Below are positions 1 to 64,000 of a stretch of 64,000 nt of DNA, piece after piece (within the stretch, counting starts at the first letter, position 1; each line of letters begins with the position of its first letter). The position numbers and the translations under genes are program-made. Location: assembly GCF_027988105.1 (NCBI RefSeq), contig NZ_JAQJZJ010000003.1, positions 62,001 through 126,000 of the forward strand, written 5' to 3'. The notes beneath the pieces are model-generated. The model did no database searches, was not told where the DNA came from, and saw only the letters and a list, made by a program, of their open reading frames with translations. Source of the stretch: Pseudomonas aestuarii. GTDB taxonomy: Bacteria > Pseudomonadota > Gammaproteobacteria > Pseudomonadales > Pseudomonadaceae.

Positions 1-1477
1 AGGCGATGCCTTGACGCAGCTCTTCGCGTTGCACGCCCTTGACGTAGGCCAGCATGCCTTGCTCGGCGAAGTAACCTTTGGCCAGGTTGTCGGTGGACAG
101 CGCAGCGGTGTGGTACGTCGGCAGGGTGATCAGGTGGTGGAAGATACCCGCCTGAGCCGAGCTGTCGCGCTGGAAGGTGCGGATCATTTCGTCTGCACGA
201 ACAGCCAGTTCGGTTTCGTCGTAGTCAATGCTCATCAGTTTGGCGCGGTCGTAGGCAGATACGTCTTTGCCTTCGCCAGCCATGATGTCGAACATTTGTT
301 GACGGAAGTTCAGAGTCCAGTTGAAGGACGGGCTGTTGTTGTAGACCAGCTTGGCGTTCGGGATCACTTTGCGGATCTCGTTGACCATGGCAGCGATCTG
401 ACCAACGTGCGGCTTCTCGGTTTCGATCCACAACAGATCGGCACCATTTTGCAGCGAGGTGATGCTGTCGAGTACGCAGCGCTCTTCACCAGTGCCCTTG
501 CGGAACTGGAACAGGTTGCTTGGCAGACGCTTGGGGCGCAGCAATTTGCCTTCGCGGTTGAGTACCACGTCGCCGTTTTTCAGGTCGGAGGCGGAGACTT
601 CTTCGCAATCGAGGAACGAGTTGTACTGGTCGCCCAGGTCACCCGGCTCGTTGGTTACAGCGATCTGCTTGGTCAGGCCGGCACCCAGGGAGTCGGTACG
701 CGCAACGATCACGCCGTTGTCGATACCCAGCTCAAGGAAGGCGTAACGCACCGCATTGATCTTGGCCAGGAAGTCGGCGTGAGGAACGGTAACTTTACCG
801 TCCTGGTGGCCGCACTGCTTCTCATCGGAAACCTGGTTTTCGATCTGGATGCAGCAAGCGCCTGCTTCGATCATGCGCTTGGCCAGCAGGTAGGTGGCTT
901 CCGGGTTACCGAAGCCAGCGTCGATGTCGGCGATGATCGGTACTACGTGGGTTTCGTAGTTGTCGATCTGGTTCTGCAGGTCGGCGACTTTGGCTTGGTC
1001 GCCAGCTTCGCGAGCGGCGTCCATGGCTGTGAACAGCAGGTCCAGTTCGCGGGCATCAGCCTGGCGCAGGAAGGTGTACAGCTCTTCAATCAGGTCGGAG
1101 ACCGACGTTTTCTCGTGCATGGACTGGTCCGGCAGTGGGCCGAACTCGGAACGCAGAGCGGCGACCATCCAACCGGACAGGTAGAGGTAGCGCTTGTTGG
1201 TGGTCTTCAAGTGCTTCTTGATCGAAATCAGCTTCTGCTGACCGATGAAGCCATGCCAGCAGCCCAGGGACTGGGTGTAGACGGAGGAGTCGGCATCGTA
1301 CTCGGCCATGTCTTTGCGCATGATATCGGCGGTGTACTGCGCGATTTCCAGACCGGTCTTGAAGCGGTTCTGAGTGCGCATGCGAGCCACGGATTCCGGG
1401 TTGATCGCGCTCCAGCTGCTGCCGTTGGTCTCTTTCAGAGCGGCGACTGCCTTGATGTCGTTTTGATAAGCTGACAT
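1..1477 (-). CDS. aceA: Isocitrate lyase (5' part, continues past window start)
   Basis: First enzyme of the glyoxylate shunt: cleaves isocitrate to glyoxylate and succinate in the cytosol, needed on acetate and fatty acids. The reading frame opens at 1477 (MSAYQNDIKAV) after a clear GAAGGA ribosome site and stays open for 492 codons to the window edge, so the C-terminus is missing. The catalytic signature KQCGHQDGKVTVPH is present with the active-site cysteine at about residue 222. The length points to the long (about 530 residue) pseudomonad form rather than the shorter E. coli type. A strong sigma-70-like promoter lies about 400 bases upstream. The long open frame on the opposite strand is a shadow. 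Confidence 0.96.
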   Translation of the reverse strand, partial: MSAYQNDIKAVAALKETNGSSWSAINPESVARMRTQNRFKTGLEIAQYTADIMRKDMAEYDADSSVYTQSLGCWHGFIGQQKLISIKKHLKTTNKRYLYLSGWMVAALRSEFGPLPDQSMHEKTSVSDLIEELYTFLRQADARELDLLFTAMDAAREAGDQAKVADLQNQIDNYETHVVPIIADIDAGFGNPEATYLLAKRMIEAGACCIQIENQVSDEKQCGHQDGKVTVPHADFLAKINAVRYAFLELGIDNGVIVARTDSLGAGLTKQIAVTNEPGDLGDQYNSFLDCEEVSASDLKNGDVVLNREGKLLRPKRLPSNLFQFRKGTGEERCVLDSITSLQNGADLLWIETEKPHVGQIAAMVNEIRKVIPNAKLVYNNSPSFNWTLNFRQQMFDIMAGEGKDVSAYDRAKLMSIDYDETELAVRADEMIRTFQRDSSAQAGIFHHLITLPTYHTAALSTDNLAKGYFAEQGMLAYVKGVQREELRQGIA

Positions 1478-1884
1478 GGTCAATCCTTCAAAGTATGTGT
1501 TTGGTTGAGCACCGGCTTTCCCACTCAAAACCTGTGAGGGTCATGGTTGCGGGGGCTCACAACAGTACGAGAGATATTGACCAGGGCGCAGTTGTAACTG
1601 GGGAGGAGGGGGACGAAACGAACAGTGCGGTCGACTACAACTGCTGCAAATGAACAAGTCATTTGGCGTTTACCGGCTCGTGGATGCCGTTGGACGACTC
1701 AGTGGCTGTAACTGTCTGCTGGCTGCTACGTTGAAGCGCTTCCCCGTCCCTCAGGACAACTTCGTTCCAGTCGCAATCTCGTCGAACTGCCTTGTGGGCT
1801 TTACAACACGAATCGGTTCTGGCGGTAAGCTGGAACTCGATCCGGAGACCCTTTCCAGGGCCCCTGATTAGCGGGAGCGAGGCC

Positions 1885-1913
1885 ATAATGCCTCTGCTAA
1901 AAGTGTTCGTCAA
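1885..1913 (-). promoter_or_regulatory. Probable sigma-70 promoter driving aceA
   Basis: On the minus strand TTGACG (1913-1908) and CATTAT (1890-1885) are separated by exactly 17 bases. Transcription would run toward aceA with a leader of about 400 bases. Prediction from consensus only. Confidence 0.55.
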
Positions 1914-1919
1914 ACGTTT

Positions 1920-1945
1920 TGTAGTGCTTTTTCGTTACTACTACA
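1920..1945. promoter_or_regulatory. Inverted repeat TGTAGT-N14-ACTACA, possible operator
   Basis: TGTAGT at 1920-1925 and ACTACA at 1940-1945 form a perfect 6-base inverted repeat seven bases upstream of the -35 box. A second ACTAC at 1937-1941 allows an alternative spacing. The position suits a regulator of the glyoxylate shunt (RccR is a known pseudomonad regulator of aceA), but I cannot confirm the match to its consensus. Confidence 0.35.
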
Positions 1946-1985
1946 TAAGTATTACGACGACCGGCCGGTCAGTTCTGGGCAGGGT

Positions 1986-2795
1986 TTACTCGGCAATCTC
2001 GACCTTGACCCGCAGCGTCATGTCCTCACGGCCCTGGGTCGAATGCTGACGCAAGAAGCCGCCTTGCTCGGCCTGGCTCTGCTGGTTAACACCGCCGATG
2101 CTGATCCACTGCCCAAGCCTGCCACTAACCCGAGTATCGGTGCTCTGGATGTCGATCACGCCTGGCCGCGACTCGCTCAGTCGGTCACGGTTGCTGCTGA
2201 TCTCGATGTGCACAATCTCCCCCGTCAGGCTGGCGGTCACGTAGAAACCGCGGGTGACGTCGCGGTATTCGGTGCTGCTGTACACCTGCCCATAAGGGTC
2301 GGTGCCGGTTGACCTCAGGGGAACACTTTGGCCGACCTGGATCAGCGCCGGGTAGCCTTCGTTGGCCTGCACCTGCTGAGTGCCACCGCCACGGCTGTCG
2401 GTCGTGCGGCTGATGATGTGCACCTGGTCACGACCGCTGCTTTCACCCCGGCCAATCTGGACCTGAGCATTGCCGGCACTCAGGGTGCCGTCGGCACGAT
2501 AACCGCGGTCGTTCTGGTAGCTGGACTCAGAGCTGTCGACACTGATCAGCAAGCGCCGGGGGCGGGTGTCCAGTTGCTCGAGCAACTGGCGGATTTCCGC
2601 GATCTTGGCTGGCGTGGCGTTGACGATCAACTGGTTGCCATAAGCATTGACCCGCCCATCGCTGGCAAGCACCGACTGGACTACCGGCAATACCTCTTCG
2701 GCGGTGCGGTAATTCAGCGGGATGACCTCGGTGGCCGCCCAGAGGGGCATGGCCATGCCGAACAGCAGGGCCGCAAGCAGGTTTCGTGCGCTCAT
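1986..2795 (-). CDS. Secretin-N domain periplasmic protein
   Basis: A 269-residue exported protein. It starts with a signal peptide (MSARNLLAALLFGMAMPLWA) followed by a short secretin N-domain (about residues 20-100; VIPLNYRTAEEVLPVVQSVL, then a QLLEQLDTRPR segment) as found in type II/III secretin subunits. The rest resembles the N-terminal half of a secretin but there is no pore-forming C-terminal domain, so it is unlikely to form a channel. The start at 2795 has a good AAGGAG site, and the ATG overlaps the stop of the upstream gene by four bases, so translation is probably coupled. Substrate and partner are unknown. Last gene of the roxA group. Confidence 0.75.
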   Translation of the reverse strand: MSARNLLAALLFGMAMPLWAATEVIPLNYRTAEEVLPVVQSVLASDGRVNAYGNQLIVNATPAKIAEIRQLLEQLDTRPRRLLISVDSSESSYQNDRGYRADGTLSAGNAQVQIGRGESSGRDQVHIISRTTDSRGGGTQQVQANEGYPALIQVGQSVPLRSTGTDPYGQVYSSTEYRDVTRGFYVTASLTGEIVHIEISSNRDRLSESRPGVIDIQSTDTRVSGRLGQWISIGGVNQQSQAEQGGFLRQHSTQGREDMTLRVKVEIAE

Positions 2796-3430
2796 AGCAG
2801 AAGGCTCCTTATATCCGGGTCGGTGATGCTGGTTTGCCAGGCCTGATCGAATTGAGCCTGGCGCAAGCGCACGCGGGCGGGGTCCTGGTACAGCGCATAA
2901 CCGGCACATTGCTCGGGCGCCGGGCGCAGCAGCAAACCGTGGTCATCGGCCAGTAAAAACGCCACCTCTTCTGCGGGGTAATCCGGGTGCAGCTTGCGGA
3001 TATGCAGGTTGCTCGACAGGCGGTGTGACAGGCCAAGCAGGCGGTGGCCTTGTTTGACCGCACGGGTGAGGTCTTTGACCAGGATGCGCAGGCGGTTCTT
3101 CGGGCTGGCAAGCAGGAAGCGCGTACAGGCCTCCTGGATGCTGCTGTGATGGTACAGCCAGGGTTCCAGGTCGGTGCTGTAGATGCACAGGCTGCGCTGG
3201 GCTTGCTGGAGCATGGCCAGGGCATGGGCACGGGCCATCTCGGGATGATTGAAGCGTTCGAGCGCCAGGTGCTCGCCAAGGATGAACGGGGCTGGTTCTG
3301 TCAGCGGGTTGTGCGCCAGGGCGGAGTCGGGATTGAGTACGGCAAAACGCCCCGGCGACTGAAACTCGATGGCGGGAAGCTCTGCTGGCTCGTTGCTCTC
3401 GGTTGCATCTGGCGGGGCGTTTTCGTTCAT
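2792..3430 (-). CDS. DUF7931-type (phospholipase-D-like fold) protein
   Basis: A 212-residue cytosolic protein of unknown function. Residues from about 70 on show a pattern reminiscent of phospholipase-D-like folds (AMLQQAQRSLCIYSTDLEPW), but no HKD motif is visible, so nuclease or lipase activity is doubtful. Homologues are often labelled as HPA2-type acetyltransferase partners, apparently because they sit beside, or are fused to, a GNAT domain, as here. The start MNENAPP at 3430 lies 13 bases after the GNAT stop; the upstream extension in the same frame overlaps the GNAT gene and was rejected. It overlaps the secretin-N gene by four bases. Confidence 0.65.
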   Translation of the reverse strand: MNENAPPDATESNEPAELPAIEFQSPGRFAVLNPDSALAHNPLTEPAPFILGEHLALERFNHPEMARAHALAMLQQAQRSLCIYSTDLEPWLYHHSSIQEACTRFLLASPKNRLRILVKDLTRAVKQGHRLLGLSHRLSSNLHIRKLHPDYPAEEVAFLLADDHGLLLRPAPEQCAGYALYQDPARVRLRQAQFDQAWQTSITDPDIRSLLL

Positions 3431-3443
3431 CCTGACCTCGGGT

Positions 3444-3869
3444 CTATTGGCTGTGGCGCACCATATCCACATGGGGAATACCGGCGTCGAGGTATTCGCC
3501 GCTGACGATGGCAAAACCAAGCCTTTCATAGAACGGCGTGGCCTGCACCTGGGCGCTGAGCATTTGTTGCTGCAGGCCACGCTTTTCCGCTTCGGCGATC
3601 ACCGCGCGCAGCAGGGCATCGCCGACTTTCAGGCCACGCCAGTCCTTGAGTACCGAAACCCGACCGATATGGCCGTCCGGCAGCAGGCGTGCGGTACCGA
3701 TCGGGTAATCGCCTTCGTAGGCGAGAAAGTGCGATGCCTCAGGATCTTCGGCATCCCACTCGAGTTCCGGCGGCACCGCTTGTTCGGCAATGAATACGGT
3801 CTCGCGAATCCGCCGCAGATCGGCGTTGTCTTTTTGCCAGTCGGCCAGGCGCACGTGAATGCTATTCAT
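3444..3869 (-). CDS. GNAT family N-acetyltransferase
   Basis: A 141-residue acetyl-CoA-dependent N-acetyltransferase of the GNAT fold. The acetyl-CoA binding stretch is visible (IGRVSVLKDWRGLKVGDALL, motif A), followed by FYERLGF of motif B. The family includes ElaA-like enzymes; the N-terminal ETVFIAEQAVPPELEWD supports that group. The substrate is not known. The start MNSIHVRL at 3869 overlaps the end of roxA by eight bases, which implies translational coupling; the longer in-frame start falls wholly inside roxA and is unlikely. Confidence 0.85.
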   Translation of the reverse strand: MNSIHVRLADWQKDNADLRRIRETVFIAEQAVPPELEWDAEDPEASHFLAYEGDYPIGTARLLPDGHIGRVSVLKDWRGLKVGDALLRAVIAEAEKRGLQQQMLSAQVQATPFYERLGFAIVSGEYLDAGIPHVDMVRHSQ

Positions 3870-5028
3870 CGGCAAACTCCAGACTACCCTGTTTGGCCAG
3901 TTCCAATAGCAGGTTACGCCCCTCGTCATCGGCCAGCCATGGCGCAAGGTTGTCGACATGTAACGCGTCGGCCGAGCAGATCAGCTTCAGCAGGTCGCGC
4001 AGGCTGGCAGACAGCAGGCGGCTCTGGCCGCTGGCAAACAGCACCAGGTCTTCGCCCACCTCGGACCAAGCCAGGCGTGCACTGGGATTGCGAATCAGAA
4101 CGGCGCCGTCATCCAGGCTGCCGAGGAAGGCGGGTTCGTCGATCTCGATAGTGGCGATCAGCTCGGGGTAGCGCGGTTCGGTCATGAACTGGCCGAACCA
4201 GGTCATCAGCAGGCGCTCATCGCTCATGTGTTCATTGAGCAGGGCTTTCAACCGATCCAGCGAGTCACGCTGGATCTGGTGCGGGTCGCTGGTCGGTTGC
4301 GCATCGGCGTCGCTGTAGCGCTCCTCGTCAGGCAGGAACTGGCCGAGAAAGTCGGTGAAATGGGTCAGTACTTCAGCGGCGCTAGGCGCGCGGAAGCCTA
4401 CGGAATAGGTCATACAATCATCCTCAGCGGTACCACAGTGGGCCAGGAGCGGCGGCAGATAGAGCATGTCGCCGGGCTCCAGCACCCATTCTTCAGTTTT
4501 AGCGAATTCGGCAAGGATCTTCAGGTCCGCGTGTTGCAGCAATGGGCTATCGGAGTTGCACATCTGGCCGACCTGCCAGCGGCGCTTGCCGTAGCCCTGG
4601 AGCAGGAACACATCGTAATTGTCGAAGTGCGGCCCAACACCGCCGCCCGGTGCGGCAAAGCTGATCATCACGTCGTCGATACGCCACTTGGGCAGAAACT
4701 TGAACTCTTCGAGTAATTCGGCCACTTCCGGCACGAACTGATCGACGGCTTGCACCAGCAGGGTCCAGTCGCGCTCCGGCAGTTGGGCGAAGGCATCTTC
4801 GGCGAACGGGCCGCGGCGTAATTCCCATGGGCGCTCGCCGTGCTCGATGACCAGGCGCGACTCGATTTCCTCTTCCAGGGCCAGGCCGGCCAGTTCGTCC
4901 GGCGAGATCGGGCTCTCGAAGCCGGGCATGGCTTGGCGCACCAGCAGGGGTTTCTTCTGCCAGTAGTCACGCAGGAATTCACGGGCTGTAAGGCCACCCA
5001 ACAGCTGCAGCGGAGTATCAGGATTCAT
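3862..5028 (-). CDS. roxA: Ribosomal protein uL16 (L16) 3-hydroxylase, JmjC/cupin
   Basis: A 388-residue Fe(II)/2-oxoglutarate oxygenase of the YcfD/RoxA family, known to hydroxylate an arginine of ribosomal protein L16. The iron triad is intact: His134 and Asp136 in GPHFDNYDVF and His197 in PPLLAHCG. The N-terminal JmjC domain (about 90-220) is followed by the helical dimerisation and winged-helix part that marks this family. It heads a minus-strand group roxA-GNAT-DUF7931-secretinN with overlapping or nearly abutting genes. It is separated from purB upstream by a strong terminator, so it probably has its own promoter in the short gap. Confidence 0.9.
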   Translation of the reverse strand: MNPDTPLQLLGGLTAREFLRDYWQKKPLLVRQAMPGFESPISPDELAGLALEEEIESRLVIEHGERPWELRRGPFAEDAFAQLPERDWTLLVQAVDQFVPEVAELLEEFKFLPKWRIDDVMISFAAPGGGVGPHFDNYDVFLLQGYGKRRWQVGQMCNSDSPLLQHADLKILAEFAKTEEWVLEPGDMLYLPPLLAHCGTAEDDCMTYSVGFRAPSAAEVLTHFTDFLGQFLPDEERYSDADAQPTSDPHQIQRDSLDRLKALLNEHMSDERLLMTWFGQFMTEPRYPELIATIEIDEPAFLGSLDDGAVLIRNPSARLAWSEVGEDLVLFASGQSRLLSASLRDLLKLICSADALHVDNLAPWLADDEGRNLLLELAKQGSLEFADE

Positions 5029-5054
5029 CGCTAAGCCCTTGAAATAAATAAAAG

Positions 5055-5090
5055 CCCAAAAATAAAAACGCCCGGCACTGCCGGGCGTGC
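5055..5090 (-). terminator. Rho-independent terminator of purB
   Basis: An eight-base stem CGCCCGGC...GCCGGGCG at 5069-5087 is followed on the minus strand by a T-rich tract (TTTTTATTTTT). It lies just after the purB stop and before roxA. Confidence 0.85.
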
Positions 5091-5105
5091 AAGGGACTCG
5101 GTCGG

Positions 5106-7343
<2,238 letters not shown>

Positions 7344-8861
7344 TTAGCGGCGTAGTTTGTTGCCCTGGTAGTCAAGTGCGTCGGCGTACTTCTTCGCCTT
7401 GTCCGAACTCTTGTCGGTGCCATTGACCGATGAGGTGGTCATCGCGAAGGTGAAGACCGCATGAGCCGCGGCATCGGCCATTTGCTCCAGCGCCTCGTCA
7501 CTGTTGTTGTCAAAGGTGTCGCAGGCAAGGTGGTAACAGGGGTCGTACGGCTCTCCGGCGACTCCGCCATAGATTGCCGCCTGCTCGGGGGTCTTGATGC
7601 CCTCGGCGCCGGTGAAGAGACCGCCGGCCGGAATGCCGACTGCGATGAAGGGGCCGTAGTCGGAGCGCCCGTCGAAGGCAGTCGGCTCGACCGGCAACCC
7701 CTGATCGGCAAAATACTTGAGGAACACCTGCTCGATATTGTCGGAGCCGTTGGGACCCGCGGTGCCGGTTGCCGAGCCGTCGCCATCGTAAACAAAGCGC
7801 GCGAAATTGGGTGAGCCGATCATGTCGAAGTTGAGGTTTACCGCGATGTCCTTGATATCGCGCGCACTCAGGCCATCGACGTAGGCCTGGGAGCCAAGCA
7901 GTCCGGCCTCCTCGGCGCCCCACCAGGCAAAGCGCAGCTGGTTGACGGGGGCGATGCCCGTTTCGGCCAGCCGCAGCGCCATTTCGAGCAGCGCCGCCGA
8001 TCCGCTGCCGTTGTCATTGATGCCCGGGCCTTCCGGCACCGAGTCGAGGTGCGCACCGACCACCACCACGCGGTCGTCCCGCCCGCCTGGGGTTTCGGCG
8101 ATCAGGTTGGCGGTGCTGCGGGTTTCCGAAATGGCGTCGACGAAGACGCGGGCCTGCACGTCGGGTGTTGTCGCCAGATCTTCGCCAACGGCGAAGGCTG
8201 CGCCGACCACCGGTATGCTGACGGACGGCTCGCCAAGTGTGCCGTTGAAGGCGTCGGTACGTCCCGGCTGACCCTCGTTGAAGATCACCACGCCGCTCGC
8301 ACCTGCCGCCTGGGCATTCTGTGCCTTCAGCAAAAAGCTGCAGCTGCCGCGCTGGATGATGGCGATACTGCCGGGCGTGAAGCCGGCAAAGTCCTCTGGC
8401 TCGCAGCCGCTGGTCGAGCTGTTGGCTGTCGCGGCCGGCGGCAGCTGCAGGTCGACGCCTTCGGCAGGGCCGGTAACATCGCCGGCGCCGGAGTATGACA
8501 TGGTGATGAACCCGCTGGCGTCGGCGTAGGGGTACACAGTGGGCACTGGCGCCAGCTGTGTGAGCTCTGCCTGTGACAGTTCCTCGAAGTAGGGAAACTC
8601 GAAGGGCTGCACAGTTACCACGTAGCCGGCTAGCTCGACCAGCAACTTAATATGCTCGAGCGAGGCCTTATAGCCCGGTGTCGACGCGGCGCGCGTACCT
8701 TCATTGGCATCGGCGATAAACTGCAATTCGACCTGATGTGCACGCACGCCGTCTGCCGTAATGGCCGCGCGAAAGGCCTCGGTATCGACCGAGACGGCCG
8801 CGGTGCTCTGTTGCGCGGCGAGGAGGGCTGCTGCCAGCAGCGTCAGCTTCATGGTTCTCAT
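7344..8861 (-). CDS. Secreted M28 family aminopeptidase (PaAP-like) with PA domain
   Basis: A 505-residue exported zinc aminopeptidase related to the P. aeruginosa secreted aminopeptidase PaAP. Signal peptide at residues 1-22 (MRTMKLTLLAAALLAAQQ). A protease-associated domain spans about 115-235, including SIAIIQRGSCSFLLKAQNA. The M28 domain carries the two-zinc ligands: His271 (AHLDS), Asp283 (NDNGSG), Glu318 with catalytic Glu317 (WGAEEAG), Asp346 (NFDMIG) and His444 (CYHLACD). A lysine-rich tail of about 25 residues follows. Start 8861 is chosen for its AGGAG site and signal peptide; the longer frame lacks both. It probably releases N-terminal amino acids outside the cell. No operon partner. 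Confidence 0.9.
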   Translation of the reverse strand: MRTMKLTLLAAALLAAQQSTAAVSVDTEAFRAAITADGVRAHQVELQFIADANEGTRAASTPGYKASLEHIKLLVELAGYVVTVQPFEFPYFEELSQAELTQLAPVPTVYPYADASGFITMSYSGAGDVTGPAEGVDLQLPPAATANSSTSGCEPEDFAGFTPGSIAIIQRGSCSFLLKAQNAQAAGASGVVIFNEGQPGRTDAFNGTLGEPSVSIPVVGAAFAVGEDLATTPDVQARVFVDAISETRSTANLIAETPGGRDDRVVVVGAHLDSVPEGPGINDNGSGSAALLEMALRLAETGIAPVNQLRFAWWGAEEAGLLGSQAYVDGLSARDIKDIAVNLNFDMIGSPNFARFVYDGDGSATGTAGPNGSDNIEQVFLKYFADQGLPVEPTAFDGRSDYGPFIAVGIPAGGLFTGAEGIKTPEQAAIYGGVAGEPYDPCYHLACDTFDNNSDEALEQMADAAAHAVFTFAMTTSSVNGTDKSSDKAKKYADALDYQGNKLRR

Positions 8862-9326
8862 GGGTTTCTCCTGTGCGAAAAATCTCACTGAAGACAACGC
8901 CTTTGAGCACTTCAGTGGCCGTAGCTGCCTGGCCGACTGCCTTTTGAATTTCCTCAATATCCGTGTCAGGCTGCCTCGAAGCATAGAGCAAATCCCGACA
9001 ACCGCCAGCTGGGCCATTGCACTGTAGCGGCCCGGCGGCAAACCGCAGTTAGCGTTCGTGCGAGTCCGCCTGCGACGGCGGCCGATACTCAGCGTGCTTT
9101 TGTCACTCTGGCGGATGAGGTTCAGGGCGGCGCGCCTGATGACTCACAGGGTACTGGCCACATGATCCTTGCGGAATCGATGATGATCAGCGCGCCGTGC
9201 AAGTCGAGTGCTTCATCAGCTCCGACGGCGCGCTGATTCCATTGGCTCTGCCCGCAATTTCCTGCTGGGCAAGCATCAGCCGTGCTTCGATAGCTAAGGC
9301 GCTTATCAGACGGATGGCACTGCCTT
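8862..9326. other. Intergenic region between EamA gene and peptidase
   Basis: About 465 bases with no convincing coding frame. It must contain the promoter of the peptidase (minus strand). A perfect 13-base inverted repeat lies at 9186-9237. Nothing else recognisable. Confidence 0.5.
9186..9237. repeat. Perfect 13-base inverted repeat
   Basis: ATCAGCGCGCCGT (9186-9198) is repeated in inverse as ACGGCGCGCTGAT (9225-9237) around a 26-base loop. It lies 90 bases past the EamA stop. There is no T-tract, so it is not a classic terminator; it could be a REP-like unit or an mRNA-end stabilising hairpin. Confidence 0.6.
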
Positions 9327-10172
9327 TCAGCCGGTGCGCCGGGGAATCGACAGCAGGCTGGCGCCGAATATCAGGCTGGCGCCCAGCAGGGAAGCCGTGT
9401 CTGGCACTTCTCCCCAGCGTAGCCAGGCAAGCGCTCCGGCGAAGACGATGGCCAGGTAGGCGAAGGGGCCGATCAGCCCGGGCGGCGCCAGGCTGTAGGC
9501 CCTGGACATGATGATCTGGCTGGCGGTGGCCAGCAGGCCGATCCCCAGCAGCCAGGTCAGCTGCAAGCGATCCAGCGGCTGCCAGGCCCAGCTCAGCGGG
9601 ATTGCCGACGCCAGAGCGCTGAATAGGGAGAAGTAGAAGACCATGCGAAAGGCCGGCTCGGTGTCACTCATCTGGCGGATCGAGACGAAGGCGAATGCTG
9701 CCAGTACGCTGGCGCTCATGCCGATCAGGGCCTGGCCGCCGAATAGCGCGGCGGAGGGTTTTGCGACCAGCAGCACACCAACCAGCCCGACCGCGGTGGT
9801 GGCCAGCATGCGCTTGCTCAGGGGTTCCTTCAGCCACCACCAGGCGATCAATGGGGTGAACAGCGGTGCCGAGTAGGTGAACAGCATGGCGTCGGCCAGC
9901 GGCAGGTGAGCGATGGCGTAGAAGAAGCAGTACATCGCCGTCAGGCCGAAACCGGTACGCCACAGGTGGGACTGGATCCGTGCGGTGTGCAGCGGGTGCA
10001 GTCCCTTGAGCAGGATCAACGGCAGGAAGAACAGCACGCCGACCAGATTGCGGGCGAACACCACCGTCTCGTTGTTGACGCTGGCGGAAACCTCTCGAAT
10101 GCCGACGCCCATCAGCGAGAACAGCAGCGCCGATAATGCCAGCAGCGCGGCGCCCTGCATGGGCTTGACCAT
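9327..10172 (-). CDS. EamA family (DMT superfamily) transporter
   Basis: An inner-membrane protein of about 281 residues with ten hydrophobic segments in two EamA repeats, the layout of drug/metabolite exporters. Visible segments include GAALLALSALLFSLMGVGIR, FTYSAPLFTPLIAWWWLKEP and GPFAYLAIVFAGALAWLRWG. The substrate cannot be inferred. The start is uncertain: ATG at 10172 (MVKPMQGAAL) is used, but GTG at 10184 or ATG at 10160 are possible, and none has a strong ribosome site. It follows hflD by 14 bases and is probably co-transcribed with mnmA and hflD. Confidence 0.85.
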   Translation of the reverse strand: MVKPMQGAALLALSALLFSLMGVGIREVSASVNNETVVFARNLVGVLFFLPLILLKGLHPLHTARIQSHLWRTGFGLTAMYCFFYAIAHLPLADAMLFTYSAPLFTPLIAWWWLKEPLSKRMLATTAVGLVGVLLVAKPSAALFGGQALIGMSASVLAAFAFVSIRQMSDTEPAFRMVFYFSLFSALASAIPLSWAWQPLDRLQLTWLLGIGLLATASQIIMSRAYSLAPPGLIGPFAYLAIVFAGALAWLRWGEVPDTASLLGASLIFGASLLSIPRRTG

Positions 10173-10186
10173 GCGGGTGGTCACGC

Positions 10187-10807
10187 TCAACCGCGTAACA
10201 ACGGGTAGAGCTCCTTGAGCAGCTTGCTGCGGCTGAAGACCAGTTGCCAGCGGTGGCCGCCGAGCTGACGCCACAATCGTGCCGCGCGGATACCGGCAAG
10301 CAGCAGGGCACGAATCTTCGAGGCGTTGCTTGGCTGTTGCAGGTGGCGCATGTCGCCCTGGACCTGGATGCGCTGGCGGAATGTACTGATGGTGTCCTGG
10401 TAAAGACTGCCGCAGGCGGCAATCACGTTCTCATGCACCAGGCCAAAATGACCGACCTGGTTCTGAATCTGATCCAGGCGGCTGCCCATTACCTGGAGCA
10501 TGTCGTCGCGCTTGGCCAGTTGTCTTTCCAGCCCAAGGAGGGCTAAGGCATAGCGCAGGGGTTCGCGCTGCAGGGTGGCCGGGTCGCGCTCCAGAGAACT
10601 GATCAGGGCGCGATAACCGTCACGCAGGTTGAGGTCATCACCACCGTATACATCCAGGGTGTTTTTGGGGTTGCGTACCAGCAGGCTGCCCAGCAGGCAT
10701 GCGACTCCTGGCTCGCCAACCTGACCGGTCTTGGCCAGCTTGTCGACCAGAACGGCGGCCTCGAAAACTGCAGCCAGTGCGACCAGTTGTTCCTGCGTTG
10801 GACTCAT
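10187..10807 (-). CDS. hflD: High-frequency lysogenization protein HflD homologue
   Basis: A 206-residue, largely helical protein homologous to E. coli HflD (YcfC), a peripheral membrane protein that influences lambda lysogeny by sequestering CII; its housekeeping role is unclear. Typical features are the N-terminal [20 protein letters not shown] and the central [15 protein letters not shown]. Length is close to the E. coli protein. The ATG overlaps the mnmA stop by four bases, a conserved arrangement that implies translational coupling. Confidence 0.93.
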
Positions 10808-11937
10808 GGATGCTTATCCTTGCTGCTCCAGGGTTCTGCTGTTTCGATCACGCCGCCGCCGAGGCAAACGTCGCCGTCGTAGAACACCACCGACTGCCCG
10901 GGTGTGACCGCGCGTTGCGGCATGGCAAAACTGGCGCGATAGCCGTTGGCGGTTTGTTCCAGGGTGCAGGCTTGGTCGCCCTGACGGTAACGCACCTTGG
11001 CCGTTAGCTGGCGTGGCTGGCTGAGCTCGATCGGATTGACCCAATAAATCTGCGAAGCGAGCAGGGCACTGGAAAACAGCCAGGGGTGATCGTTGCCCTG
11101 ACCGACGACCAGCACATTGCGTTCAAGGTCTTTTTGCAGCACATACCAGGGCTCGTCGCTGGCGTCTTTCAACCCGCCGATACCCAGGCCCTGGCGCTGG
11201 CCGATGGTGTGATACATCAGGCCACTGTGACGGCCGATGACCTCGCCTTCGGTGGTTTCGATATCGCCGGGCTGGGCCGGCAGGTACTGCTTGAGAAAGT
11301 CGCTGAAGCGCCGTTCGCCGATAAAGCAGATGCCGGTGGAGTCCTTTTTCTTTGCCGTAGCCAACTGGTACTTTTCGGCGATGGCGCGCACTGCCGGCTT
11401 TTCCAGCTCACCCACTGGGAACAGGGTCCTGGCAATCTGCTCGCTACCGACGGCATGCAGGAAGTAGCTCTGGTCCTTGTTCGAATCCAGGCCCTTGAGC
11501 AGTTCGGTGCGGCCATCGCGATCGCGCCGGCGCACATAGTGGCCGGTGGCGATCAGGTCGGCGCCGAGCGCCAGGGCGTAGTCGAGGAAGGCCTTGAACT
11601 TGATTTCGCGGTTGCACAGGATGTCCGGGTTGGGCGTACGCCCGGCCTTGTATTCGGCGAGAAAATGCTCGAACACGTTGTCCCAGTACTCCGCGGCGAA
11701 GTTGGCGGTGTGCAGCTTGATGCCGATTTTGTCGCACACGGCCTGAGCATCGGCCAGGTCATCCATGGCGGTGCAATATTCGGTGCCGTCATCTTCGTCC
11801 CAGTTCTTCATGAACAGGCCTTCGACCTGATAACCCTGCTCGAGCAGCAGCAGGGCGGAGACGGAGGAGTCCACGCCACCGGACATGCCGACTATGACGC
11901 GTTGCTGTTCTGGGCTGGGGAGAGCGGGATCACGCAT
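10804..11937 (-). CDS. mnmA: tRNA-specific 2-thiouridylase MnmA
   Basis: A 377-residue ATP-dependent enzyme that puts sulfur on U34 of tRNA-Lys, -Glu and -Gln, receiving it through the TusBCD-TusE relay, whose genes lie at 32.7-34.1 kb in this window. The N-terminal PP-loop [15 protein letters not shown] is intact. The two catalytic cysteines are seen in [12 protein letters not shown] and [12 protein letters not shown]. Length matches the family. It lies in a minus-strand group nudJ-mnmA-hflD-eamA. Confidence 0.97.
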
Positions 11938-11999
11938 GGTGGTGTCTGCACAAAAGACGAAATTCTAACAGGCTGGCGGTGCCAAGGCTAAGGCGGGAT

Positions 12000-12440
12000 T
12001 CAATCACGGATCAGCTCCAGGTCATGTGGCGGGCCAGCGAGGTAGTCGTCAATGCAGCGCAGGACCAGTTCGCTGCGCCAGCGCTCTGGCTGGCCGGACA
12101 GTTCATCACGGCTCAACCAAGACACCCCAGCGATGCCGGTATCCAGGCTGCGCTCTGGGTGATGGCGTAGCGCTTTAGCGACAAAGCAGACGCGCTGATA
12201 GGTCACGCCATTGCTCGGTGCGGTATACAGATAAATACCAACGACGCCGGTGAGTTCGACATCCCAGCCGGTTTCTTCGAGGGTCTCGCGCACCGCTGCT
12301 TCACGCAGGGTTTCGTTGGCTTCAAGGTGGCCGGCGGGCTGATTGAGTACCAGGCGTCCGCCCTTGAGCTCTTCGACGAGGAGATAGCGGCCCTGATTCT
12401 CGACGATAGTGGCAACGGTGATGTGGGGGTGCCAATCCAT
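12000..12440 (-). CDS. nudJ: NUDIX hydrolase, NudJ-type phosphatase
   Basis: A 146-residue Nudix pyrophosphohydrolase. The Nudix box is complete, with glycine of GHLEANE and the REtxEEtGW core (GHLEANETLREAAVRETLEE then TGW, about residues 36-58), so metal binding should be intact. NudJ of E. coli hydrolyses hydroxymethyl-pyrimidine pyrophosphate and thiamin pyrophosphate; the same use is inferred here. Start MDWHPHITVATI at 12440 is preceded by AGGA; a longer in-frame extension has no ribosome site. It lies 62 bases upstream of mnmA, the usual gamma-proteobacterial context. Confidence 0.88.
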   Translation of the reverse strand: MDWHPHITVATIVENQGRYLLVEELKGGRLVLNQPAGHLEANETLREAAVRETLEETGWDVELTGVVGIYLYTAPSNGVTYQRVCFVAKALRHHPERSLDTGIAGVSWLSRDELSGQPERWRSELVLRCIDDYLAGPPHDLELIRD

Positions 12441-12589
12441 GTGTATGTCCTGTAGGGGGCGTTCGTAGCAGTCACGTGTCGCTGGAGCGCCATGCGCTGC
12501 ATCTGCTGTACCTGGGGGCACAAGCAGAAACCCCGGCGCGTGGCCGGGGCTTCTGGTCATGCGGCGCGGTCAAGCGCCAGTGTTGCGCC

Positions 12590-14815
12590 TTAATGCAGCG
12601 AAGCGATCGCGGCGTTGAAGGTTGGGCTCGGACGCATGACCTTGCTGGTCAGCTCCGGGCTCGAGCGGTAGTAGCCGGCGATGTCCACTGGCGAGCCTTG
12701 AACGGCGCTGAGCTCGGCAATGATAGTTGCTTCATTGTCGGCCAGGGTTTTTGCCAGCGGGCTGAAGTGAGCTTGCAAAACGCTGTCTTCAGTCTGTGCG
12801 GCCAGCTCCTGTGCCCAGTACAGCGCCAGGTAGAAGTGGCTGCCACGGTTGTCCAGCTCGCCGGTTTTACGTGACGGCGACTTGTTGTTGTCGAGCAGCT
12901 TGCCGGTGGCGGCATCCAGGGTTTTACCCAGCAGCTTGGCGCGCGGGTTGTCGGTCTTGATGCCGGTTTCTTCCAGAGACACCGCCAGGGCCAGGAACTC
13001 GCCGAGCGAGTCCCAGCGCAGATGGTTCTCTTCGATCAGCTGCTGTACGTGTTTCGGCGCCGAACCACCGGCACCGGTTTCGTACATGCCGCCACCGGCC
13101 ATCAGCGGCACGATGGACAGCATCTTGGCCGAAGTACCCAGTTCCATGATCGGGAACAGGTCGGTCAGGTAGTCACGCAGGACGTTGCCGGTCACCGAGA
13201 TGGTGTCCTGGCCGCGAATCAGGCGTTCCATGCTGATGCGGATCGCTTCGTTGTAACCCATGAGGCGAATGTCCAGGCCGCTCAGGTCATATTCCTGCAG
13301 GTAGGCTTCAACCTTCTTCTGCAATTGCAGGTCGTGAGCGCGCTCCGGGTCGAGCCAGAAGATAGTTGGTGTGTTGGATTGGCGGGCGCGGGTAACGGCC
13401 AGCTTGACCCAGTCACGAATGGCCGCGTCCTTGGTCTGGCAGGCGCGCCAAATGTCACCGGCTTCGACTTCGTGCTGCATCAGTACGGTGCCGTCAGCCA
13501 GAACCACGCGCATGGTGCCGTCGACGGTCGCTTCGAAGGTCTTGTCGTGGGAGCCATACTCTTCGGCTTTTTGCGCCATCAGGCCGACGTTCGGCACGGT
13601 GCCCATGGTGGTCGGGTCGAATGCACCGTTGGTTTTGCAGAAGTTGATCATTTCCTGATAGATACGGGCGTAGGTGCTTTCCGGCATCACCGCTTTGGTG
13701 TCTTTCAGCTTGCCATCCTTGCCCCACATCTGCCCGGAGCTGCGGATCATCGCCGGCATCGAGGCGTCGACGATCACATCGCTCGGGATGTGCAGGTTGG
13801 TAATGCCCTTGACCGAATCAACCATGGCCATTTCCGGACGATCGCTGTAGCAGGCGTGGATGTCGTGAAGGATCTCTTCCTGCAGGGAGGCGGGCAGGGA
13901 CTTGATCTTGTCGTAGACGCTGCTAATGCCGTTGTTCGGATTGACACCGAGTTCAGCAAATAGAGCCGCGTGCTTATCGAAGGCGCCCTTGTAGTAAACG
14001 CTGACGGCGTGACCAAAGACGATCGGGTGGGACACCTTCATCATGGTTGCCTTGACATGCAGCGACCACATCACGCCGGTTTCCTTGCAGTCTTGCAAGG
14101 TTGCTTCGAAGAACTCGCGCAGCTTCTTGCAGCTCATGAACATGCTGTCGAAGACTTCGCCTTCTTGCAGAGCGAGCTGTTTCTTCACTTCGACCTTGCC
14201 GTTCTTGTCGACGAACTCGATGCGCACGTCACCGGCTTTGTCCATGGTGATCGACTGTTCGCTGGAGAAGAAGTCGCCGCCGCGCATGTAGTCGGCATGG
14301 GACTGGGAGGCCATGCTCCACTCGCCCATCGAGTGCGGGTGCTTGCGGGCGAAGGCCTTTACTGCGGCGGGGGCGCGACGGTCAGAGTTGCCTTCACGCA
14401 GAACCGGGTTCACGGCGCTGCCGAGGATCTTGCTGTAACGCGCGCGGGCTTGAAGTTCCGCCTCGGTCTGCGGGTCTTCCGGGAAGTCAGGAATGTTGTA
14501 GCCCTGGGCCTGCAGTTCGGCGATGGCGCCTTTGAGCTGCGGCACCGAGGCGCTGATATTGGGCAACTTGATGATGTTGGCTTCTGGTGTGGTGGCCAGC
14601 ACAGCCAGTTTGGCGAGGTCGTCCTGGACTCGCTTGTCGGCGTCCAGATGCTCGGCAAAGCTTGCAAGAATACGTCCTGCAAGAGAGATATCACTGGTTT
14701 CGACGGCGATGTCAGCCGATGCAGCGAATGCTTCTACAATTGGCAGAAGCGAATAGGTGGCAAGGGCAGGAGCTTCGTCGGTGAACGTGTAGATGATCTT
14801 CGAAGGGTTGGACAT
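12590..14815 (-). CDS. idh: Isocitrate dehydrogenase (NADP+), monomeric type
   Basis: A 741-residue monomeric NADP-dependent isocitrate dehydrogenase: oxidises isocitrate to 2-oxoglutarate and CO2 in the TCA cycle. Family features run throughout, e.g. [20 protein letters not shown] at the start and [17 protein letters not shown] near the C-terminus, and full length is as expected. It is transcribed divergently from the unrelated dimeric enzyme icd, with about 370 bases between them. Pseudomonads commonly keep both; they act at the branch with isocitrate lyase (aceA at the window start). Confidence 0.97.
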
Positions 14816-15184
14816 TTTGGATTAACTCTCTTCTTTGCTAAGCGAGCACAGAATCTCGAGATGCGCAGGTAGGCGCGTTCGCTCAAAGTCGTCAATGAGC
14901 CGAAAGTCGAGGATTTGCCGCAGTGATGGGTGATGCACCAGTAGAGCGTTGAGCGGTCGAACAGCCGGATTACGGTAGCAACCCAACCGGGTTCAAAGGC
15001 TCGCTGTCTCGTTCAAGACAGGTAAACCCCTATGACTCGTTAGTCACGGCGCGCAGTATACCATTGCACTTAGGTGCTGAAGAATGCCCTTAGCCCTATA
15101 GACGAAGGAACAGGTGGTCTCGCCTGAATCAAGTGGGTTACGCTCGGGAGAGACACGATTTTTAACCACAAAGCGGAGTCCAGC
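14816..15184. other. Divergent promoter region of idh and icd
   Basis: About 370 bases separating the two divergent isocitrate dehydrogenase genes. No coding frame of note. It must hold both promoters; I could not single out convincing -10/-35 pairs with confidence. The icd start has a CGGAG ribosome site at about 15172. Confidence 0.6.
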
Positions 15185-16441
15185 ATGGGATATACAAAGA
15201 TCCAGGTGCCAGCAACCGGTGACAAAATCACCGTCAATGCAGATATGTCGCTTAACGTACCGGCCAACCCGATCATTCCCTACATCGAGGGTGACGGTAT
15301 CGGTGTCGATATCAGTCCGGTGATGATCAAGGTTGTCGATGCTGCCGTCGAAAAAGCCTACGGCGGCAAGCGCAAGATTTCCTGGATGGAAGTTTACGCA
15401 GGCGAGAAAGCCACTCAGGTGTATGACCAGGATACCTGGCTGCCTCAGGAGACCCTGGACGCCGTCAAAGACTACGTCGTTTCCATCAAGGGCCCGTTGA
15501 CCACGCCGGTCGGTGGCGGCATCCGCTCGCTCAACGTGGCTTTGCGCCAGCAACTGGATCTGTACGTTTGCCTGCGCCCGGTACGCTGGTTCGAAGGTGT
15601 GCCCAGCCCGGTGAAGAAGCCTGGCGATGTCGACATGACCATCTTCCGCGAAAACTCCGAAGACATTTACGCGGGTATCGAGTGGAAAGCCGGCTCGCCG
15701 GAGGCGGACAAGGTCATCAAGTTCCTCAAAGAGGAAATGGGTGTCACCAAGATCCGTTTCGACGAAAACTGCGGTATCGGCGTCAAGCCGGTTTCCAAGG
15801 AAGGCACTCGTCGCCTGGCACGCAAGGCTCTGCAGTATGTGGTCGATAACGACCGCGAGTCGCTGACCATCGTGCACAAAGGCAACATCATGAAGTTCAC
15901 CGAAGGTGCCTTCAAGGAGTGGGCCTACGAAATCGCAGCCGAAGAATTCGGTGCGACCCTGCTCGATGGCGGTCCCTGGATGCAGTTCAAGAACCCGAAA
16001 ACCGGCAAGAATGTCATCGTCAAGGATGCCATCGCCGACGCCATGTTGCAGCAGATCCTCCTGCGTCCGGCGGAGTACGATGTGATCGCCACCCTAAATC
16101 TGAATGGCGATTATCTGTCCGACGCCCTGGCGGCTGAGGTGGGCGGTATTGGCATTGCGCCTGGCGCCAACCTGTCCGACACCATTGCCATGTTCGAGGC
16201 GACTCACGGTACTGCACCGAAGTACGCCGGCAAGGATCAGGTAAACCCGGGTTCGCTGATCCTCTCTGCCGAAATGATGCTGCGTCACATGGGCTGGATC
16301 GAAGCGGCCGACCTGATCATCAAGGGCACCAACGGCGCTATCTCGGCCAAGACCGTGACCTATGACTTCGAGCGTCTGATGGAAGGCGCCAAGCTGATGT
16401 CTTGTTCGCAGTTTGGCGACGCCATGATCTCCCACATGTGA
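15185..16441 (+). CDS. icd: Isocitrate dehydrogenase (NADP+), dimeric
   Basis: A 418-residue homodimeric NADP-dependent isocitrate dehydrogenase of the E. coli Icd type. The substrate loop [10 protein letters not shown] carries the serine that AceK phosphorylates in enterics to divert carbon into the glyoxylate shunt, so the same control is possible. The metal and cofactor region [20 protein letters not shown] and [10 protein letters not shown] are present. Same reaction as the divergent idh but an unrelated fold. A bidirectional terminator follows at 16463-16490. Confidence 0.97.
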
Positions 16442-16462
16442 GCTGATCAGCGGTAAGAAAAA

Positions 16463-16490
16463 GGCCGGTCAAGTGACCGGTCTTTTCTAT
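16463..16490. terminator. Bidirectional terminator between icd and cspD
   Basis: Stem CCGGTCA/TGACCGG (16465-16471 and 16474-16480) with a two-base loop, followed by TCTTTTCTATTTT on the plus strand and preceded by an A-run (T-run on the minus strand). It can end both the convergent icd and cspD transcripts. Confidence 0.75.
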
Positions 16491-16519
16491 TTTGTTTGGC
16501 CAGCCAGTGATCCTGCTGT

Positions 16520-16783
16520 TCAGACCTCGATCGTATTTCCGTGGGCCTGGGTTGCAGCAGCGGGGGCTTCGGTGGTGGCCGAAAGCGCGCTGATGTTCAC
16601 GGCGTGGAGCCCCTTGGGGCCCTGGATGATATCGAAGCTCACAGCCTGGCCGGCTTTCAGGGTTTTATAACCATCCATCTGAATCGCCGAGTAATGAGCG
16701 AATAGATCCTCGTCTCGACCGTCGGCCACAATAAACCCATAGCCCTTGGCGTTATTGAACCACTTGACCTTACCGCTAAGCAT
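16520..16783 (-). CDS. cspD: Cold-shock domain protein CspD
   Basis: An 87-residue protein with a single cold-shock (OB-fold) domain at residues 1-68. RNP1-like KGYGFIVADG and RNP2-like DLFAHYSAI are present. CspD in E. coli is a stationary-phase inhibitor of replication that binds single-stranded DNA and RNA. The start MLSGKVKWFNNAKGYGF at 16783 has an AGAGGGA ribosome site; the longer frame is not needed. It is divergent to clpS-clpA, the classic enterobacterial and pseudomonad arrangement that supports the CspD assignment over other Csp paralogues. Confidence 0.92.
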   Translation of the reverse strand: MLSGKVKWFNNAKGYGFIVADGRDEDLFAHYSAIQMDGYKTLKAGQAVSFDIIQGPKGLHAVNISALSATTEAPAAATQAHGNTIEV

Positions 16784-17016
16784 GCTGATATCCCTCTGCA
16801 AAGAACTCCACCACTGGAGTATCATCCACTTCTGATTCCGCGCACGAATAAACTGGCTTGGGCGAGGGCGCGGAATCCCTCATACCTACACAAGTGGGTA
16901 TTCATTGTTTGTAACACCGTTTAGCCGTTAGTCAAGGCGATGCTGCAACTGCCTGAGAAGCCGGTCAAACTCCATCTACCATCCGTACTCGCCCAGCCAA
17001 GAACCTTTATTCCAGC

Positions 17017-17379
17017 ATGCATGCACGTAGCCAGATTCGACTAACATTCAATCAGGACCGTCCGGCAACGCATGAGGACGATTCCACCGGCCTGGCCGTG
17101 CAGGAATCCAAGCCCGCGCTGCAGGCACCACCGCTGTATAAGGTGGTCATATTCAATGATGACTACACACCGATGGATTTCGTGGTCGAAGTGCTCGAGG
17201 TGTTTTTCAACTTAAACCGGGAGCTGGCGACCAAGATCATGCTGACCGTCCACACAGAGGGACGGGCAGTTTGCGGAGTGTTTACCCGCGACATCGCCGA
17301 AACCAAGGCAATGCAGGTTAATCAATACGCTAGAGAAAGCCAGCATCCGCTACTCTGTGAGATAGAGAAGGACGGTTAA
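17017..17379 (+). CDS. clpS: ATP-dependent Clp protease adaptor ClpS
   Basis: A 120-residue adaptor that delivers N-degron substrates (starting with Leu, Phe, Tyr, Trp) to ClpAP. The conserved core [20 protein letters not shown] forms the N-degron pocket, and [19 protein letters not shown] is typical. It lies 29 bases ahead of clpA. The Bpt and Aat transferases that create such N-degrons are encoded 3-4 kb downstream, so most of this degradation pathway is encoded together in the window. Confidence 0.97.
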
Positions 17380-17408
17380 CGCCGACCGCTTGGGCATGAG
17401 GTGAAGCC

Positions 17409-19679
17409 ATGTTAAATCGAGAGCTCGAAGTCACCCTCAATCTGGCCTTCAAGGAAGCTCGCACCAAGCGTCATGAATTCATGACGGTTGAGCACCTCCT
17501 TTTGGCTTTGTTGGATAACGAGGCCGCCGCCAGCGTACTGCGCGCATGCGGTGCCAACCTCGACAAATTGCGTCATGACCTTCAGGAGTTCATCGATTCC
17601 ACCACCCCGCTGATTCCGCAGCATGACGAAGAACGCGAAACGCAGCCGACCCTGGGCTTTCAGCGGGTGCTGCAGCGCGCTGTATTCCATGTGCAAAGCT
17701 CCGGCAAGCGCGAAGTGACTGGCGCCAACGTGTTGGTGGCGATTTTCAGCGAGCAGGAAAGTCAGGCCGTGTTCCTGCTCAAGCAGCAGAGTGTTGCGCG
17801 TATCGATGTGGTCAATTTCATCGCCCACGGCATCTCCAAAGTGCCAGGGCATGGTGGTCATACAGAAAGCGAGCAGGAAATGCAGGACGAAGAGGGTGGC
17901 GAATCTTCGGCTTCAGGCAACCCTCTGGATGCCTACACCAGCAATCTCAATGAGCTGGCCCGCCAAGGACGGATCGATCCTTTGGTCGGTCGAGAGCTGG
18001 AAGTGGAGCGGGTCGCGCAGATTCTGGCGCGGCGGCGCAAGAACAACCCGCTGCTGGTAGGTGAAGCCGGCGTGGGCAAGACCGCCATAGCCGAAGGCTT
18101 GGCCAAGCGTATTGTCGACAACCAGGTGCCCGACCTGCTGGCTACCAGCGTGGTCTACTCCCTGGATCTGGGAGCCTTGCTGGCCGGCACCAAGTACCGT
18201 GGCGATTTCGAGAAACGCCTCAAGGCGCTGCTTAACGAACTGCGCAAGCGCCCACACGCGATACTCTTTATCGATGAGATCCACACCATAATTGGTGCGG
18301 GGGCCGCATCTGGCGGGGTGATGGATGCTTCCAATCTGCTCAAGCCGATGCTTTCCTCGGGCGAGATTCGCTGCATTGGCTCGACCACCTTCCAGGAGTT
18401 CCGCGGCATTTTCGAGAAGGATCGCGCCCTGGCGCGGCGCTTCCAGAAGGTCGATGTCAGCGAGCCTTCGGTTGATGACACCTATGGCATTCTCAAGGGT
18501 CTCAAGGGGCGTTTCGAGCAGCACCATAGTATCGAGTACAGTGACGAGGCCCTGCGTGCCGCGGCAGAGCTTGCTGCGCGCTATATCAATGATCGGCACA
18601 TGCCAGACAAGGCAATCGATGTAATCGACGAGGCGGGTGCCTATCAACGCCTGCAGCCGGTCGAGAAGCGGGTCAAGCGCATTGAGGTGGCGCAGGTCGA
18701 GGATATCGTGGCAAAAATCGCACGAATTCCACCAAAACACGTCAGCAGTTCGGACAAGGAACTGCTACGCAACCTGGAGCGCGATCTCAAGCTCACGGTG
18801 TTCGGTCAGGAAGCGGCCATCGACTCGCTGTCTACGGCGATCAAGCTGTCGCGCGCCGGACTCAAGGCGCCAGACAAACCTGTGGGCTCGTTCCTTTTTG
18901 CCGGTCCTACCGGGGTCGGTAAAACCGAAGCGGCTCGCCAGTTGTCCAAGGCGCTGGGTGTAGAGCTGGTACGTTTCGACATGTCTGAGTACATGGAGCG
19001 GCATACTGTGTCCCGGTTGATCGGTGCGCCGCCGGGTTATGTCGGCTTCGATCAGGGCGGTTTGCTGACCGAGGCCATCACCAAGACGCCACATTGCGTG
19101 TTGCTGCTCGATGAAATCGAGAAGGCTCATCCGGAAGTCTTCAACCTGCTGTTGCAGGTAATGGACCACGGCACCCTGACCGACAACAATGGGCGCAAGG
19201 CCGATTTCCGCAACGTGATTCTGATCATGACCACCAACGCCGGGGCGGAAACTGCGGCGCGCGCGTCCATTGGCTTCACCTATCAAGACCATGCGTCCGA
19301 TGCCATGGAAGTGATCAAGAAGAGCTTCACGCCAGAGTTCCGCAACCGCCTGGATACCATCATCCAGTTCGGTCGCCTGAGCCATGAAGTGATCAAGAGC
19401 ATCGTCGACAAGTTCCTCACCGAACTGCAGGCGCAGCTTGAAGACAAGCACGTGATGCTTGAAGTCAGTGATGCTGCGCGCGGCTGGCTGGCAGAGAAGG
19501 GCTATGATGTGCAGATGGGGGCCAGACCCATGGCACGCTTGATTCAGGAAAAGATCAAGCGTCCCTTGGCGGAGCAGATCCTGTTCGGCGAACTGGCCGA
19601 GCATGGAGGCGTGGCCCATATCGATCTCAGTGGCGACGAATTGACCTTCGAATTCGAAACCACGGTGGAGATGGCCTGA
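17409..19679 (+). CDS. clpA: ATP-dependent Clp protease ATP-binding subunit ClpA
   Basis: A 756-residue AAA+ unfoldase that feeds substrates to ClpP. The N-domain (about 1-145) binds ClpS. The first AAA module has Walker A GEAGVGKT near residue 218 and Walker [15 protein letters not shown]; the second has [12 protein letters not shown] near 498 and [14 protein letters not shown]. Length matches E. coli ClpA (758) and there is no middle coiled coil, so it is not ClpB. RBS GAGGTG. A long perfect terminator follows at 19693-19737. Confidence 0.98.
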
Positions 19680-19692
19680 GGCTAGCTTAATT

Positions 19693-19737
19693 GCGCACAC
19701 AAAAACGCCCGGCAGTGCCGGGCGTTTTTGTGTGCGC
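19693..19737 (+). terminator. Rho-independent terminator of clpA
   Basis: A long perfect hairpin: GCGCACACAAAAACGCCCGG (from 19693) pairs with its inverse ending at 19737. The GC core CGCCCGGC/GCCGGGCG is flanked by A and T runs, so it works in both directions. Confidence 0.92.
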
Positions 19738-19992
19738 CTGATTTGATCAGTCGTGGAAAACCCAGTGCAAGAGGCTCAAGGTCAGGTGGCAGGGGAGCCT
19801 GGCGAGTCAGTGAAGCAAAAGGCGAAGAACGCGATCTGTTTGACTCACTTCATTCTGGAGGCTGTCGGACTTTAGCTGTAGACAGGCTCAAGTCCGACAA
19901 GCTCCTGAAGTCAGGCTAAAGCGCGCTTAACGCTACACTTTGCTACCTGCCCTCATGCCTATGACCAAATGCAGTGGTTTTACAAAGACCTG
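19738..19992. other. Intergenic region clpA-infA with inverted repeat
   Basis: About 255 bases with no gene or tRNA. It holds a perfect ten-base inverted repeat, TGTCGGACTT at 19863-19872 and AAGTCCGACA at 19890-19899, with further imperfect complementarity around it. There is no T-tract directly after it. It could be a structured RNA, a REP-like unit or the end of the infA transcript. Confidence 0.5.
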
Positions 19993-20211
19993 TTAACGGG
20001 CGCGGTAGGTGATACGACCTTTGCTAAGGTCGTAAGGCGTCAGCTCTACACGAACCTTATCGCCAGTCAGAATGCGGATGTAGTTTTTGCGCATCTTTCC
20101 GGAGATGTGCGCGGTAACGACGTGCCCGTTTTCCAACTCCACGCGGAACATGGTGTTGGGCAGGGTGTCGACGACAGTGCCTTCCATTTCGAAGCTGTCT
20201 TCTTTCGACAT
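19993..20211 (-). CDS. infA: Translation initiation factor IF-1
   Basis: A 72-residue S1/OB-fold protein that binds the ribosomal A site with IF-2 and IF-3 during initiation. The whole sequence matches the family: [20 protein letters not shown] at the start, [20 protein letters not shown] in the middle and GRITYRAR at the end. Length is the universal 72 residues. It lies downstream of aat and bpt on the same strand, 106 bases after bpt. Confidence 0.98.
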
Positions 20212-20317
20212 TCAGTAAAGCCCTCGGTATCCAAAGTATGGCTATGGCCGGTGCAACTGGCTCCAGGCAAAAGCGGCGTGCATTGTGCCCGAAAAGGAGG
20301 GCGTACGCCAAGCGACT

Positions 20318-21025
20318 TCAGGTGAGAGTGATCCAGCGCTGATTAACGAGCAGTTCGATTGGGCGGTATTGCGTCTTGTAGTTCATTTTTCGGCAGTTCT
20401 TGATCCAATATCCAAGGTACAGGGCGTGCAACCCAAGGCGCGCTGATTCCTTGATTTGCCAGAGAATGGCGAAGCGTCCGAGGCTGCGACGCTCTTCGCT
20501 GGGCTCGTAGAAGGTGTAAACCGCTGAAAGTCCATTGGGCAGCACATCAGTGACTGCAATCGCCAGTAGTCGGCCGTGCTGGCGGAACTCGTAGAAGCGG
20601 GAAAACGGCAGGTCGCGTACCAGGAACGTGGAGAACTGCTCGCGGTTCGGCGGGTACATGTCGCCATCGGCATGACGTTGCTCGATATAGCGCACATAGA
20701 GGCTGTAGTACTCCTCGGTGAATGCCGGGCGCACTGTACTGACCTGGATGTCGAGATTGCGTTTGAAAATACGCCGCTGCTGACGATTGGGTTTGAACTG
20801 GCTAACAGGAATGCGCGCAGGCACGCAGGCCGAGCAGCGTTGGCAGTGGGGTCGGTAGAGGTGGTCGCCACTGCGGCGAAAGCCCATCTCCGAAAGTTCG
20901 GCATAAACGTCCACATCCATCGGCTGACTGGGGTCGAGGAACAGGGTGGTGGCCTGCTCTTCGGGCAGATAGCTGCATGGATGCGGCTGAGTGGCGTAAA
21001 ACTTCAGGCGGGCCAGCTCGGTCAT
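20318..21025 (-). CDS. bpt: Aspartate/glutamate leucyltransferase (Bpt)
   Basis: A 235-residue ATE-family aminoacyl-tRNA protein transferase that adds Leu to proteins starting with Asp or Glu, marking them for ClpS/ClpAP. The cysteine-rich N-terminal motif ([18 protein letters not shown]) is present, with downstream [17 protein letters not shown] and [30 protein letters not shown] at 21025 is the expected start; the upstream extension overlaps aat. It lies 55 bases after aat. Confidence 0.95.
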
Positions 21026-21080
21026 GATCGACTCTCGGGATAATGCCTTGAATAAGTGTAAGCCACCCTGCGGGACTCGC

Positions 21081-21761
21081 CTAGGCGCGCCAGGACGCCA
21101 CGTCGGGCTGGTCGATGTGCCGCTGCAAGTAGTCAGTGAACTCTGTGCGGGCAATCGGCCTGGCGCCAAAGCTGTGCAGGTGTTGCGTGGGCATCTGGCA
21201 GTCGATGAGTACAAAGCCCCAGGCCTTGAGTTGCTCGACCAGGGTGACGAAGCCGATCTTGGACGCGTTATCGGCGAGACTGAACATGGATTCGCCGAAA
21301 AACAACCGGCCCATTGCCAGCCCATATAGCCCGCCGACCAGTTCATCATCGCGCCAGACTTCGACCGAATGGGCAATGCCACGGCGATGCAGCTCAAGGT
21401 AGGCATGCTGCATTGGGGTTGTGATCCAGGTGCCGTCGGCGTAGTCGCGGGGCGCAGCGCAGGCCTGGATTACTCGGGCAAAGGCTCGATCGAACGTTAC
21501 CTGGTAGCGTGCCTGGCGCAGCACCTTGGCCAGGCTGCGCGAGACATGCAGCTCGTCAGGGAAGAGCACCGTACGTGGGTCCGGCGACCACCAGAGGATC
21601 GGCTGATTATCCTGATACCAGGGGAAGCAACCATGGCGGTAGGCCGCTATCAGCCGCTCGGCACTCAAGTCGCCGCCGGCCGCAAGCAAGCCGTTAGGCT
21701 CGCGCAGGGCTTTGCTCAATGGCGGGAAACTCAGGGAGTCGCGTTGCAACCAGGTCAGCAT
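21081..21761 (-). CDS. aat: Leucyl/phenylalanyl-tRNA--protein transferase
   Basis: A 226-residue enzyme that adds Leu or Phe from tRNA to proteins with N-terminal Lys or Arg, making N-degrons. Signature stretches are [38 protein letters not shown] and [17 protein letters not shown]. The start [15 protein letters not shown] at 21761 fits the family; a longer frame of 25 more residues is not conserved-looking. No strong ribosome site. It lies 71 bases from trxB, which is on the same strand upstream. Confidence 0.95.
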
Positions 21762-21832
21762 TAGACGCACCGCGGGAGGCCTGGGGGGGGGCTTGGCAAC
21801 CTGTCGGATTGCCAAGTCTTCCCAGGGAGCGA

Positions 21833-22792
<960 letters not shown>

Positions 22793-23028
22793 TCATAAGC
22801 CTTTGTCACAAAAGAGAATGCATGCTCAAATTGAGTCGCACGTAATATGTTGCTGGCTATGCTACACCGAACCAAGGGGCGAGCGGGAGCCGGTGGTAGA
22901 GGCCTTCGTCCAGGGTGGTTGCCACCTCGTTACCTGGCGTGGCATCAACCGGGTAAATCCGTACAATAGTCAAAATTTTGCCATTAACCGATTATTCGGC
23001 GCGCCACAGGCGCAGGAATAGATGCGTT

Positions 23029-25437
23029 TTGAAGAATTCGAGCCCTACAGCCCAGACTCCAGTCTGGCGTCAGCAATTGCCCTACAGGTTGAAAGAAGGT
23101 GCCTTGATCGCTCTTGGCGCACTCTGCCTTTATCTGTGGATGGCGCTGCTGACTTATGATCCCGCCGACCCGGGCTGGACGCATACCAGCAGTATCGAGC
23201 AGGTGCACAATGCCGCTGGCCGGGCAGGCGCCTGGTTTGCCGACATCTTGTTCATGGCCCTGGGCTATTTCGCTTATGTGTTTCCCCTGTTGCTCGGGGT
23301 CAAGACGCTGCAGGTGTTTCGTGATCGCCATCAGCGGTGGCAGTGGAGCGGCTGGCTGTTTTCCTGGCGCTTGATCGGTCTGGTATTCCTGGTGCTGTCC
23401 GGAGCGGCGCTGGCCGATATTCATTTTGATGTAGGCGCCAGCATACCTGGCTCTGCTGGCGCTGGCGGTGCATTGGGCGAGAGTCTCGGTCAGTTGACCG
23501 AAGATGTCTTGAACGTGCAGGGCAGCACCCTGCTGTTCATCGCCCTGTTCCTGTTTGGCTTGACCGTGTTCAGCGACCTGTCCTGGTTCAGGGTCATGGA
23601 CCTCACCGGCAAGATCACCCTGGATCTCCTCGAACTGATCCAGAGTCTGGTCAACCGCTGGTGGAATGCCCGTACCGAGCGCAAGCAACTGGTCGCCCAG
23701 TTGCGCGAAGTCGATGAGCGGGTCAGCGAAGTGGCGGCACCGATGGTGCACGACCGCCGCGAGCAGGCCAAGGTCAAGGAGCGCTTGCTGGAGCGCGAGG
23801 AAGCGCTGAGCAAACACATGAGCGCGCGTGAAAGCCGCACGGCCCCTGTGATTACCCCGCCAGTGGAGCCTAAAGCCGCCGAGCCGAGCAAGCGCGTACA
23901 GAAAGAAAAGCAGGCGCCGCTATTCGTCGACAGCGCTATCGAAGGCAGCTTGCCGCCGATTTCCATTCTCGATGTCGCCGAGAAGAAGCAGAAGAAATTC
24001 TCCCCCGAGTCGCTGGAGGCCATGTCGCGCCTGCTTGAGATCAAGCTCAAGGAGTTCGGCGTCGAGGTCATGGTCGAGTCGGTGCATCCGGGGCCGGTGA
24101 TTACCCGCTTCGAAATCCAGCTTGCCGCCGGCGTCAAGGTCAGCCGCATTTCCGGTCTGGCCAAGGATCTGGCGCGCTCGATGGCCATCATCAGTGTGCG
24201 GGTGGTCGAAGTAATCCCTGGCAAAACCACCGTGGGCATCGAGGTGCCCAACGAAGACCGCCAGATCGTGCGTTTTTCCGAGGTGCTGTCGTCCCCCGAG
24301 TACGATGACGCCAAATCCCCGGTGACTCTGGCCCTTGGCCACGACATCGGCGGTCGCCCGGTGATTACCGATTTGGCGAAGATGCCTCACTTGCTGGTCG
24401 CCGGCACCACTGGCTCGGGTAAGTCGGTCGGGGTTAACGCGATGATTCTGTCGATCCTGTTCAAGTCCACGCCGGAAGAGGCGCGCCTGATCATGATTGA
24501 CCCGAAAATGCTCGAGCTGTCGATCTATGAAGGCATTCCACACCTGCTTTGTCCGGTGGTTACCGACATGAAGGAGGCGGCTAACGCCCTGCGCTGGAGC
24601 GTTGCCGAAATGGAGCGGCGCTACAAGCTCATGTCGAAGTTGGGCGTGCGCAACCTGGCGGGCTTCAACCGCAAGGTCAAGGAAGCCGAGGAGGCGGGGG
24701 AGCCGCTGGCAGACCCGCTGTACAAGCGTGAAAGCATGCACGACGAAGCACCGTTGCTGAAATCCCTGCCGACCATTGTGGTGGTCGTGGACGAATTTGC
24801 CGACATGATGATGATCGTCGGCAAGAAAGTAGAAGAGTTGATCGCGCGGATCGCCCAGAAGGCCCGTGCCGCGGGTATCCACCTGATTCTCGCCACCCAG
24901 CGACCGTCGGTGGATGTGATCACCGGCCTGATCAAGGCCAACATTCCGACCCGCATGGCTTTCCAGGTGTCGAGCAAAATCGATTCGCGGACCATTCTCG
25001 ACCAGGGGGGCGCCGAACAATTGCTCGGCCACGGTGACATGCTCTACCTGCCGCCCGGTACCGGTCTGCCGATTCGCGTCCACGGCGCCTTCGTTTCCGA
25101 CGAAGAAGTCCATCGCGTGGTAGAAGCCTGGAAGTTACGTGGTACCCCGGACTATATCGAAGACATTCTGGCAGGCGTCGAAGAGTCCGGCAGTGGCTTT
25201 GACGGCGGCAGTGAAGGGGGGGGCGAAGGCAGTGAGGAGGATGCGCTGTACGACGAAGCCGTGCGTTTTGTCACCGAAAGCCGTCGGGCCTCGATTTCTG
25301 CGGTGCAGCGCAAGTTGAAGATTGGTTATAACCGTGCAGCCCGGATGATTGAAGCAATGGAAATGGCTGGCGTGGTGACATCGATGAGCACCAATGGCTC
25401 GCGCGAAGTGATCGCGCCAAGTCCAACTCGTGACTAA
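23029..25437 (+). CDS. ftsK: DNA translocase FtsK (TTG start)
   Basis: A septal motor of about 802 residues that pumps chromosome ends through the division site and activates XerCD at dif. Four membrane segments lie in the first 180 residues (e.g. [20 protein letters not shown]), then a linker rich in charged residues. The RecA-like motor has Walker [11 protein letters not shown] near residue 459 and Walker [15 protein letters not shown]. The C-terminal gamma domain ([20 protein letters not shown]) recognises KOPS. TTG at 23029 is chosen because [17 protein letters not shown] matches the usual FtsK N-terminus and has AGGA nine bases upstream; an in-frame ATG at 22978 would add 17 residues. 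Confidence 0.94.
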
Positions 25438-25467
25438 CGCCTAGAAATCAATGTGATAAGGAGTTCC

Positions 25468-26094
25468 ATGCGCCTGATTCGTATGCTGCTGCTGGCAGCT
25501 TTAAGTTTTACCAGCGTTTCCGTCCTGGCCACTGATGATGCCTCGGCACAGCGTCTGACCGCATTGCTCAACCAGGCCAAGACCATCAATGCGCGATTCT
25601 CGCAACTGACCCTGGATGGCAGTGGGACGCAGTTGCAGGAAACGGCGGGGCAGTTGGTGCTCAAACGTCCGGGACTATTTCGCTGGCACACCGACGAGCC
25701 TATGGAGCAGTTGTTGGTGTCCAATGGCGAGAAGGTCTGGCTGTATGACCCGGACCTCGAGCAGGTCACCATTCAGACCCTCGACAAGCGCCTGACCCAT
25801 ACCCCGGCTCTGCTACTGTCCGGCGATGTGTCTCAGATTCAAGAGAATTTCGAGATCAGCCATAAGGAAGGCGGCAACGTGGTCGACTTCATGCTCAAGC
25901 CCAAATCCAAGGACACCCTGTTTGATAGCCTGCGCCTGTCATTTCGCAGCGGTGTGTTGAATGACATGCAGTTGATCGACACTATTGGTCAGCGCACCAA
26001 CATTCTGTTCCTCAACGTGAAGATGAATGAAAGCGTGGACGACAAACTGTTCAGCTTCGAGATTCCCGAAGGCGCGGATGTCATTCAAGAGTAA
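25468..26094 (+). CDS. lolA: Outer-membrane lipoprotein carrier protein LolA
   Basis: A 208-residue periplasmic chaperone that ferries lipoproteins from LolCDE to LolB at the outer membrane. Signal peptide [20 protein letters not shown] with cleavage after SVLA. The mature part has the family stretch [19 protein letters not shown] and [20 protein letters not shown]. The ATG at 25468 has a strong AAGGAG site. It lies 30 bases after ftsK and 19 bases before rarA, the conserved pseudomonad order. Confidence 0.96.
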
Positions 26095-26113
26095 GAGGTC
26101 GTAGCCCGCCGTC

Positions 26114-27435
26114 ATGGATCTGTTCCGTAATGCGCCCATCGCTCAACCCCTGGCCGCGCGCTTGCGTGCTGCCAGCCTGGACGAGTATGTCGGCCAGGAG
26201 CATCTGCTCGCGCGCGGCAAGCCGCTGCGTGAAGCGCTGGAGCAGGGCGCACTGCACTCGATGATTTTCTGGGGGCCGCCGGGCGTGGGCAAGACCACCC
26301 TGGCCCGCCTGCTGGCCCAGGTCACCGATGCGCATTTCGAGACGATCTCGGCGGTGCTCTCCGGGGTCAAGGAAATCCGCCAGGCAGTCGAGGTTGCGCA
26401 GCAGCACGCGGCCCAGTATGGCCGCCGGACTATCCTGTTCGTCGACGAGGTCCATCGCTTCAACAAGTCGCAGCAGGATGCCTTTCTGCCCTATGTGGAA
26501 GACGGCACCCTGATTTTTATCGGTGCCACTACCGAAAACCCCTCGTTCGAACTTAATAACGCGCTGCTTTCGCGGGCGCGTGTCTATGTCCTCAAAAGCC
26601 TGGACGAAGCGGCACTGCGCAAGCTGGCTACTCGTGCCCTGGCTGACCCCAAGGGCCTTGGCGGGCGACAGCTCAGCCTGCCGGATGAAAGCTTCAAGAT
26701 TCTACTGGCCGCCGCCGATGGCGATGGCAGGCGCTTGCTGAATTTTCTGGAAAACGCCGCAGACTTGGCCGAAGACGGCGGGACCCTTAGCAGCGAGCTA
26801 TTGCTGGATCTACTCGGCGACAGCCGTCGCCGTTTCGACAAGGGCGGCGAAGCTTTCTACGACCAGATTTCCGCGTTGCATAAATCCGTGCGTGGCTCCA
26901 GCCCGGATGGCGCGCTCTATTGGTTCGCGCGCATGCTCGATGGCGGCTGCGACCCGCTGTATATAGCCCGCCGGGTGGTACGCATGGCCAGCGAAGACAT
27001 CGGCAATGCCGACCCGCGCGCGTTGACACTCTGTCTCAATGCCTGGGACGTGCAGGAGCGCCTGGGTAGCCCCGAAGGCGAACTGGCCGTCGCCCAGGCC
27101 ATCGTTTACCTGGCCTGCGCACCGAAAAGCAACGCGGTGTACAACGCGTTCAAGGCGGCGATGCGCGATGCTGCCGAGCATGGCTCCCTGGAAGTACCGC
27201 TGCACCTGCGCAATGCACCGACCAAGTTGATGAAGGAACTGGGCTATGGCGATGAATACCGCTACGCCCATGACGAGCCGGATGCCTACGCCGCCGGTGA
27301 GGATTATTTTCCCGAGCAATTGCCTGCCCGTCAGTATTATCAGCCGGTACCGCGCGGCCTTGAGCAGAAAATTCGCGACAAGCTCGCGCACTTGGCTAGC
27401 CAGGACGCGCTCAGTCCGCGCAAACGGAGAAAACC

Positions 27436-27439
<4 letters not shown>
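26114..27439 (+). CDS. rarA: Replication-associated recombination protein RarA (MgsA)
   Basis: A 441-residue AAA+ ATPase of the clamp-loader group that acts at stalled forks. Walker [16 protein letters not shown] (about residues 55-69) and Walker [21 protein letters not shown] are intact, with sensor [11 protein letters not shown]. The C-terminal tetramerisation domain includes [19 protein letters not shown]. Its last codon overlaps the crcB start by four bases. Confidence 0.95.
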
Positions 27440-29107
<1,668 letters not shown>

Positions 29108-29128
29108 TGCGCATGAGTCGACCTGCAG

Positions 29129-29186
29129 AGTAGGGTTTCAAGCCTGCTTCTGCAGGCATTTCTGGTGGCCTGAAGCCCACCCTACT
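29129..29186. repeat. REP-like inverted repeat between serS and cysG
   Basis: AGTAGGGTTTCA (from 29129) and TGAAGCCCACCCTACT (to 29186) are imperfect inverse copies around a loop that itself contains CCTGC/GCAGG. The GTAGGGTGGGCTTCA core resembles short extragenic palindromes common in some Pseudomonas genomes. Confidence 0.5.
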
Positions 29187-29230
29187 GGCCAGGCTGCGCC
29201 TCGCCATCGTCATTCGCTTGGATCACGCCC

Positions 29231-30625
29231 ATGGACTTTCTCCCGCTGTTCCACAAATTGCAGGGTCGCCTGGTACTGGTGGTCGGTGGCGGCGAAGTGG
29301 CGCTGCGTAAATCGCGCCTGCTTGCCGATGCTGGCGCCAGGCTGCGGGTTGTGGCGCCCGAAGTCCGCGACGACCTGTGCAAGCTGGTCGGCCTGGGGGC
29401 TGGCGAGGTGCTGCTGCGCAACTACCAGTCCGAGGATCTGGGCGGGGTGGTGCTGATTATCGCCGCCACCGACGATGAACCGCTGAATGCACAAATTTCT
29501 GCCCAGGCCCAGGCGCTGGGGATTCCTGTCAATGTCGTCGATGCCCCGAAGCTGTGCAGCGTGATCTTTCCGGCAATCGTCGACCGCTCTCCCTTGATCG
29601 TCGCCGTCACCAGTGGCGGCGACGCCCCGGTATTGGCGCGGTTGATCCGGGCCAAGATCGAGACCTGGATTCCGGCGACCTACGGCCAGCTGGCCGGTTT
29701 GGCGAAGAAGTTCCGCGCGCAAGTCAAAGGCCTGTTCCCGGATGTCCAGCAGCGCCGGGTGTTCTGGGAGGACGTATTCCAGGGGCAAATTGCCGAGAGC
29801 GTTTTCGCTGGCAAACTGCATGAGGGCGAACGCCTGCTCGCGGCGAAAGTCGCAGGCGCCGCACCGCGTAGCCTGGGGGAGGTGTATCTGGTCGGCGCCG
29901 GCCCCGGCGACCCGGACCTGCTGACGTTTCGCGCCCTGCGCCTGATGCAGCAAGCCGATGTGGTGCTCTACGATCGCCTGGTTGCTCCGGCGATCATCGA
30001 GTTGTGCCGTCGCGATGCCGAGCGTATCTATGTCGGCAAGCAGCGCGCCGAGCATGCCGTACCGCAGGATCAGATCAATCAGCAGCTGGTCAGCTTGGCC
30101 AAAGAGGGCAAGCGGGTGTTACGCCTGAAAGGCGGCGACCCGTTCATCTTTGGCAGGGGCGGGGAGGAAATCGAGGAGCTGGCGGCCCAGGGTATTCCCT
30201 TCCAGGTGGTACCGGGCATCACCGCAGCCAGTGGCTGTGCGGCTTATGCGGGGATTCCGCTGACTCACCGCGATCACGCGCAGTCGGTACGCTTTGTCAC
30301 CGGCCACCTCAAGGACGGCAGCTGCGACCTGCCTTGGGCGGAACTGTCGGTGCCCAGCCAGACCCTGGTGTTCTACATGGGCCTGGTCGGCTTGCCGTTG
30401 ATTTGCCAGCAACTGATCGGTCATGGTCGGGCCGCCAGCACCCCCGCGGCGTTGATCCAGCAGGGCACTACGGCCAACCAGCGGGTCTTCACCGGCACCC
30501 TGGAGAACCTGCCGGAATTGGTTGCCCAACACCAGGTCCACGCACCGACCTTGGTCATTGTCGGCGAAGTGGTGCAACTGCGCGATAAGCTGGCCTGGTT
30601 CGAAGGCGCTCAGGCTCAGGTCTGA
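29231..30625 (+). CDS. cysG: Siroheme synthase (trifunctional)
   Basis: A 464-residue fusion that turns uroporphyrinogen III into siroheme for sulfite and nitrite reductases. The N-terminal dehydrogenase/ferrochelatase part (1-~205) begins with NAD-binding [15 protein letters not shown]. The C-terminal uroporphyrinogen methyltransferase (about 215-460) shows [39 protein letters not shown] and [20 protein letters not shown]. Length equals full CysG. It lies 123 bases after serS, with a REP-like repeat between them. Confidence 0.96.
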
Positions 30626-30634
30626 GCCGAGGCC

Positions 30635-31633
30635 CTAGATTTCAGAGACGCCCTTGCCCGGCAGGCGTGCGCGATCGTGCCCACGGGCAAGCTCCAGCGC
30701 CGGCCCCTTGGGCACTATGCCGGTCGGGTTAATGGTGCGATGGCTGGCGTAGTAATGGCTCTTGATGTGTTCGAAATCCACCGTTGCCGCCACCCCGGGC
30801 CACTGGTAAAGCTCACGCAGCCAGTTAGACAGGTTCGGGTAGTCTTCGATACGCCGCAGGTTGCACTTGAAGTGGCCGTAGTACACCGCATCGAAGCGAA
30901 CCAGGGTGGTGAACAGGCGCCAATCGGCTTCGCTAAGGTATTCGCCGGCCAAGTAGCGGTGCCCGCCGAGATGCCCATCCAGCCAATCCAGTTCGTCGAA
31001 CAACTCGCCGAAGGCTTCCTCGTAGGCCGCCTGGGTGGTGGCGAAACCGGCGCGGTACACACCATTGTTGACCGCTGGATAGATGCGCTGATTGAGTGCA
31101 TCTATCTCGCCGCGCAGCGCTTCGGGATAGAAATCCAGGGAGTTGCCCGTCAGCCCGTCGAAAGCGCTGTTGAACATGCGAAGAATTTCTGCGGACTCAT
31201 TGCTGACGATGCGCTGTTGCTGTTTGTCCCACAGCAGCGGCACGGTCACCCGGCCACTGTAGTTGGCATCATCGGCGGTGTAGCGCTGATGCAGGAAGTC
31301 ATGGCCGTCCAGCGCATCACCCGTGGAGCCATGGCCCGGGTCGAAAGTCCAGCCATCGTCGAGCATCAGCCAGCTGACCACGGAGACATCGACCAGATCT
31401 TCCAAGCCCTTGAGCTGACGCAGGATCAGGGTGCGATGGGCCCAGGGGCAGGCGAGGGAAACATACAAGTGATAGCGACCAGCTTGCGCCTTGAAACCAC
31501 CTTCGCCGCTTGGCCCGGGGCTGCCGTCGGCGGTGATCCAGTTGCGTCGCTGGGCATTCTCACGTTTGAAACGGCCGTCAGCGGCAGTGTCGTACCACTG
31601 GTCATGCCAGCTTCCTTCAATCAACAAACCCAT
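30635..31633 (-). CDS. yqjG: Glutathionyl-hydroquinone reductase (Xi-class GST)
   Basis: A 332-residue glutathione transferase of the Xi/Omega-like group that reduces glutathionyl-hydroquinones. The thioredoxin-fold domain carries the catalytic cysteine in SLACPWAHRTLILRQLKG (about residue 62), the CPWA motif of this family. An all-helical C-terminal domain includes DALNQRIYPAVNNGVYRAGF. Start at 31633 has an AAAGGAG site. It is convergent with cysG and may share a transcript with the ybiB/tus group upstream. Confidence 0.9.
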   Translation of the reverse strand: MGLLIEGSWHDQWYDTAADGRFKRENAQRRNWITADGSPGPSGEGGFKAQAGRYHLYVSLACPWAHRTLILRQLKGLEDLVDVSVVSWLMLDDGWTFDPGHGSTGDALDGHDFLHQRYTADDANYSGRVTVPLLWDKQQQRIVSNESAEILRMFNSAFDGLTGNSLDFYPEALRGEIDALNQRIYPAVNNGVYRAGFATTQAAYEEAFGELFDELDWLDGHLGGHRYLAGEYLSEADWRLFTTLVRFDAVYYGHFKCNLRRIEDYPNLSNWLRELYQWPGVAATVDFEHIKSHYYASHRTINPTGIVPKGPALELARGHDRARLPGKGVSEI

Positions 31634-31723
31634 TACCCGACTCCTTTGACTGTATGGCTCAGGCGTTCAGTCTAACGGCGCTGGTTCGATTGAATGGTAG
31701 AAAACCCTGCCTCTAAAGATCGA

Positions 31724-32707
31724 CTATATCGATATGTTCCGTGCGTCCCAGCGTTGCTGCGCCTGCTTGAATGCCTCTTCACGCGGGATGCCCAGACCGC
31801 GCAGGGCCATGGCCATGCTGCTCAATACCGCGAGTCGGCCGTAAGCGTCCTCGACTTCGCCGCGCCAGAACGCCAGAAGGTGCTCAGGCTCGAGAGACTC
31901 GGGTTTGACGTGGCGCTGCGCCGACAACGGCGGCCAGTCTTCGTCCCAGTTCACGCCGTTGGCCGTGCCATAGAGATGGCTGGTGGCATCTGGGTTGATT
32001 TCAACTTCGCCACCTTCGCCCTTGATTACCAGCGCGGTGTCGCCGAGCAATTGGCTGGCTTCGCGGTGCACCGCCTGGTAGCCGGGGTGAAAGATGCTCT
32101 GCAGGCCGCAGCGCGCCGACAAGGGGTTGAGGATGCGGGTCAGCGAGTGGATCGGCGAGCGCAAGCCGAGGATGTTGCGCAGGTCGATCATCCGTTGCAG
32201 TTGCGGCATCCAGTCGCCCAGCGGGATAAATGCCAGCTGTTGTTCCTGCAACGAATGCTCCACCTCGGTCCAGCTGCGACACAGTGGAATCTGCAGCAGG
32301 CCGATCACTTGCTCGCTATACAGCCGCCCGGCGGTGTGCGCGCCGCCGCCATGCAGCAGGATGCGCACGCCGCTGTTCGCCAGGGCCTTGGCGGCGAGGA
32401 GGAACCAGGGCAAATGACGCTTCTTGCCGGCATAGCTGGGCCAGTCCAGATCGACCGCAATGGCCGGCGCCTGCAGGCGTTCGCGTACCGCCTCGGCAAA
32501 GCCGGCCATCTCCTCGGCGCTTTCCTCTTTGTGCCTGAGCAGCATCAGGAAGGCGCCGAGCTGGGTGTCCTCGACCTTGCCGTCGAGCAACATGCCCATG
32601 GCTTCACGGGCTTCTTCGCGGGTCAGGTTGCGCGCGCCGCGCTTGCCTTTGCCGAGGATGCGTACGAATTGGGCAAAAGGGTGTTCCGCAGGGGTGACAA
32701 GGTTCAT
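31724..32707 (-). CDS. ybiB: YbiB/TrpD2-like nucleic-acid-binding protein
   Basis: A 327-residue protein with the anthranilate phosphoribosyltransferase (TrpD, glycosyltransferase family 3) fold. E. coli YbiB binds nucleic acid rather than making tryptophan. The N-terminal helical part (NLTREEAREAMGMLLDGKVE) and the core with ILLHGGGAHTAGRLYSEQVI and IKGEGGEVEINPDATS are visible; the latter replaces the TrpD phosphoribosyl loop. The ATG at 32707 overlaps the tusE stop by four bases, so it belongs to the tus operon, which hints at a tRNA-linked role. Confidence 0.8.
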   Translation of the reverse strand: MNLVTPAEHPFAQFVRILGKGKRGARNLTREEAREAMGMLLDGKVEDTQLGAFLMLLRHKEESAEEMAGFAEAVRERLQAPAIAVDLDWPSYAGKKRHLPWFLLAAKALANSGVRILLHGGGAHTAGRLYSEQVIGLLQIPLCRSWTEVEHSLQEQQLAFIPLGDWMPQLQRMIDLRNILGLRSPIHSLTRILNPLSARCGLQSIFHPGYQAVHREASQLLGDTALVIKGEGGEVEINPDATSHLYGTANGVNWDEDWPPLSAQRHVKPESLEPEHLLAFWRGEVEDAYGRLAVLSSMAMALRGLGIPREEAFKQAQQRWDARNISI

Positions 32708-33039
32708 AGGCAATTCGTCGGTTTGGGCAGGCCCGCCAGTTTGGCGGCGAGTTTGGCGGGAGCGCCTTTGAACAGCAGATTGAGGTGCAGACTGTTGCCT
32801 TTTTCCGGGCCGAGCTTGAGCGCCACGTATTTGATCAGCGGCCGGTTGGCTGGTGATAGCTGGAACTCGGCATAGAAAGCCCGCAACAAGTGCAGGATCT
32901 GCCAGTGCTCGTCGCTCAGGGTCAGTTGTTCCTGCTGCGCCAGGGCTTCGGCGACCGGTGCCGACCAGTCCGCCAGGGCGAGCAGATAACCATCCTTGTC
33001 CAGTTCGATGCGCCGACCGGCAACGATCAAATGCTTCAT
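32704..33039 (-). CDS. tusE: Sulfurtransferase TusE (DsrC family)
   Basis: A 111-residue DsrC-family protein that takes persulfide sulfur from TusBCD and passes it to MnmA for 2-thiouridine formation in tRNA. The near-terminal catalytic cysteine is present (KPTNCL, second-last residue). Core features DEHWQILHLLRAFYAEFQLS and RPLIKYVALKLGPEKGN match. Start MKHLIVAGRRIELDKDGYL at 33039; the longer frame overlaps tusB. Confidence 0.95.
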   Translation of the reverse strand: MKHLIVAGRRIELDKDGYLLALADWSAPVAEALAQQEQLTLSDEHWQILHLLRAFYAEFQLSPANRPLIKYVALKLGPEKGNSLHLNLLFKGAPAKLAAKLAGLPKPTNCL

Positions 33040-33335
33040 AGCCAGCTGTTGACCTTGTCGAAGCGGCAACTGAGCTCGACGAACCCCGGGTAGTCGACCA
33101 CCTGGATCCGCGCTGGCGCGGTCAGGGCGCGCGCGCCGAGGTCTTCGTCGAGGGCGAACAGGCCGATGCCGTCCGGCATCAGGTCCAGGGCCTGGCACTG
33201 TGCGCTGCCGGGTTGCAGGGCGTAAACCGCATCGCCGCAGAGCAGCAGGCCGTCGGCAGGGCCGAGCAGGCGCAGGCAGCTGCTCAGTCGGCTGTCAGTG
33301 AACGGCGAATGGGACAACACATGCAACGTAGCCAT
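33036..33335 (-). CDS. tusB: Sulfurtransferase complex subunit TusB
   Basis: A 99-residue DsrH/TusB-family subunit of the TusBCD hexamer in the tRNA 2-thiolation relay. MATLHVLSHSPFTDSRLSSC at the start and DGLLLCGDAVYAL are typical. It overlaps tusE by four bases and abuts tusC (one-base overlap), giving a compact tusD-C-B-E order. Confidence 0.92.
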   Translation of the reverse strand: MATLHVLSHSPFTDSRLSSCLRLLGPADGLLLCGDAVYALQPGSAQCQALDLMPDGIGLFALDEDLGARALTAPARIQVVDYPGFVELSCRFDKVNSWL

Positions 33336-33694
33336 CAGAGGGTGATCACCTGGTCGTAACGGTCGATAAGCGCAATCAGGGCGGCATCATCCAGCACCTC
33401 GACCGCCAGCGTCAGCGCCCGTGGCTCCAGGCCGCGCTCTTGCAGGCTGCGCGCCGAGGCATACAGTGATTCGACGCCGAACAGCGGCAACGCCTGCAGG
33501 TTGGCAGCCAGATCTTTCTGCTGCACGGCGGCGGGCTGTTGCGCTGGCGCCAGCTGGAGCACGCCGTCATCGAGAAACAGCAAGCCGAGGGGCAAGTCGA
33601 ACGCGCCGCCAGCCAGGGCAATATCCAGCGCTTCGCGGGCGCTGGGCCCGGACCATGGCGACTGGCGGCTGATGATCAGCAAGGATTTAGCCAC
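33335..33694 (-). CDS. tusC: Sulfurtransferase complex subunit TusC
   Basis: A 119-residue DsrF/TusC-family subunit of the sulfur relay complex. Its pattern SLLIISRQSPWSGPSAREAL and GLLFLDDGVLQL matches the family, with the last helix ending DRYDQVITL. No catalytic cysteine is expected in this subunit. It is separated from tusD by one base. Confidence 0.93.
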   Translation of the reverse strand: MAKSLLIISRQSPWSGPSAREALDIALAGGAFDLPLGLLFLDDGVLQLAPAQQPAAVQQKDLAANLQALPLFGVESLYASARSLQERGLEPRALTLAVEVLDDAALIALIDRYDQVITL

Positions 33695-33695
33695 T

Positions 33696-34088
33696 TCAAG
33701 GCCCTCCGAAGCAGATCAGGCGATCAGCCGTTTGAGCCGCTTCATGCAGTTGGCCCAGCCCGGAAAGTTCCCAGGGCGCTTCCAGATTGCCGGCGCTACG
33801 CCCGTAGCGTTGTGCTTCCTGTTCATTGAGGATGCCGCGGCGCAGCGCTGCGGCAATGCAGACAACGCCATCGAGTTGTTGCTGGTGTACCAGTTCGCGC
33901 CATTCGGCCGGGGTGTCCAGCTCATCCTGCGCGCTGACCACATTGCTTGACGCGTTGTGCACTGCATCCTGATAGAAGAACAGTCGGACGATCTGATGGC
34001 CGCCGGCCAGGGCTGCCTGAGCGAAACGCAAGGCGCGCCGGGAGGAGGGCGCATGCGGTGGGGCAAAGAGGGCGATGGCGAATTTCAT
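33696..34088 (-). CDS. tusD: Sulfurtransferase complex subunit TusD
   Basis: A 130-residue DsrE/TusD-family subunit carrying the active cysteine of the complex (DGVVCIAAALRRGI). The DsrE-fold N-terminus MKFAIALFAPPHAPSSRRAL and RLFFYQDAVHNAS are present. The ATG at 34088 is supported by family length; the frame open further upstream has no family match. First gene of the tus operon, downstream of the BI-1 terminator. Confidence 0.93.
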   Translation of the reverse strand: MKFAIALFAPPHAPSSRRALRFAQAALAGGHQIVRLFFYQDAVHNASSNVVSAQDELDTPAEWRELVHQQQLDGVVCIAAALRRGILNEQEAQRYGRSAGNLEAPWELSGLGQLHEAAQTADRLICFGGP

Positions 34089-34154
34089 AGAGAGGCCGGC
34101 AGTCAAATCTGACCCAATGATAAAGGGTGAGCGCGCAAGATGCTCGCCGCAGGA

Positions 34155-34180
34155 ACGAAAAAGCCCGCCGAAGCGGGCTT
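34155..34180 (-). terminator. Rho-independent terminator of the BI-1/YccA gene
   Basis: Hairpin AAGCCCGC/GCGGGCTT at 34161-34180, followed on the minus strand by a T-run (CTTTTTCG). It separates the BI-1 gene from tusD. Confidence 0.85.
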
Positions 34181-34197
34181 CGGGTACAACTCGGGAA

Positions 34198-34866
34198 TCA
34201 GTCGTCGCTGCCCATGATGCCCATGATCTGCAGCAGGCTGATGAACAGGTTGTAGATCGAGACATACAGGCTGATGGTCGCCATGATGTAGTTGCGCTCG
34301 CCACCGTGGATGATGGCGCTGGTCTGAAACAGGATGCAGGCCGAGGAGAACAGCACGAAGCCGGCGCTGATCGCCAGTTGCAGGCCACTGATCTGGAAGA
34401 AGAAACCCGCCACCATCGCGCCGATCAGGACGAAGAAGCCAGCAGTGATGAAGCCGCTGAGGAAGCTCATATCCTTGCGCGAAATCAGCACGTAGGCGGA
34501 CAGCCCACAGAACACCAGAGCCGTCATGGTGAAGGCCGAGCTGACCACTTCGGCTCCATTGGCCATGCCCAGGTAGCGATTGAGGATTGGCCCCAGGGTG
34601 TAGCCCATGAAGCCGGTCAGGGCGAGGGTGGAGAGCAGGCCCCAGGACGAGTCACGCAGTTTGGCAGTGAGGAAGAACAGGCCGTAGAAGCCAATCAGTA
34701 CCACGAAGAAGTTCGGGTAAGGCACATTGGCGCGTTGCGCCATGAAGGCAACCAGCCCGCTGAAGGCCAGGGTAATAGCCAGCAGGCCGTATGTGTTGCG
34801 CAGTACGCGGCTGACTTCTTGCTGCTCAACCTGGGCGTGACTGAGTGCGTAATCTTGTTCGTGCAT
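34198..34866 (-). CDS. yccA: Bax inhibitor-1/YccA family membrane protein
   Basis: A 222-residue inner-membrane protein with seven hydrophobic helices. Bacterial members such as E. coli YccA modulate the FtsH protease; others conduct calcium. Visible helices include NTYGLLAITLAFSGLVAFMA, TLALTGFMGYTLGPI and ATISLYVSIYNLFISLLQIM near the C-terminus, ending in acidic GSDD. Start with an AGGAGTG site. The symbol is by family only. Confidence 0.88.
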   Translation of the reverse strand: MHEQDYALSHAQVEQQEVSRVLRNTYGLLAITLAFSGLVAFMAQRANVPYPNFFVVLIGFYGLFFLTAKLRDSSWGLLSTLALTGFMGYTLGPILNRYLGMANGAEVVSSAFTMTALVFCGLSAYVLISRKDMSFLSGFITAGFFVLIGAMVAGFFFQISGLQLAISAGFVLFSSACILFQTSAIIHGGERNYIMATISLYVSIYNLFISLLQIMGIMGSDD

Positions 34867-34953
34867 GGCGACACTCCTGTAGGGGCTAATGGTTCCGTGA
34901 CCAAAGTCGAGGTCGATAATAACAGAGCCCTGATCTCAGCCAACCTAGAGAGT

Positions 34954-34981
34954 TTGACAGTGTGTTTCGTTCCGGTAAGAT
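34954..34981 (+). promoter_or_regulatory. Sigma-70 promoter of tRNA-Ser
   Basis: TTGACA (34954-34959) and TAAGAT (34976-34981) are separated by 16 bases, followed by a GC-rich discriminator (GCCGCCCGC) as in stringently controlled stable-RNA promoters. The tRNA starts 20 bases later. Confidence 0.85.
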
Positions 34982-35000
34982 TGCCGCCCGCACAAACGCC

Positions 35001-35090
35001 GGAAGCGTGGCAGAGCGGTTGAATGCAACGGTCTTGAAAACCGTCGAAGGGGAGACTCTTCCGTGAGTTCGAATCTCACCGCTTCCGCCA
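35001..35090 (+). tRNA. serT: tRNA-Ser (UGA anticodon)
   Basis: A 90-base class II tRNA. The acceptor GGAAGCG pairs with CGCTTCC, the anticodon loop CTTGAAA gives TGA, a long variable arm follows and the TTCGAATC T-loop and encoded CCA are present. A run of eight T follows directly, an adequate terminator. Confidence 0.97.
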
Positions 35091-35246
35091 ATTTTTTTTC
35101 AATGGAATCAGTAATGTGATTTCATTGACGTTTGCTATTTGACGGTTATGCGTCAAGCTAAGCCTCGTAGAATTTTCTGCCGTACGATGCGGTATTTTCC
35201 TGCCAGGCCGCCGCACTGAGCGGCTGACACATAACGAGGTGTCCGC

Positions 35247-35891
35247 TTGATAAGGGTGCTTGTGGTCGACGACCACGATCTGGTTCGTACAGGCATCACC
35301 CGGATGCTGGCCGATATCGATGGCCTGCAAGTCGTTGGGCAGGCCGACTCAGGTGAAGAATCGCTGAAGAAAGCCCGCGAATTGAAGCCTGATGTGGTCC
35401 TGATGGATGTCAAGATGCCCGGCATCGGCGGCCTCGAGGCGACCCGCAAGCTTCTCCGCAGCCACCCCGACCTGAAAGTCGTCGCGGTGACTGCCTGTGA
35501 GGATGATCCTTTCCCCACGCGCCTGTTGCAGGCAGGCGCCGCTGGCTATCTGACCAAGGGCGCCGCGCTGGCCGAGATGGTGCAGGCCATTCGTCAGGTG
35601 TTCGCCGGACAGCGTTACATAAGCCCGCAAATCGCCCAGCAGTTGGCGCTCAAGTCGTTTCAGCCGCAAAACAGTAACTCGCCCTTTGACTTGCTTTCCG
35701 AGCGCGAGATTCAGATCGCCCTGATGATCGCCGGCTGCCAGAAGGTGCAGAGCATCTCCGACAAGCTGTGCCTGTCACCGAAAACGGTCAATACTTACCG
35801 TTATCGAATCTTCGAAAAGCTGTCGATTACCAGCGATGTGGAGCTTGCCTTGCTCGCCGTACGCCATGGCATGGTCGATGCCAACAGCTGA
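35247..35891 (+). CDS. gacA: Response regulator GacA (TTG start)
   Basis: A 214-residue response regulator partnered with the GacS kinase; it turns on the small RNAs that titrate RsmA/CsrA and so controls secondary metabolism and virulence. The receiver domain has acidic DDHD and the phospho-acceptor Asp54 in [10 protein letters not shown]. The LuxR-type helix-turn-helix contains [23 protein letters not shown] at 35247 (MIRVLVVDD) is the known unusual start for pseudomonad gacA. Linked to uvrC as in most gamma-proteobacteria. Confidence 0.96.
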
Positions 35892-35904
35892 GCCCGTGGT
35901 TGAC

Positions 35905-37728
35905 GTGAGCATTCCGTTCGATTCCGGCGCTTTCCTGGCGACCTGCAGCAGTCGCCCGGGTGTCTACCGCATGTTCGACGTAGACGCCAAGCTGCTCTAT
36001 GTCGGCAAGGCGAAAAACCTTAAAAAACGCCTGGCCAGCTACTTCCGCAAGAGCGGCCTGGCGCCGAAGACCGCGGCGCTGGTCGGTCGGATCGTTCAGG
36101 TCGAAACCACCATAACCGCGAACGAGACCGAAGCCCTGCTGCTCGAGCAGACACTGATCAAGCAATGGCGGCCGCCTTACAACATTCTGCTGCGTGACGA
36201 TAAATCCTATCCCTACGTATTTTTATCGGATGGCGATTACCCGCGCCTGAGCATCCATCGCGGAGCGAAGAAGCAGACGGGCCGATATTTTGGCCCATAC
36301 CCCAGCGCCGGGGCGATCCGCGAAAGCCTCGGCCTGCTGCAAAAAGCCTTCCTGGTGCGCCAGTGCGAAGACAGTTACTTCAAGAATCGTACGCGGCCGT
36401 GCCTGCAGTATCAGATCAAGCGCTGCAAGGGGCCATGCGTCGGCTTGGTCGACCCGGCGGAATATGCCGAGGACGTGCGCCACTCGGTGATGTTCCTCGA
36501 GGGCCGCAGCAATGCCCTCGGCGATGAGCTGTCCAGCGCCATGCAGCAAGCCGCCGGGGCCCTGGATTTCGAGCGTGCAGCCGAGTTGCGCGACAAGATG
36601 GCCCTGCTGCGCCGCGTGCAAGACCAGCAGAGCATGGAAGGCGGCAGTGGCGATGTCGATATAGTCGCTGCCATGGTCAACCCGGGCGGCGCTTGCGTAC
36701 ACCTGATCAGCGTGCGCGGCGGCCGTGTGCTCGGCAGCAAGAATTTCTTCCCGCAAGTGGCGATCGAGGAGGACGTCAGCGAGGTGTTGCTGGCCTTCCT
36801 GGCGCAGTACTACCTGGGCAATCAGGAGCGCGAGTTACCTGCCGAGCTGATCGTCAATGCCCAGCATGAAGACTTTCCCACGCTTATCGCGGCGCTCGGC
36901 GAGTCGCGTGGCTGTGAGTTGAGTATCAGCTATCGGGTCCGCGGAACCCGCGCGCGCTGGCAGCAGTTGGCGGTGACCAACGCCGAGCAAGCGCTCGGCG
37001 CTCGCCTTGCCAGTCGCCAGCATGTGGCCGCCCGCTTCGAGGCCCTGGCCGAGGCCCTGGACATGGATGAGGTGCCGCAGCGCCTCGAATGCTTCGATAT
37101 CAGCCATTCCAGTGGCGAGGCCACGGTGGCGTCATGCGTGGTATTTGGCCCGGAAGGGCCGCTGAAGTCCGATTACCGGCGCTACAACATCGAAGGTGTC
37201 ACCGCAGGCGATGATTACGCTGCGATGCACCAGGCCCTGACTCGGCGCTTCAGTAAGATCAAGGACGGCGAAGGCAAGCTGCCGGATATCTTGCTGGTCG
37301 ACGGCGGCAAGGGGCAGCTAGCCATGGCCCGAGACGTGTTGAATGAATTGGCGGTGCCTGAATTGATTCTGCTCGGCGTGGCCAAGGGTGCGACGCGCAA
37401 GCCGGGCCTGGAAACCCTCTACCTCAATGACGCTGCCCATGAATTCACCCTGCCAGGCAACTCACCGGCGCTGCACCTGATCCAGCAGATCCGTGACGAG
37501 TCTCACCGCTTTGCCATTACCGGGCACCGTGCTCGTCGCGGCAAGGCCCGGCGTACCTCAAGTCTGGAGGAGGTCGCCGGGGTAGGGCCGAAGCGGCGGC
37601 GCGAGCTGCTCAATCACTTTGGTGGCCTGCAGGAATTGGCGCGGGCCAGCAGCGAAGAAATTGCCAAGGCGCCCGGGATCAGTAAAAAGCTTGCAGAGCT
37701 GATATATGCCGCACTGCACAGCGAGTAG
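35905..37728 (+). CDS. uvrC: Excinuclease ABC subunit C
   Basis: A nuclease of about 607 residues that makes both incisions in nucleotide-excision repair. The GIY-YIG domain starts RPGVYRMFD and [14 protein letters not shown]; a cysteine cluster ([13 protein letters not shown]) and UVR motif follow. The RNase-H-like C-terminal nuclease has [16 protein letters not shown] and [17 protein letters not shown], with tandem HhH at the end. The start is uncertain: GTG at 35905 ([10 protein letters not shown]) gives the usual length and N-terminus, while ATG at 35878 would overlap gacA. Confidence 0.95.
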
Positions 37729-37761
37729 AATGCCGGCTCACCTTTGCAGCCAGTTGTGCCG

Positions 37762-38322
37762 ATGAATATTCCTAACCTGCTTACCGTGCTCCGCGTGGCA
37801 CTGATCCCGATTTTTATCCTGCTGTTCTACCTGCCATTCAGCTGGAGTTATTGGGCCGCCAGTGCGGTTTTCGCTATCGCTGCCGCAACTGATTGGCTGG
37901 ACGGTTATTTGGCGCGTCGCTGGGAGCAGAGCACCCCCTTCGGTGCCTTTCTTGATCCGGTCGCCGACAAGCTGATGGTCGCGGTTGCGCTGGTCTTGCT
38001 GGTAGCAGAGCACGCCAACCTGTGGCTGACATTGCCGGCGGCCATCATAATAGGCCGTGAAATTGTCGTCTCGGCCTTGCGCGAATGGATGGCCGAACTG
38101 GGCGCGCGCGCCCATGTCGCCGTGTCCGAGCTGGCCAAATGGAAAACCGCAGCGCAAATGGTTGCCTTGATCATTCTGCTGGCGAACCCGCCCCTGTACA
38201 CATTCTGGGTTCTGCTCGGCTACGGACTTCTGATCGTTGCCGCCATCCTGACCTTGTGGTCGATGCTGCAGTATCTGCTGGCTGCCTGGCCGCACCTCAG
38301 CACTTCCACTGAAAAGAAATAA
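37762..38322 (+). CDS. pgsA: CDP-diacylglycerol--glycerol-3-phosphate 3-phosphatidyltransferase
   Basis: A 186-residue inner-membrane enzyme making phosphatidylglycerol phosphate. The CDP-alcohol phosphotransferase motif is intact ([10 protein letters not shown] then [10 protein letters not shown], about residues 41-66). Several hydrophobic helices follow. Start [12 protein letters not shown] at 37762. It follows uvrC by 33 bases and precedes the tRNA cluster, the standard gacA-uvrC-pgsA-tRNA order. Confidence 0.96.
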
Positions 38323-38341
38323 GCTTTTTTGAATCAAGGGG

Positions 38342-38369
38342 TTGACGGGGCGTTCTGAAGATATAGAAT
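38342..38369 (+). promoter_or_regulatory. Promoter of the tRNA-Gly/Cys genes
   Basis: TTGACG (38342-38347) and TAGAAT (38364-38369) with 16-base spacing and a GGCGCCCG discriminator, 20 bases before tRNA-Gly. Confidence 0.8.
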
Positions 38370-38389
38370 GGCGCCCGTCTACAAGACAA

Positions 38390-38465
<76 letters not shown>

Positions 38466-38469
38466 TTTT

Positions 38470-38497
38470 CAACGGACCGTCTAGTGCGGTCCGTTTA
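38470..38497 (+). other. Hairpin between tRNA-Gly and tRNA-Cys
   Basis: AACGGACC and GGTCCGTT form an eight-base stem around a nine-base loop in the spacer. It is probably an RNA-processing or weak attenuation hairpin. Confidence 0.5.
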
Positions 38498-38504
38498 GTT
38501 TCAA

Positions 38505-38578
38505 GGCTGAGTAGCAGAGTGGTTATGCACCGGATTGCAAATCCGTGAACGCCGGTTCGATTCCGACCTCAGCCTCCA
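38505..38578 (+). tRNA. cysT: tRNA-Cys (GCA anticodon)
   Basis: A 74-base tRNA with acceptor GGCTGAG/CTCAGCC, anticodon loop TTGCAAA (GCA), T-loop GTTCGATTC and encoded CCA. Confidence 0.97.
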
Positions 38579-38584
38579 ATTAAG

Positions 38585-38621
38585 AAAGCCTCGTAGATCT
38601 ATGATTTACGAGGCTTTTTTA
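38585..38621 (+). terminator. Terminator after tRNA-Cys
   Basis: AAAGCCTCGTA (38585-38595) pairs with TACGAGGCTTT (38607-38617), followed by TTT and ATT. A classic intrinsic terminator. Confidence 0.88.
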
Positions 38622-38637
38622 TTGGATGCAGGAAACC

Positions 38638-38666
38638 TTGCGAGGCTCGACCGGGCTGTATATAGT
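38638..38666 (+). promoter_or_regulatory. Promoter of tRNA-Leu
   Basis: TTGCGA (38638-38643) and TATAGT (38661-38666) with 17-base spacing, 26 bases before the tRNA. The preceding terminator means tRNA-Leu needs its own promoter. Confidence 0.65.
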
Positions 38667-38691
38667 CCAAACCTCGCGCTAAAGCTCTACC

Positions 38692-38778
38692 GCCCGAATG
38701 GCGAAATCGGTAGACGCAAGGGACTTAAAATCCCTCGAGGGTAACCTCGTGCCGGTTCGATTCCGGCTTCGGGCACCA
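38692..38778 (+). tRNA. leuT: tRNA-Leu (UAA anticodon)
   Basis: An 87-base class II tRNA: acceptor GCCCGAA/TTCGGGC, anticodon loop ACTTAAAAT (TAA), variable arm TCGAGGGTAACCTCG and encoded CCA. Confidence 0.97.
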
Positions 38779-38787
38779 ATCTCAGTC

Positions 38788-38829
38788 AAACACAAAGGCC
38801 AGCCTCGCCAAGGCTGGCCTTTGTGTTTT
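38788..38829 (+). terminator. Terminator after tRNA-Leu
   Basis: A long hairpin AAACACAAAGGCCAGCC (from 38788) with its inverse copy ending in TTTGTGTTT at about 38828. Symmetric A/T flanks make it bidirectional. Confidence 0.92.
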
Positions 38830-39228
38830 CGGCGTGCCGCACGGCCCCGGTGCTCGGGCGCTATTGGGCCATGGCGATGCATTCAGTAACCCCTAAGTTG
38901 TTACGCCCCGGCCCGCAGCAGGTGCAACTCACTCAGCTTCGACTGCTTGAGCGCGACTGATCTAGCCCCTCAGCCTTGCAACATTTGAAAAATGCACTGG
39001 TCACCCAGTTCACTAGCGCTATCATGCTGACCTGAGCCGCATCTCGGTGCGAGCACTGGCCGGGTGCACCAGCAGTAAGCGCGTGGTTGGCCATAATGGG
39101 GCGCGCAGCAAGGCTTTCGCAGCATCCCTTGCGGCATGAATTCTGCAGCTGGCCGAGTAGTTCGTTTTCAGTGGGACGGTAGGGCGGTGTCCGCCGTAGT
39201 GCTTCATTTTTCATGGAAGGCAACGTCA
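38830..39228. other. Intergenic region before the transglutaminase/ATP-grasp cluster
   Basis: About 400 bases between the tRNA terminator and the DUF2126 gene. No supportable gene on either strand. It should contain the promoter of the plus-strand cluster. No integrase or direct repeat of a tRNA 3' end was noticed here. Confidence 0.5.
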
Positions 39229-42200
39229 ATGGCCATACGTATCGCACTGCACCACAAGACCAGCTATCACTACGATCGTCAGGTGGGTTTGTCGCCGCAT
39301 GAGGTGCGCTTGCGCCCGGCACCCCACGCGCGCACGCCGATTTTGTCCTATTCGCTGAGCGTGACCCCGCAAAAGCACTTCATCAATTGGCAGCAAGACC
39401 CTTACGGCAACTACATCGGCCGGTTTGTCTTCCCGGAAAAATCCGCGACCCTGGAGTTCACCGTCGATCTGGTCGCAGACATGACAGTGATCAATCCGTT
39501 CGACTTTTTCGTCGAAAAGTATGCCGAACAGTTCCCATTCAGCTATCCGGCGCAGTTGCGCGATGAGCTGGCGGCTTATCTACAAGCCGACGAGCCCGGC
39601 CCCTTACTGACCAAGTGGATGGCAGCAGCCCGCAGCGAGATGCTCGGCAAGGCGCAGCCGATCAATAATTTCCTGGTGGCCATCAACCAGCGCCTGCAGG
39701 CCGATATCGCGTATCTGTTGCGCATGGAACCGGGCGTGCAGACGCCTGAGGAGACCCTGGAGAAACGCTCCGGATCCTGTCGAGACAGCGCCTGGTTGCT
39801 GGTGCAGATCTTGCGCGACTTCGGTTTGGCTGCGCGTTTTGTCTCCGGTTACCTGATTCAATTGCGTGCCGACCAGCAGGCACTCGATGGGCCGAGCGGG
39901 GCCGAGGTTGACTTTACCGACCTGCATGCCTGGACCGAGGTGTACATCCCGGGTGCCGGCTGGATTGGCCTCGACCCAACCTCGGGTATGCTCGCCAGCG
40001 AAGGGCATATTCCCCTGGCCTGCACCGCGCTGCCATCCTCGGCGGCACCGATCAGCGGCTTTACCGACAAGGCCGAAGTCACCTTCGAGCACGAAATGAC
40101 CATCACGCGCATCCATGAGGATCCGCGGGTAACCAAGCCTTATTCGGAAGCTGACTGGCAAAAAATCGATCAGCTCGGTCAGCAGGTCGATGCCGACTTG
40201 AAACGTCAGGATGTGCGTCTCACCCAGGGCGGGGAGCCAACCTTCGTCTCCATCGATGACATGGATGGCGCGCAATGGAATACCGAAGCCCACGGCGAGC
40301 AGAAGCGCGAGCTGGCCGGGGAGCTGATGCACCGTTTGAAAAACCACTTTGCCCCCGGTGGCATGCTGCATTACGGTCAGGGCAAGTGGTATCCGGGCGA
40401 GCCGCTGCCGCGCTGGGCATTGAACATCTTCTGGCGGGTCGACGGCCAGCCCATGTGGCTCGATGCGACGCTGTTCTCTGCCGATGACCACAGCGATGGC
40501 TATGGCGCCGACGAAGCCAGGCGGTTTACTGTCGAACTGGTGAAAATTCTCGGTCTGCCAGCCAACTGCCCGATCCCTGCCTATGAGGATGTGGTGCAAC
40601 AGGCCCAGCTGGAACAAGGGCTGCCGAACAACCTCGACCCACTGCAACTGGACCTCAAGGCGCCCGAGGCACGGCAACGCCTGGCACGGCTGCTGGAGCA
40701 AGGCCTGGGTGAAGTGGTCGGCTACGTGCTGCCACTGGCGACCAAAACGCTCGATCCGACTATTGCCTTGGGTGTTGCCTGGCGTACGTGCCCCTGGCCG
40801 CTCAAGCGCGAGCATCTGTACCTGATCGAAGGCGACTCGCCGATGGGCTTGCGCCTGCCATTGAACGCGCTGCCCTGGGTCATGCCGGAAGATATGCCGC
40901 AGAGTTTCGATGTCGATCCTTTTGCGCCGCGTGAGGCATTGCCGACCGTCGCCCCTGCCGTGAATTCGGCGCCTGGCAAGAGTGAAAAACGCCCGACGCT
41001 CAGCCGAAAGAATGCTGCCAGCATTGCTTCCGAGAGCACGATCGAACCGCGCGACGTGATTCACACGGCGCTCTGCGTGCAGGTCAGGGAAGGGCGCCTG
41101 CATGTTTTCATGCCGCCGCTCAAGCGCATCGAGGACTACCTGGCGCTGGTGACGGCTGTCGAACATACCGCCACCAAGCTGAAGCTGAAGCTGCGCATCG
41201 AAGGTTACCAGCCTCCGCGCGACCCGCGGATCAAGTTGCTCAGCGTCACCCCGGACCCGGGCGTGATCGAGGTCAATATCCACCCGGCCGCCAGCTGGAA
41301 TGAGCTGGTCTACAACATGTCGACCCTGTATCAGGAAGCTCGCCTGACCCGGCTGGGTACCGAAAAATTCATGCACGATGGTCGTCATACCGGGACCGGT
41401 GGTGGCAACCATGCCACCTTGGGTGGTGCTACCGCCGAAGACAGTCCGATGCTGCGCCGGCCGGACCTGCTGAAAAGTCTGATTACCTATTGGCAGAATC
41501 ACCCGGCCTTGTCCTACCTGTTCTCCGGCACCTTTATCGGTCCGACCAGCCAGGCGCCCCGGGTCGATGAAGCGCGCGACGATAACCTCTACGAACTGGC
41601 GATTGCCTTTCAGCAGATGGATCAGGTTCTGCCGACCATGCAGCCGGGCGACAAGCCCTGGATGGTCGACCGCTTGCTGCGCAACCTGCTGGTCGACCTG
41701 ACCGGCAATACCCATCGTTCCGAGTTTTCCATCGACAAGCTGTATTCGCCCGATGGTCCCACGGGTCGCCTCGGTCTGGTCGAGTTTCGCGCCTTCGAGA
41801 TGCCGCCACATGAGCGCATGAGCCTATTGCAGATGCTCCTGTTGCGCGCTCTGGTCGCGCGTTTCTGGCGCGAGCCATACCAGGCCAAGCTGGTCAACTG
41901 GGGCACGGCACTGCATGACCGCTGGATGCTGCCGCACTTCGTCGCCCAGGATATCCGCGATGTGGTCAAGGATTTGCGTGCGGCAGGCTACGCTTTCGAG
42001 GAACACTGGTTCGAGCCCTTTATCGAGTTCCGCTTTCCACGCTTTGGCACCGTGGTCTACGAGGGGGTCGAGATGGAATTGCGCCAGGCCATCGAGCCCT
42101 GGAATGTCCTGGGAGAAGAGATGAGCGGCGGCGGCACGGCACGCTATGTCGACTCCTCGGTGGAGCGCATGCAATTGCTGGTACGTGGCCTCACCGATGG

Positions 42201-42579
42201 CCGTCACGAAATCTCCTGCAACGGTCGGCGCTTGCCCTTGCACCCGACCGGCGTACCGGGCGAGTACGTCGCTGGGGTGCGTTTCCGTGCCTGGAGTCCT
42301 TGGTCGGCCCTGCACCCAACTATCCAGGTGCAAGCGCCCCTGACCTTCGATTTAGTCGATAATTGGAGCGGCCGGGCAATCGGCGGTTGTACCTATCATG
42401 TGGTGCACCCGGGTGGACGCAGTGAAGAGAGTTCGCCGGTGAATGCCAATGCTGCTGAAGCGCGGCGGTTTGCCCGCTTCTGGGCCCACGGCCATACACC
42501 TGGGCCGATGCGCGTGTATAAGGAAGAACTCAATCCGAGCTTCCCGATGACACTCGATTTGCGCTGGCAACCCTATTAA
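39229..42579 (+). CDS. Transglutaminase-like / DUF2126 fusion protein
   Basis: A 1116-residue cytosolic-looking protein. Residues 1-~90 form the bacterial transglutaminase-like N-terminal domain (SYHYDRQVGLSPHEVRLRP). The papain-like transglutaminase core has Cys184 (SGSCRDSAWLLVQ), His233 (DLHAWTEVY) and Asp249 (GLDPTSGM), a complete triad. From about 300 on it is DUF2126, with VRLTQGGEPTFVSIDD and KYPGEPLPRWALN-like KWYPGEPLPRWALN. Function is unknown. The family is found with ATP-grasp and alpha-E proteins, suggesting peptide or amide-bond chemistry (inference). Start at 39229 has GGAAGG; the longer frame lacks support. It heads a three-gene plus-strand set. Confidence 0.88.
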   Translation: MAIRIALHHKTSYHYDRQVGLSPHEVRLRPAPHARTPILSYSLSVTPQKHFINWQQDPYGNYIGRFVFPEKSATLEFTVDLVADMTVINPFDFFVEKYAEQFPFSYPAQLRDELAAYLQADEPGPLLTKWMAAARSEMLGKAQPINNFLVAINQRLQADIAYLLRMEPGVQTPEETLEKRSGSCRDSAWLLVQILRDFGLAARFVSGYLIQLRADQQALDGPSGAEVDFTDLHAWTEVYIPGAGWIGLDPTSGMLASEGHIPLACTALPSSAAPISGFTDKAEVTFEHEMTITRIHEDPRVTKPYSEADWQKIDQLGQQVDADLKRQDVRLTQGGEPTFVSIDDMDGAQWNTEAHGEQKRELAGELMHRLKNHFAPGGMLHYGQGKWYPGEPLPRWALNIFWRVDGQPMWLDATLFSADDHSDGYGADEARRFTVELVKILGLPANCPIPAYEDVVQQAQLEQGLPNNLDPLQLDLKAPEARQRLARLLEQGLGEVVGYVLPLATKTLDPTIALGVAWRTCPWPLKREHLYLIEGDSPMGLRLPLNALPWVMPEDMPQSFDVDPFAPREALPTVAPAVNSAPGKSEKRPTLSRKNAASIASESTIEPRDVIHTALCVQVREGRLHVFMPPLKRIEDYLALVTAVEHTATKLKLKLRIEGYQPPRDPRIKLLSVTPDPGVIEVNIHPAASWNELVYNMSTLYQEARLTRLGTEKFMHDGRHTGTGGGNHATLGGATAEDSPMLRRPDLLKSLITYWQNHPALSYLFSGTFIGPTSQAPRVDEARDDNLYELAIAFQQMDQVLPTMQPGDKPWMVDRLLRNLLVDLTGNTHRSEFSIDKLYSPDGPTGRLGLVEFRAFEMPPHERMSLLQMLLLRALVARFWREPYQAKLVNWGTALHDRWMLPHFVAQDIRDVVKDLRAAGYAFEEHWFEPFIEFRFPRFGTVVYEGVEMELRQAIEPWNVLGEEMSGGGTARYVDSSVERMQLLVRGLTDGRHEISCNGRRLPLHPTGVPGEYVAGVRFRAWSPWSALHPTIQVQAPLTFDLVDNWSGRAIGGCTYHVVHPGGRSEESSPVNANAAEARRFARFWAHGHTPGPMRVYKEELNPSFPMTLDLRWQPY

Positions 42580-42627
42580 ACCCAAGTGCCATCCTGTGCG
42601 TTATTCGCGAGCAGAAGAACTGAGACA

Positions 42628-45204
42628 ATGTTGAAAAAACTACTCGCCGGATATCGCGCCGCCCCCAACAGCTTCGATGAGCTGCTCGATGCCTCGAAGC
42701 AACCACGCGAGCACTGGCGTGCCATGCTCGCCAGTCTGGCTAAAGAGTCGCCGCAGACCATGCGCCAGCGACTGGAAGCGGTTGAAAGCCAGATTCGCGA
42801 GAACGGCGTGACTTACAACGTCTATGCCGATACCAAGGGTATGCAGCGCCCCTGGGATCTGAATGTGTTGCCGCTGATCCTGCCCCATGATGAATGGACA
42901 GGTATCGAAGCGGCCGTGGTCCAGCGTGCAACCCTGTTGAACCGCATACTTGGCGACGTTTATGGCGAGCAGAGCATGCTTCGGGAAGGCCTGTTGCCTC
43001 CCGCGTTGATCCACGGACATGCGGGCTTTTTGCGCCCGGCCCATGGCATCAAGCACGAGGGCAATGTGGCCTTGCATTTTTATGCGGTTGACCTGGCGCG
43101 TGCCCCCAACGGTCAGTGGTGGGTGGTGGCCGATCGTACCCAGGCACCTTCGGGTGCCGGTTATGCACTGGAAAACCGTGCAGTGATCGCGCGGACTTTT
43201 CCGGATCAGTTGCGTGACCTCAAGGTGCAGGATCTAGCCGGCTTTTTCAGCCGTATGCGCGACAGCCTGGCCCATTGGGGCCGGCAGTGTGCCGCCAATG
43301 GTGGAGTGCCGCTGCGCGGCAGTGAGTCGCCATTGATTGTCTTGCTCACCCCCGGTCCCTATAACGAGACCTATTACGAACAGGCCTACCTGGCCCGTTA
43401 TCTCGGTTTGCCGCTGGTCGAGGGCAGTGATCTTACTGTGCGCGGCGGTATCGTCTGGCTGAAAACCTTGTCCGGCCTACAGCGCGTGCATGTGATCATG
43501 CGTCGGGTCGACGATGACTTCTGCGATCCGCTGGAGCTGCGCACCGAGTCGGCATTGGGCGTGGCCGGTTTAACCGAGGCGGTCCGCCTCGGCAACGTGC
43601 TGATCGCCAACAGTCTGGGCTCCAACCTTCTGGAGTCGGGTGCACTGCTGGGCTTCTTGCCGGCATTGTGCAAGCGCCTGCTCGGTGAGCCATTAAAGAT
43701 GCCCTCGGTGGCGACCTGGTGGTGCGGCGAACCAGCCGCACTCGAGCAGGTACTGGCCAATCTCGATCAGCTGGTGATCAAGTCGAGCTTTCCGCAATTG
43801 CGCCAGGTCTCGCTGTTCGGCCAGGATCTGAGCGGCGAAGCACGCTCGGCACTGATCGCCAGGATGCGCGCGAACCCACGCAACTACGTCGCCCAGGAAC
43901 TGGTGCGCTTGTCGCAGTCCCCCGTTTGGAAGGCCAGTGCGCCAACTGGTTTGAATGCCTGCGCCGTCGGTCTGCGGGTATACGCCTGTGCCACACCTGG
44001 CGGTTATGTGGTGATGCCCGGCGGGCTGACCCGGGTTGCCACCGGGCCAGACTCACGCGTCATCGCCATGCAGCGCGGTGGTAGCAGCAAGGACACCTGG
44101 GTACAGGCGCGGGCACAGGCGGGCACTCACCGGCCGCATTCTCGTACCACCACCAGCAAGGATCTGATTCGCGACGACACGCACCTGTCCAGCCGCATGG
44201 CCGAGAATTTGTTCTGGCTGGGGCGCAATACCGAGCGCTGTGACAATATCGCGCGGCTGATGCGCATCACCCTGCACGTGCTGTTCAATGTCAGCCCGCA
44301 GGAGCGTGGTACCGAATGGGCCACTGTCAAAGCGCTATGCGCCTGGTTTCAACTGATCGAGACCCCGGACAAGGAGGCACTGCAGCGGCAAAGCCAGGTT
44401 TCCGGACAAAGCCAAGGCCAGACGCAGAGTTCGCCCGCAGTCGTTGGTTGGAGCGATACCCGGATCGAGGCGGCCTTGCTCCTGGCCGTGGTGTCACCCG
44501 ATGTGCCCGGGCTCGCCAGCCAGCAGCAACAGCTTTACAGCACCGCCAGCCAGTTGCGCGAACGCTTGTCTGCGGATAATTGGCGCGCCCTCAACCGCAT
44601 GCTGCAACGTAGCGCCAAGAGCAAGGCGCAACAGACACCGGCAGAGGCCATGAGCGCGCTCGATGAGGCGGCCGCATCCTTGATGACCCTGTCCGGTTTC
44701 GCCCTGGATGGCATGACACGTGATTTGGGGTGGAGTTTCCTCTCCATTGGTCGGCGTCTGGAACGCCTGCAGTTCCAGACCCTGGTGTTGCAACGCGCGC
44801 TGGCGATGGAGGCAGACGGCGGTCTGGACTGGCTGCTGGAACTGTCCGACAGTATTGTCACCTACCGCTCTCGTTATCGGGCACAGTCCGAGTGGCTGCC
44901 GGTGCTGGATTTGTTGCTGCTCGACAGCAGTAATCCGCGCTCGGTACTGTTCCAAATGGCGGGTATTTTAAAGAGTCTGGATAAGTTGGCACTGTCCTAT
45001 GGCAGTTGTGGCGAGACGTTGTTGCTGCCGCTGAAAAATGCCCTATTGGCACTCGACCCGGATGAAGACCTGTATTGTGCTAATCCAGCCCTGATAAGCC
45101 TGCTACAGCGCATCAACCACGCCAGCGTGGAATTGTCGCAGCTGATCAGCGCCCGGTTTTTCAGCTATACCGCAAGCGATGACCAGGCTAAGGGGGCTGC
45201 ATGA
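42628..45204 (+). CDS. Circularly permuted ATP-grasp / alpha-E fusion protein
   Basis: An 858-residue protein. The first half (about 50-480) is a circularly permuted type 2 ATP-grasp domain (DUF404/DUF407): DLNVLPLILPHDEWTGIEAA, RTQAPSGAGYALENRAVIAR, YNETYYEQAYLARYLGLPLV and VMPGGLTRVA. The second half (about 505-850) is an alpha-E helical domain (DUF403) starting SSRMAENLFWLGRNTERCDN. ATP-grasp enzymes join carboxylates to amines, so a ligase role is inferred. The minus-strand set at 46.2-49.4 kb has the same two modules as separate genes. It overlaps the next gene by four bases. Confidence 0.88.
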   Translation: MLKKLLAGYRAAPNSFDELLDASKQPREHWRAMLASLAKESPQTMRQRLEAVESQIRENGVTYNVYADTKGMQRPWDLNVLPLILPHDEWTGIEAAVVQRATLLNRILGDVYGEQSMLREGLLPPALIHGHAGFLRPAHGIKHEGNVALHFYAVDLARAPNGQWWVVADRTQAPSGAGYALENRAVIARTFPDQLRDLKVQDLAGFFSRMRDSLAHWGRQCAANGGVPLRGSESPLIVLLTPGPYNETYYEQAYLARYLGLPLVEGSDLTVRGGIVWLKTLSGLQRVHVIMRRVDDDFCDPLELRTESALGVAGLTEAVRLGNVLIANSLGSNLLESGALLGFLPALCKRLLGEPLKMPSVATWWCGEPAALEQVLANLDQLVIKSSFPQLRQVSLFGQDLSGEARSALIARMRANPRNYVAQELVRLSQSPVWKASAPTGLNACAVGLRVYACATPGGYVVMPGGLTRVATGPDSRVIAMQRGGSSKDTWVQARAQAGTHRPHSRTTTSKDLIRDDTHLSSRMAENLFWLGRNTERCDNIARLMRITLHVLFNVSPQERGTEWATVKALCAWFQLIETPDKEALQRQSQVSGQSQGQTQSSPAVVGWSDTRIEAALLLAVVSPDVPGLASQQQQLYSTASQLRERLSADNWRALNRMLQRSAKSKAQQTPAEAMSALDEAAASLMTLSGFALDGMTRDLGWSFLSIGRRLERLQFQTLVLQRALAMEADGGLDWLLELSDSIVTYRSRYRAQSEWLPVLDLLLLDSSNPRSVLFQMAGILKSLDKLALSYGSCGETLLLPLKNALLALDPDEDLYCANPALISLLQRINHASVELSQLISARFFSYTASDDQAKGAA

Positions 45205-46157
45205 GCAATTTACCCCTAGCTAACTCGGCGCCCGTACGCTATCGCGTGATACATGAAACCCATTACGTCTACCAGTTCCCGGTGACGCTCTCGCAGCAAT
45301 ACCTGCATCTGACGCCACGCTCATTCGAATATCAGCAAACCGAGTCTCAGGCGATCCGGATTGATCCGCAGCAGGAGCATTTCCTCGACGCGCGGGATTA
45401 CTTTGGCAACCACACGCGCAACATCACCATCACCGAGTCGCACAAGGAACTCCTGGTGCATGCCGAGTCGACCGTGTTGCTCAGTCCGCGCCCAGGATTA
45501 GGGCAGATAAAAGGCAGCATGCCGTGGGAAGCACTGGTGCAGATGCTCCAGCAGATACGCAGCCCAGCGACGCTTGAGGCGGTGCGCTATCTCTATGACT
45601 CGCCCCATATCCAGTGCGGTTCCGAGCTAGCGGGCTATGCCCGCGACAGTTACAGCCCTGGCCGGCCGCATCTGGATGCCGCGCTGGACCTGACCCAGCG
45701 TATTTTTGACGATTTCGAATTTGACGAAACGGCCACCGAGATTTCCACGCCCTTGGCCGAGGTACTCAAAGGCCGGCGCGGTGTTTGTCAGGACTTCGCC
45801 CAATTGATGATTGGCTGCCTGCGCAGCCTCGGTCTCTCGGCGCGCTATGTCAGCGGTTATATCCTTACCCACCCGCCAGCCGGGCAGCCGCGGATGATCG
45901 GTGCTGATGCGTCACATGCCTGGGTTTCGGTGTTCTGCCCGCAGCTTGGCTGGGTCGACTTCGACCCGACCAACCGCTGCCTGGTCCAGTCGGAGCACAT
46001 TACTCTAGGCTGGGGGCGTGATTTCAGCGATGTGACGCCCCTGCGTGGTGTGGTGCTGGGCGGTGGCGAACAAGAGTTGCAGGTGCGGGTGACCGTCATC
46101 CCCTGCGCAGAGGAGCTGGCGGGAACCACGTCACTCGCTCACAGCAGTGCCGGCTGA
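45201..46157 (+). CDS. Transglutaminase-like family protein (cluster A)
   Basis: A 318-residue protein with an N-terminal bacterial transglutaminase-like domain (RYRVIHETHYVYQFPVTLSQ) and a papain-like core. The triad is visible: Cys in GVCQDFAQLMIGCLRSLGLS, His in DASHAWVSVF and Asp in WVDFDPTNRC. It probably acts as a peptidase or amidase rather than a cross-linker (inference). It is translationally coupled to the ATP-grasp/alpha-E gene and ends 80 bases from the convergent paralogue. Confidence 0.9.
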   Translation: MSNLPLANSAPVRYRVIHETHYVYQFPVTLSQQYLHLTPRSFEYQQTESQAIRIDPQQEHFLDARDYFGNHTRNITITESHKELLVHAESTVLLSPRPGLGQIKGSMPWEALVQMLQQIRSPATLEAVRYLYDSPHIQCGSELAGYARDSYSPGRPHLDAALDLTQRIFDDFEFDETATEISTPLAEVLKGRRGVCQDFAQLMIGCLRSLGLSARYVSGYILTHPPAGQPRMIGADASHAWVSVFCPQLGWVDFDPTNRCLVQSEHITLGWGRDFSDVTPLRGVVLGGGEQELQVRVTVIPCAEELAGTTSLAHSSAG

Positions 46158-46237
46158 GCATGTGCCGAGGCTGGAGGCCGTAGCAGGGCAGTGATGAACC
46201 CCGCGCCTGGCGCTGTCGAGTACTCATCCGGCTGATG

Positions 46238-47047
46238 TTATTGCTGTTGCACCTGCAGCAGCGGAGAAACCTCCACTTCAACTTCTACATGCGCGTGCAT
46301 CTGCTCGGTGCCACCGCCCCGGCGCATGCCGCGTACCGGGCAGGCATCCAGGTAATCGCGGCCGACCGCCAGCTTCAAATGACGCTCCGGCTTGGCCAGG
46401 CAGTTGGTTACATCGAAACTGTACCAGGCACCATCCAGCCAGGCTTCGGCCCAGGCATGGCTGGCCAGGTGGTCGTCGCTGTCGGTGTACAGATAGCCCG
46501 AGGCATAGCGTGCCGGAATGCCGAGGCTGCGCGCACAGGCGAGAAAGGCATGGGCATGGTCCTGACACACCCCTTGCTGGCCGGCGAAGGCCTCAATCGC
46601 GCTGGTTTCCACCGCGGTACTGCCGGTCAGGTAGCTGATGTGGCCATGCAAAGCATGCATCAGGTCGATCAAGGCGCTGCGGTCGCGACGTTGTTTGCAG
46701 TGCTGTTGGGCGAACTCGCGCAAGGCTGCATCCGCCTCGGTCAGGCGAGTGAAGCGCAGGAACGGCAGCGCCGACTGGCGCTCGTGCTCGCACTCACGCT
46801 GTTCATCGATCTCGACCAGGCCACGGGCACCGATGACGATGGATTCATGGGGCTCATCCATGGTCAGCACATGCAGGATGTTGCCGTACGGGTCAAGCTG
46901 AGCGCGCACCGGGCGCGGCAGGTTGAGCTGCCAGCTGAGCACGCGCTGGCGTTCACTGTCGTGCGGGGTCAGGCGCAGGTACTGGATGCTCGTGCGTACC
47001 TGGCTGGCATAGCGATAGGTGGTGTCGTGGCTGATGGACAGTCTCAT
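46238..47047 (-). CDS. Transglutaminase-like family protein (cluster B)
   Basis: A 269-residue paralogue of the preceding protein. It starts MRLSISHDTTYRYASQVRTS and keeps the triad: Cys in GVCQDHAHAFLACARSLGIP, His in ASHAWAEAWL and Asp in YSFDVTNC. Last gene of the minus-strand set; its start overlaps the alpha-E stop by four bases. In many genomes an Anbu proteasome-like gene follows here; none is present in the 80-base convergent gap. Confidence 0.9.
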   Translation of the reverse strand: MRLSISHDTTYRYASQVRTSIQYLRLTPHDSERQRVLSWQLNLPRPVRAQLDPYGNILHVLTMDEPHESIVIGARGLVEIDEQRECEHERQSALPFLRFTRLTEADAALREFAQQHCKQRRDRSALIDLMHALHGHISYLTGSTAVETSAIEAFAGQQGVCQDHAHAFLACARSLGIPARYASGYLYTDSDDHLASHAWAEAWLDGAWYSFDVTNCLAKPERHLKLAVGRDYLDACPVRGMRRGGGTEQMHAHVEVEVEVSPLLQVQQQ

Positions 47048-47994
47048 GCGACCTCCAGGTAGGAACTGTGGATGGCTTGGCCCAGGTCGCGCACCAACAG
47101 GATGAAGTCGGTGAGCCAGGCATGCAGGCCTTCGTCCAGCACCTCGTCAATGCTCGTATAGCGCAGACGGGCTTCCAGTTCGGCCGCCAGGCGCTGGGCC
47201 GGACGACCATTCTCGCCAGGCAGGCTGGCGAGCATCAGGTGCAGCTCATCCATGCAGGCGCGCAGGGAGCGCGGAATGTCGGGGCGTAACAGCAGCAGTT
47301 CCGAGACCTTGCGCGTACCCGGCGAGCCGCGATAGATCTCGGCGAAGGCCTCGTACGAGGACAGTGCGCGGAGCAAGGCGCTCCACTGATAGTAGCTGCG
47401 CGCCGGGCGGCCATCGACTTCGTCGATGTCCTCGCCGAGCATCTCGTAGCGCGCATCGAGCAGACGCAAGGTGTTGTCCGCCCGCTCGATGAAGGTCCCC
47501 AGACGAATGAAACGGTAGGGGTCGCCGCGCATGATGGTGCCAGAGGTGGCGCCATGAAACAGGTGCGAACGCTCCTTGACCCACTCACAGAAGCGGCTGA
47601 TGCCGTAGCGTCCAAGCCCCTGTTCGGCGATGCCGCGAATCTCCAGCCAGGTGGCGTTGATGTTCTCCCACATCTCGGCGGTGATCCGTCCGCGCACGCC
47701 GTGGGCATTGCTGCGCGCCGCGCCCAGGCAGCTGTAGATGCTCGCCGGATTGTCGGCATCCAGGGCGAAGAAATGCAGCATGCGCTCGCCGTGCAGCTGG
47801 CCATGGCGTGCCATGTACTCTTCCAGGGTGCCGGTAATAACCAGCGGCATGGCCAGTTCTTCCAGGCCATCGCCACGGCCGTCTTGCGGCATCAGCGACA
47901 GCAAGTAACTGACATCGAGCATGCGCGCGAGGTTTTCCGCACGCTCCAGATAGCGCGACATCCAGTACAGATCAGAGGCAGTTCTACTCAGCAT
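47044..47994 (-). CDS. Alpha-E domain-containing protein (DUF403)
   Basis: A 316-residue, nearly all-helical protein of the alpha-E family. It starts MLSRTASDLYWMSRYLERAE, very like the second half of the fusion at 42628 (RMAENLFWLGRNTERCDN). Family biochemistry is not established; it always travels with the permuted ATP-grasp protein. It overlaps that gene by 11 bases and the transglutaminase gene by four, so the set is translationally coupled. Confidence 0.9.
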   Translation of the reverse strand: MLSRTASDLYWMSRYLERAENLARMLDVSYLLSLMPQDGRGDGLEELAMPLVITGTLEEYMARHGQLHGERMLHFFALDADNPASIYSCLGAARSNAHGVRGRITAEMWENINATWLEIRGIAEQGLGRYGISRFCEWVKERSHLFHGATSGTIMRGDPYRFIRLGTFIERADNTLRLLDARYEMLGEDIDEVDGRPARSYYQWSALLRALSSYEAFAEIYRGSPGTRKVSELLLLRPDIPRSLRACMDELHLMLASLPGENGRPAQRLAAELEARLRYTSIDEVLDEGLHAWLTDFILLVRDLGQAIHSSYLEVA

Positions 47995-49408
47995 TTTTCA
48001 AGTCCTCTACCACCCAAGTATCCTTGGTGCCGCCACCTTGCGACGAGTTGACCACCAGCGAGCCTTCGCGCAGGGCCACGCGGGTCAGCCCTCCCGGCAC
48101 CAGGCGCACTTCGCGACCGGACAGAACGAACGGGCGCAGGTCGATATGCCGCGGCGCGATGCCGTTCTCGACAAAGGTCGGGCAGGTCGACAGGCACAGG
48201 GTCGGCTGGGCGATATAGGCCTCGGGCCTGGCGATCAGGCGGGCGCGGAAGGTTTCGATCTCGGCCTTGCTCGCGGCCGGCCCGACCAGCATGCCGTAGC
48301 CACCGGAACCCTGGGTTTCCTTGACCACCAGTTCAGCCAGATTGGCCAGCACATGGGACAGGTCGGCCGGCTTGCTGCACTGCCAGGTCGGCACGTTCTT
48401 GAGGATCGGCTCCTCGTCCAGGTAGAAGCGGATCATCTCGGTGACGTAGGGGTAGGTCGACTTGTCGTCCGCTACCCCGGTGCCGATGGCATTGGCCAGC
48501 ACCACATTGCCCGAGCGGTAGGCCGACAGCAGCCCGGGCACGCCGAGCATGGAATCCGGATTGAAGGCCAGCGGATCGAGGAAGTCGTCATCCAGGCGCC
48601 GGTAGATCACGTCCACCTGTTTGGCCCCGGCGGTGGTGCGCATATAGACCTTGTCGTCACGCACGAACAGGTCCGCGCCCTCGACCAGCTCCACCCCCAT
48701 TTCCCGCGACAGGAAGGCATGCTCGAAATAGGCACTGTTGAAGCGGCCCGGGGTCAGCACCACCACATTGGGGTTATCCAGCGGGCTGGAGGTCTTCAGG
48801 GTCTCGAGCAGCAGGTTCGGGTAATGGTTGATGGGGGCGATGCGTTGCGCGGCAAACAGCTCGGGAAACAGGCGCATCATCATCTTGCGGTCTTCGAGCA
48901 TGTAGCTGACGCCGCTCGGCGTGCGCAGGTTGTCTTCCAGCACGTAGTAGCTGCCATCGCCATCGCGCACCAGATCGACCCCGGCGATGTGCGCATAGAG
49001 GTCGCGGTGCAGGTCGAGGCCCTGCATGGCGATCTGGTAGCCCTCGTTGGCCAGCACTTGCTCGGCCGGGATGATCCCGGCCTTGATGATGCGCTGATCA
49101 TGATAGAGATCGGCGAGGAACATGTTCAGCGCCTGCACGCGCTGGATGCAGCCGCGCTCGATCATGCGCCACTCGCTGGCCGGAATGCTGCGCGGAATGG
49201 TGTCGAAGGGGATCAGCCGCTCGGTGCCCTGCTCATCGCCATACAGGGTGAAGGTGATGCCGGCGCGGTGAAACAGCAGATCCGCTTCGCGGCGGCGCAG
49301 GGCCAGTTGTTCTGGAGGGATTGCCGCCAGCCATCGGGCGAATTCTAGATAGTGAGGGCGACACTCACCCTGTGCATCGTACATTTCATCGTAGTACTTG
49401 CGATCCAT
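47984..49408 (-). CDS. Circularly permuted type 2 ATP-grasp protein
   Basis: A 474-residue stand-alone version of the ATP-grasp module (DUF404/407). Characteristic segments are LYGDEQGTERLIPFDTIPRS, LEDNLRTPSGVSYMLEDRKM and VYRRLDDDFLDPLAF-like IYRRLDDDFLDPLAFN, with LVPGGLTRVALREGSLVVNS near the end. It probably catalyses ATP-dependent carboxylate-amine ligation of an unknown substrate. First gene of cluster B, preceded by a gene-free region of about 440 bases shared with the divergent CheB/CheR gene. Confidence 0.92.
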   Translation of the reverse strand: MDRKYYDEMYDAQGECRPHYLEFARWLAAIPPEQLALRRREADLLFHRAGITFTLYGDEQGTERLIPFDTIPRSIPASEWRMIERGCIQRVQALNMFLADLYHDQRIIKAGIIPAEQVLANEGYQIAMQGLDLHRDLYAHIAGVDLVRDGDGSYYVLEDNLRTPSGVSYMLEDRKMMMRLFPELFAAQRIAPINHYPNLLLETLKTSSPLDNPNVVVLTPGRFNSAYFEHAFLSREMGVELVEGADLFVRDDKVYMRTTAGAKQVDVIYRRLDDDFLDPLAFNPDSMLGVPGLLSAYRSGNVVLANAIGTGVADDKSTYPYVTEMIRFYLDEEPILKNVPTWQCSKPADLSHVLANLAELVVKETQGSGGYGMLVGPAASKAEIETFRARLIARPEAYIAQPTLCLSTCPTFVENGIAPRHIDLRPFVLSGREVRLVPGGLTRVALREGSLVVNSSQGGGTKDTWVVEDLKNAE

Positions 49409-49845
49409 ACCGCATTCCTCATCCGCTTATGACCATCACTATCGCAAATCGCCAAGCCTGTGCCATCTAGAAATTTGCTTTATTTAACAAAGCTGAGAAT
49501 TCGCAAAATACCGAGGGGGTGATTTGTCATTATCAAAATTCGCCAACGGTTGCCGCAGCGTGCAGCGCACGTCGACTTGTGTCGAGGCGCTTCTGGCCGG
49601 TTAGATTCGCCAGGCAGGGGAGGCGGCTAGCAGCGGGGCTGAGCTGGAGGCAGCCGCACTCATAACAATCGGTATTCATAGCCAGCGCTCATCTGCCCGC
49701 GGGTCCTGTTACCTGTACTGGAGTCTGGTCACATTCCTCAGGCCAATTGACGAGTCAATTGGCCTGAGTGAAGGGAAGTAATGGGCTGGCGTGCAATCGT
49801 CTGGAAGCCAGCGTTACACTCCACGTTGAATTCAAGGTGTGGATC
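49409..49845. other. Divergent intergenic region with a perfect palindrome
   Basis: About 437 bases between the divergent ATP-grasp and CheB/CheR genes, containing no supportable gene. Relatively AT-rich near 49470-49550, where the promoter of cluster B is likely. A perfect 13-base stem palindrome lies at 49738-49767. Confidence 0.55.
49738..49767. repeat. Perfect 13-base stem palindrome upstream of the CheB/CheR gene
   Basis: TCAGGCCAATTGA and TCAATTGGCCTGA flank a four-base CGAG loop. It lies about 80 bases before the ATG at 49846. There is no T-run after it, so it is more likely an operator or an mRNA hairpin than a terminator. Confidence 0.75.
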
Positions 49846-52800
49846 ATGGCGAAAAGAAAAAAAGGCTCCGTCAAAATGACGCAAGAGCCGAGTGGCGCTC
49901 GGGCTGTTGAGGGTAAGTCGACTGCCGACAGCAAGGCGGAACTACCCGCGATGCCCGCCGGCACTGCGTCGAGCTTCCCGGTAGTGGGGATTGGCGCCTC
50001 TGCCGGTGGGCTGGCTGCGTTCGAGGCGTTTTTTTCCGGCATGCCGACCGACAGCAATCCGAACATGGCTTTCGTGCTGGTACAGCACCTGGCGCCTGAT
50101 TATAAAAGCATGCTCACGGATCTGATTGGGCGCTTCACCCGTATGCAGGTCTTCGAGGTGGTGGATGGCATGCAGGTACAGCCAAACTGCGCTTACATAA
50201 TCCCGCCCAACCACGACATGGCTTTTATCAATGGCACCTTGCAATTGCTGTCTCCTGTCGAGCCACGCGGTCAGCGCCTGCCTATCGATTTTTTCTTCCG
50301 TTCGCTGGCTCTCGATCAGCGGGAACGGGCTATAGGTATCGTGCTCTCCGGTACAGGCAGCGATGGCACCTTGGGCGGGCGGGCGATCAAGGCCGAAGGT
50401 GGCATGTTCATGGCTCAGGATCCCGACTCTGCGGAATTCGACGGCATGCCGCGTAGCGCCATTGCGACCGGGCTGGTCGATTATGTGCTGCCGCCGGCCG
50501 AGATGCCGGTACAGCTCATGGCTTACGTTGCCCATGCCTTCGGCAAGCCGCCGCTGTTGGCCAGTATCCCGATATCCAGGGCAGAAGACGCCTTGAAGAA
50601 GATATTCATTGCGCTGCGTACCCATGTTGGCCATGACTTTTCACAGTACAAACCGAGTACCGTCTTGCGCCGCATTGAGCGGCGCATGGCGGTCCATCAG
50701 CTTGAGAGCATCGACAGCTACGTCAGGTATTTGCACCAGTCGCCGAGTGAGGTGGAGTCGCTATTTCGCGACTTGTTGATCGGTGTGACCAATTTCTTCC
50801 GTGATCCGGCAGCGTTCAAGACGCTTGAGGAACTGGCTATCCCCCAGATTTTCGCCGATAACCCACCGGGATCGGCGATCAGGGTCTGGTCCACCGGCTG
50901 CTCAACCGGCGAGGAGGCCTACTCGCTGGCCATCCTCTTGCAGGAACACCGCGAGACGCTCAAGCAGGATTACACGGTTCAGGTATTCGCCACCGACATT
51001 GATAGCCGCGCGATCGCCACGGCGCGCACTGGGATTTACCCGACCAGCATAACCGCCGACATGAGCCCTGAACGGCTGAAGCGGTTTTTCACCCTTGAGC
51101 CTGACGGCAGTGGCTACCGAATTCACAAAAGCATCCGGGATATGCTGGTCTTTTCCGAACAGGACCTGATCAAGGATCCGCCGTTTTCCAGGCTTGACCT
51201 GATTTGCTGTCGCAACCTGCTGATTTATCTGGGGGCGGAATTACAGCGCAAAGTCATTCCGCTGTTTCACTACGCACTGAACCCGGGCGGCATCTTGTTT
51301 CTTGGCACCTCCGAAGGTATCGGCGATTTTGACGACCTGTTCAGCGTGCTTGATCGCAAGGCGAAGCTGTATCAGCGCAAGGAAGACTTCCATGGCATGC
51401 ATCGCACCTTCCTCAGCCGATTTCTGTCGCCGGCGACCGCCACTGACATGATCAGCCTTGCGCGCTCTCCGGGTAATACCAAGGTGGTGTTTCCGAGCAA
51501 ATTGCCGCTGCGCGAGATGACCGAACAGGCGCTCTTGCAGCACCTCGCGGCAGTCGCAGCGCTGGTCAACGCTCAAGGCGATATTCTCTACCTGCATGGC
51601 CGCAGCGGCATGTACCTGGAGCCTGCACCGGGCGAGGCGGGTATCAACAATATCCTCAAGATGGCGCGCGAGGGCTTGCGTTCCAACCTGGCCAAGTGCC
51701 TGCACCAGGCAGTGGCCAGCAAACACAGCGTTGGGCTCAAGGCGCTGCAGGTCAAGACCAACGGCCACTTCACCCCGGTCAACCTGACTATCTGCCCGGT
51801 GAGGTCAGGCCCCGCCGCCACCACGGATGCATCCCTGTTTTTGGTGATTCTGGAGGAGGCGCCCGTATTGAACGCGCCCCAGGTGCAGCAGATTGCCGCG
51901 CCTGCAGGTGTACCTGGCGAGGGTCACGATGAGGGAATGGACGCGCGTCTCCAGTCGCTCCAGCAGGAGCTGCAAAGTAAGGAAGGCTACCTGCAGAGCA
52001 CCATCGAGGCGCTGGAGACCTCCACCGAAGAACTCAAATCCTCCAATGAGGAAATGCAGTCGGTCAACGAGGAGCTGCAATCCACCAACGAGGAATTGGA
52101 AACCTCGAAGGAAGAGTTGCAGTCGGTCAATGAGGAACTGGCGACCATCAACGCCGAACTGCAGACCAAGGTGCTCGAATTGTCACGAGCCAACAACGAC
52201 ATGAACAACCTGCTGGCCGGCACCGGTATCGGCACGGTCTTCGTTGACCTCAATCTGCGTATTCTGCGTTTCACGCCGGCGGCTTCGCGGATCATCAACC
52301 TGATCCCGAGTGATGTCGGTCGACCAGTTGGACACATCGTTTCCAATCTGCTCGGCTACGACCGCCTGGTGGCCGATGTGAAGGCTGTGCTGGATACCTT
52401 GACGCCCAAAGAGGTCGATGTGCAAACCGTGGAAGGGCGCTGGTACAAGATGCGCATTCTGCCGTACCGCACGCTGGACAATGTGATCGAAGGGGCAGTG
52501 ATCACCTACGTCGATATCAATGAACACGAAACGCTGCGGCTCAATGAGGAGCGTTACCGGCTGGCGGCCAAGGCTGCAAGAGACGTCATTTGGGATTGGG
52601 ACATCATCAAGGGCGAACAGCGCTGGAATGAGGCGGGAGTCCCGCTGTTTGGCTGGAGCGATATCGTCTCCGCGCCACAATCGATCAGCTGGTGGCTAGA
52701 ACGTATCCATCCGGATGATCGCCAGCGGGTCAACGACGGTATCCACGCCGCCGTGGCCGATCTCTCGCGCACGCACTGGGAAGATGAATATCGCTTTCGC

Positions 52801-53277
52801 AAGGCCGATGGGGCTTATGCAACCGTACTCGACCGTGGGTTCGTCCTGCGTAACGCGAGCGGACAGGCCATTCGCATGATCGGGACAATGCTCAATATCA
52901 CTGAGCGCAGACAGGCTGAAGAGGCGCTACGGGTCAATGAGGCGCGCCTACGGGTGGCCCTTGATGCTACGCCTGTTGTGGTATTCAATCAGGACAAGGA
53001 ATTACGTTACACATGGATCTATAATTCTAAATTGGCGGTGCCTTCTGGTGAGTTTCTCGGCAAAACCGATGCCGACCTGCTGCCTGCAGAGACCGCAGCC
53101 AGCATGACTGTAATCAAACGGCAAGTACTGGAAAGCGGGGAGGGGACCCGGCAGCGCGTTCACAGCAATATGTATGGCAAACCAACCCCGTGTGATTTGA
53201 CCGTTGAACCATTGTGCGATGATTCGGGCACCATCATCGGTATAACCGGAGCATCAATCGAGGTCACCGATCAGTAG
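49846..53277 (+). CDS. CheB-CheR-coiled coil-PAS signalling protein (no kinase)
   Basis: A 1143-residue cytosolic protein. CheB-type methylesterase domain (about 45-235) with Ser52 in GIGASAGGL, His in VQHLAPDYKS and Asp in SGTGSDGTLG. CheR-type methyltransferase (about 255-520) with SAM-binding WSTGCSTGEEAYSLAIL. A coiled coil (about 705-778) of repeating SxNEELQ-like heptads (STNEELETSKEELQSVNEEL) is followed by two or three PAS domains to the end. There is no receiver or histidine kinase domain, although many relatives carry a kinase. MAKRKKG at 49846 is taken as start; a GTG at 49768 is possible. The next gene encodes a PAS-GGDEF-EAL protein. Confidence 0.88.
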   Translation: MAKRKKGSVKMTQEPSGARAVEGKSTADSKAELPAMPAGTASSFPVVGIGASAGGLAAFEAFFSGMPTDSNPNMAFVLVQHLAPDYKSMLTDLIGRFTRMQVFEVVDGMQVQPNCAYIIPPNHDMAFINGTLQLLSPVEPRGQRLPIDFFFRSLALDQRERAIGIVLSGTGSDGTLGGRAIKAEGGMFMAQDPDSAEFDGMPRSAIATGLVDYVLPPAEMPVQLMAYVAHAFGKPPLLASIPISRAEDALKKIFIALRTHVGHDFSQYKPSTVLRRIERRMAVHQLESIDSYVRYLHQSPSEVESLFRDLLIGVTNFFRDPAAFKTLEELAIPQIFADNPPGSAIRVWSTGCSTGEEAYSLAILLQEHRETLKQDYTVQVFATDIDSRAIATARTGIYPTSITADMSPERLKRFFTLEPDGSGYRIHKSIRDMLVFSEQDLIKDPPFSRLDLICCRNLLIYLGAELQRKVIPLFHYALNPGGILFLGTSEGIGDFDDLFSVLDRKAKLYQRKEDFHGMHRTFLSRFLSPATATDMISLARSPGNTKVVFPSKLPLREMTEQALLQHLAAVAALVNAQGDILYLHGRSGMYLEPAPGEAGINNILKMAREGLRSNLAKCLHQAVASKHSVGLKALQVKTNGHFTPVNLTICPVRSGPAATTDASLFLVILEEAPVLNAPQVQQIAAPAGVPGEGHDEGMDARLQSLQQELQSKEGYLQSTIEALETSTEELKSSNEEMQSVNEELQSTNEELETSKEELQSVNEELATINAELQTKVLELSRANNDMNNLLAGTGIGTVFVDLNLRILRFTPAASRIINLIPSDVGRPVGHIVSNLLGYDRLVADVKAVLDTLTPKEVDVQTVEGRWYKMRILPYRTLDNVIEGAVITYVDINEHETLRLNEERYRLAAKAARDVIWDWDIIKGEQRWNEAGVPLFGWSDIVSAPQSISWWLERIHPDDRQRVNDGIHAAVADLSRTHWEDEYRFRKADGAYATVLDRGFVLRNASGQAIRMIGTMLNITERRQAEEALRVNEARLRVALDATPVVVFNQDKELRYTWIYNSKLAVPSGEFLGKTDADLLPAETAASMTVIKRQVLESGEGTRQRVHSNMYGKPTPCDLTVEPLCDDSGTIIGITGASIEVTDQ

Positions 53278-53338
53278 CGTCAGGATGTAGTTCACGCAAG
53301 ACTTAATCCACACTTGCAGGGTGAATAAGGGTTGCCGA

Positions 53339-56335
53339 ATGAAAGACAAGCGCGCTCCAGAAAAATGCCTCGCCACGTCGGCGAGCCCTGGGGCGGCTTT
53401 GCGCCAGATGGCGGAAGAAATCATTGGCGGTGATGCGCAGGAATCGCGCAAGGATCTGCCACTCCTGACGCCAGAAGCGATGCAGCAGGCTTTGCACGAG
53501 TTGCATGTGCACCAGATCGAACTGGAGATGCAGAACGAGGAGCTGCGCCAGGCGCAGGCCAAGATCGAAGATGCCAAAGAGCGCTATTTCGATCTCTATG
53601 ACCTGGCCCCGGTTGGCTACCTGACGCTCAGCGTGCAGGGCTCGATACTCCAGGCCAATCTCACGGCGACCCATCTATTGGACGTGGTTCGTGCCGAATT
53701 GATAAAACGGCCGATCACGCGCTTCATCTATCGCGATGACCAAGACATTTTCTATCAGCTGTGTCGACGGCTGATCAGCACAGGTGAGCCCCAGACGTGC
53801 GAACTGCGCATGATCAAGAGTGGCGGGGCGCTGCTGTGGGCCCATCTGGACGCAACCCAGGCTCATGATGAAAGCGGCGCATCGGCATTGCGTATTGTGC
53901 TAAGCGATTTCAGCGCACGCAAACGCGCTGAAGATGCACTGCAGGAGAGCTATCAGGCCCTGCACAGTATTCTCGACGCGACCCTCGACGGCTTTTGGCG
54001 CATTGATGTTCACGGCGATATCCTCGATGTAAATCCGACCTACTGCGAACAGTCGGGTTACAGCCGTGAAGAACTGCTGCAGATGAACGTCCTCGACCTG
54101 GAAGTGGTTGAATGCGCCGCCGCTACAGCGCAACAGACCGTTAGCCTGATCGAAACCGGTCATGGGCAGTTCGAGACTATCCACCGCCGCAAGGACGGAT
54201 CCCTGTGGCAGGTTGAAGTCAGCAGCACTTATCGCGATGCTGCCGGGGGGCAGGTTTTCGTGTTCCTGCGTGATATTTCCAAGCGCAAACAAGCCGAAGA
54301 AAAACTCCAGCTAGCGGCCAACGTGTTCTCTCATTCGCGCGAAGGCATCATGATTACTGCGGCCGATGGCAGCATCATCAACGTCAATGCCGCATTTACC
54401 CACATCACTGGCTATAGTCGCGACGAAGCCATAGGACAGAACCCGCGCATTCTCCGTTCAGGCCGTCACGCCAGTGAGTTTTTCGAGTCCATGTGGCACA
54501 ACCTGAGCCAGAAAGGCCATTGGTGTGGTGAGATCTGGAACCGGCGAAAAAACGGCGAAATTTATGCAGAGATGCAAACCATCAGTTGCGTGCGTGACTC
54601 CAACGGCGAGATCGTCCAGTACGTTGCGCTGTTCTCGGACATCACCGAAATCAAGGCGCATCAGAGCAAGCTCGAACATATCGCGCACTTCGACGCCCTG
54701 ACCTCGCTGCCCAACCGCGTGCTCTTGGCCGATCGCCTGCGGCATGCCATCGCTCAGGCGCAGCGCCGCGGACAGCTGCTGGAAGTCGTCTACCTGGATC
54801 TGGATGGCTTCAAGGCGATCAACGACCAGCACGGACATGAGGCCGGGGACAAACTGCTGATTGCTCTGTCTGCCAAGATGAAACAGGCGCTGCGCGAGTG
54901 CGATACCCTGGCCCGTATTGGTGGCGACGAGTTCGTTGCCGTACTGGTCGACCTGCCGGATGTGGCCACCAGCATGCCGATGCTCAACCGGCTGCTCGCC
55001 GCAGCGGCGCAGGTGGTGCATGTGGGCGACCTTGCGCTGCAAGTGTCGGCCAGCATGGGGGTGACCTTTTGCCCGCAGCAAGATGAGGTCGACGCGGATC
55101 AACTGATGCGCCAGGCCGATCAAGCCATGTACCAGGCCAAACTGGCCGGCAAGAACCGTCTGCACTTCTTCGATGTCGAGCAGGACCGTAGTGTGCGCGG
55201 CCATCACGAAAGCCTGGAACACATTCGCCTGGCACTGGTCGAGCGCGAGTTCATTCTCTACTACCAGCCCAAGGTGAATATGCGCACTGGCGAGGTCATC
55301 GGGGTCGAGGCCCTGATTCGCTGGCGACACCCACATCGAGGGCTTTTGGCTCCGGCGATATTTCTACCGGTGATCGAGGATCATCTGCTGGCGATCGAAA
55401 TCGGGGAGTGGGCGATAAATCGCGCCCTGGCCCAGATGGAAGCATGGCAGAAGATCGGGCTGGACATCGAAGTCAGTGTCAATATCGGTGCTCGTCAGTT
55501 GCAGCAGAAGAACTTCGTTGATCGCCTGCGCGCCATTCTCCAGGCCCACCCGCAGGTTAAACCCTCGCGCTTGCAACTGGAGATACTGGAAACCAGCGCG
55601 CTGGAAGACGTTGCGCATGTGTTCCAGGTAATCGAGGCCTGTCGGGAAATCGGTGTGATGTTCGCACTGGATGATTTTGGTACGGGTTATTCCTCTCTGA
55701 CCTACCTGAAACATCTACCGGTAGCCTTGCTCAAAATCGACCAGAGCTTCGTCCTCGGTATGCTCGATGACCCCGATGACCTGTCCATTCTCAAAGGGGT
55801 GGTTGGCCTGGCCAGCGCATTCCGCCTTGAGATCATTGCCGAAGGCGTCGAAAGCCTGGAACACGGCGCTCTGTTACTGCAACTGGGTTGCGAGCAGGCT
55901 CAGGGGTTTGGAATCGCCGCGCCAATGGCTGCAGAAGAGCTGCCCCACTGGGTTGCGACCTGGTGGGGCAACTCGGATTGGCGCACTTTGCCATCGGCGA
56001 GCAAAGAAGACCTGGCGCGCCTGATGGCCAGCGTCGAACTGCGCGCCTGGATCAAGGCCATAGACAACTACCTCAAGGGTGAGCGTGCAACCCCACCCAG
56101 CCTTGATTGGCAACAAAGCTACTTGAGTCAATGGTTGAGGGGTATTGGCCTGGATCGGCGCACCTCTCATCCTTCCTTTGCTGCGCTCGACAAGCTGCAT
56201 ACTCAGATTAATGTGCTGGCGAGTGAAGTCTGTGACCTGCATGCCAAGGGTCATAAAGCGAAGAAACAGGCAAGGCTCGACGAACTTCATGACTTGCAGG
56301 ACAACATGCTTGAACAGTTGAAAACGCTGGCCTAG
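53339..56335 (+). CDS. PAS-GGDEF-EAL protein, cyclic-di-GMP turnover
   Basis: A 998-residue signalling protein. An N-terminal coiled coil (HELHVHQIELEMQNEELRQA) is followed by three PAS domains (about 80-435). The GGDEF domain has an intact RIGGDEF (about 527), so cyclase activity is possible. The EAL domain keeps EALIRWRHP (about 656), DDFGTGYSS and IAEGVES, so phosphodiesterase activity is possible too. The last ~90 residues form helices resembling the zinc-binding CZB domain, but the cysteine ligand appears as Ser. Start at 53339 with AAGGG. It lies 61 bases after the CheB/CheR gene, probably co-expressed. Confidence 0.9.
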   Translation: MKDKRAPEKCLATSASPGAALRQMAEEIIGGDAQESRKDLPLLTPEAMQQALHELHVHQIELEMQNEELRQAQAKIEDAKERYFDLYDLAPVGYLTLSVQGSILQANLTATHLLDVVRAELIKRPITRFIYRDDQDIFYQLCRRLISTGEPQTCELRMIKSGGALLWAHLDATQAHDESGASALRIVLSDFSARKRAEDALQESYQALHSILDATLDGFWRIDVHGDILDVNPTYCEQSGYSREELLQMNVLDLEVVECAAATAQQTVSLIETGHGQFETIHRRKDGSLWQVEVSSTYRDAAGGQVFVFLRDISKRKQAEEKLQLAANVFSHSREGIMITAADGSIINVNAAFTHITGYSRDEAIGQNPRILRSGRHASEFFESMWHNLSQKGHWCGEIWNRRKNGEIYAEMQTISCVRDSNGEIVQYVALFSDITEIKAHQSKLEHIAHFDALTSLPNRVLLADRLRHAIAQAQRRGQLLEVVYLDLDGFKAINDQHGHEAGDKLLIALSAKMKQALRECDTLARIGGDEFVAVLVDLPDVATSMPMLNRLLAAAAQVVHVGDLALQVSASMGVTFCPQQDEVDADQLMRQADQAMYQAKLAGKNRLHFFDVEQDRSVRGHHESLEHIRLALVEREFILYYQPKVNMRTGEVIGVEALIRWRHPHRGLLAPAIFLPVIEDHLLAIEIGEWAINRALAQMEAWQKIGLDIEVSVNIGARQLQQKNFVDRLRAILQAHPQVKPSRLQLEILETSALEDVAHVFQVIEACREIGVMFALDDFGTGYSSLTYLKHLPVALLKIDQSFVLGMLDDPDDLSILKGVVGLASAFRLEIIAEGVESLEHGALLLQLGCEQAQGFGIAAPMAAEELPHWVATWWGNSDWRTLPSASKEDLARLMASVELRAWIKAIDNYLKGERATPPSLDWQQSYLSQWLRGIGLDRRTSHPSFAALDKLHTQINVLASEVCDLHAKGHKAKKQARLDELHDLQDNMLEQLKTLA

Positions 56336-56579
56336 GAAGTGGTCCAAGCGTCTGGATCAGGCAGTTTGTGGCTGCGTAGCCCGGGTCGCACAGGCCGTCA
56401 CCCGCAGGCTGAGCAGGATGGTGTGGCGCCAACCTGCACCAGTTGTACTATTGACGGTCCAGCGCCGTTCACTGAGCCGGGGTTTCGCGTGCGCGACACG
56501 GGTCGACCGCCCCTCTAACATTGTATGGTCAGTGCAGCCTGATAGACTGTATGGGTATTTGCCAAACTTTAGGAGTCTC

Positions 56580-57419
56580 ATGATCAAGAAATGCTTGTTC
56601 CCAGCAGCCGGTTACGGCACACGCTTTCTACCTGCAACCAAGGCCATGCCCAAGGAGATGTTGCCGATAGTGAACAAGCCACTGATCCAGTATGGCGTCG
56701 AAGAGGCGCTTGAAGCTGGGCTGACGGAGATTGCCATGGTCACCGGCCGTGGCAAGCGCTCGCTGGAAGACCACTTCGACATCAGCTACGAGCTGGAACA
56801 GCAGATCCGCGACACCGACAAGGAAAAATACCTGGTAGGCATTCGCCGCCTGATCGATGAGTGCAGCTTTTCGTACACCCGTCAGGTCGAAATGAAAGGC
56901 CTCGGTCACGCGATTCTCTGTGCTCGTCCGCTGATTGGCGACGAGGCCTTTGCCGTGGTACTCGCCGATGACCTGTGCCTGAACCTGGAAGGCGACGGTG
57001 TACTGACCCAGATGATCAAGCTGTACAACCAGTTCCGCTGCTCGATCGTCGCCATTCAGGAAGTGCCGCCGGAGGAGACCCACAAGTATGGGGTGATTGC
57101 CGGCGAGATGATTCGCGACGACATCTACCGGGTCAACAGCATGGTCGAGAAGCCCAAGCCGGAAGATGCACCGTCCAACCTGGCGATCATCGGTCGTTAC
57201 ATCCTCACTCCGGATATTTTCGACATCATCAAAAATACCCCCCCGGGAAAAGGTGGTGAAATCCAGATCACCGATGCGCTGATGAAGCAGGCCCAGGACG
57301 GCTGCGTACTGGCCTACAAGTTCAAGGGCCAACGCTTCGACTGCGGTGGCGCAGAGGGCTATATCGAGGCCACCAACTTCTGCTTCGAGAACCTCTACAA
57401 GCCGGGCAAGGCTTTTTGA
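56580..57419 (+). CDS. galU: UTP--glucose-1-phosphate uridylyltransferase
   Basis: A 279-residue enzyme forming UDP-glucose for LPS core, exopolysaccharide and osmoprotectant synthesis. The nucleotidyl-transferase motif FPAAGYGTRFLPATKAMPKE is at residues 7-26. Downstream VVLADDLCLN and VEKPKPEDAPSNLAIIGRYI are conserved. Start at 56580 with an AGGAG site; the upstream open frame is non-coding. A TTCG-loop terminator follows. Confidence 0.97.
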   Translation: MIKKCLFPAAGYGTRFLPATKAMPKEMLPIVNKPLIQYGVEEALEAGLTEIAMVTGRGKRSLEDHFDISYELEQQIRDTDKEKYLVGIRRLIDECSFSYTRQVEMKGLGHAILCARPLIGDEAFAVVLADDLCLNLEGDGVLTQMIKLYNQFRCSIVAIQEVPPEETHKYGVIAGEMIRDDIYRVNSMVEKPKPEDAPSNLAIIGRYILTPDIFDIIKNTPPGKGGEIQITDALMKQAQDGCVLAYKFKGQRFDCGGAEGYIEATNFCFENLYKPGKAF

Positions 57420-57436
57420 ACCGTATTTAGCTTGCG

Positions 57437-57466
57437 CAGAAAGCCACCTTCGGGTGGCTTTCTGCT
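57437..57466 (+). terminator. Terminator of galU
   Basis: Stem CAGAAAGCCACC/GGTGGCTTTCTG around the stable TTCG tetraloop at 57437-57464. It can also serve the convergent VOC gene. Confidence 0.85.
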
Positions 57467-57504
57467 TCAGGTTGACGAAAAAGCCAAACCTCGAAACCAA
57501 GGTT

Positions 57505-57927
57505 TCACGGAATTGGCATGGCCTCGGAGCCGGGGCCCAGTGGTTGACCGTAACTGAACTCGACATAGTTGCCCGCGGGATCGCGTAGTCCGCAGTAATA
57601 ACCGACAGGGTAGGGCTCATCGCGTGGCGCCCAGATCAGGCAGCCCGATTCTTGCGCTTTGGCAGCGATCCGGTCGACTTGCTCGCGGCTCTCCAGAGCA
57701 AAACCGAAATGGCTGTAATCGTCCGCGGCCAGGTGCCGTTCCTGCCCCCCCGGCATGATCACGAATATGAACGTATGTTCTTTGCCGGGCTCGGCCATCC
57801 AGACGATGCGCGAACCTTTACCTGCCCGCTGGTGGATCACAGCCATGCCGCAGAACTCCGAATAGAACGCCACACAGGCATCCAGATCCGGCACATGCAA
57901 GGCCAAATGGGTGAGGGTAGGGCGCAT
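57505..57927 (-). CDS. VOC (glyoxalase/dioxygenase fold) family protein
   Basis: A 140-residue vicinal-oxygen-chelate protein with two beta-alpha-beta-beta-beta modules. Metal-ligand candidates are His8 in [12 protein letters not shown], His in [11 protein letters not shown] and Glu in NYVEFSYG. The sequence is close to lactoylglutathione-lyase-like proteins, but the substrate cannot be deduced. Start at 57927 with an AGAGGAG site. It lies between galU and gor and is divergent to gor. Confidence 0.88.
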
Positions 57928-58020
57928 GGCGTTTCTCCTCTTGGTGACACAGCAAGTTTAGGCCTGGGGCAGGATTCAGTGCGATTAGGTTATGCTGGCG
58001 GCCTGCTAAGGAGGCTGACC

Positions 58021-59382
58021 ATGACCTATGATTTCGACCTGTTTGTAATCGGCGCCGGTTCCGGTGGTGTACGTGCTGCGCGGTTTGCCGCCGGTTATGG
58101 TGCCCGCGTGGCCGTTGCTGAGAGCCGTTATCTGGGCGGCACTTGCGTCAATGTCGGCTGTGTGCCGAAAAAGCTGCTGGTGTATGGCGCGCACTTTGCC
58201 GAGGATTTCGAGCAGGCCCAGGCTTTTGGTTGGTCGTTATCCGGTGAAGCGACATTCGATTGGCCAACCCTGATCGCCAACAAGAACCGAGAGATCGAAC
58301 GTCTCAATGGCATCTACCGCAAGCTGCTGGTCAACAGTGGCGTAACCCTGCTCGAGGGGCATGCGCGACTGCTTGATGGGCATAGCGTGGAATTGGGCGG
58401 CCAGCGGTACACTGCCAAGCACATCCTCATCGCCACCGGTGGCTGGCCGCATATCCCGAAAATCCCGGGGCATGAACATGCCATCGGCTCGAATGAAGCG
58501 TTCTTTCTCGAACAATTGCCCAAGTGCGTGCTGGTGATTGGCGGTGGCTATATCGCCGTGGAATTCGCCTCGATCTTTCACGGCCTTGGTGCCCAAACCT
58601 CGCTGCTCTATCGCGGCGAATTGTTCCTGCGCGGCTTCGACGGCGCCGTGCGCAAGCACCTGCAAGAAGAGCTGAGCAAGCGCGGCCTGGATCTGCAGTT
58701 CAACAGCGATATCGAACGCATCGACAAACAGCCCGACGGCAGTCTGCAGGCAACATTGAAGGACGGTCGGGTACTCGTAACCGATTGCGTGTTCTACGCC
58801 ACCGGCCGGCGGCCGATGCTGGACAATCTGGGTCTGGAAAACACCGAAGTAGAGCTCGACGAGCGAGGCTATATCAAGGTCGACGAACAATTCCAGACCA
58901 CTGCGCCTTCGATTCTGGCGTTGGGCGATGTGATCGGCCGGGTACAACTGACCCCCGTGGCGCTGGCCGAAGGCATGGCGGTGGCGCGGCGACTGTTCAA
59001 ACCAGAGGAGTATCGCCTGGTCGACTACCGGACGATTCCTACAGCCGTTTTCAGCCTGCCGAATATCGGCACCGTTGGCCTTAGCGAAGAGCAGGCGAAG
59101 GAGGAGGGCTACCGGGTGGAAGTCTACGAAAGTCGTTTCCGGCCGATGAAGCTAACCCTCACCGAATGCCAGGAACGCACCCTGATGAAGCTGGTGGTGG
59201 ATGCCGACAGTGACCGCGTATTGGGTTGCCACATGGTTGGCCCGGAAGCCGGTGAAATCGTCCAGGGCCTTGCCGTGGCACTGAAAGCTGGGGCGACCAA
59301 ACAGATTTTCGACGAGACCATTGGCGTGCATCCGACGGCTGCCGAAGAGTTCGTTACCATGCGCACCCCAGTGAGCAGCTGA
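58021..59382 (+). CDS. gor: Glutathione-disulfide reductase
   Basis: A 453-residue FAD/NADPH flavoenzyme that recycles oxidised glutathione. The FAD motif [19 protein letters not shown] is at residues 10-28. The redox-active disulfide lies in [19 protein letters not shown]-binding [19 protein letters not shown] and the C-terminal [14 protein letters not shown] with the catalytic His-Glu pair are intact. Start at 58021 with a strong AAGGAGG site. Confidence 0.97.
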
Positions 59383-59389
59383 AATCACC

Positions 59390-60013
59390 ATGCCACAACT
59401 TTTCTATCTGGCTGACCTATTCGGCGTAGCCGTATTCGCCATCACCGGCGCCTTGATGGCTGGGCGCAAATCCATGGATCTGTTTGGCGTGCTGGTGATT
59501 GCCGTCATCACCGCGCTGGGCGGCGGAACCTTGCGCGATCTGATTCTCGACAATCATCCGGTCAGCTGGATCCGTGACGACACTTATATCGTCATCGCGT
59601 CCCTGGCGGCGGTGGGCACCGTGATCTGGGTACGCCTGACCCAGCCGATCCATGAGAAAGGGCTGCTGATCGCCGATGCCTTTGGCTTGGCTGTGTTCAC
59701 CGTGATCGGCACAGAAGTGGCCTTGCAGCACAACGTGCCACTGAGTACCGCCGTGATCATGGGGGTCATGACCGGTGTCGCTGGCGGCGTGATGCGCGAT
59801 GTGATCTGCAATGAAATCCCGCTTATATTCAGGAAAGAAATCTACGCCACCGCCTGTATTGCCGGGGCCTTGGTGTTTATCGGCCTGCGTGCACTGGACA
59901 CTCCGCACTGGGTCGATACCAGCATCGCCATGTTGACCGTGTTGCTTATCCGCCTGGCCGCCATTCGCTGGCGTTTCTCCTTGCCACGCTTTCATTTGCT
60001 GGATCGGGACTGA
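59390..60013 (+). CDS. TRIC-type (YadS/UPF0126) membrane protein
   Basis: A 207-residue inner-membrane protein with seven helices built from two three-helix repeats. Each repeat contains the glycine-rich kink motif: VITALGGGTLRDLILD and VMTGVAGGVMRDVICNE. This is the trimeric intracellular cation channel fold; bacterial members conduct potassium in vitro, and their physiological role is unsettled. It starts seven bases after gor, so both are probably on one transcript. Next to it is a decayed VOC gene. Confidence 0.9.
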   Translation: MPQLFYLADLFGVAVFAITGALMAGRKSMDLFGVLVIAVITALGGGTLRDLILDNHPVSWIRDDTYIVIASLAAVGTVIWVRLTQPIHEKGLLIADAFGLAVFTVIGTEVALQHNVPLSTAVIMGVMTGVAGGVMRDVICNEIPLIFRKEIYATACIAGALVFIGLRALDTPHWVDTSIAMLTVLLIRLAAIRWRFSLPRFHLLDRD

Positions 60014-60015
60014 GC

Positions 60016-60359
60016 ATGCTCCAACGCCCGGATCACCTGATGCTGGCCGTTGACGACATTGCCCGCACGGTCGATATCTACCAGCGCGTGCTGGGCATGC
60101 GGCATGAGGTCTTTGGCCAAAACCGAAGTGTGCCGGTATTTGGACAGCAGTAATTCAACCTGCATCAGCATGGCAACGAGTTCTAAGCGCAAGCCAAATC
60201 ACGCGTTGGTCGATCGATGTGGTAATCGAGCACCAGACGCCGTACGGCCTGACTGTCGAGCAAGGACCAGTGGTGCGCACCGGTGCAACAGCTCCAATCG
60301 AGTCGGTGTACCTGCATGATCCAGCTGGCAACCTGATCGCAGTGAGCCATTATCTCTGA
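60016..60359 (+). pseudogene. Decayed VOC-family (glyoxalase-like) gene
   Basis: Begins with a good VOC N-terminus (MLQRPDHLMLAVDDIARTVD then YQRVLGMRHEVFG). The frame is broken by TAA at 60151-60153 (just after VFGQQ) and again after HQHGNEF. A frame change with loss of a central piece then leads to a recognisable C-terminus (VEQGPVVRTGATAPIESVYL then HDPAGNLIAVSHYL) ending at TGA 60357-60359. Two stops plus a frameshift and deletion show real decay, not a single sequencing error. It lies directly at the edge of the foreign AT-rich DNA. Confidence 0.88.
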
Positions 60360-60729
60360 GTAGCATCAAGCCAAGACAAGGAAAGAGTGGGCGGAACAGT
60401 ACCGCGAAGTAATGATATAAATTTTTCTGGCAATATAAATTATATATAAAACAGCAGGTTGGCGGACATATCTAGATTTTAAAGAAAGACTTTTTATAGT
60501 GCATGAGACAAAAGTTGCAAGCTGAGCAAGGAGGCGAAGGAACTAATTATGTAAATACAGGCGGTGTATTGGGATTGGCGGGGTGGTATATGCTGTCAAT
60601 CTAATTGTGAGACTTTGCATAAAAAATAATCGGTGCTACGCTCATTTGCCATGGACTAATTGGAATGCCCCAGCCATAAGGAATTGAGATAAGGATCAGC
60701 ATATCCACTACCTATAATGGGGGGTGGTT
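60360..60729. other. Putative transposon left end region with GGCGG repeats
   Basis: About 370 AT-rich bases without a gene. GGCGG occurs four times in this otherwise AT-rich stretch, at 60390, 60461, 60560 and 60577, each followed by A/T-rich or T/A-containing sequence (GGCGGAACAGT, GGCGGACATAT, GGCGGTGTATT, GGCGGGGTGGT). They may be transposase binding sites. A promoter for the tns genes must also be here. Confidence 0.4.
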
Positions 60730-61374
60730 ATGTCTGCGAAGAGTAGAACCGCATATTTCACAAAGCGCGGCTATCATTTTGGAAATTTATGGTCGGTTTA
60801 CAGTCTAAAGACTAACCAAGTCATTCAACTGGGTAGCGACAGACAGTTGGCCCACTGGCTTTTGTATTTAGAGTTTTCTCCGTCCGTTGTAAATTTTCGA
60901 TTTGATACAAGCAGTAAGACTCTCGCCAGTAATATGCTATCCAAACTAGACTATCACTTTGAGGTTATGCCTGTGGAAGGCATGCCTGAGCTCCACTATT
61001 TACGCACAGTAGGACACTCGATTAACTATATTGAGAAAGTGCAATCCGCTGCATTGATTAAGTATAAGTATATTGAGTTTAATGACGAAGATTGGCTTCC
61101 GCAAAAAGAAAAAATTCTTCCACTTTTAAAAGTATCGAACTTCTTGAACGGTGGGCGACATGTATATATTTCGCCTCAACTAAATGAGGATGCGGTCGGG
61201 TACGTTGTGAAAGCGCGAAAAGGTGCGCTGGGTGGGTACCTATCAAGCTTATGCGCTTTTGATTCAAATCTTTGTTTGCTCGTTTTCTGCAGAATGTATT
61301 CAGAGCGAAAAATAAACGTGGACTTTGAGTCCAATTTCTTTTCGCGCAATACATTGTGGTGGATAAATGAATAA
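60730..61374 (+). CDS. TnsA-like protein of the Tn7-like element
   Basis: A 214-residue protein placed where Tn7-type elements encode TnsA, the endonuclease that cuts the 5' ends. Residues 24-60 (YSLKTNQVIQLGSDRQLAHW then LLYLEFSPSVVNFRFDT) resemble the TnsA N-terminal region, and LDYHFEVMPVEG could supply an acidic residue. However the usual helix Glu appears as Asp and no clear Glu-x-Lys motif follows, so catalysis is uncertain. ATG at 60730 has a G-rich ribosome site; GTG at 60724 is an alternative. It overlaps the transposase gene by eight bases. Confidence 0.6.
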   Translation: MSAKSRTAYFTKRGYHFGNLWSVYSLKTNQVIQLGSDRQLAHWLLYLEFSPSVVNFRFDTSSKTLASNMLSKLDYHFEVMPVEGMPELHYLRTVGHSINYIEKVQSAALIKYKYIEFNDEDWLPQKEKILPLLKVSNFLNGGRHVYISPQLNEDAVGYVVKARKGALGGYLSSLCAFDSNLCLLVFCRMYSERKINVDFESNFFSRNTLWWINE

Positions 61375-63274
61375 GGCCATTTCTAAAGAACGCATAAGTT
61401 TCGTTGGTTATGAGGTGGTTGATACAACTCTTATGGATGAAAACAATAAAGAGGTTTTCATCCGGCGGAGAGAGGCAGTTAAGCTGCGCCTCGAGGGTAT
61501 TACCGGAGCAGAAATAAGGAAATTTACCGGAATTCCAGAATGCGAGCAAACTAGACTATTCAAAAGATATACGACTCTTAATGAAAAGGGTGTGTACTTA
61601 GGTGAGATCGGGTTAATTCCTTACTATCGAATTGAGCCATACAAAAGATTGAAGACACCGTCAATAAAACATACTGAGAGTCAGGGAGGGCTTGCAGGGG
61701 TTCTTGGCTACATTCTAGACAAGCATCCAAGGATAAAAGAGAGATTTGAATCGGAGGTACTTAGAAAAGAACCCAGGTTTGGGCAGGGTGGAAAGTTTAG
61801 TAAAAAGGGATTGTGCCAAGTATTCTATGATATCTGCAAGTCAGAAGGTGTTGCGGATGATGAGTGGCCGCTGAACCAGACAAGAGGGGCCCGTAAGACT
61901 ATTGGCAAGTATATCGATGCTATCCTACACAGCGATTTCACGCGGGCCGCACTTGTTAGTGGCGGCAGAATTGCGTTAACTCACAGCAAGGTCGGAACAG
62001 GAATATTTCCGCTGCTAGAGGACTTCGACGTTTATGATTTTATTGAGATTGATTCTTGGCACATGGATGCTTTCTTTGTCCTAAACATTAGTGGTGACAA
62101 ACGTGTCAAAACGAAAGACGTAATAAGCAAAATCTGGTTAATCGCGGCAGTTTGCAGGCGAAGTAATGCCGTATTGGCGATCAAATTTGTTTTCTCAAGC
62201 GAAATTAGATCGCAGGATTTGTACGATCTAATCTGTGAGGCTTATGCCGGGACGTGGTCACCTCGGACCACTTTCAATGTCCGAAATTTGAAATATTCCA
62301 TGTCAGCTGGGATGCCATGCTACTCAGTTCCGGAGTTACGGCATCATACTTGGGGGAGTGTGTGTCTAGACAATGCCATGCAGCATCATGCAACTAAGAT
62401 TTACGAACTGGCCCTCCATACTTTGGGCTTTGCGATAAATTTTGGCCCGTTGGAGCAGCCTGCACGCAGGCCAAAAGTTGAGGGTTTATTTAAAAGAATC
62501 GCTGCGAACGCAATCCACCAAATTGTTTCTACTACAGGGAGCAATCCTCACGATGGTCGAGTCGAGTCGCCTGAAGAAGCAGCTGTATATTATCAGGTTG
62601 ATGTAGATGATGCCTTGGAAGTAATGGATGTGCTTACTGCAAACTATAATGGAATTCCTCAAGGGGGGGTGAACAAAGCAAATAGCCCACTTGATGTGCT
62701 GCGAGCTTACTGTGCAGATAAGGATTTATTTCTACCGAAAAGTCACGAGATTTACCTAAATAGTATCCCTCTAGGATGTACCAGCACTCAGGCGCGGGTT
62801 ACAGGCAGTATAGCCAAAGGTATCAGGCCCAGAGTTAAACTAGATCAAGCCATTTATTCCTCTCCCGAACTGGCAAATTCATCGCATTTAATTGGAACTC
62901 GCCTACTTATACGTATTGACCCACATGATTATCGTACTGTGGAGGCTTACTTGCCTGAGGGTATCTACTTTGGGACTCTCACGGTTGACGCTGCATGGCG
63001 TAATATTAAGCATAGCGTCACGACTCGCCGGCTAGTTAATAGGGCGCAGTCCAAGAATGAGTTTGAAATAATGGAAGGTGAAAGCCCAATTCTAGCCTGG
63101 AAAAGGCACCTTAGACTTAACGCTAATGCTAAGAGTAATCGCGAGCTAGCACGACTCAGCAAGGAGGCGGAAAACAATGCAGAGCCTGAGCAGACTGAGT
63201 CGCCCATCGAAACACCAGACATGTCGTCTTCATATACATCTGAGAGATGGAAGAACCTAGATATACTTAAGTGA
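61367..63274 (+). CDS. DDE transposase, TnsB/TniA-like (Mu/rve integrase core)
   Basis: A 635-residue transposase that would bind the transposon ends and join 3' ends to target DNA. The N-terminal part has a helix-turn-helix-like stretch (RREAVKLRLEGITGAEIRKF). The retroviral-integrase-type core shows all three acidic residues: Asp229 (EIDSWHMDAF), Asp335 (SVCLDNAMQHHA) and Glu372 (RPKVEGLFKRI), with the usual short second spacing. A Mu-transposase-type C-terminal domain and an acidic, Ser/Glu-rich tail that could contact the ATPase follow. Codon usage and base composition differ from the host genes. Confidence 0.88.
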   Translation: MNKAISKERISFVGYEVVDTTLMDENNKEVFIRRREAVKLRLEGITGAEIRKFTGIPECEQTRLFKRYTTLNEKGVYLGEIGLIPYYRIEPYKRLKTPSIKHTESQGGLAGVLGYILDKHPRIKERFESEVLRKEPRFGQGGKFSKKGLCQVFYDICKSEGVADDEWPLNQTRGARKTIGKYIDAILHSDFTRAALVSGGRIALTHSKVGTGIFPLLEDFDVYDFIEIDSWHMDAFFVLNISGDKRVKTKDVISKIWLIAAVCRRSNAVLAIKFVFSSEIRSQDLYDLICEAYAGTWSPRTTFNVRNLKYSMSAGMPCYSVPELRHHTWGSVCLDNAMQHHATKIYELALHTLGFAINFGPLEQPARRPKVEGLFKRIAANAIHQIVSTTGSNPHDGRVESPEEAAVYYQVDVDDALEVMDVLTANYNGIPQGGVNKANSPLDVLRAYCADKDLFLPKSHEIYLNSIPLGCTSTQARVTGSIAKGIRPRVKLDQAIYSSPELANSSHLIGTRLLIRIDPHDYRTVEAYLPEGIYFGTLTVDAAWRNIKHSVTTRRLVNRAQSKNEFEIMEGESPILAWKRHLRLNANAKSNRELARLSKEAENNAEPEQTESPIETPDMSSSYTSERWKNLDILK

Positions 63275-63283
63275 GGAAAATAC

Positions 63284-64000
63284 ATGGATCACTCTAATGT
63301 CATATTTAGTAGCGACTTCAGACTGAAAACTCCACAGCTATTATCTGTTGTTCAGAATGTCTGTTTCAAGGTGTTGATGCGCAAAACTGGCGTGGTCTTC
63401 ACCGGGGAAGCTAGAATTGGGAAGACATCCTGCTGCGAAGCATTAGTTGAAGAGATTCCCAAGAGATTCCCTAATGTCTATGTTTTTATGATTCCAGCGA
63501 TTGGTGATAATTCAAATGACGAGCGCTATTCATCAATCATTCATCAGATGCTGGATTTGGAAAAAATTAAGCCCGGCTCTAGAGTTACTTTCGTACAGCG
63601 ACAATCGCTATTAGTTGAGCGTCTATTAATTAGAGCTGCCCAGGTAAATGCTCGGCAAATTGTTATGCTGATAGATGAGCTGCAAAGGCTTTCAGCTGCA
63701 GACTTTATCCAGCTGGCAGATTTATACAATAAGCTTAGATCTCAAAAGGTAACTCTTACTATCATATCTTTTGCTATGCCATCCATTGATAAAGCTGTTG
63801 TTCAGTTTCTTAAAGATAAATCTAGGAATATAATAGGAAGATTGTTGTCTGATATTCGGCCTATGTATGGGGTCACAAGCTTGACACAGCTAACATCTAT
63901 TTTGAAACTGTATGATGTGCCATCAAATTATGACGGCTCAGAAATATGCCATTGCAGCAATATTTTACCGAAAGCGTACTCGTGTGGCTTCCGGATATCT
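63284..64000 (+). CDS. Transposition ATPase, TnsC/TniB-like (3' end beyond window)
   Basis: An AAA ATPase open for 239 codons to the window edge. It starts MDHSNVIFSSDFRL at 63284 with an AGGAAA site, nine bases after the transposase. Walker A GEARIGKT is at residues 41-48 and Walker B IVMLIDELQRL has Asp131 and Glu132. The family assembles on target DNA and recruits the transposase. Proteins of this size class are called TniB or short TnsC; the C-terminus needed to tell them apart is missing. Confidence 0.85.
   Translation, partial: MDHSNVIFSSDFRLKTPQLLSVVQNVCFKVLMRKTGVVFTGEARIGKTSCCEALVEEIPKRFPNVYVFMIPAIGDNSNDERYSSIIHQMLDLEKIKPGSRVTFVQRQSLLVERLLIRAAQVNARQIVMLIDELQRLSAADFIQLADLYNKLRSQKVTLTIISFAMPSIDKAVVQFLKDKSRNIIGRLLSDIRPMYGVTSLTQLTSILKLYDVPSNYDGSEICHCSNILPKAYSCGFRIS

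What the first reader, a model, noticed from the sequence alone, without database searches (positions are those of the whole stretch)
60360..64000. AT-rich Tn7-like transposon entering the window beside a broken VOC gene
Three overlapping or closely spaced genes (TnsA-like, DDE transposase with D229/D335/E372, AAA ATPase with intact Walker motifs) sit in DNA with a base composition clearly unlike the host. Tn7-like elements often carry defence systems, guide-directed targeting or resistance genes, and the cargo begins beyond the window. The target next to gor and a TRIC gene is not one of the attachment sites I know (glmS, comM, parE, guaC, yciA).
Basis: partly seen in the sequence, partly recalled or inferred. 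Interest (0 to 1): 0.75.

Follow-up and report, generated by a model that had tools for sequence, protein, structure and literature searches.

The report
Tn7-like transposon with dead TnsA
A large jumping element of the Tn7 type in a Pseudomonas chromosome still carries the gene for the enzyme that normally cuts the element free, but the enzyme's cutting residues are gone, altered versions in relatives are still preserved by evolution, and an enzyme pair of the kind that separates fused copies sits beside it, so it probably copies itself instead of cutting and pasting.

Summary
The three genes are real; beyond the window tnsC is completed and a TniQ/TnsD-like gene follows: a Tn7-like TnsABCD operon. 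The left end is predicted at 60398, 38 bp past a VOC gene broken by its own stops, not by the insertion. One relative is mapped end to end (55 kb, 5-bp duplication, 12/12 inverted ends); for the own copy no right end was found in about 92 kb, so it may be stranded. No common attachment gene, CRISPR array or clear defence cargo was seen.
Unexpected: the own TnsA homologue has the Tn7 TnsA fold, but its catalytic positions are changed (E to Q, D to H, K to R or V). Of 29 homologues 20 lack the Lys; 6 are canonical, 3 uncertain. Altered TnsA is under purifying selection (dN/dS 0.08-0.25, six pairs). Near tnsD lies a divergent tyrosine recombinase and KfrA-domain pair with two inverted repeats between, the layout of TnpS/TnpT/rst cointegrate resolution; three relatives carry close TnpS/TnpT homologues. 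Best reading: replicative transposition with TnsA kept as a nuclease-dead subunit. Benler 2021 proposed tnsA loss plus resolvase gain; here the gene is retained. New variant of a known kind.

The parts
60016..60359 (+). VOC-family pseudogene (host), broken by internal stops and a frame change
   Evidence: three-frame translation against the G069 copy; homology to G069 ends at 60360
60398..60421 (+). predicted left end of the transposon, 326 bp before tnsA; the 5 bp before it are GGAAC
   Evidence: fits AGYRCYNNGAAGTAA, drawn from ends mapped in G129, G337, G023, G235, G335, with 0 mismatches; by similarity only
60724..61374 (+). tnsA homologue, 216 aa, Tn7 TnsA fold, catalytic positions changed (Q41 for E63, H78 for D114, R94 or V96 for K132)
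61367..63274 (+). tnsB, 635 aa DDE transposase (D229, D335, E372)
63284..64000 (+). tnsC, 310 aa AAA ATPase; runs 216 bp past the window edge (L002:5285-6217). The further parts (tnsD, tnpT remnant, int, two inverted repeats, kfrA, cargo) lie outside the window and are listed with L002 coordinates in the full report

Best explanation
This is the left part of a Tn7-like transposon with the operon tnsA-tnsB-tnsC-tnsD. TnsB, steered by TnsC and the TniQ-like protein, joins the 3' ends of the element to a target with a 5-bp duplication (the duplication is shown only in a relative). The own TnsA keeps its fold but lacks the residues that cut the 5' strands, so the element is probably not cut free; replication through the joined intermediate would give a cointegrate. 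The tyrosine recombinase with its divergent KfrA-domain partner, acting at the inverted repeats between them, would then resolve the cointegrate, as TnpS and TnpT do at rst in Tn4651. TnsA would remain as a structural or regulatory subunit. Shown here: gene content, fold, changed catalytic positions, purifying selection on altered TnsA of relatives, layout and conservation of the recombinase pair and its repeats, one complete relative with ends and duplication. Inferred: loss of nuclease activity, replicative mode, function of the pair, role of TnsA.
For: Fold: AlphaFold2 model pLDDT 85; the four Foldseek matches with E<=0.001 are three Tn7 TnsA chains (best E 3.9e-7) and a chain of the Tn7 TnsABCD transpososome; VIA-align Z 10.4 (transpososome), 10.0 and 9.9 (TnsA) against 8.2 for the best unrelated entry, which covers one domain; profile match to 1f1z E 0.005. 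Catalytic positions: E63, D114, K132 of Tn7 fall on Q41, H78 and V96 (R94 if the lysine is placed two residues earlier, as in the canonical members). Of 29 homologues, 6 have E, D and ExK (L082, L085, L087, L089, L090, L091), 3 are uncertain (L088, L092, L093: E and, in the Tn7 register, K, with D or E for the Asp), 20 have no Lys at either placement; half of these 20 belong to a distant group whose alignment to Tn7 is weak. The TnsB tree needs at least 3 changes between the 9 and the 20. Selection: dN/dS 0.08-0.25 in 6 pairs of altered TnsA, 0.09 and 0.17 in 2 uncertain pairs, 0.14 and 0.18 in 2 canonical pairs. Module: L081, L082 and L096 carry TnpS homologues 68-71% and TnpT homologues 60-71% identical to those of pWW0; the own Int matches TnpS at 24.6%, E 5e-14. 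Of 30 loci, 15 hold both genes of a pair, 9 one gene or fragments, 6 none. The one complete element, G023, has a TnpS/TnpT pair inside its borders. Int also lies near TniA/TniB genes in 5 of 16 other loci; transposons of that kind without TnsA are described in print as replicative and resolved by a recombinase (PMC11406308, passages).
Against: Of the 6 elements with canonical TnsA, 2 hold a full pair and 3 the recombinase, so the module does not track loss of the active site. Int is common without this TnsB: 31 of 46 genomes with Int, and 10 of 16 such loci showed neither Tns nor Tni genes in the 20 kb fetched. The own pair is far from Tn4651's: KfrA matches TnpT over 39 residues only. Five of the 6 selection pairs come from the distant group, pairs share members, and the own/L078 pair is saturated, so selection on the own TnsA was not measured. 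The complete element G023 has an uncertain, not clearly dead, TnsA. L095, with altered TnsA, has no pair in 20 kb (a TnpS relative of 54% lies about 24 kb beyond its tnsB). No right end or duplication was found for the own copy.
Confidence: 0.57

Rival explanations
1. The element still moves by cut-and-paste: 5' cutting is done by other residues of the altered TnsA or by another nuclease, and the recombinase pair is only cargo.
For: E89 and H91 stay nearly invariant in 13 aligned TnsA; elements with canonical TnsA carry the module too; Int occurs without Tns or Tni genes in 10 of 16 other loci; three members are compatible with an active site in the Tn7 register.
Against: E89/H91 stand beside an intact ExK in the six canonical members too, so they do not look like a replacement; the catalytic positions differ from member to member rather than settling on a new set; the recombinase is shared with TniA/TniB elements.
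Confidence: 0.22
2. Dead element: TnsA is simply decaying in immobile relics, the own copy among them.
For: No right end found for the own copy; tnpT remnant; IS66 and acetolactate-synthase remnants beside the cargo, read by eye.
Against: An open TnsA-sized ORF precedes tnsB in 29 of 30 loci and altered TnsA evolves under constraint in the 6 pairs measured; closely similar elements occupy different sites, among them G129 and G337, both with altered TnsA. The own copy itself may nevertheless be stranded.
Confidence: 0.13
3. The tyrosine recombinase pair is a target selector or an integrase of its own rather than a resolvase, as TnsF of Tn6022 is a co-opted inactive tyrosine recombinase.
For: Tn7-like elements have co-opted tyrosine-recombinase proteins as target selectors (PMC10293859, passages).
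Against: The own Int keeps the catalytic motif (by eye) whereas TnsF lacks the tyrosine site in that paper; the partner and the two inverted repeats between divergent genes match the rst layout described in PMC7157771 (passages).
Confidence: 0.08

Closest known systems
Tn7 (E. coli), TnsABCD
   Same: gene order tnsA-B-C-D, TnsA fold, DDE transposase, AAA regulator, zinc-motif TniQ/TnsD protein, 5-bp target duplication (in the G023 relative)
   Different: TnsA catalytic residues changed; the ends begin AG(T/C) rather than TGT (Tn7's ends recalled); no common attachment gene seen; recombinase pair next to tnsD
Tn7-like transposons of Benler 2021 with tyrosine resolvase and no detected tnsA
   Same: tyrosine resolvase linked to TnsB-type elements; replicative mode proposed there (PMC8649781, passages)
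   Different: a tnsA homologue is present here but altered; Pfam's TnsA model reached one of the members tried, weakly (L087, E 0.23), so such genes could be scored absent. Whether this family is their clade 2 was not tested
Tn5053/Tn402 TniABQ(R)
   Same: TnsB/TnsC/TniQ relatives with a separate resolvase; the same Int lies near TniA/TniB genes in 5 of 16 loci, with the KfrA partner in 2, a shortened one in 1 and none in 2
   Different: Tn5053 has no TnsA and a serine resolvase TniR (recalled)
Tn4651 TnpS/TnpT/rst
   Same: divergent tyrosine recombinase and KfrA_N-domain helper with inverted repeats between; close homologues in L081, L082, L096
   Different: Tn3-family transposase there (recalled and PMC7157771, passages); the own pair is only remotely similar in sequence

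Membership tests
Tn7-like transposon | TnsB-type DDE transposase | tested here: met
   D229/D335/E372 invariant in 12 sequences; profile matches TnsB structures, best E 5.7e-5
Tn7-like transposon | TnsC-type AAA ATPase | tested here: met
   AAA_22 E 2.8e-11; ShTnsC matched at E 0.001, ranked below several other AAA proteins; position in the operon
Tn7-like transposon | TniQ/TnsD protein | tested here: met
   profile A2 matches TniQ and TnsD structures, best E 4e-5; invariant Cys/His; the own single sequence has no Pfam TniQ match
Tn7-like transposon | TnsA fold | tested here: met
Tn7-like transposon, cut-and-paste type | TnsA catalytic residues | tested here: not met
   own: Q41, H78, and R94 or V96 in place of E63, D114, K132
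Tn7-like transposon | inverted ends and 5-bp target duplication | tested here: inconclusive
   met in G023; own left end by similarity only, own right end not found
Tn7-like transposon | fixed attachment site | tested here: inconclusive
   no common neighbour seen by eye in 20 relatives; target recognition itself not testable
CRISPR-associated transposon | Cas genes and CRISPR array | tested here: not met
   no direct repeats, no Rfam match in 14 kb from the left end; no Cas protein among the ORFs scanned, only weak helicase matches; DNA beyond that was not scanned
TnpS/TnpT resolution system | tyrosine recombinase with catalytic residues | tested here: met
   24.6% identity to TnpS, E 5e-14
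TnpS/TnpT resolution system | divergent helper protein | tested here: inconclusive
   divergent KfrA_N protein; pWW0 TnpT also has KfrA_N, E 2.6e-26, but similarity of the two is confined to 39 residues
TnpS/TnpT resolution system | two pairs of inverted repeats between the genes | tested here: met
   one of the two overlaps the start of int
TnpS/TnpT resolution system | resolves cointegrates | not testable with these tools
   needs an assay

The most novel reading that the evidence does not exclude
A family of Tn7-like transposons in Pseudomonas and Burkholderiales has several times turned TnsA into a selected, nuclease-dead subunit while holding tyrosine resolution modules, and so shows the passage from cut-and-paste to replicative transposition caught half way, with canonical, altered and lost TnsA side by side.
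Probability: 0.52. Interest if true: 0.68.

Novelty: new variant of a known kind. Interest (0 to 1): 0.55.

Why it matters
Tn7-like elements are sorted into cut-and-paste or replicative by whether a tnsA gene is detected. A TnsA that is present, under selection and nuclease-dead would mean that this sorting can mislead, that TnsA has a second, non-catalytic role that can be tested on its own, and that engineered Tn7-like tools can be compared with natural elements that separated the two roles. It also links the TnpS/TnpT-type module, known from Tn3-family elements, to TnsABCD and TniAB elements as an exchangeable part.

Tried and rejected
Own right end: comparison of the left end with 78 kb, a terminal-duplication scan and a generic scan of about 92 kb to the right of tnsA gave nothing; one search used an own position one base off and was repeated. 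The best inverted match (15 of 16 at 73412) was set aside as chance, without a test of its own.

Empty site: no relative examined had both flanks together. The right flank meets IS66 and acetolactate-synthase remnants at about 73970-74850 (read by eye), so the right end may have been lost there.

A genome-contig scan with TnsB confirmed no relative. The model of the TniQ-like protein was poor (pLDDT 60) and was not searched. Pfam and NCBIfam do not name the own TnsA or TniQ-like protein. The canonical TnsA set alone found no solved structure, nor did the distant set find TnsA; the distant set is tied to the family by profile comparison (probability 96). The left-end pattern searched in 9 genomes gave hits at about the level of the reversed control; the G023 right end was recognised.

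First count of 23 altered TnsA of 29 (label used, which then needed 2 changes) was corrected to 20 when both placements of the lysine were tabulated: L088, L092 and L093 became uncertain and the tree then needed 3 changes. The confidence of the best explanation (0.6 to 0.57), the odds of the novel case (0.55 to 0.52) and those of two rivals were changed for that reason.

The idea that the recombinase pair occurs only with altered TnsA was rejected (see evidence against). TnsF/Tsy-like and CRISPR-associated readings were considered and put low.

Literature on a natural nuclease-dead TnsA: in the listings I saw no title or abstract opening that reports it (one search listed 15 of 49 papers, 15 of 52). 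Only passages of PMC8649781, PMC11406308, PMC10293859, PMC3056050 and PMC7157771 were read. So it is 'not found in these searches', not 'not in print'.
Full report
WHAT IS THERE. Beyond the window edge tnsC is completed and a fourth gene follows, a 450-aa protein with the Cys/His set of TniQ/TnsD. Then come a tnpT remnant, a tyrosine recombinase on the minus strand, a divergent KfrA-domain gene and four cargo genes. From about 73970 (extended window coordinate) there are IS66 and acetolactate-synthase remnants (by eye) and then host genes, TetR and thiolase, also neighbours in G082.

PARTS OUTSIDE THE WINDOW (L002 = C3:120000-139999; extended window coordinate = L002 + 57999). tnsD/TniQ-like gene L002:6174-7526 +. 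tnpT remnant about 65539-66224 in extended coordinates, minus strand, two pieces of 173 and 56 residues 72-73% identical to the L096 TnpT homologue. int L002:8540-9718 -, 392 aa, Phage_integrase E 2e-16, catalytic R, HxxR, H and Y read by eye (set recalled). Inverted repeat TAATACGTT-C-AACGTATTA at extended 67706-67724, overlapping the start of int, and AGGTCGGATAAT-CTTTA-ATTATCAGACCT at extended 67747-67775, the proposed recombination core. kfrA L002:9797-10669 +, KfrA_N E 4e-22. Cargo L002:11480-15068 +: a 196-aa protein, a RadD/ResIII-like helicase, an Xre/ParS-type protein and an AAA_16 ATPase.

IT IS A TN7-LIKE ELEMENT. A search of 398 genomes of the genus found TnsB matches at E <= 0.001 in 35; 30 of these (own included) were studied, the five weakest were not. 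Plasmids gave 65 records with a match, all below 60% identity. Profiles of the four proteins match solved TnsA, TniQ/TnsD, TnsC and TnsB, TnsC least specifically. Groups of similar elements at different places gave left ends. In G023 the right end was found 55 kb away, with 12 of 12 (20 of 24) matching end bases and the target duplication ACAGG. The own left end, AGTACCGCGAAGTAA at 60398, fits the same pattern. No right end was found for the other elements in the stretches held.

TARGET. The upstream neighbours of 20 relatives are of many kinds, with L080 and L084 sharing a kinase-like gene at different distances (by eye). Three closely similar elements (G190, G193, G057) differ in the 40 bp before the left end; G193 and G057 share a 650-bp piece (79%) further out and run on together to the right to the end of the data, so those two may lie in related neighbourhoods. 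What the TniQ-like protein recognises is unknown.

TnsA. The 216-aa protein has no significant Pfam or NCBIfam match, but its model is a Tn7 TnsA. One of 30 loci (L136) gave no TnsA ORF. tabulates 29 homologues against Tn7 E63, D114, Q130xK132. Six have E, D and ExK two residues earlier than Tn7's QxK. Three (L088, L092, L093) keep E and a Lys in the Tn7 register, with D or E for the Asp, and are uncertain. Twenty have no Lys at either placement; ten of these belong to a distant group joined by profile comparison and poorly aligned with Tn7. The own protein has Q, H and R or V. Six of the 65 plasmid records were read (by eye): canonical in Klebsiella grimontii, Glu to Gln in Azonexus, altered in Burkholderia vietnamiensis and Janthinobacterium, no such ORF found before tnsB in Cupriavidus necator pBB2 and Polaromonas. 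Altered TnsA is under purifying selection: dN/dS 0.08-0.25 in 6 pairs (5 from the distant group, some sharing members), 0.09 and 0.17 in 2 uncertain pairs, 0.14 and 0.18 in 2 canonical pairs, 0.06-0.18 for TnsB of the same ten pairs; the own/L078 pair is saturated. The TnsB tree needs at least 3 changes between the 9 that keep the residues and the 20 that do not. Since Tn7 shares the active site, loss is the likely direction, but long branches make parts of the tree unsure.

THE RECOMBINASE PAIR. L081, L082 and L096 carry close homologues of TnpS and TnpT of pWW0, the cointegrate resolution pair of Tn4651 (PMC7157771, passages; the pWW0 genes bear the products 'site-specific integrase' and 'DNA-binding protein', and I took them for tnpS and tnpT by position and layout, names recalled). 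The own element has a remnant of such a tnpT and an intact, remotely similar pair. Of 30 loci (20 kb or less each, own 44 kb) 15 hold both genes, 9 one gene or fragments, 6 none; of the six, L085 and L086 are cut by contig ends, L085 has only a distant recombinase upstream, and G023 (L092) has its pair further inside the element. G235 and G335 show none in 59.7 and 29.4 kb. Of 15 of these 30 genomes with Int at E <= 1e-30, 13 have it within 12 kb of tnsB, one only a fragment there, one has it on another contig. Of nine TnpS hits with 82% identity or more, eight lie within 12 kb of tnsB and one on another contig. Over 398 genomes Int (E <= 1e-60) is in 15 of the 35 with TnsB and in 31 of the other 363 (the samples are taken to be the same by their handles). 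Of these 31, 16 loci were read: 5 have TniA and TniB genes near by, 1 another Tns set, 10 neither. Of 25 loci tried, 21 gave an alignable region before kfrA: GGATAA-N7-TTATCA is in all 21, the second repeat in 20, not in L080, which has no Int. In the own 78 bp the better repeat is equalled by 1 of 1000 shuffles.

READING. Benler and co-workers argued that Tn7-like transposons became replicative by losing tnsA and gaining a resolvase (PMC8649781, passages). Here the gene has not been lost: it is kept and, by its residues, dead in 20 of 29 relatives. The simplest account is that a resolution module made 5' cutting dispensable while TnsA kept a role in the complex. That the module also accompanies canonical TnsA fits gain of the module first, but it also means that the module alone does not prove the mode. 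The own copy lacks a visible right end and may no longer move.

Noticed in passing
L036:15407-16777: In relative G069 an unrelated 456-aa tyrosine recombinase gene follows directly after the same VOC gene, so this position has been used by another mobile element.
   Followed up: no
[quoted passage not shown]
   Followed up: partly
L139, L141, L143, L144, L153: The same recombinase, with its KfrA partner in the first three (shortened in L143), lies near TniA/TniB genes, which suggests an exchangeable module across Tni and Tns elements.
   Followed up: partly
L089:5228-6253, L085:5335-6339, L087, L090, L091: Elements with canonical TnsA (five of the six) have an extra tyrosine-recombinase-like gene divergent from tnsA, inside the left end in the G190, G193 and G057 elements.
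   Followed up: no
60660-60723 of the window and L078:6490-6545: A stretch of about 60 bp before tnsA is strongly conserved between the own element and G244, possibly a regulatory or TnsB-binding region.
   Followed up: no
L002:11480-13467: A 196-aa protein plus RadD/ResIII-like helicase form a cargo pair shared with G266 at 81% identity, in the opposite orientation relative to tns; function unknown.
   Followed up: partly
L157:8914-18220: Cupriavidus necator pBB2 has two tandem three-gene sets that look like tnsB-tnsC-tniQ, and no tnsA ORF was found before either.
   Followed up: no
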